Source: a virus
Virus record (IMG/VR): IMGVR_UViG_3300035523_000010
Span: 1-21,808 of that record
Length of the DNA stretch: 21,808 nt
Strand: one strand, 5' to 3'
Part shown: in pieces, positions 1-21,808 of the stretch
How positions within the stretch are numbered: the first letter of the stretch is position 1
Layout of the letters: each line of letters starts with the position of its first letter
The notes under the pieces: generated by a model
Databases searched by the model: none
What the model was told of the DNA's origin: nothing
Seen by the model: only the letters and a program-made list of their open reading frames with translations
Made by a program: the position numbers and the translations under genes

Positions 1-60
1 ACATATGATAAGGAATCCATACATAGCAATTAGTGATTGCTTATGGTTTATAAAGTTCAC
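1..60 (-). CDS. N-terminal fragment of a small protein, probably lysis-region membrane protein
   Basis: Twenty codons of an open frame run off the left edge of the window. The start is GTG at 60, chosen because a GAGGAGG ribosome binding site lies just upstream, overlapping the stop of the preceding gene. The visible residues begin VNFINHK and become hydrophobic (LIAMYGFLIIC), consistent with the first segment of a membrane protein. It directly follows an XhlA-like gene on the same strand, and in Bacillota phages that position is usually taken by a holin. The holin assignment is inference from position and hydrophobicity only. Confidence 0.5.
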   Translation of the reverse strand, partial: MNFINHKQSLIAMYGFLIIC

Positions 61-71
61 GTAAAACCTCC

Positions 72-290
72 TCAATGCTTAAATGCGGCAAACACCGCTA
101 TCCCGGTTGTTATCAGCCATAAGAGCAATACTTTACTGCCCGTCCACTGATTGACTACACCTTCAAGGGTTCTGATTCTCTCTTCCAGGTTCATGTTCTC
201 TGTATTGCTTATCTTGGTTTTTATAATTGCTACATCGATTGCCATACTGTCAATTTTTTCTATTAGGGAGCGGACAATATCATCGCTCAT
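72..290 (-). CDS. XhlA-like holin-accessory / hemolysin-family protein
   Basis: A 72-residue protein with a predicted amphipathic coiled-coil N-terminal part (residues 1-50, with the IEKIDSMAIDVAIIKTKI pattern) and one C-terminal transmembrane segment (about 53-70, LLLWLITTGIAVFAAF). This is the layout of the XhlA family, which in Bacillus PBSX acts at the membrane with the holin XhlB and the endolysin during lysis. The length is slightly below the usual 80-90 residues. The start is supported by GGAGGCG about 5 nt upstream. It is followed after 11 nt by another small gene running off the window, so a lysis cassette probably begins here. The family call rests on architecture, not on an alignment. 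Confidence 0.65.
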   Translation of the reverse strand: MSDDIVRSLIEKIDSMAIDVAIIKTKISNTENMNLEERIRTLEGVVNQWTGSKVLLLWLITTGIAVFAAFKH

Positions 291-336
291 GCTTCGCCTC
301 CATTTATGGTAACTGATTTTATAAAGGTGGTGTTTT

Positions 337-429
337 ATGGTACTTGTTTATGATTTATTTATTTTAGCGTGTAGTTTGTTTATTTTCTCATGGCCATTTT
401 TAATATATTTCTGTATAGCGAAGGGGTGA
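337..429 (+). CDS. 30-residue hydrophobic peptide, first gene of a plus-strand pair
   Basis: A 30-codon frame starting at ATG 337, preceded by AAAGGTGG with about 6 nt spacing. The product is almost wholly hydrophobic (LVYDLFILACSLFIFSW, then PFLIYFCIAKG), fitting a single membrane span with two cysteines. Its last codons and stop (AAG GGG TGA) form the ribosome binding site of the next gene, which starts 5 nt downstream, so the two are probably translationally coupled. It runs opposite to the flanking phage genes. I recognise no family. It could be a small lysis, exclusion or toxin-like peptide, but nothing in the sequence decides this. Confidence 0.5.
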   Translation: MVLVYDLFILACSLFIFSWPFLIYFCIAKG

Positions 430-434
430 TCTAT

Positions 435-611
435 ATGATTACAGGAATAGGTTTTATTTCAGTCGGATTCGGAATCATGATAACCTTGTTATCGTTTGAC
501 TTAAAATTAGATATTTTTCATAAATCTTTCTTTGTACTGGCAGGGATATTACTAACAGCGTTTTCGTTATATTTTAGTATGAATTACAAAAACGATAATC
601 CATATAGGTAA
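435..611 (+). CDS. Small two-span membrane protein of unknown function
   Basis: A 58-residue protein starting MITGIGFISVG. I chose the ATG at 435 over an in-frame ATG at 390 because AAGGGGTG sits 6 nt before it and nothing similar precedes 390. Two predicted membrane segments (about residues 3-20 and 29-49) flank a short charged loop (DLKLDIFHKS), and the tail is polar (NYKNDNPYR). It forms a coupled pair with the 30-residue peptide upstream and ends inside a strong terminator hairpin. It is encoded against the direction of the structural and lysis genes, as is typical of moron genes. Possible roles include superinfection exclusion or lysis timing. No family is recognised. Confidence 0.65.
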   Translation: MITGIGFISVGFGIMITLLSFDLKLDIFHKSFFVLAGILLTAFSLYFSMNYKNDNPYR

Positions 612-636
612 AGGGTAGCAATTACGCTACCCTTTT
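610..636. terminator. Convergent intrinsic terminator
   Basis: A perfect 10-bp stem, AAAGGGTAGC / GCTACCCTTT, with a 6-nt loop is followed by TATTG on the plus strand. On the minus strand it ends in TTTACC. The stop codon of the plus-strand membrane protein (609-611) and that of the minus-strand 1412-residue protein (627-629) both fall in it, so one hairpin serves both converging genes. Confidence 0.85.
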
Positions 637-3600
637 ATTGATGATAAAGTTTTCATGTTTTGAGTTTTTTGCTGTGCAGATTCTTTACTATTACCTATTT
701 TCTTTTGAATCATAACCTTTAATGATGTTTTTTCACCACTATCTGCTTGCTGATATACTTCTATTGCCTGTTCTACGGTCAATCGTTCAACACTTCTTTG
801 CAGCGGTGACAGTTTAGAATTAGTTTTCAATAACATAGCTTCTTGTGGTGTAATTTGTTTTTCTTTTAAAGCATTATTAAGAGTTTTTTGATTGCCTTTC
901 ATTAAGTCGCGCGTGATATTACCTTTCAACTGCGACTTATCGGCAGATTCTTGTGTCTTAGCACCTTCTGGTAATCTTGCCTTTGCATATTCGCTAGCAA
1001 GTCTTTCAGCAGGGCTTTTTGATATGTCAGAAGGTGCAGGAGTTAATCCTATTTGCGGTAAAAGTGCATCTTTCCAGCTACCGCCATTATCTAACATTTG
1101 TTTTGCACCTTTAATAGAAAAAGGAACTATCTGATTAGCGGTATATTTTGCACGTTGTCCCCACTGTTCTAAAGCTGAGTCTTTAGGATTTGCTATCTGT
1201 GTTCCGTAATAATCTTTATTTTGGTATAGTTGCGCCAATGTCGATAAAATAGGGTGGAGTTTATTAATTCCGGTTTGAATAGGATTACTGGCCCAGTGGT
1301 AAACGTCTTTCATGTACGATGGGAAAGATACCCTTTGTTCATGACCGCTTGCATCAACATTACCATTACGAGGAAATACTACATCTTTAATATTTTGTGG
1401 TGTTTGACCAGTAGTTAAATACTGATATACGCTACTTAATATGGCTGTAGTAAGCGGCAAACTTATTGCGTATGCCATCCTATGGGACATTTCAAGATCT
1501 CCTTTTGCTAGTTCGCTATCGAATCCTAGTTTCTTTGCACCTTTAGCCGCCAATATACCAACATCTTTACCAGCATCAAGGATACCGCCGCCTATTTCCC
1601 TAATCGTCCCACCTGTCCATCCCGGGGCACGCATAGTTGCCATTAGAGTATCTTTTAATCGTCTGTCCCAAAACAGATTATCGTATGACATTTGCCCTAG
1701 CCTATTATCGACCGTATCAATAATTTTTGCCCCAACTTCACGCATCTTATTGCGATCTGTCAATATTGAAGGGTCTTTTTTTATTTCGTACTCTGCCAGT
1801 TCTTTAAATGCTCCTAGTTTTTGGAATGGTACTAACTTCTCAACAATGTAAGAACTAATCTTTTCTGCTCCTGCTAATGGTGCTCTTAACCCTGCTCCAA
1901 TGAAGTTATTATCATTAATAGCTTTTTGGAATGATTGACGGTAATTAGTCATTAGTGGTGCATCCATTGCCAGTTGACCGCCGCCAGCCTTATACATTTG
2001 AACAAGCGGATCGCTATCATGTTTAGGATCGAGTAATGTTTGCTTGAATTTCTGACCAACCTTAGCATTTGTATAAGGAGAAATAGGAGATTCGGCAATA
2101 TTTTTTAACGCTTCAAGTGCGTGCTCACCCGCTTTAGCGTAATTTCCCTCCGATATGCTTTTCATGGCATCAGTAGCGTATTTTATAGCCACCGTGTTTT
2201 TGGTAACCATTGTATCCAAACTAGTGAACCCTGCATGAAAACCACCAATAAGCTGTAATTGATTCATGGTATTGGCAACATTCATATAGTAGCTAAAAGC
2301 CTTGGCCCCTCTGAATGATGGAGATAAGGAATTATTAACTACTCTTGCCACCGACTCAGGAGCATAAAACGAACTACCAAACTTTGCATCAATGTCGGGA
2401 TTTATCTGTTTCCATCCTTCCGGTATCTTGCCTCCCGCTTTAATATCTGCCAATAATCCATTAGCTGACAATTCTTTAATCACCTTTTGACCAGTTAAAA
2501 ACTTATCTTCCTCACCGATTCTAGCTAATGCCATTTCTACAGGATTAGTGTATTTCGGCTCCATTCCTAAATGAATACCAACTTCATATGATGGGATTTC
2601 TTTTGCCTTTAAGAATCCGCTAGGAGAATTAAGAGGGTTTTTGCCATAACCTGCTAGTATTTTCTCGTTGGAAGGTGTTTCTTTCCAAATTTGGGGAAGA
2701 TAGTTTTCATTAAATTTATCTAAGTGACCGCCATCAATAAGTTGTTGACTCCTATTTGCTAACTGTTCGCGAATTGTATCAACGAATCCTTGAATATGAG
2801 GATTGGCGAACTTGTGACCATCCTTTTGCATATTAATAGCAATCTCTACTTGTTGGGATTTAGGTAGCTTATCAATCGAATCTCTAGCCACTTGCAAGGC
2901 TTTTTCTGTACGTGCCATTTCCAGCTTACGATCTGCACCATGATCTCGCATTGTTCGCGCGGCAACTCGACTATTGGCATCTACGGAAGCAGGAGAAAAT
3001 AGATTTTTAATTCCATCTTTAGCCTGTACTAAAGCATCAACTACATTATTACCTGTCGGATTAATATCGTCACGAAGGAAATTATTAGCAGGGTTTTTAC
3101 TATCGGGATACAATTTATTTAACTTTTTAGTAGTGCTATCCGCTACAATTGATCTATTTTCTTGCATTTGTTTGACAGTAGGATATTTACCTTCGCTATC
3201 CCATATACGACTAGCGATACTGTCAATTGCCTTATTAGCAAGTCCTTTGATAGAAGTATTATCCCATCTACCGCCTGTCGGATCGAATCCGGATTGCAAC
3301 CTTAACTTATTTTCAACTGCATTGACTAAGTCTTGATGTGGCTGTTCTAATGGATTATTAATATCTTTTGAGTTGCGAAGTGCTTCTGCTAACTTCGGAT
3401 TGCCTATCCTGTCGGCTATTTGTGCCGCCGTAGTAAAATCTTTAGCGGCAGCTGCTTCCCTTAGCCTATCAGTTAATACCCTCTTATTGCTACTGTCGAT
3501 AAAACTATCGGCAGTCCGCATAAATCCTGGTTGTACAGGCTTTGGCTGTTCTGGTGCGATAATATTACCAGGAACGCGCTCATTAGGATTAACTATACTT

Positions 3601-4865
3601 TGCATAGGACGTTCGCCTAAAACATCACCAGTGCCACCTAATGACGTTTTAATGGGCAAGTCCGCGCCAACATCAATTCTATCGGCAGGACTAAATAACA
3701 TATCGCCAGCTATTTGATTCTTTTGCGTTTGCATTGCGTTCGCTTCGTCGTTTTGACGTTGCATATAGTCAAGATACGATTGATTGTTGGCTTCATCGAA
3801 TTTCTGAGCCTTAACCTGTTCTAGTGCCTGAATCAGTGGACTTACTGCCTGTTGAGCGTTATATTTTGGAAGATTACTGATAACCTCATTGTTGCTGAAT
3901 CGCTGTTCAGGAACAGTACTGGCCTGTTCGTCAAACTTCTGTGCCTTAACCTGTTCCAATGCTTGAAGAAACGGGCTTACTGCCTGTTGTGCATTTTCTT
4001 GCGGAAGGTCTCTAATAACTTCATTATTCCCAAATCGCTGTTCTGGAATAGCGTTAGATTGTTCGTCAAACTTTTGTGATTTGAGTTGATCGAGAACACT
4101 AATTAAATTTTGCATTGCTGGCTGTTTCTGTTCTACGGCATAACTTGCTGCCTCATCTGGTGTTGCTGGCCTGAAACCTCTTGTAGGGCTATCAACCTGA
4201 TCCAATGCGTCAAGACCTTGAATAGCGGTATTTTGCAATGGCGCCAAATCGCTAAACTGTTCATTAATCTTATTTTGCACATGGTCAACAAGTTCGGTCT
4301 TTATATCGCCAGATTTTTTAATGCCATATTTAGCACCTAGAACGGGAAGGACGGCTTGACCTGCCGCCATTGCCCCCTCTGCTATTGTGCTAATTGGTCT
4401 ATCGTGGAATTGCTGACCTAAATCAGGATTAGTAGCAAAGTCTACTGCTGGGCCGTAGGTAACAGCACGGACAGCATTTCCAGCCTTTTCTAATGGAGTA
4501 CCTTCGGTATTTTGATAGGTATCTGCTGCACCTTTGGCAATCATAGCGCCTACTGCCGGTACTGTTCCGACTCCTGTAAATGCAAGTGCTGGTAATGCGG
4601 TTTCGGAACCGAAATTAGTCAATGCTTTATTTTCATACGCCTGGGACTGATCCGTTGCATTCTTATCGTAATTGCCACCACTAAGTTGATTGATAGTTTG
4701 CTGCATTTGCGTATCATTGTTTTGAGTTTGCGCCCTGGCTAGTTCGTCAAAACCCTGTTTGGCACCTTCGATATAATTAGATACAGTGTCAACTAGATCA
4801 TCTTTAGCCCTTGTATACCACGGTCTTTGGTCGAGTGGTGCAAATATATCGTCTAATCCAGCCAT
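627..4865 (-). CDS. Large internal virion / DNA ejection protein (1412 aa)
   Basis: The largest gene here, last in the structural block, is in the place of the big ejection protein of podoviruses (P22 gp16, T7 gp16). Such proteins are packaged in the head and enter the host envelope with the DNA. The N-terminal third is polar and Q-rich, with hydrophobic stretches near residues 93-112 and 165-180. Residues about 249-360 are imperfect 45-residue tandem repeats (QKFDEQ...PEQRF..NEVI). The segment near 1076-1095 (APGWTGGTIREIGGG) resembles LPD38, an associated domain of large phage polyvalent proteins; I recall this from memory only. A membrane-like stretch lies near 1130-1150. No lytic transglycosylase or peptidase motif is visible. 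The start follows GGTAGGTGA. Function is inferred from position, size and composition. Confidence 0.75.
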   Translation of the reverse strand: MAGLDDIFAPLDQRPWYTRAKDDLVDTVSNYIEGAKQGFDELARAQTQNNDTQMQQTINQLSGGNYDKNATDQSQAYENKALTNFGSETALPALAFTGVGTVPAVGAMIAKGAADTYQNTEGTPLEKAGNAVRAVTYGPAVDFATNPDLGQQFHDRPISTIAEGAMAAGQAVLPVLGAKYGIKKSGDIKTELVDHVQNKINEQFSDLAPLQNTAIQGLDALDQVDSPTRGFRPATPDEAASYAVEQKQPAMQNLISVLDQLKSQKFDEQSNAIPEQRFGNNEVIRDLPQENAQQAVSPFLQALEQVKAQKFDEQASTVPEQRFSNNEVISNLPKYNAQQAVSPLIQALEQVKAQKFDEANNQSYLDYMQRQNDEANAMQTQKNQIAGDMLFSPADRIDVGADLPIKTSLGGTGDVLGERPMQSIVNPNERVPGNIIAPEQPKPVQPGFMRTADSFIDSSNKRVLTDRLREAAAAKDFTTAAQIADRIGNPKLAEALRNSKDINNPLEQPHQDLVNAVENKLRLQSGFDPTGGRWDNTSIKGLANKAIDSIASRIWDSEGKYPTVKQMQENRSIVADSTTKKLNKLYPDSKNPANNFLRDDINPTGNNVVDALVQAKDGIKNLFSPASVDANSRVAARTMRDHGADRKLEMARTEKALQVARDSIDKLPKSQQVEIAINMQKDGHKFANPHIQGFVDTIREQLANRSQQLIDGGHLDKFNENYLPQIWKETPSNEKILAGYGKNPLNSPSGFLKAKEIPSYEVGIHLGMEPKYTNPVEMALARIGEEDKFLTGQKVIKELSANGLLADIKAGGKIPEGWKQINPDIDAKFGSSFYAPESVARVVNNSLSPSFRGAKAFSYYMNVANTMNQLQLIGGFHAGFTSLDTMVTKNTVAIKYATDAMKSISEGNYAKAGEHALEALKNIAESPISPYTNAKVGQKFKQTLLDPKHDSDPLVQMYKAGGGQLAMDAPLMTNYRQSFQKAINDNNFIGAGLRAPLAGAEKISSYIVEKLVPFQKLGAFKELAEYEIKKDPSILTDRNKMREVGAKIIDTVDNRLGQMSYDNLFWDRRLKDTLMATMRAPGWTGGTIREIGGGILDAGKDVGILAAKGAKKLGFDSELAKGDLEMSHRMAYAISLPLTTAILSSVYQYLTTGQTPQNIKDVVFPRNGNVDASGHEQRVSFPSYMKDVYHWASNPIQTGINKLHPILSTLAQLYQNKDYYGTQIANPKDSALEQWGQRAKYTANQIVPFSIKGAKQMLDNGGSWKDALLPQIGLTPAPSDISKSPAERLASEYAKARLPEGAKTQESADKSQLKGNITRDLMKGNQKTLNNALKEKQITPQEAMLLKTNSKLSPLQRSVERLTVEQAIEVYQQADSGEKTSLKVMIQKKIGNSKESAQQKTQNMKTLSSIKG
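3787..4121 (-). repeat. In-frame 135-bp tandem repeats within the ejection protein gene
   Basis: The QKFDE codons recur at 4076-4062, 3941-3927 and 3806-3792, exactly 135 bp apart, giving two full 45-residue units and a partial third. Shared elements are QKFDEQ, PEQRF, NNEVI, NAQQAVSP and QALEQVKAQ. A degenerate copy of the start of the unit (NLISVLDQLKSQ) precedes the first. The units differ by scattered substitutions and keep frame. Confidence 0.85.
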
Positions 4866-4873
4866 TTAATCAC

Positions 4874-6130
4874 CTACCATACATAAGAGTCATATCCGGT
4901 AATTCCGCGTTTACTAAGTTGTTGCAATATTTCTTCCTTACTAGCCCCACCTTGTTTCGCTTGGTTAATAGCATTGGCTACCGGATCGTTCTGATCTTGC
5001 TGTTGTGCTTGTTGCTGTTGCTGTTGTGGATCTTGCGAATTATATTCTCCACCGCTTGAAATTTTCCAATATTGATTCATGCTTCCCATTGCTGTCTCTG
5101 CCGCCCGTTGAAGCGCAGGAGTAATCGTATCATTGTCTTTGGCTTCATTATATTGGTCAATAGTAGCTTGATCTCGATGGTATCCGCCTAATTCATAGGT
5201 TTGCGCCCACGTAGATGCTTTGTCAAGTTTGGTGGATCCACCTCTTCCTCTGCCAGATCCGCGCATAGAAGCGGCTTGCAGCGTAGTAGCGTTATTCATC
5301 CCGGTAGTTTTAATTTTAGTATCATTATTTGCAATGTTATCAGGAGATTGATTAATAGCAGTTTTGTTACCAAAAGTACCATTGTTTTTGTCAAATGCAG
5401 TTTGCGAATCGCCAGTATTGACCGTAGAATAATCATGTTTAAAATCTTTATATGCCGTGCCCACATCATAGCCGAATTGCTGTTTTAATCTTGCAGCTAG
5501 TGCAGCCTGTTGCATAGGATCATTAGTACCTTGAAACTGTTGCAATAATGCTTGTGTTTGCTGTTGATTGTAATTGCTAGTATGCTCCGCTATCTTGTCC
5601 TGTGCAGCCTGTTGAAGCAAAGGCAACACCTCGTTAGGCTTATATCCTTTTTTAACAAGTGCTTGCATTGCGGAAGGTATCTGAGATTTTATCATATTAG
5701 TTTGTTCCATGAGCGATTTTGGCGCTGATGTAGTAGTTTGAGTAGGGTTATTGGCTTGCGAGTATTGATCCATAGGATTAGTGATATTATAGTTGTTTGG
5801 TTGTTGTTGCGCTTGTTGCTGTGGTTGCTGCATAACTTGTCCCAATAATCCTTGTCCCAACATACTAGCATCAGGTGATTGCTGATTAAAATTAGTAGGT
5901 AATAATCCTTGTGATATTTGCTGCATACCTGCGCTGTTTTGCGGGGTTAAGTCTTGTGTTGTGGTTTGGTTGCCATAGTCAAGGTTATTCAAGTCTTGTC
6001 CAAACTTCGCAACGTCACCATACATATTAGATTCTTGTCGCTGTCTCGCGTTGTGTCCCATGACATTACCAATCAAATTAAATAATCCCTCATATAAGTT
6101 CGGCCCCGGTGTTGACATTCTATAATTCAT
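4874..6130 (-). CDS. Q-rich internal virion / ejection protein (418 aa)
   Basis: A 418-residue, strongly Gln/Asn-rich protein between two other putative ejection proteins. The N-terminus (about 1-50) contains a short amphipathic stretch, LYEGLFNLIGNVMGHNARQ. Homopolymeric stretches such as PQQQQQQAQQQ occur near residues 365-375 and QQPQQQAQQQ near 101-110. The C-terminal 30 residues (ANAINQAKQGG then EEILQQLSKRG) look helical. The start at 6130 is supported by AGGAGGTGA 5 nt upstream; an internal ATG at 6118 is less well placed. By position it would match P22 gp7/gp20-type or T7 gp15-type ejection proteins, but composition bias hides any homology I could recognise. Confidence 0.65.
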   Translation of the reverse strand: MNYRMSTPGPNLYEGLFNLIGNVMGHNARQRQESNMYGDVAKFGQDLNNLDYGNQTTTQDLTPQNSAGMQQISQGLLPTNFNQQSPDASMLGQGLLGQVMQQPQQQAQQQPNNYNITNPMDQYSQANNPTQTTTSAPKSLMEQTNMIKSQIPSAMQALVKKGYKPNEVLPLLQQAAQDKIAEHTSNYNQQQTQALLQQFQGTNDPMQQAALAARLKQQFGYDVGTAYKDFKHDYSTVNTGDSQTAFDKNNGTFGNKTAINQSPDNIANNDTKIKTTGMNNATTLQAASMRGSGRGRGGSTKLDKASTWAQTYELGGYHRDQATIDQYNEAKDNDTITPALQRAAETAMGSMNQYWKISSGGEYNSQDPQQQQQQAQQQDQNDPVANAINQAKQGGASKEEILQQLSKRGITGYDSYVW

Positions 6131-6141
6131 CTAATCACCTC

Positions 6142-7188
6142 CTATTTTGCACCGTAATATGATCCTACGCCAGACAGTAAACCGCTTAGTAATCCGCCAT
6201 TACTTGATGTTGCTGTAGTAGTTTTATCATTAATCCGATTAGTTGACAAAGTGTTAAGTAAATTGCTGGTATCCACCTGCTGCCCCTGTGACAGTGCAAG
6301 TAACTTGGCAGGTATGTCAATGGATGCGTTCTGTGCACTGTTAGCAAGTGCCATAGGTTGAGATAATAGACTGTTTTGCTGATTGATATTGTTACTATAA
6401 TTATCTAGAGATTGCTGGTTAAGACCAATCATTCCCTGCGTTATGCCGTTTTGGTTTGCATATCCCTGTTGCCGCAAGTCCGCTAAGCTATTGTTAGTAT
6501 TATAATTGGCATTTTGACCTGTTTGCTGTTGAGTAGCGTTTTGGTTTTGAAGTGCCGCCGCTTGTGCCATGTTTGTATTATAGTTTTGGGATAATGCGTT
6601 TGCTACTGAATCGGATATACCTTGTATTCCTGTTCCTGTTACGCTGGAATTTAAAATTCCTCGACTTGCTTTATCAGCCAACATATTACCCATACTGGTA
6701 TTCATGCCCCTATTAATAGCGTATTGCTGATTATCGGCATAGGCAGAAGGTAGTTGACCATTCATTAAAGGGGACATTGTTGACGCATTATTGCTATTTA
6801 ATTGATTCTGCGTACTAATTAAGCCATTATAAGCATTAGTCCCTTGCGCCTGATTGTAATTATTAGTATTAGTCAATCCATCATATGAGCCCAACCCTTG
6901 TGCTTGATTAGAACTATTAACATTGCTAAGGTTAGCTGATTGATTTTGTAGGTTTTGGGCGCCGGTTACTGCCGCATTACCCATTTGAGTATAGTCAACC
7001 GGCACAACTCCAGGATTATTTAGTATCATATTTGATCCCATGCTTTGTAATGCTAGTGCTGTTGGTGCTGTTTTTTCAGCATAGTTAGCTTGAACGCCTT
7101 GCAATCTTTTTTCTTCTGCTGTCTGTGGTGCAGATTGTACAGTAGTAGAGCTGCCGCCACCGCAAAAAAGTTGAAGATCGAATACCAT
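6142..7188 (-). CDS. N/Q-rich internal virion protein with FDLQLF N-terminus (348 aa)
   Basis: A 348-residue protein beginning MVFDLQLFCGGGSS. The FDLQLF opening is a motif I know from N-termini of several virion proteins of Clostridia/Negativicutes phages; its role is unknown to me. The rest is extremely rich in Asn, Gln, Ser and Ala, with two adjacent copies of an 18-residue unit near 94-128 (NQAQG..(S/A)Y(D/N)GL). A Gly-rich tail (GGLLSGLLSGVGSYYGAK) closes it. Several podovirus ejection proteins combine a Gly-rich patch with a low-complexity body, which fits P22 gp7/gp14-like or T7 gp14-like roles. The ATG overlaps the previous stop by 1 nt (TAATG), and the ribosome binding site is weak (GGATGGTGA). 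Confidence 0.65.
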   Translation of the reverse strand: MVFDLQLFCGGGSSTTVQSAPQTAEEKRLQGVQANYAEKTAPTALALQSMGSNMILNNPGVVPVDYTQMGNAAVTGAQNLQNQSANLSNVNSSNQAQGLGSYDGLTNTNNYNQAQGTNAYNGLISTQNQLNSNNASTMSPLMNGQLPSAYADNQQYAINRGMNTSMGNMLADKASRGILNSSVTGTGIQGISDSVANALSQNYNTNMAQAAALQNQNATQQQTGQNANYNTNNSLADLRQQGYANQNGITQGMIGLNQQSLDNYSNNINQQNSLLSQPMALANSAQNASIDIPAKLLALSQGQQVDTSNLLNTLSTNRINDKTTTATSSNGGLLSGLLSGVGSYYGAK

Positions 7189-7523
7189 TAAATCACCATC
7201 CTTTCAAACTTCCATGTTCCATTTATGTTAGACACTGCTTTTGATTTATATAGCCGTTCAAGTCTCTTTGGTTTTTCTGTGTTGGAATAAGCCACTATTT
7301 TATTGCATCCCATAGTTTTAGCTACCCAAGGAATCAAGTTATTCCAAAATAAAAGATGGCCTATGCATTCACGCATGACCATCTCATCACCACATATTTC
7401 GTATTGGAACATTCCGTTTTCTTCATCGAATACCTCGTAACATTTCTTTTCGAAGAATAAATCTACTTCTCCATGCTTTTTAGCTTGATTATCATGATAA
7501 GTTATCCATTCTTCGCGTGTCAT
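7188..7523 (-). CDS. Possible GNAT-like phage protein (111 aa)
   Basis: A 111-residue protein just before the ejection protein genes. The C-terminal half (WVAKTMGCNKIVAYSN then RLERLYKSKAV) resembles the last part of a GNAT acetyltransferase, where a helix, a strand and the 'aliphatic residue at end of chain' helix precede a final strand (WKFERMVI). The acetyl-CoA binding loop (Q/RxxGxG/A) is not evident, so an active enzyme is doubtful. T7 gp13 and related podovirus internal proteins are GNAT-like and lie in the same genomic place, so a structural or assembly role is possible. The ATG overlaps the upstream stop by 4 nt (ATGA). Confidence 0.5.
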   Translation of the reverse strand: MTREEWITYHDNQAKKHGEVDLFFEKKCYEVFDEENGMFQYEICGDEMVMRECIGHLLFWNNLIPWVAKTMGCNKIVAYSNTEKPKRLERLYKSKAVSNINGTWKFERMVI

Positions 7524-7663
7524 GGTGTTACAGGAGGTGGATATCTACCTTCCACATCAAAATAATCACCATTAGGGCAATACCACAATGTCATGCCAAG
7601 CCAATCAACATATCCATAAACCAATTCAGTACCATCACCATTGCAATAATATTTATCAGGCAT
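7520..7663 (-). CDS. Small Tyr/Gly-rich hypothetical protein (47 aa)
   Basis: A 47-codon frame that overlaps the gene before it by 8 nt and the gene after it by 4 nt (ATGA). The product (MPDKYYCNGDGTELVYGY, then VDWLGMTLWYCPNGDYFDV) has two cysteines set in similar contexts (YYCNGDG and WYCPNGDY) and ends in PPPVTP. The overlap chain and coding-like composition support it. No good Shine-Dalgarno is visible, so expression would rely on coupling. The function is unknown; by position it may be an accessory tail or fibre protein. Confidence 0.55.
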   Translation of the reverse strand: MPDKYYCNGDGTELVYGYVDWLGMTLWYCPNGDYFDVEGRYPPPVTP

Positions 7664-8048
7664 TAATAATCACCGTCACTTTCGCCTTTTTTTCTGCTAA
7701 TAAATTTAGATTTTGTTGTGTCAATGAGTCTTGCTTTTGAGCAATATTTAATGCTCCATTATCAGCTAATCCAGCAGCAGCATAGGCCATTTGAAGCGCA
7801 AGAAATTTAGGATCATATTCAGCGTTTAGTGTTGATATTTTTTGCGCTTTAGTTAGCGGTATTACGGGAGTTGGATCTGGTGGTATGATAACTACATTAA
7901 CGAGTGTATCTGTAGTTTCGTCATAGTCTTTTTGTGTCCAGTCTACCGGTTCGCCACCGTTGAATATTTTGTGACCTTCTGGTATTGTATCGCCAATTTC
8001 GGTATGCGATGGTTTTTTGTTTCCGGGATTAAGTAAATACGAATACAT
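7656..8048 (-). CDS. Tail-fibre-associated small protein (130 aa), possible assembly chaperone
   Basis: A 130-residue protein directly after the lectin-like gene. It has an N-terminal domain (to about residue 65) with MYSYLLNPGNKKPSHTEIG and a Trp/Asp-rich stretch (PVDWTQKDYDE), a Pro-rich linker (IPPDPTPVIPL) and a C-terminal helical part (TKAQKISTLNAEYDPK onward). An N-terminal fibre-contact domain followed by a helical tail resembles tail fibre assembly or XkdW-like proteins of Bacillota phages, but the likeness is general. The ribosome binding site GGAGGG lies within the last codons of the upstream gene, whose stop is 1 nt before this ATG, so coupling is expected. Confidence 0.55.
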   Translation of the reverse strand: MYSYLLNPGNKKPSHTEIGDTIPEGHKIFNGGEPVDWTQKDYDETTDTLVNVVIIPPDPTPVIPLTKAQKISTLNAEYDPKFLALQMAYAAAGLADNGALNIAQKQDSLTQQNLNLLAEKKAKVTVIINA

Positions 8049-8684
8049 TTACATCCCTCCTACATAGCATTTATTTTGTTGTTGTGGTATTCCGTTAGGC
8101 CCGGAAGCATTATTAATAGCTACTTCAAGAGAGGTTTGGCAATGGTTGTACATTCTAGCGTCTAAAGCGTTTCCCAAAAAGTAACCATAACTAACAGCCC
8201 CACGCCTACCAATCGCCCAATTTGAGTCTGGTGTACTCTGACCCGATATACTATTTGAGTGTACTAAAGTATTTCCTCTATATAGAGATAAAATAGAACT
8301 CCCATCATATGTTAATGTGCATAGCACAAATAAAGATGGTAGGTAGTTTGATAAAATATAACCGCCGCTATTGACACATAATTGCTCGCCATACGCACCT
8401 TGTTCAGAACCACCCAAATACCAAAGTCCTGTAATATTAGTACCAGAAGAGTCAGAAGAAAAAGGGCATGCATTTTGTGTAACATTAAAAAATCTAAGCC
8501 ATATAGATATTGATATTGGATTTCCTAGTGTTATATTTTTACTAAAACTCAACCACTGATTAGTACCATTGAAACTAGCACCATTAACTGTACTAAAAGT
8601 AACGCTACCGTTATTAGTAGGGGTTATTGATCCCACAATATCATTAGCATTTGTGGTAAGCGGAAATCTATTAACTAACGCCAT
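8049..8684 (-). CDS. LamG / concanavalin-like lectin-domain virion protein
   Basis: A 211-residue protein whose whole length reads as one LamG-like jellyroll. ASFNGTNQWLSF matches the early 'f.G...v.f' strand, ISISIWLRF the 'ftis.Wv' strand, CTLTYDGSSILSLYRGNTLV the 'v.ytydG....lY.nG' hairpin, and WAIGRRG with LDARMYNHCQTSLEVAI the terminal 'iG......d.riy...Ls..Ei' signature. Such domains bind glycans and are common in phage receptor-binding or decorating proteins. It sits between a fibre-like protein and a possible assembly factor, so a role in host-surface recognition is likely. The carbohydrate target cannot be read. The ATG overlaps the preceding stop by 1 nt. Confidence 0.8.
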   Translation of the reverse strand: MALVNRFPLTTNANDIVGSITPTNNGSVTFSTVNGASFNGTNQWLSFSKNITLGNPISISIWLRFFNVTQNACPFSSDSSGTNITGLWYLGGSEQGAYGEQLCVNSGGYILSNYLPSLFVLCTLTYDGSSILSLYRGNTLVHSNSISGQSTPDSNWAIGRRGAVSYGYFLGNALDARMYNHCQTSLEVAINNASGPNGIPQQQNKCYVGGM

Positions 8685-9433
8685 TATCTATTGCCCCATT
8701 CTTGAACAGCGGTAATAGTACAAGAAACCAAACCATTCCCGCTAACACTATACGCAAATAAATCTCTTTTGGTTGCTAGGTTTAAAGAAGTAGCATTCCA
8801 ACTTACAGGAGAAACGGAAGATATACTGACATTACCAGGATTGCTATTTAATACTACTGCTCCTATTGAATGTGCTACTGCCGTTGTTCCTAACTGCCCA
8901 CGAACAACAGTAATGTTTGTTGTTCCGCTTCCTGCTGTCATTTGAACAATTTCCGGAACACCCGCTATGTCAATTAAAGCATAAGGTGTACCAGTAAAGG
9001 TTATAGCAGAAGATACTGGAATTGTTGTTACGACATTAGTTATTGATCCGGTTAACGTTATACTTCCTGTACCAGTAAAAAAATAAATTAAAGTTGCGCT
9101 TGATACTGTTCCTTGCGGATAAAAATAAAAAATTTGTCCTACAGCATTTCTTGTTAATGGTAACAAGGGAGATACATACCCATTAACAGGATTTATCATA
9201 ATAAATTTTTCTGTCCAAGTATTATTCCATAAAGCAGTTATTTGAGTTGAAAACCCTGTTATGTCAATCAGTGCCCCGTCACTACCATTTCCGGTATGTG
9301 CGTGCCCAGTAGCAGCCATTAAAGAATTAAGCAATGTATATTCCGCTTTATGCTCATTATCATGGTTTTTTAATACCTCTTGTGTTTGCTGCGTTACTGA
9401 AAAAGAATTTGGATAAGTTTGAGACCAACTCAA
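8684..9433 (-). CDS. Tail fibre-like / receptor-binding structural protein (249 aa)
   Basis: A 249-residue protein following the nozzle gene. The N-terminus has a helical segment (residues 15-45, QQTQEVLKNHDNEHKAEY) and then GHAHTGNGSDGALIDITG, a GH.HtG...G..i motif frequent near the virion-binding end of phage fibres. The middle is Thr/Gly-rich beta structure. Residues around 150-195 carry YALIDIAGVPEIVQMT followed by ITVVRGQLGTTAVAHSIGA, the vRG..GTtA..H..Ga..v pattern seen in many phage tail proteins. It overlaps the nozzle gene by 4 nt (ATGA). It is shorter than a full fibre, so it may be an adaptor carrying the separate LamG-domain protein encoded next. Confidence 0.7.
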   Translation of the reverse strand: MSWSQTYPNSFSVTQQTQEVLKNHDNEHKAEYTLLNSLMAATGHAHTGNGSDGALIDITGFSTQITALWNNTWTEKFIMINPVNGYVSPLLPLTRNAVGQIFYFYPQGTVSSATLIYFFTGTGSITLTGSITNVVTTIPVSSAITFTGTPYALIDIAGVPEIVQMTAGSGTTNITVVRGQLGTTAVAHSIGAVVLNSNPGNVSISSVSPVSWNATSLNLATKRDLFAYSVSGNGLVSCTITAVQEWGNR

Positions 9434-10869
9434 ATCCCCACCTCCACTACGTCAATTGATAAATTTCTAATTGCCATTCTTCCAGTTTGTACAGTTAAAA
9501 CAACTTGTACCGTACTAGTTCTCTTTCGTGTTCTTTTCTTTTTAGTTGTAAAATTAACTGGTATAACTGGTTCGGTATCAGTATTAGCTATATTTGCATC
9601 AGTGTTAGCAATCGAAGAGGTAGAAGCAAATGTAATCGGAAATATTTTACTTCCAACATTCAAAATACAATTACCAGCTAGAAAATTATAGCTTAGAAAA
9701 TTAACGTATTTAATAAGATATTTTTTATGTTTAGGAACAAAACTTTTAGTAGCGATAATGGACTGAAAATGAACACCATCATCAGTATCAAGTTTTTCAT
9801 CCAACTTACCTATCTTTGTTCCGTAAGCAACATAAATGTCATTTCCTTTACTTACTACGTCATAAATAGGATATTGGAAATATCTTTTCGACCAAGAATT
9901 AATATTATAATGATAGATTAATACTTCATTTTGATTTGACGATTTTACCCACACTTGTTTTCTAACTGGTAAATGCCACATTTTAGTTGTAGCATCAATA
10001 TTCTGCACTAACCACCCATTGATCATATATCCAGGGCTAGGATCATCAACTTTAATTGATCCGTAAGCAACTACTGTAGAAAAACTATTAAACCCTTCTT
10101 GCCCCATAAAAAAAGCCCTATTTTGCAAGGACATTCCACTGTATTGATTGTATGCATATGTTTTTTGTGCTATTGGAACAGCTGCAACCTGTGCAAAATT
10201 ATTTTCACTTGTTATCCTATAAGCAGTGCCGGAGGTTTTAATTACTATAGAATCAGTTGATAATTTAATTGAACAGGCAATTTGTGAAGCATCCTTATAA
10301 CCAACATTAACAAATTGCGCGGTGGATATGTCTGTAGGAGTATTTGTCCACCCTGTATAGTCTCCAATTGCCGAATAATTTTTTACATCGGAATTAATAT
10401 TAAACGCTTCAACACGGCCATTATTGTGTGCAACCCAATGCGATAATGGACTGCTTGGTACCGTTGATAATGTTGTTCCGCTAACTACCTTTTGTATTTG
10501 GCCGCCACTAGCGATCAATACAACATTATCATATAAAGCATAGATAGGTTTATATGTGCCCGTAAGTGTCCCCAACAGCGTTTTGGTAATAAAGTCAGTG
10601 GTATATAAATTAATTCCGCTAGAAAACAACCATACGCTATGAACCGTATCATAAAATAAGGTTTCTGCATTAACTAGAAGATCAATTTGTCTCGATATTC
10701 CCGGTACTACCTGCGGCTGGTTTAATAGTGTCCCATATTCCCAATTATCCATTTGCGCCACTGTATTATCTGGAATTGACTCAGGGTTTGCAATTAAACA
10801 TAACCCTCCCATGATATTGTCCATATTAATAGTTATTTGTCCTTCATTTTTTGTTGATTGAGATGGCAT
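9430..10869 (-). CDS. Tail nozzle / stabilisation protein, beta-propeller type
   Basis: A 479-residue protein located after the two adaptor genes, the place of the nozzle (SU10) or P22 gp10 in short-tailed phages. The opening (GGLCLIANPESIPDNTVAQM onward, with NWEYG) matches the start of such proteins, which list a segment name and then a 'G...' strand. The body is a succession of short beta strands with repeated W/Y-rich blades (HSVWLFSSGINLYTT, YDNVVLIASGGQI, VWVKSSNQNEVLIYHYN, NDIYVAYGTKIGKL), fitting a propeller. A short basic patch (TKKKRTRKRT) lies near residue 445. The start is supported by GGGAGG about 6 nt upstream. Assignment is by position plus fold-like pattern. Confidence 0.7.
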   Translation of the reverse strand: MPSQSTKNEGQITINMDNIMGGLCLIANPESIPDNTVAQMDNWEYGTLLNQPQVVPGISRQIDLLVNAETLFYDTVHSVWLFSSGINLYTTDFITKTLLGTLTGTYKPIYALYDNVVLIASGGQIQKVVSGTTLSTVPSSPLSHWVAHNNGRVEAFNINSDVKNYSAIGDYTGWTNTPTDISTAQFVNVGYKDASQIACSIKLSTDSIVIKTSGTAYRITSENNFAQVAAVPIAQKTYAYNQYSGMSLQNRAFFMGQEGFNSFSTVVAYGSIKVDDPSPGYMINGWLVQNIDATTKMWHLPVRKQVWVKSSNQNEVLIYHYNINSWSKRYFQYPIYDVVSKGNDIYVAYGTKIGKLDEKLDTDDGVHFQSIIATKSFVPKHKKYLIKYVNFLSYNFLAGNCILNVGSKIFPITFASTSSIANTDANIANTDTEPVIPVNFTTKKKRTRKRTSTVQVVLTVQTGRMAIRNLSIDVVEVGI

Positions 10870-10870
10870 A

Positions 10871-11347
10871 TTAACCTCCCTTCGCTTTTAATCTTGCCTG
10901 TAAAACCCTGTCAAGCAATTCCATATCCTGCGTTACATTTGCTTCGAAATCATTTTGAGTATGAATACAGACATAGCTGATAATGATACCAGAATAATAA
11001 TCAGTAAGAGGTATGCTATCGGTAATTGCCGAAACATGTGTTTTGCTGGAAGAATATTTAAAAGTAACACTAGAAGGAGCGCCATTTGCGAGTGATATTG
11101 TATTTCCAGTTGCAATCAAGGGGTAACTTGCCTTTTGTGGTATAAATCCAACAAAATTTGTAGGCTTAGTAATTGTTCCTGTTATTGTCATTTGATTAAT
11201 TATTTCTGGATCATTAACACTAGTCAGTCCATCGGTTATATAGTCAATAGCATCATTTATATAACGAATCATTACTTGATTATCATAATCGTCAACATCT
11301 AAAAACATAGACTTAGCGGCTAGGTTGATAATATCGGAAACTAGCAT
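10871..11347 (-). CDS. Head-tail adaptor / head completion protein, second copy (158 aa)
   Basis: A 158-residue protein. Its helical start (MLVSDIINLAAKSMFLD) is followed by DYDNQVMIRYINDAIDYI, the 'i..yiNda...i' helix typical of phage adaptor proteins; a beta-rich middle and a C-terminal helix (ELLDRVLQARLKAKGG) follow. It shares this plan with the gene upstream and overlaps that gene's stop by 1 nt (TAATG). In P22/SU10-like virions one or two small adaptors join the portal to the nozzle. Which of the two binds the portal cannot be told. One nt separates it from the nozzle gene. Confidence 0.65.
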   Translation of the reverse strand: MLVSDIINLAAKSMFLDVDDYDNQVMIRYINDAIDYITDGLTSVNDPEIINQMTITGTITKPTNFVGFIPQKASYPLIATGNTISLANGAPSSVTFKYSSSKTHVSAITDSIPLTDYYSGIIISYVCIHTQNDFEANVTQDMELLDRVLQARLKAKGG

Positions 11348-11931
11348 TAATAATACCCCCTTACGGTATAATTAACGTTTTCTATATCATTTAATAATTT
11401 AGAAATTTGATCGTTCCATAAAGAAACAACATCTTTATCCTTACCTTCAATTCGTGCGGGAATATATGCTAAAAGAAGTTTATCAATGTCATACGGTAAA
11501 TTAGTATCGTCCGTTATGGTTAGCGGTAATGTTTCAGCAACGTAAGTAACTTCGTAAGAATAAACTATATCAGGAATAGGCGTAAAATTAAGCGTAGTTA
11601 AGTTCGTTACATAAAAACCTTTTGGTTTCCCTAGTTGTGATTTATCATAAACCGTAGTAATAGGCTTGTTATCTATACCAATATTGTTAATTCTAACTTC
11701 TACCATAAGAATAGGTTTTTTAGGTAATGTTATTGAACGCGTTCCCGCTACAGTACTACCTATTAATGGCGGTTCTGCTATCACTAAAGGGAAGTTATCT
11801 TTAACAATGTTTCTTAATTGCGAATATCCTTCATTAAAGTATTCAATAATTTGGTACGGACTAACAGCTGTCTCGTCTATATCTCCTAATCTATAGCGAG
11901 TGCTTAATATAAGACTGCTAACTGAACCCAT
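11347..11931 (-). CDS. Head-tail adaptor protein (P22 gp4 / SU10 adaptor-like)
   Basis: A 194-residue protein immediately after the capsid gene. LILSTRYRLGD followed by ISPYQ-like SPYQIIEYFNEGYSQLR has the 'R..lgD......ws...ii.yiN.a...i' pattern of phage adaptor proteins (portal-binding helices). The middle is a beta domain (ILMVEVRINN, YVTNLTTLNFTPIPD, YEVTYVAE), and a C-terminal helix (ISKLLNDIENVN) follows. In short-tailed phages this protein forms the ring under the portal. The start is supported by GGAGGTG 5 nt upstream, and the transcript leader carries the terminator-like hairpin that follows the capsid gene. Confidence 0.7.
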   Translation of the reverse strand: MGSVSSLILSTRYRLGDIDETAVSPYQIIEYFNEGYSQLRNIVKDNFPLVIAEPPLIGSTVAGTRSITLPKKPILMVEVRINNIGIDNKPITTVYDKSQLGKPKGFYVTNLTTLNFTPIPDIVYSYEVTYVAETLPLTITDDTNLPYDIDKLLLAYIPARIEGKDKDVVSLWNDQISKLLNDIENVNYTVRGYY

Positions 11932-11956
11932 GTGCCACCTCCATACATAAAAATAA

Positions 11957-11980
11957 AGAGGGAAGGTGTTACCCCTCCCA
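11957..11980 (-). terminator. Terminator-like hairpin after the capsid gene
   Basis: On the minus strand GGGAGG (loop GTAACA region) CCTTCCC forms a GC-rich stem with one bulge, or alternatively GAGGG/CCCTC, followed by TCTTTATTTTTAT. It lies between the capsid stop and the adaptor gene. A partial terminator here would lower expression of tail genes relative to the capsid, a common arrangement in phage late operons. Confidence 0.65.
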
Positions 11981-11985
11981 ATTCA

Positions 11986-12966
11986 TTAACTAGCTTTAGC
12001 AGAACTCATTACTTGAATAACGCCATAATCTTTAGCATTAAATACAGTCTTAGCAATAGCCCCAATATATCCAACTGCAAAACCTGTTTGGTTTTCATAA
12101 TCGAATACTTTTTCTTTCCAAAACATTGGTTTAGCTACTGCCCAAAATCCTGCTTGTTTACCAAGTAAAAGGTTATGAGCAACATTAGCGGCTGTAGCAC
12201 CTGTAGCGGTCACACTAACACGTTCATACTCGAACAAGGCAACACCATCATAGAAGCCAAGTGCGCCAGTGAATAATGGATTGTCAGAAGAACGTTCTCC
12301 TGCGTATAATTGTGCATTGATCCAAGTAGTATCTTTCTTTAAATCGCGCGCTGCATAAGGATGAATCAACATGACATAGTAGTCTTTACCATCAACCTTA
12401 ATAGGGGCGATCTTAGGAGCATGAAGCAATGCCTTACGTTTGGCTGCCGAAATATCAGCACAAGTCAATAAGGCGTTAACGTCAGAGATTGTTGCTTCTG
12501 TTACTACCGGGCCGCCACCAGTTGCTACCGTAAATTCAGTAGCAGTATACGCGGCTGTCATAACAGTGATAAAACGATTTTCAAGGTAATCAGTAAACCA
12601 TTGAGCAAGAGCCGTTTTAGCAGTAGAACGAAGATCGAAAGAAAGTTTTTGTTCGGTAACCAAACCAGCTAAAAGAACACCATTGCGAAGTTGGTTAACG
12701 GTTACAGAGAAGTCATATAGAGTTAATGCTTCTTCTGAACCTTCTAATGTTGAATCCCCAGCAATACCAGCACCGGACATTAACATGGTTAAAGGCAATA
12801 CCATTGTATCGCCTTTGTTCTTGCTTAAATCTTTCTTAATCTGAATTACGTTGTCACTTGCCTCACTAGAAAACTTGTCAAAAAAGTTTGCCTTTACAGC
12901 TTCTAGTTGAGTTTGGCCAGCCCAAATTTTGGCCGTGAGATTAGCTGTTGCGGAAGTAGTAGCCAT
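11986..12966 (-). CDS. Major capsid protein, N4 gp56 family
   Basis: A 326-residue protein with family-typical blocks. IWAGQTQLEAVKANFFDKF is near the start, followed by NVIQIKKDLSKNKGDTMVLP ('i....dl.k..Gd.v.fpl'), then MLMSGAGIAGDSTLEGSEEA ('l.g.G..Gd..leG.Ee.L') and DFSVTVNQLRNGVLLAG. This is the N4-gp56-like HK97-fold capsid pattern. Residues 195-215 (YYVMLIHPYAARDLKKDTTW) match the conserved 'HP....dL....w' region. It directly follows the scaffold gene and is followed by a terminator-like hairpin, as expected for the most abundant virion protein. The start has GAGGTGA 6-7 nt upstream. Length agrees with the family. Confidence 0.88.
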   Translation of the reverse strand: MATTSATANLTAKIWAGQTQLEAVKANFFDKFSSEASDNVIQIKKDLSKNKGDTMVLPLTMLMSGAGIAGDSTLEGSEEALTLYDFSVTVNQLRNGVLLAGLVTEQKLSFDLRSTAKTALAQWFTDYLENRFITVMTAAYTATEFTVATGGGPVVTEATISDVNALLTCADISAAKRKALLHAPKIAPIKVDGKDYYVMLIHPYAARDLKKDTTWINAQLYAGERSSDNPLFTGALGFYDGVALFEYERVSVTATGATAANVAHNLLLGKQAGFWAVAKPMFWKEKVFDYENQTGFAVGYIGAIAKTVFNAKDYGVIQVMSSAKAS

Positions 12967-12972
12967 TTATAT

Positions 12973-13911
12973 TCACCTCATATATTTTTTTATTACCTCC
13001 GGTGGTACGTCTTCAAATCTACCTTGATCTAACATTGATTCTAATTCAGATGTTGATAAAGACCTTGAACCGTTACCTCCGGACAATTGAGAAGCCCTCG
13101 GCATTTTAGCCATCTCTGCTATCTTGTTAGCAGGAGAAGCAACGCCGGGGCTTGTTGATTTACTACCGTTTAATTTTTCTTTGCATTGTAACGCAAAATC
13201 TTTAACTATTTGAAAGTCCTTTGCATTTCCCTTCCCTGCATCTACCCTGCCATAAGCATCCTCGATCTCCCTAGCTTGTTTTCTTGGCATTTCGTCTATT
13301 TCTGCTATAGCATATTTTAATACAACAGGAAAATCTTCTATTGTTTGCAATTCTTTCACGAAATTTATGTTTTCGTTTTTAATTTTATTTATATTGCTTA
13401 TTTCAGATTCAATTCGAAATTCAGCTTTGGCAATTTCCTTATTAACTTTTCTATATTTTTCAGGGTCAGACCACTGCAATTCATCTAACGGTTCGATAAC
13501 TTTTAACCGTTCGCGAACCTCTTTTTCTGCTTGCTGTTCTACCCACTCGCTAATATCTTGTTGAGGTTGTTGTTGTACTGGTTGTTGTGCCGGCCTATTC
13601 TTGATAGCTTCAATCTCTGATTTCATTGCTTCAATCTGTGCCGACAATGCTTTTCGCTTATTACGTTCTTCGTGCAATGCCTTAAGAGGAACCTTTTTCT
13701 CTACTTCTTCGGGAGTAGATTCCGCATCTTCCTGTTCCTCGTTTTCTTCTTCGTTATCAGTCGATTCATCTCCAGCATCAGCCGTTGAGTCATCTTCTTC
13801 GTCCTGCTCTGTCGCGTCAGGTTGCGATTGCAAACCTTCCTCAGAATCAGCTACTTGTTTCAATACCTCTTCGCTCATTCCCGGAAAGTCTTTTTTAAGT
13901 TGATCTAACAT
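12973..13911 (-). CDS. Capsid scaffold protein
   Basis: A 312-residue protein between the portal block and the major capsid gene, the standard place of the scaffold. Residues 25-75 are highly acidic (EQDEEDDSTADAGDES, NEEENEEQEDAE). Residues about 75-110 form a coiled coil (ALHEERNKRKALSAQIEAMK), followed by a Q/P-rich linker (PAQQPVQQQPQQD) and another long helical, charged region (120-200). A short basic C-terminus (PPEVIKKYMR) resembles the coat-binding ends of scaffolds such as P22 gp8. The start follows AAGGAG. Two tandem small hairpins lie immediately upstream. There is no visible protease domain, so it is a plain scaffold. Confidence 0.82.
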   Translation of the reverse strand: MLDQLKKDFPGMSEEVLKQVADSEEGLQSQPDATEQDEEDDSTADAGDESTDNEEENEEQEDAESTPEEVEKKVPLKALHEERNKRKALSAQIEAMKSEIEAIKNRPAQQPVQQQPQQDISEWVEQQAEKEVRERLKVIEPLDELQWSDPEKYRKVNKEIAKAEFRIESEISNINKIKNENINFVKELQTIEDFPVVLKYAIAEIDEMPRKQAREIEDAYGRVDAGKGNAKDFQIVKDFALQCKEKLNGSKSTSPGVASPANKIAEMAKMPRASQLSGGNGSRSLSTSELESMLDQGRFEDVPPEVIKKYMR

Positions 13912-13923
13912 ATAATACTCCTT

Positions 13924-13977
13924 TTTAACGTCACATGGACGAAGTTTTGCTATTTAACGCATAGCTGCGAAGTTTTG
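13924..13977 (-). repeat. Tandem hairpin repeats in the scaffold leader
   Basis: Two adjacent copies, about 28-29 nt apart, share TTTAACG and CGAAGTTTTG (plus-strand reading) around different centres. Each folds as AAC-CGNN / NNCG-(AA bulge)-GTT. Copy 13927-13946 pairs CGTC with GACG, and copy 13956-13974 pairs CGCA with TGCG. The two variable stem pairs are changed together, so pairing is kept. They end 4 nt from the scaffold Shine-Dalgarno. Confidence 0.7.
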
Positions 13978-13984
13978 TTAATCA

Positions 13985-14113
13985 TTACTTTTTCTTTCCG
14001 ATAGAACTAGGCATCATAGGGATACTTTTTGGTACGTTTCCACCACCGGCAGGACTAGCAATAGGTCTAGGAAGATGTTGCGTAGGAATTAACGGGCTAT
14101 GAATTTTAGCCAA
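13985..14113 (-). CDS. 42-residue Pro/Gly-rich small protein with TTG start
   Basis: A 42-codon frame beginning TTG GCT AAA ATT, preceded by AAAGGAGGTG with ideal spacing. No ATG is available, so TTG is the likely start. The product (MAKIHSPLIPTQHLPRPIAS, then PAGGGNVPKS) has many prolines and ends in a basic GKKK. It lies between the portal and scaffold genes. Small genes here often encode head-associated or unknown proteins. No family is recognised; the ribosome binding site is the main evidence. Confidence 0.55.
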   Translation of the reverse strand: MAKIHSPLIPTQHLPRPIASPAGGGNVPKSIPMMPSSIGKKK

Positions 14114-14253
14114 TGTTTTCACCTCCTTTTAATGAGATAGACGTAGTTTAATGTCATTGCGGACAATAGAAAAGCGACCATTGCTAGTCGCTTGTTATCT
14201 CACCTCCCGAGTATTCCAGCGTGTTAGGCTGGTAATCGAGAGATCACCTCCTA
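14114..14253 (-). other. Intergenic stretch with two gene-less Shine-Dalgarno sites and hairpins
   Basis: On the minus strand this 140-nt gap carries AGGAGGTGATC just after the 34-residue gene and GGGAGGTGAG about 45 nt further on. Neither is followed at normal spacing by an ATG, GTG or TTG frame of useful length. Between them CCAGC/GCTGG forms a 5-bp hairpin (14216-14232), and after the second site lies a terminator hairpin. The stretch may be the remnant of a deleted small gene or a regulatory leader for the scaffold-capsid segment. Confidence 0.5.
14167..14193 (-). terminator. Intrinsic terminator or attenuator between portal and scaffold genes
   Basis: On the minus strand AAGCGAC, an 8-nt loop and GTCGCTT form a perfect 7-bp stem followed by TTCTATTG. 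This sits mid-operon between the portal-proximal small genes and the scaffold. It would reduce read-through, or could be a processing site. No convincing sigma-70 promoter is visible downstream of it. Confidence 0.65.
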
Positions 14254-14358
14254 TTATTTTCTTTTACGAGGTTTTGCTTTCTCTGCCTTTTCTTCCTTTG
14301 CGGAGAACTTGCCAGCTTTCTTATCGCGAATATCTTCTTTATCTAGTTTTTTAGCCAT
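14254..14358 (-). CDS. 34-residue Lys-rich basic protein
   Basis: A 34-codon frame with GGAGGTG about 7 nt upstream of ATG 14358, overlapping the previous gene by 8 nt. The product (MAKKLDKEDIRDKKAGKFS, then AKEEKAEKAKPRKRK) is nearly all charged, with about twelve lysines and a basic PRKRK end. No family is recognised. A DNA- or capsid-associated role is possible from charge alone. Confidence 0.6.
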   Translation of the reverse strand: MAKKLDKEDIRDKKAGKFSAKEEKAEKAKPRKRK

Positions 14359-14512
14359 TATCGATCACCTCCTTATCTTCCTTCTTAGGTCTACCGCCTA
14401 GATTTCGATTGAGTACCTTATCGGCAATAATGGCAATTAAATGTGCCATATCATTGTTTTTCATGTTCCCACTCGCTTTATAGTGATCGAGTATTTGCTG
14501 TGCTCGTTCCAT
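14351..14512 (-). CDS. 53-residue small protein with GRPKKE motif
   Basis: A 53-codon frame whose ATG shares one base with the portal stop (TAATG) and has AAGGAGG 5-6 nt upstream. The product begins MERAQQILDHYKASGN, continues as a helical stretch (HLIAIIADKVLNR) and ends NLGGRPKKEDKEVIDNG. The GRPKK element is AT-hook-like but very short. Overlaps at both ends support translation within the late operon. Function unknown. Confidence 0.65.
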   Translation of the reverse strand: MERAQQILDHYKASGNMKNNDMAHLIAIIADKVLNRNLGGRPKKEDKEVIDNG

Positions 14513-16515
14513 TAATATCCTCCTTGTTGATTAGGTTGTTGTGGCGGTTGAACCAATTGTGTATTCTGTGGTTTTGGTGGATTATTTTGCAACATGGTTT
14601 GTGCAATTGATTGCGGATTGATCTGTATACCTTCCATACTATAAATAGCCCCCTGCACTTCTGGCGGCAATTTAGTAATATCACCAGTAAGCTTAATCGT
14701 AGGAGGTGGCATTTTAAGGCCTTTCATTTGCTCATCCTTCATGCGCTGTACTATTTCATCTTTACCAGCGAAGTCCATAAACTCGATCATGATATCAGGA
14801 GGAATTTGAACACCAGCCTTTTGCGCTTCCACAAGGGCATAAAAATTAGACAGCCTAGTTGTCGCTGTCTCAGGAGTTTCGCTAATTACAATGTCAAATT
14901 CAAACTTTGATAGGTCATATATCTCTTGCATGATTAATTGTCCTTGCTGATCTACCTGCGGATTGCCTTGTTGGTCAAGTTGTGGTTGTTGTGTTACCGC
15001 TTGACCGGTAGGAGCCACGTTAGCGAATTGGGGTTTACCATCAGCACCAACAATTCTGATAACCTTTTCCTCTGATAAGTATTGCGGTATTAATCCAGGC
15101 TTGTTAATATCGCCCCAAAGTATTTTAAGTATCTGCTTCTGTGCTTTGCGCTGGTTATCAAAGAGGACAGCAATCTGTGTCATTGCCTGTTTCTGTCTTA
15201 ACTCTATTGCTCTACCAGATGCAGCAGCAGTCAAATCACTTCCAAGCAACTCCTCATTGATACCTGATATGTTGCGAATGTCGCCCCTAGTCATTTCCTC
15301 CATTTGGACAAACCCAGTAGGAATTCCAGTAGTATCGACAGGATGAGGAGATTCACCGACTGGACTATATTCGACAAGAGTACCAGGAGTAGAACCGTTG
15401 TCTCTAAGATTGCGTTTATCGCTTTCATCTAATGCCCCCTTAGGACTCATCCAGATGCGATTAGCCATCGTATTTACGATATGCATACGTTGTGACCGAA
15501 GTTTATTTATCTCTCGCTGTGGGTCTTTTAAGTCCCTTACAATTCCTTGCGGCACATCACGTTCGTTAGTGTGGTAAGCGTATTGTTGGACTAACGGAAA
15601 CATGCCATGTTTATAAGGACTGTCAATATCCTCAAAGACAACATCCTCGCAAAACGTACAGCACTTAATAGTATTTATCGGCATACGAATCTTTTTAGCA
15701 CCAATAGAAGGGGCTAGTTTTGTAAAGTTTGGTATCTCATCGGCTTGATCTTGCTCTATTACTGTCTTATCTTCCAATACCCATTTAGTAACATAGTCAT
15801 AAGACCTGTACCACATTTGCACGACACGAATCTTTTTAAAGTCAGATGAGTACCATATAGGCTCACCGCTATCTGTCATGGTAGGTATACGCTCTGCACT
15901 ATCATAAGCTCTGTTCATTTCCTTGATTTCATCTTTAAACTCTGGATAAACTTGTGCAATCTTATCCTTATCTTCCCATGTTGCCTTAACTATAAATCGC
16001 GCATCCGACAAATCATCTTTAATACACTCAGGGTCAATATATATATCAAATGGTGATTGACGGTCAATCTTAATCTTGCCGTCCATTGCCTCATAGTCCC
16101 ATTCCCACTCACACCATAGATAACCTTTTCCGCAAATTATACAATCTCTAAATACATCATCCATATGAGTGTCATACTCTGTCTGATCTGTTACCCACTT
16201 AGTTACACCTTTAGTAATTTGGCACATTTTTTCATCACCATCGTTGCGAGGTAAGAAGTCAGGCTCATATCGGTTAGATGATTGATAGCCGCATACCAAA
16301 TTAATAAGCGGCCTAGTCACGTTAATAGTGATCGTAGGTCTTCCCTTATCGTTTAGAGACTTTCTATCGTCTTCATCCCATTGCTCGCCAGCAACAAAGC
16401 GGTAGTCTTCCTGACCTTCGTCACGCCACCTTTGTGACTGCTGAACAGAAGACCTAAACCACCTTCGTTTCTCTACTAGGCCCTCATTATCAGCTGTTTC
16501 TAGAGTATCATTCAC
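14512..16515 (-). CDS. Portal protein, P22 gp1-like
   Basis: A 667-residue portal, close to P22-type length (about 725). The N-terminal region has the family blocks QSQRWRDEGQEDYRFVAGEQW and GRPTITINVTRPLINLVCGY, then CIICGKGYLWCEWEWDYEA and SPFDIYIDPECIKDDLSDAR. These are the 'r..d..f..G.QW', 'rP.lt.N.....v..v.g' and 'dp....di.Da' segments of P22-like portals. The dodecameric portal forms the DNA entry vertex and binds terminase and the adaptor. The C-terminal roughly 60 residues are Q/P/N-rich (NPPKPQNTQLVQPPQQPNQQ). The start is supported by AGGAGGTGAG about 6 nt upstream, embedded in the stop of the preceding zinc-ribbon gene. Confidence 0.88.
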   Translation of the reverse strand: MNDTLETADNEGLVEKRRWFRSSVQQSQRWRDEGQEDYRFVAGEQWDEDDRKSLNDKGRPTITINVTRPLINLVCGYQSSNRYEPDFLPRNDGDEKMCQITKGVTKWVTDQTEYDTHMDDVFRDCIICGKGYLWCEWEWDYEAMDGKIKIDRQSPFDIYIDPECIKDDLSDARFIVKATWEDKDKIAQVYPEFKDEIKEMNRAYDSAERIPTMTDSGEPIWYSSDFKKIRVVQMWYRSYDYVTKWVLEDKTVIEQDQADEIPNFTKLAPSIGAKKIRMPINTIKCCTFCEDVVFEDIDSPYKHGMFPLVQQYAYHTNERDVPQGIVRDLKDPQREINKLRSQRMHIVNTMANRIWMSPKGALDESDKRNLRDNGSTPGTLVEYSPVGESPHPVDTTGIPTGFVQMEEMTRGDIRNISGINEELLGSDLTAAASGRAIELRQKQAMTQIAVLFDNQRKAQKQILKILWGDINKPGLIPQYLSEEKVIRIVGADGKPQFANVAPTGQAVTQQPQLDQQGNPQVDQQGQLIMQEIYDLSKFEFDIVISETPETATTRLSNFYALVEAQKAGVQIPPDIMIEFMDFAGKDEIVQRMKDEQMKGLKMPPPTIKLTGDITKLPPEVQGAIYSMEGIQINPQSIAQTMLQNNPPKPQNTQLVQPPQQPNQQGGY

Positions 16516-16519
16516 TTGC

Positions 16520-16645
16520 TCACCTCCTAACTATCACACCTTTGCATTTATTACACAGGAAATTCTGTTGCTGTCCATAATCGGTAACCGTGCTATTTGT
16601 AACATGCTCGTTGGTTTCACACTTTGGGCAAGTAGGTTTATCCAT
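16520..16645 (-). CDS. 41-residue zinc-ribbon protein
   Basis: A 41-codon frame with a GGAGGCG ribosome binding site 5 nt before ATG 16645. Two knuckles, CPKC (residues 6-9) and CNKC (31-34), are separated by 21 residues, a minimal zinc ribbon. The gene ends AGG AGG TGA, so its last codons are the portal's ribosome binding site. It sits between terminase and portal genes, where small zinc-ribbon proteins occur in many Bacillota phages. Its role is unknown. Confidence 0.7.
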   Translation of the reverse strand: MDKPTCPKCETNEHVTNSTVTDYGQQQNFLCNKCKGVIVRR

Positions 16646-16656
16646 ATCAACGCCTC

Positions 16657-16842
16657 CTATTGCTTAGTCAATCCATGCAGTTCCATCGTAGTATATAAAT
16701 TCTGCAACTCATACAAAGGTATAGTCTTGATAAACTCACGTATATTTTCGCGTGTGATATGGTGGAAGCTAAGATACTTTCCTAGAAATTCCTCTGTTAG
16801 CGTCTGCTCTGCCCATGATCGCATTGTTTTTTCACTCGCCAT
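16657..16842 (-). CDS. Hypothetical helical protein (61 aa) after terminase
   Basis: A 61-residue protein read from ATG 16842 (MASEKTMRSWAEQTL). This start is preferred over an in-frame ATG at 16869 because AAGGAGTG lies 6 nt before it, and the earlier one lies inside the terminase gene. The product continues TEEFLGKYLSFHHITRENI and is predicted to be mostly helical. It has no cysteines and no membrane segment. It is followed 11 nt later by the zinc-ribbon gene. I do not recognise a family. Confidence 0.65.
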   Translation of the reverse strand: MASEKTMRSWAEQTLTEEFLGKYLSFHHITRENIREFIKTIPLYELQNLYTTMELHGLTKQ

Positions 16843-16853
16843 TATTTCACTCC

Positions 16854-18146
16854 TTATAGACTCATCCATTTATGTCCAGGCTCATCATCGTCCCACATGC
16901 TAGGCTTACCTTTTGCCTTAAGAGGTTTTTGATACAATAAGAACATTTCATCTTCTAAACTGTAGCGTATAGCATCAATACAATGGTTATTCCTATCTAC
17001 TGGCTCAGGAAGTACATTACCATCTTTATCCTCTCGCCACTTGTAGGATTGGAACTCATTCTTTGTATGTTGGCACGATATATCAATAATTATCTCTTGT
17101 TGTTGTAACCATTGGATACCAAACTTAACGCTGTCTCTACCCTTCTTAGCGGGTATTGCCAGCACTCCGTGTATATTTAACTCAGTAATAGATTTAGGCT
17201 CTGAGCAGTCAAATACGACAACCTCAGAGCCTATCATAGCTTTAATCTCTTTTGCTAGTGGTTGATTAGTTAATCCAAACTCGTACATTTCGTCTAGTAT
17301 GTAAAGCTTTTTATGCTTTCGATCATAGTGACTTCTGATGCAGGTTGCAGGGTCTTCTGCATAGCCAAAGTCACCACCATTCTTGAATGTGTCGAATGAC
17401 TCTTTTAGTTCTGATAAGTCTTGCATCTTCCAGTTCTTGAAGATAACGCCGCCTAATGTACCCCAGTTGCCTAGAGTGTATACATTATAATAATACCGGT
17501 CTGTTTCTCCTTCTAGTTCTTCAATATCACCTTCTGATAAAAACATATTGTCTTTATAAGTTGTCTTGATAATAAACATTCGATCTCCTCTAAACTCTTG
17601 TTTATTATCATCCCAACTTTTAAAATACTCTTTATAAATCCAGTGATCTTGAAGTATTGGGTTAAAGCTAAGTATAATGCGTTTTTTTACTTTCGATATG
17701 CCACGTAAACGCTTTCTAAGTTGTTTAATAGCTGTATACTCACACTCTGTAGCTTCTTCCACCCATATATCAGTAATTACGCCTTTGGCAGGAGTGATAG
17801 ACTTTATCTTTTCAGAATCATCAAGTCCGGTAAATATGATCTGATATCCATTAACGCAAGTTATGACATAGTCAGTCTTGTTGATGCTGAAAAGCTTACC
17901 GGATTTCCACTCGGCAATGACCTTGCATATCTCATTGAACACTGACTTTTTAACTGTAAGCTGTACATTACGACATATTAAATAGTTGTGACCACCATCT
18001 AGCATATCCTTTACGGTTCTTTGTGCTAAAAATTTTGACTTACCAGATGACGAACCACCGAATAGTATTTGTAGGTATGTATCATCGTCTAGGTATGGCA
18101 GATACACCGGATTGAATACTTTCTTGCTGATGTTGAGGTTAATCAT
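16854..18146 (-). CDS. terL: Terminase large subunit (ATPase-nuclease)
   Basis: A 430-residue DNA-packaging motor protein. Residues 30-37, GGSSSGKS, form the Walker A loop. Residues 124-134, ITDIWVEEATE, form Walker B with the catalytic glutamate at 131. ILSFNP (158-163) is the coupling motif III. The RNase H-like nuclease follows, with GGDFGYAEDP (Asp259), VVVFDCSEP (Asp313) and NNHCIDAIRYSLED near residue 395. The order matches PBSX/SPP1-type Terminase_3 proteins, at the usual length. It powers DNA translocation into the prohead through the portal and cuts the concatemer. It overlaps the gene before it by 4 nt (ATGA). Its own Shine-Dalgarno is poor, so coupling is likely. Confidence 0.93.
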   Translation of the reverse strand: MINLNISKKVFNPVYLPYLDDDTYLQILFGGSSSGKSKFLAQRTVKDMLDGGHNYLICRNVQLTVKKSVFNEICKVIAEWKSGKLFSINKTDYVITCVNGYQIIFTGLDDSEKIKSITPAKGVITDIWVEEATECEYTAIKQLRKRLRGISKVKKRIILSFNPILQDHWIYKEYFKSWDDNKQEFRGDRMFIIKTTYKDNMFLSEGDIEELEGETDRYYYNVYTLGNWGTLGGVIFKNWKMQDLSELKESFDTFKNGGDFGYAEDPATCIRSHYDRKHKKLYILDEMYEFGLTNQPLAKEIKAMIGSEVVVFDCSEPKSITELNIHGVLAIPAKKGRDSVKFGIQWLQQQEIIIDISCQHTKNEFQSYKWREDKDGNVLPEPVDRNNHCIDAIRYSLEDEMFLLYQKPLKAKGKPSMWDDDEPGHKWMSL

Positions 18147-18514
18147 AATCTCGATAAAATAATCGCGTAAATAAAATGAATAGCAAGTATAACGAATCCT
18201 ATGTTAATTGCGTGTTGTCTTTTTCTATTTGGATATAATATTTTATTAACCAATTTACTTATGTCTTGTTTTTTTCTATATGAATATAAACTGTTTTTCC
18301 ATGCAGGAATCCAATTATCCGAACCTCCATGAAGATAAACACAATAATCAGCCATAACATTTCGTAATATCTTAGAGTTAAATTTTCCATTTATATCTTC
18401 TTGTTCAAATTCATACCCTAATTTATTAATTACATCGGAAACTTTATCATCTCGAACTTCATAGTATTTACACTCCAAATATTGTTTCTTACAAAACATC
18501 TTCCAATTAATCAT
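18143..18514 (-). CDS. Hypothetical protein with C-terminal membrane anchor (123 aa)
   Basis: A 123-residue protein lying between the terminase subunits. The N-terminal 95 residues are soluble and charged (CKKQYLECKYYEVRDDKV, then FNSKILRNVMADYCVYLHGG), and one membrane segment ends it (about 102-121, NIGFVILAIHFIYAIILSRL). The basic stretch RKRQH before the segment suggests a cytosolic N-terminal domain. The start follows GTTGGTGAT, a weak ribosome binding site. No family is recognised. A lone membrane protein within a packaging block is unusual, and it may be a moron or homing-type insertion. Confidence 0.65.
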   Translation of the reverse strand: MINWKMFCKKQYLECKYYEVRDDKVSDVINKLGYEFEQEDINGKFNSKILRNVMADYCVYLHGGSDNWIPAWKNSLYSYRKKQDISKLVNKILYPNRKRQHAINIGFVILAIHFIYAIILSRL

Positions 18515-18582
18515 TTTATCACCAACTTTCCATTCCTAACTATGAAAATTAATATTTACGTAATTAGACAATCCAGCATTTA

Positions 18583-18648
18583 CGCACCTTCGCAGGTTAT
18601 AACATTTTGTTAACGCCAACAATATGTTAGTGTCTCGTGTGGGCACTA
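18583..18648 (-). other. Cluster of three hairpins in an intergenic gap, candidate structured RNA
   Basis: Read on the minus strand, TAGTG/CACTA (18648-18628), then AACATATTGTT/AACAAAATGTT (18628-18601, 11 bp with one mismatch, loop GGCGTT), then ACCT-GCGA-AGGT (18597-18586), the last with a GNRA-type tetraloop. The 139-nt gap between the 60- and 123-residue genes holds no convincing frame. No poly-U run follows, so these are not simple terminators. Confidence 0.4.
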
Positions 18649-18653
18649 CAAAT

Positions 18654-18836
18654 TCACCTTGTCAAGCTAATTATATGTCTCAGCATTTCAGCGTTAGAGT
18701 TAAAAATAAAAGGCTTGCCATTTTTATCTAAATCAGAACCAACTTCTGCTATCATCATTGTTCTTAATCCATTTAATTCATACATTGCGTGTTCATATGC
18801 TATTTCGTAATCAATTCCATTGGAATTATCCAACAT
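18654..18836 (-). CDS. Hypothetical protein (60 aa)
   Basis: A 60-residue, mostly helical acidic protein (NSNGIDYEIAYEHAMYEL, then NGLRTMMIAEVGSD). The start at 18836 is preceded by AAAGTTGGTGAT, nearly the same leader as that of the 123-residue gene downstream. There are no cysteines, membrane segments or known motifs. It lies between the terminase subunits and is separated from the next gene by a hairpin-rich gap. Function unknown. Confidence 0.55.
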   Translation of the reverse strand: MLDNSNGIDYEIAYEHAMYELNGLRTMMIAEVGSDLDKNGKPFIFNSNAEMLRHIISLTR

Positions 18837-19015
18837 AAATCACCAACTTTTATAAATTTCCCCTTTTAATGGATAACTATCGTTTTGACTCTATAAGAAT
18901 CGCATTATCAAAAGTTACTATAAACACCTATAAATACTACATTCTCACTGATAATCACTACAGCTCCCTACTATATATATTAGTAACAGCGTAGCGCGTT
19001 GCGGCACTTAGATCA
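18837..19015 (-). other. 179-nt AT-rich intergenic region
   Basis: No gene is supported here on either strand. It contains an imperfect palindrome, TACTA-TATATAT-TAGTA, at 18969-18985, and a GC-rich patch (GCGTAGCGCGTTGCGGC) at 18989-19005. I see no good sigma-70 promoter. It may hold the leader of the 60-residue gene. Confidence 0.4.
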
Positions 19016-19147
19016 TTACTGATCATTTTCATCCTCATTTTTCTTACATTGGAATGCAGCAACTATACTTGCAATACCCATAAGCATAATATATACCGGT
19101 ACACACCATATCGGAGATGTTATCAATATCAAAACTAAGTCTGACAT
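19016..19147 (-). CDS. Small two-span membrane protein (43 aa)
   Basis: A 43-codon frame starting 2 nt after the terminase small-subunit stop, with GGAGGAA about 5 nt upstream of the ATG. The first 33 residues are hydrophobic (DLVLILITSPIWCVPVYIML, then MGIASIVAAF), enough for one long or two short spans, and the tail is charged (QCKKNEDENDQ). No family is recognised. The ribosome binding site and composition support it as real. Confidence 0.6.
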   Translation of the reverse strand: MSDLVLILITSPIWCVPVYIMLMGIASIVAAFQCKKNEDENDQ

Positions 19148-19149
19148 AT

Positions 19150-19659
19150 TTATTCCTCCACCAGATTCACATTAATAGTAAGGTCTGCACCATCCTTGCC
19201 GGTAATCTCAGTTTTATCCGTAAACAACTTTAAATGCTTGCCAAGCATCGAAAGTGCATTATCCTTACAATATAGCTTAAACTTAAAACTTCCATCTTTA
19301 CCGCAGGATACCTCAGCAATATTTTTAGTGTTAATAGTCTTACTATCCTTGATCTTAGTACGAACATCACCAGTATCGGGATCGTTGTAAAACTCCAAGT
19401 AGTTACTAATATCATCAAATGCAATATCTGCAATCTCATTAATTACCCTATCGGCACTAACCAATATTCTTTTTTCCTGTTCTTCTAATTGTTTGTCAAT
19501 CATTTCTTGCACCTTAACATTGGTTAACAACCTACTAGCCTGATTCTCCGCAGTTTTAGGAGAGTATCCGGCTCGTATAGCTGCCGCCTTTCCATTTCTT
19601 GGAAACTCAGATATATATTCAGCGACAAATATACGCTGTTGTGCTGTCAAATCTGCCAT
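19150..19659 (-). CDS. terS: Terminase small subunit
   Basis: A 169-residue Terminase_2-family protein. LTAQQRIFVAEYISEF, then NGKAAAIRAGYSPKTAENQ and ASRLLTNVKVQEMI, are the helix-turn-helix and following helix of this family ('lt.kq..Fv..yl...n...Aa..AGYs...A...a..ll.n..v...i'). A coiled-coil oligomerisation region (EEQEKRILVSADRVINEIAD) and a beta-rich C-terminal part follow, which in homologues contacts the large subunit. It binds the phage packaging site and loads the motor. The start has AAGGAGGTG about 7 nt upstream. The usual adjacent position to terL is interrupted here by three small genes. Confidence 0.9.
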   Translation of the reverse strand: MADLTAQQRIFVAEYISEFPRNGKAAAIRAGYSPKTAENQASRLLTNVKVQEMIDKQLEEQEKRILVSADRVINEIADIAFDDISNYLEFYNDPDTGDVRTKIKDSKTINTKNIAEVSCGKDGSFKFKLYCKDNALSMLGKHLKLFTDKTEITGKDGADLTINVNLVEE

Positions 19660-19714
19660 ACCTTAACACCTCCTTAACTCCGCATCCAACATTACCACCA
19701 TATCTCGAGCAGCA

Positions 19715-19894
19715 TTACCTCACCGCCATACATAGTGGCTCGATAAAATAATAAACATTATTCATTGTTACTTTAGTATTGATAACCACAGGTTGATGTT
19801 TGCCACAACTGCAAGCAATAATGATCTTGTCATTAAATAAATTTATCTTTGCTTGATCGCAACAAGCATCACTAATGTACTTTGGATCATTCAC
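19715..19894 (-). CDS. Small Cys-containing protein (59 aa), GTG start
   Basis: A 59-codon frame whose GTG start overlaps the previous stop (GTGA) and has GGGAGGG about 5 nt upstream. The product (VNDPKYISDACCDQAKINLF, then IIIACSCGKHQPVVINT) has a CC pair and a CSC knuckle, suggesting a small metal-binding fold. It ends in a hydrophobic strand-like region (NNVYYFIEPLCMAVR). The terminase small subunit gene follows after 55 nt. No family is recognised. Confidence 0.55.
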   Translation of the reverse strand: MNDPKYISDACCDQAKINLFNDKIIIACSCGKHQPVVINTKVTMNNVYYFIEPLCMAVR

Positions 19895-20019
19895 ACCAAT
19901 TCCCTCCCCAACACCCTATCCGCACACTTACACCGATCGCCATCCCAATTGACACAATTGCAGCAGTTTACAATGTCTTGTTTGGCTGCAACGTAGTAAT
20001 CACATTGGTTCTTGTTCAT
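19891..20019 (-). CDS. Cys-rich mini-protein (42 aa)
   Basis: A 42-codon frame starting at ATG 20019 with TTGGAGG 7 nt upstream. The product has six cysteines (NCCNC, then RCKC) around NWDGDR, similar to the small Cys clusters of other mini-proteins in this window. It is the first minus-strand gene left of the divergent promoter region, so it probably begins a transcript. No family is recognised. The call rests on the ribosome binding site, the coupling with the next gene and the cysteine pattern. Confidence 0.6.
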   Translation of the reverse strand: MNKNQCDYYVAAKQDIVNCCNCVNWDGDRCKCADRVLGRELV

Positions 20020-20066
20020 ATTTAAACCTCCAAAAAAAATAAATTAAAACTTTTTATATATTTTGA

Positions 20067-20095
20067 TTGACGTATTACTTTAATCATGTTATACT
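20067..20095 (+). promoter_or_regulatory. Sigma-70/SigA-type promoter with extended -10
   Basis: TTGACG (20067-20072) and TATACT (20090-20095) are separated by exactly 17 bp, with TG at 20087-20088 giving an extended -10. An AT-rich tract (20041-20064) lies upstream as a possible UP element. Transcription would start near 20102 and run into three plus-strand genes. A short stem GTTGC/GCAAC (20117-20133) lies in the leader. Confidence 0.85.
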
Positions 20096-20154
20096 TAAGT
20101 CAGATAAAGGGTTGCAGTTGCAAAAATGGCAACGAACCACAAGGAGCGTTTTAA

Positions 20155-20367
20155 ATGGCAACATCAATTTTTGATCTTAAATCTGCGAAAGAAAAATTAG
20201 AAGAGCTAAGAAGTGAGAGGATAACATTCGAAAAGTTACATATAAAAGATGAAGAAATATTAATGGTTGAAAATTTAGAATACAGATTATTAATTGCACA
20301 AATTAACTGGTTAGCGCAGCATATAGAAGAAACTGAACCTAACGTGGTAATAAAATGGGAACTGTAG
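20155..20367 (+). CDS. Helical small protein (70 aa), first gene of the plus-strand cassette
   Basis: A 70-residue protein read from ATG 20155 after AAGGAG. Residues 8-40 are a coiled coil (LKSAKEKLEELRSERITFEK), and residues 45-60 form a second helix (LEYRLLIAQINWLAQHIEE). The end is VVIKWEL. It is the first product of a short transcript with its own promoter, pointing against the neighbouring genes. No family is recognised. A small coiled-coil protein in a moron could be an inhibitor or regulator, but that is conjecture. Confidence 0.72.
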   Translation: MATSIFDLKSAKEKLEELRSERITFEKLHIKDEEILMVENLEYRLLIAQINWLAQHIEETEPNVVIKWEL

Positions 20368-20504
20368 GACACGGTGGCAAGCGCCTAGGAGCAGGCAACA
20401 AACCAATCCCCAATCCCCTACCAGTAAGATCAATCCGATGCACCACCACCGAATACCAGCAACTTAAAGAGTATCTAAAAAAGTTAAGGAGTGAAGCGAA
20501 ATGA
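20355..20504 (+). CDS. Small GKRLGAGNKP-type phage protein (49 aa)
   Basis: A 49-codon frame overlapping the previous gene by 13 nt and the next by 4 nt (ATGA). The N-terminus GHGGKRLGAGNKPIPNP matches the 'GG.R.GAGRkp' opening common to small phage and transposon-associated DNA-binding proteins. It is followed by PVRSIRCTTTEYQQLKEYLK, in which 'RsiR.t..Ey..Lk.yl' resembles a ribbon-helix-helix-like strand and helix. It may therefore bind DNA and autoregulate the cassette. No strong Shine-Dalgarno is present, so expression probably depends on coupling. Confidence 0.65.
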   Translation: MGTVGHGGKRLGAGNKPIPNPLPVRSIRCTTTEYQQLKEYLKKLRSEAK

Positions 20505-20710
20505 AAAATTTAACTAACTGGCTTACTAAAAATGGTTACGATTACACTGTAAACAGCCTACATCAAGGTGGTAATTGTGTTTTTATAAATATCTTTGAAT
20601 TGCCGAAAACCCTAGAAAGCAACATTTATAAGCATTTAAAAAGAATAAAATTATCATTCCAATACGCCGGCCACTACACATCTATACGGATTGATTTTAA
20701 ACCAGCCTAA
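20501..20710 (+). CDS. Small alpha/beta protein (69 aa), last gene of the plus-strand cassette
   Basis: A 69-residue protein from ATG 20501 with AAGGAG 9 nt upstream, inside the end of the previous gene. The plan is helix (MKNLTNWLTKNG), strand (YDYTVNSL), strand (NCVFINIFEL), helix (TLESNIYKHLKRIK), strand (SFQYAG) and strand (TSIRIDF), a compact two-layer fold. It ends in KPA, and the coding end forms the left arm of the terminator. No family is recognised, and no membrane or catalytic motif is seen. Confidence 0.7.
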   Translation: MKNLTNWLTKNGYDYTVNSLHQGGNCVFINIFELPKTLESNIYKHLKRIKLSFQYAGHYTSIRIDFKPA

Positions 20711-20725
20711 CAAGCTGGTTTTCCT
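20699..20725 (+). terminator. Intrinsic terminator of the plus-strand cassette
   Basis: AAACCAGC (20699-20706) pairs perfectly with GCTGGTTT (20714-20721) across a CTAACAA loop, and TCCTCTTTT follows. The left arm contains the last codons of the 69-residue gene, and its stop codon (20708-20710) lies in the loop. The cassette thus ends 4-8 nt before the converging minus-strand gene's stop at 20729. Confidence 0.82.
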
Positions 20726-20728
20726 CTT

Positions 20729-20890
20729 TTACCTACACCTCTCCACATCCACACCCTTATTCCTCCTGCAAAACTCTGCAAACCCTACAAAACTGACACA
20801 TCTACCATCATCATCAATCCTGATGCGCTGCAACATACATACTTCCTTTCCTCTATTCACGCAACCGTCTACATTGCATACCGCTTGCAT
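20729..20890 (-). CDS. Cys-rich mini-protein (53 aa)
   Basis: A 53-codon frame starting 1 nt after the previous stop. The product (MQAVCNVDGCVNRGKEVC, then MLQRIRIDDDGRCVSF) has the spacing C-x4-C-x7-C-x12-C, with further cysteines near the end (FCRR, ERCR). It resembles a zinc-binding DUF1540-like mini-domain and pairs with the gene upstream, which shows a related pattern. Its stop lies just beyond the convergent plus-strand terminator. There is no strong Shine-Dalgarno, so coupling is likely. Confidence 0.6.
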   Translation of the reverse strand: MQAVCNVDGCVNRGKEVCMLQRIRIDDDGRCVSFVGFAEFCRRNKGVDVERCR

Positions 20891-20891
20891 A

Positions 20892-21050
20892 TTAATACAC
20901 TCCCTCTTCTTCTAACTCAGCAACCTTTCTCCAAAATTCTTCTTCCTGTTTCTGCGCTATTTTATTAGACCTGCATTCTTGCACATTAATAGTTTCTCTG
21001 CCGCATTGTTCGCGGTCATTATATACGCATGTTCTATCGTAGCAAAACAT
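20892..21050 (-). CDS. Cys-rich mini-protein (52 aa), DUF1540-like pattern
   Basis: A 52-codon frame with AAGGAAG about 7 nt before ATG 21050. The first half, CYDRTCVYNDREQCGRETI followed by NVQEC, fits the C-x4-C-x-YN-x4-C...I.V..C pattern I associate with DUF1540-like small proteins of Bacillota and their phages. The second half is a charged helix (QKQEEEFWRKVAELEEEG). It is adjacent to a related mini-protein. Four cysteines could hold one metal. The molecular role is unknown. Confidence 0.65.
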   Translation of the reverse strand: MFCYDRTCVYNDREQCGRETINVQECRSNKIAQKQEEEFWRKVAELEEEGVY

Positions 21051-21079
21051 ATTCTTACTTCCTTTTAGACATAATAAAT

Positions 21080-21106
21080 AGACTCCCTCGCTTATGAAGG
21101 AGTCTT
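21080..21106 (-). terminator. Hairpin terminator between early-region genes
   Basis: AGACTCC (21080-21086) and GGAGTCT (21099-21105) form a perfect 7-bp stem with a 12-nt loop. On the minus strand it is followed by ATTTATTAT and on the plus strand by TAAATTG. It lies in the 136-nt gap after the zinc-ribbon gene. The T-run is imperfect, so it may be only a partial terminator. Confidence 0.55.
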
Positions 21107-21186
21107 AAATTGTTTATTAAATTAGTACATGAGTCACGGGTACATCTTTATTGTATATTAACTTTGTCAAATATGCAATACTTTAT

Positions 21187-21492
21187 TTATGTTTGTATAA
21201 ATAATTTTTTATTTAAACTTGCAACAGTAGGTTTGTGCATCTTTTCGTTTTTTGCTCCCTTACTACTCTTGCTTCCACCGGGCAATGCCTCTCCTGCCGG
21301 TAAGCACTCTTTAGGCTTATGACTCCTTGCAAAATCTAGCATTAGGCTCTTTATCTCGCTGTCCATTTGCACATCTACGCTGTCATGGTGCCACACCTGA
21401 GCGTAACACTCCGGGCATATATGTCTATCATTAATCGCATCATATTGCATCATAACTCGGCAATCTTGGCAATACCAAGGTTTTCTACTCAT
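21187..21492 (-). CDS. Zinc-ribbon phage protein (101 aa)
   Basis: A 101-residue protein starting MSRKPWYCQDCRVMMQYD. CQDC (residues 8-11) and CPEC (26-29) form a classical zinc ribbon with HIC before the second knuckle. The middle contains an acidic helix (DSEIKSLMLDFARS), and the remainder is basic and low in structure (GGSKSSKGAKNEKMHKPT). AGGAGG lies 6 nt before the ATG. Proteins of this kind are frequent in Bacillota phage early regions, but their substrates are not known to me. Confidence 0.75.
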   Translation of the reverse strand: MSRKPWYCQDCRVMMQYDAINDRHICPECYAQVWHHDSVDVQMDSEIKSLMLDFARSHKPKECLPAGEALPGGSKSSKGAKNEKMHKPTVASLNKKLFIQT

Positions 21493-21510
21493 GCAATACC
21501 TCCTATTTAA

Positions 21511-21720
21511 TCAAAAATATCCTCTTTCCTTAGCAATCTTTTTCATTACCTTGCCTAATCTATTTCTTTCTATGTCATCAAATAAGGTATCTGCATCGGC
21601 ATCCTCAAATAATTTAACATTTTTACGAACAAATACTTCAAATTCGTTATCTTCTTTTATATATTTACTAGCTTCTTTGCATATTTCATCAAACAAATAA
21701 GCCCCACTACACCATCCCAT
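21511..21720 (-). CDS. Hypothetical early phage protein with MGWCSG opening (69 aa)
   Basis: A 69-residue, mostly helical protein. It opens MGWCSGAYLFDEICKEA; I recall MGWCSG as a recurrent start in small uncharacterised phage proteins. It continues EFEVFVRKNVKLFEDADAD, then DDIERNRLGKVMKKIAKE. It is acidic in the middle and basic near the end, with no membrane segment. TAGGAGG sits 6-8 nt before the ATG, overlapping the stop of the preceding partial gene. Function unknown. Confidence 0.7.
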   Translation of the reverse strand: MGWCSGAYLFDEICKEASKYIKEDNEFEVFVRKNVKLFEDADADTLFDDIERNRLGKVMKKIAKERGYF

Positions 21721-21731
21721 TTAAATACCTC

Positions 21732-21808
21732 CTATAATAGCTTATATGTCTCAATAAGTTTACTTACCGGTATTTCAATATACTCATTAACCGTTCTCCA
21801 TTCTTTTT
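21732..21808 (-). CDS. C-terminal fragment of a hypothetical protein
   Basis: Only the last 24 codons of a frame entering from the right edge are visible, ending EWRTVNEYIEIPVSKLIET followed by YKLL and TAG. The reading frame is inferred because the other two minus frames contain stops within 15 codons and this one ends just before the next gene's ribosome binding site. It has no recognisable domain. Confidence 0.5.
   Translation of the reverse strand, partial: KEWRTVNEYIEIPVSKLIETYKLL

Follow-up and report, generated by a model that had tools for sequence, protein, structure and literature searches.

Here we report that a plus-strand block of three small genes in a viral DNA fragment of 21,808 bases (IMG/VR record IMGVR_UViG_3300035523_000010, positions 1 to 21,808; hereafter the window) probably belongs to a family of exchangeable moron cassettes, in which the middle gene, B, encodes a protein that would bind and repress its own promoter while the cargo genes are swapped around it. 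The layout of these cassettes, the swapping, the linkage between promoter and B and the homology of the B domain were established by comparing sequences across phages, and it is from these comparisons that we infer binding and repression by B.

The minus strand of the window carries late genes. Between the minus-strand genes g42 and D, the plus strand holds in order a promoter, a leader, genes A, B and C, and a terminator; A and B overlap by 13 nt, B and C by 4 nt (ATGA), and the 5' arm of the terminator lies within the last codons of C. The features of the region are as follows.

19150-19659, minus strand: gene for the terminase small subunit (TerS), head-to-head with the cassette
20019-19891, minus strand: flanking gene g42, with 95% amino acid identity in contig L002
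20056-20072, plus strand: upstream part of the promoter with TTTTGATTGACG, including the -35 TTGACG
20067-20095, plus strand: predicted promoter, with -35 TTGACG (20067-20072), a 17-nt spacer and -10 TATACT (20090-20095)
20087-20095, plus strand: extended -10, TGT TATACT, with TG one base before the -10, conserved with relatives
20095-20104, plus strand: right half-site TTAAGTCAG, adjoining the -10; consensus TTAAATCAA
20110-20138, plus strand: leader hairpin GGTTGCAGTTGCAAAAATGGCAACGAACC, common to the window, L046 and L173
20141-20146, plus strand: ribosome binding site AAGGAG, 8 nt upstream of the ATG at 20155
20155-20367, plus strand: gene A, cargo of 70 aa, starting with the ATG at 20155
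20355-20504, plus strand: gene B, anchor protein of 49 aa, the proposed autorepressor
20442-20493, plus strand: 3' end of B, DNA 98% identical over 52 nt to the second L002 cassette
20501-20710, plus strand: gene C, cargo of 69 aa, with its stop at 20708-20710
20699-20721, plus strand: terminator, 8 perfect pairs followed by TCCTCTTTT
20890-20729, minus strand: flanking gene D, Cys-rich, 53 aa, with 87% amino acid identity in L002

The promoter, the ribosome binding site, the gene overlaps of 13 and 4 nt, the coding terminator arm and the antiparallel flanks named in the original prediction are all present in the sequence. An Rfam scan of 19600-21200 returned no known RNA. Since promoter-like sites (16 seen versus 17.9 expected) and terminator-like sites (2 versus 1.9) occur in the region at chance level, the case for the block was built on comparison with other phages. 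These counts, and the outcome of searches of viral contigs and phage records, which found no relative of A or C, are what might be expected if three spurious open reading frames had come together by chance between minus-strand genes. We regard such an assembly as extremely improbable, because other phages have homologues of B and a conserved leader, promoter and terminator at the corresponding position; as far as B and the regulatory elements are concerned, this sequence conservation refutes it. Conservation elsewhere and the same layout in other phages thus place the predicted block above chance.

The only contig with a true close relative of the window B is L002, in which two plus-strand B cassettes lie between g42 and D flanks homologous to those of the window (DNA 76% identical across 19667-20048 and 86% across 20697-20900). 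In L002, both cassettes have a promoter of their own, a B gene and a terminator, with different first genes (135 aa in one and 121 aa, ParB-like, in the other) and different small last genes; the window terminator is 92% identical over 36 nt to L002 5140-5173. Near-identity at the 3' end of B next to unrelated cargo points to a mosaic with its joint in B, and this 3' end is likely a recombination joint, found in L002 only. Another candidate relative of B, in L003, proved to be a chance match on the strand opposite a terminase gene and was rejected.

Genes g42 (19891-20019), D (20729-20890) and E (20892-21050) of the window encode tiny Cys-rich proteins on the minus strand, two of which weakly resemble DUF1540, and all three recur around the L002 cassettes in changed order. 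A strong 10-bp terminator-like hairpin is located on the minus strand at window positions 21080-21105, upstream of gene E.

Searches with a profile of B added L046, L044 and prophages in two Negativicutes genomes, G006 (L094) and G017 (L093), while L034, found via its terminase, holds two B cassettes. The cassette stands head-to-head with the TerS gene in nine phages or prophages (the window, L002, L046, L094, L093, L044, L034, L124 and L172), with an ArpU-type late activator on its other side in L002, L046, L094 and L044; counting against the proposal, the B genes of L098 and L147 are oriented like their neighbours. In L005, the equivalent interval between the ArpU-type activator and TerS contains no cassette and only a tRNA-Pro (6010-6087), although L005 is close to L046, with 77% DNA identity in the activator and a 40-nt identical stretch adjoining the cassette. 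Thus, the block fits the earlier description of it as a moron: it is self-contained, with its own predicted promoter and terminator, both conserved in relatives, it is exchanged between homologous flanks in L002, and its equivalent is absent from L005. The opposite pattern, three genes with a core function fixed at this place in all relatives, was checked for and not seen. In the L098 prophage, two B genes (7251-7460 and 10310-10543) are flanked by an ArpU-like gene on one side and the terminase genes on the other. Genome searches at the family and order levels around G006 and G017 returned only these two genomes, and the cassette hosts are at least partly Negativicutes.

The B gene lies downstream of variable cargo in the window, L002, L046, L094, L034, L151, L172, L173, L147 and L158, and the recurrence of this middle gene and its promoter with different cargo suggests a self-regulating slot for exchangeable accessory genes. 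Each cassette of this kind has a promoter module of its own, at least one variable cargo gene, a gene for the B domain, most often overlapping or adjoining the one before it, in some cases an extra small gene, and a terminator, and is typically placed head-to-head with the TerS gene and against the late genes.

In the aligned cassette promoters, the -10 is preceded by GG and followed by TTAAATCAA; about 38 bp upstream of it lies TTTTGAT, and the -35 is close to TTGACA. Identity over about 62 nt of the module is 77-84% among L046, L002 and L094, and 78% in L034. TTTTGAT is separated from the -10 by 29 bp in the window versus 37-39 in 11 relatives; by this spacing, the window promoter looks like the product of a 9-bp deletion, the shortening having formed its -35 from the end of TTTTGAT. 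A promoter pattern built from L046, L002 and L094, blind to coding sequence, matched 67 sites in 2.9 million viral contigs. A B gene was counted if it lay at most 2 kb downstream on the same strand, and the B profile used for this was trained exclusively on cassettes identified independently of the pattern. B follows each of the ten matches whose -35 position reads TTG, and none of the other 57. Of these ten, three are contigs from which the pattern was made or a copy of one (L048, L037 and L129), and the other seven contigs, six of them distinct, are new (L124, L151, L173, L172, L147 and the near-identical pair L120/L158). Fisher's test on 7/7 versus 0/57 gives 1.6e-9, a value that calls for caution, since the 57 include near-duplicates and the matches had already been seen when they were split by TTG. 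In 350 Negativicutes genomes, the L094 cassette was the single match of the pattern, and the reversed pattern, run as a control, had none. At the level of sequence, these matches show that the predicted promoter and B are linked across independent phages.

The most likely target of B is the promoter of its own cassette, where in most members an inverted repeat surrounding the -10 element would be the binding site. Across 14 promoters, inverted symmetry around this element (TTGAT...ATCAA) was found at 48 of 84 positions versus 37.0 in shuffles, a score reached in one of 2000 shuffles, and the left half-site TGA[AT] is present in 12 of the 14. The left half-site is not recognisable in the first L002 cassette, nor in the window promoter, which makes autorepression in this particular phage the weakest step of the proposal. 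By repressing the promoter, B would allow a burst of cargo expression on infection, or keep the cargo at a low level in the lysogen. Alternatively, B could be an activator or could bind elsewhere, and the linkage of the promoter and B could reflect no more than their position at the two ends of one recombining unit.

Downstream of the promoter, the window and L046 are 83% identical over the 64 nt between the -10 and the ribosome binding site, and a search with the leader alone retrieved one contig from the viral collection. The leader hairpin has two compensatory outer pairs, which are only suggestive because three sequences were compared and the counts were reached in 49 of 500 shuffles. A leader peptide (MATNHxER in the window and L046) was considered and dropped, since L173 preserves the hairpin but not the ATG.

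The B domain comprises about 42 residues in an alignment of sixteen proteins, with an xGGKRxGAGRP opening followed by a linker, a strand and then a helix that has LR at its end. AlphaFold placed a confident helix at residues 31-48 of the window protein, behind a loose N-terminus, and the protein ends there. The ribbon-helix-helix end suggested earlier for this protein is therefore only half present: a strand and a single helix are predicted where the fold has a strand and two helices, so that the missing second helix leaves it incomplete. Family scans gave B no convincing ribbon-helix-helix match and no curated family above its cut-off, no helix-turn-helix (HTH) family matched any of the B members scanned, and a sequence search for solved structures resembling B found none. 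The B profile matches the N-terminus of three UmuD-like proteins from Acinetobacter and Hydrogenophilales (1e-9 to 1e-11). UmuDAb of Acinetobacter baylyi needs its N-terminal domain for repression (PMC4807011). From their genus and size, and for L039 also from a neighbouring umuC-like gene, the Acinetobacter matches appear to be UmuDAb proper. The suggestion that the middle protein is a DNA-binding autoregulator gains support from these comparisons, because B co-occurs with a conserved promoter and its domain resembles the N-terminus of UmuD-like proteins.

The strand-helix part of B also matches the NCBIfam family UrfF (NF041430), annotated as 'plasmid repression protein F', in seven of ten members (best 4e-7), with bit scores below the family cut-off of 100 (30 for the best member and 13.8 for the window B). 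UrfF, a protein of small mobilizable plasmids (F of RSF1010), is a small autoregulator of an operon. Some B proteins (L002 5911-6010, L094 5913-6000, L151 8346-8618 and L172 7-228) share an N-terminal extension rich in Cys, YCTQNxGDCxTCSLVxYxxDCxN, which may add metal binding to the B domain. In Selenomonas-type proteins of about 125-137 aa (L041 5767-6141 and L064 1495-1908), a C-terminal B domain stands behind another conserved domain.

Scans of A and C against Pfam, PHROGs, PADLOC and NCBIfam gave nothing useful. A single-sequence model of C has a helix-strand-strand-helix-strand-strand order (pLDDT 81), and a structure search with it returned designed proteins and pseudopilin domains at a TM of about 0.6, with no E-value under 0.001; neither A nor C gained an informative structural neighbour. 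Several partners of B recur among the cassettes. ParB-like proteins occur in the second L002 cassette and in L034 (mutual similarity 6e-4) and, by eye, in L172; a cargo protein of 65-68 aa is common to L046 and L151 (66% identity); HNH/AP2-type endonucleases adjoin B in L094, L034 and L173; and small hydrophobic peptides, membrane-spanning by appearance, accompany it in L093, L045 and L070. None of these recurrent partners explains A or C.

The endonuclease neighbours would fit a reading of the cassettes as remnants or passengers of free-standing HNH homing elements, with B as the accessory DNA-binding domain of the element. This origin seems very unlikely, as the cassettes of the window, L002 and L046 have no endonuclease and homing does not require a conserved promoter and terminator of its own; within the repressor-anchored cassette that we favour, HNH homing may be a means of spread. 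The hydrophobic partners are instead compatible with a prophage-encoded defence or superinfection exclusion system, whose cargo would shield the lysogen against other phages, at a level set by B. Its own promoter and terminator would permit expression from the prophage, and phage accessory hotspots often hold such genes (PMC9122126), but PADLOC models gave no match and A and C of the window appear soluble, and we consider such a function unlikely here.

An anti-defence operon would be a sharper form of the favoured explanation, adding a function for the cargo: A, C or both would block a host immune system, with B as a non-HTH repressor resembling the anti-CRISPR-associated Aca proteins. The layout and the promoter-B logic resemble those of acr-aca operons (PMC9410906), the cassette cargo is small and fast-changing, and anti-defence genes of archaeal viruses have been found via conserved regulatory sequences (PMC11065993). 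Against this stand the known Aca1-10, which are HTH proteins (PMC9410906) while B is not, and the tested cargo, including A and C, which matched no known anti-CRISPR or anti-defence family; we therefore treat an anti-defence role as possible but doubtful. The fuller proposal, that B represents a new non-HTH class of Aca-like autorepressors over anti-defence cassettes in Negativicutes phages, with A and C themselves acting in anti-defence, strikes us as rather unlikely. If true, it would make the promoter module usable for finding many unknown anti-defence genes.

The finding of an exchangeable cassette is real and extends beyond what the window alone shows. With a regulator domain and a promoter that stay linked while the cargo varies, accessory phage genes can be sought by association, in the way that aca genes led to anti-CRISPRs, and the literature searched on this phage group describes no such cassettes. 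A further suggestion from the comparison is that phages encode the N-terminal module of UmuD-like repressors, a module that has been little studied, as a protein on its own.

Among known systems, Aca proteins are, by analogy, the closest functional counterpart of B. They repress acr-aca operons via inverted repeats inside core promoters (PMC9410906), and these operons, like the B cassettes, combine small variable genes and a conserved small regulator in one operon. Most B cassettes have a candidate for such a repeat, which is not recognisable in the window; the differences are that Aca1-10 are HTH proteins and B is not, and that there is no known Acr among the B-cassette cargo. UrfF has a C-terminal strand-helix segment similar to that of B, whereas its matches exclude the GGKRxGAGR opening and score far short of the cut-off set for the family. 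The N-terminal domain of UmuDAb has the same module as B, HGGKRxGAGRK followed by a strand and a helix, and in UmuDAb this domain is required for repression; UmuDAb differs in possessing a self-cleaving C-terminal domain, which B lacks. Finally, phage morons resemble the block in having their own promoter and terminator, a reversed orientation, and a pattern of being present, swapped or absent among relatives. In contrast to these morons, the B cassettes, many of them unrelated, have a single regulator domain and a single promoter module in common.
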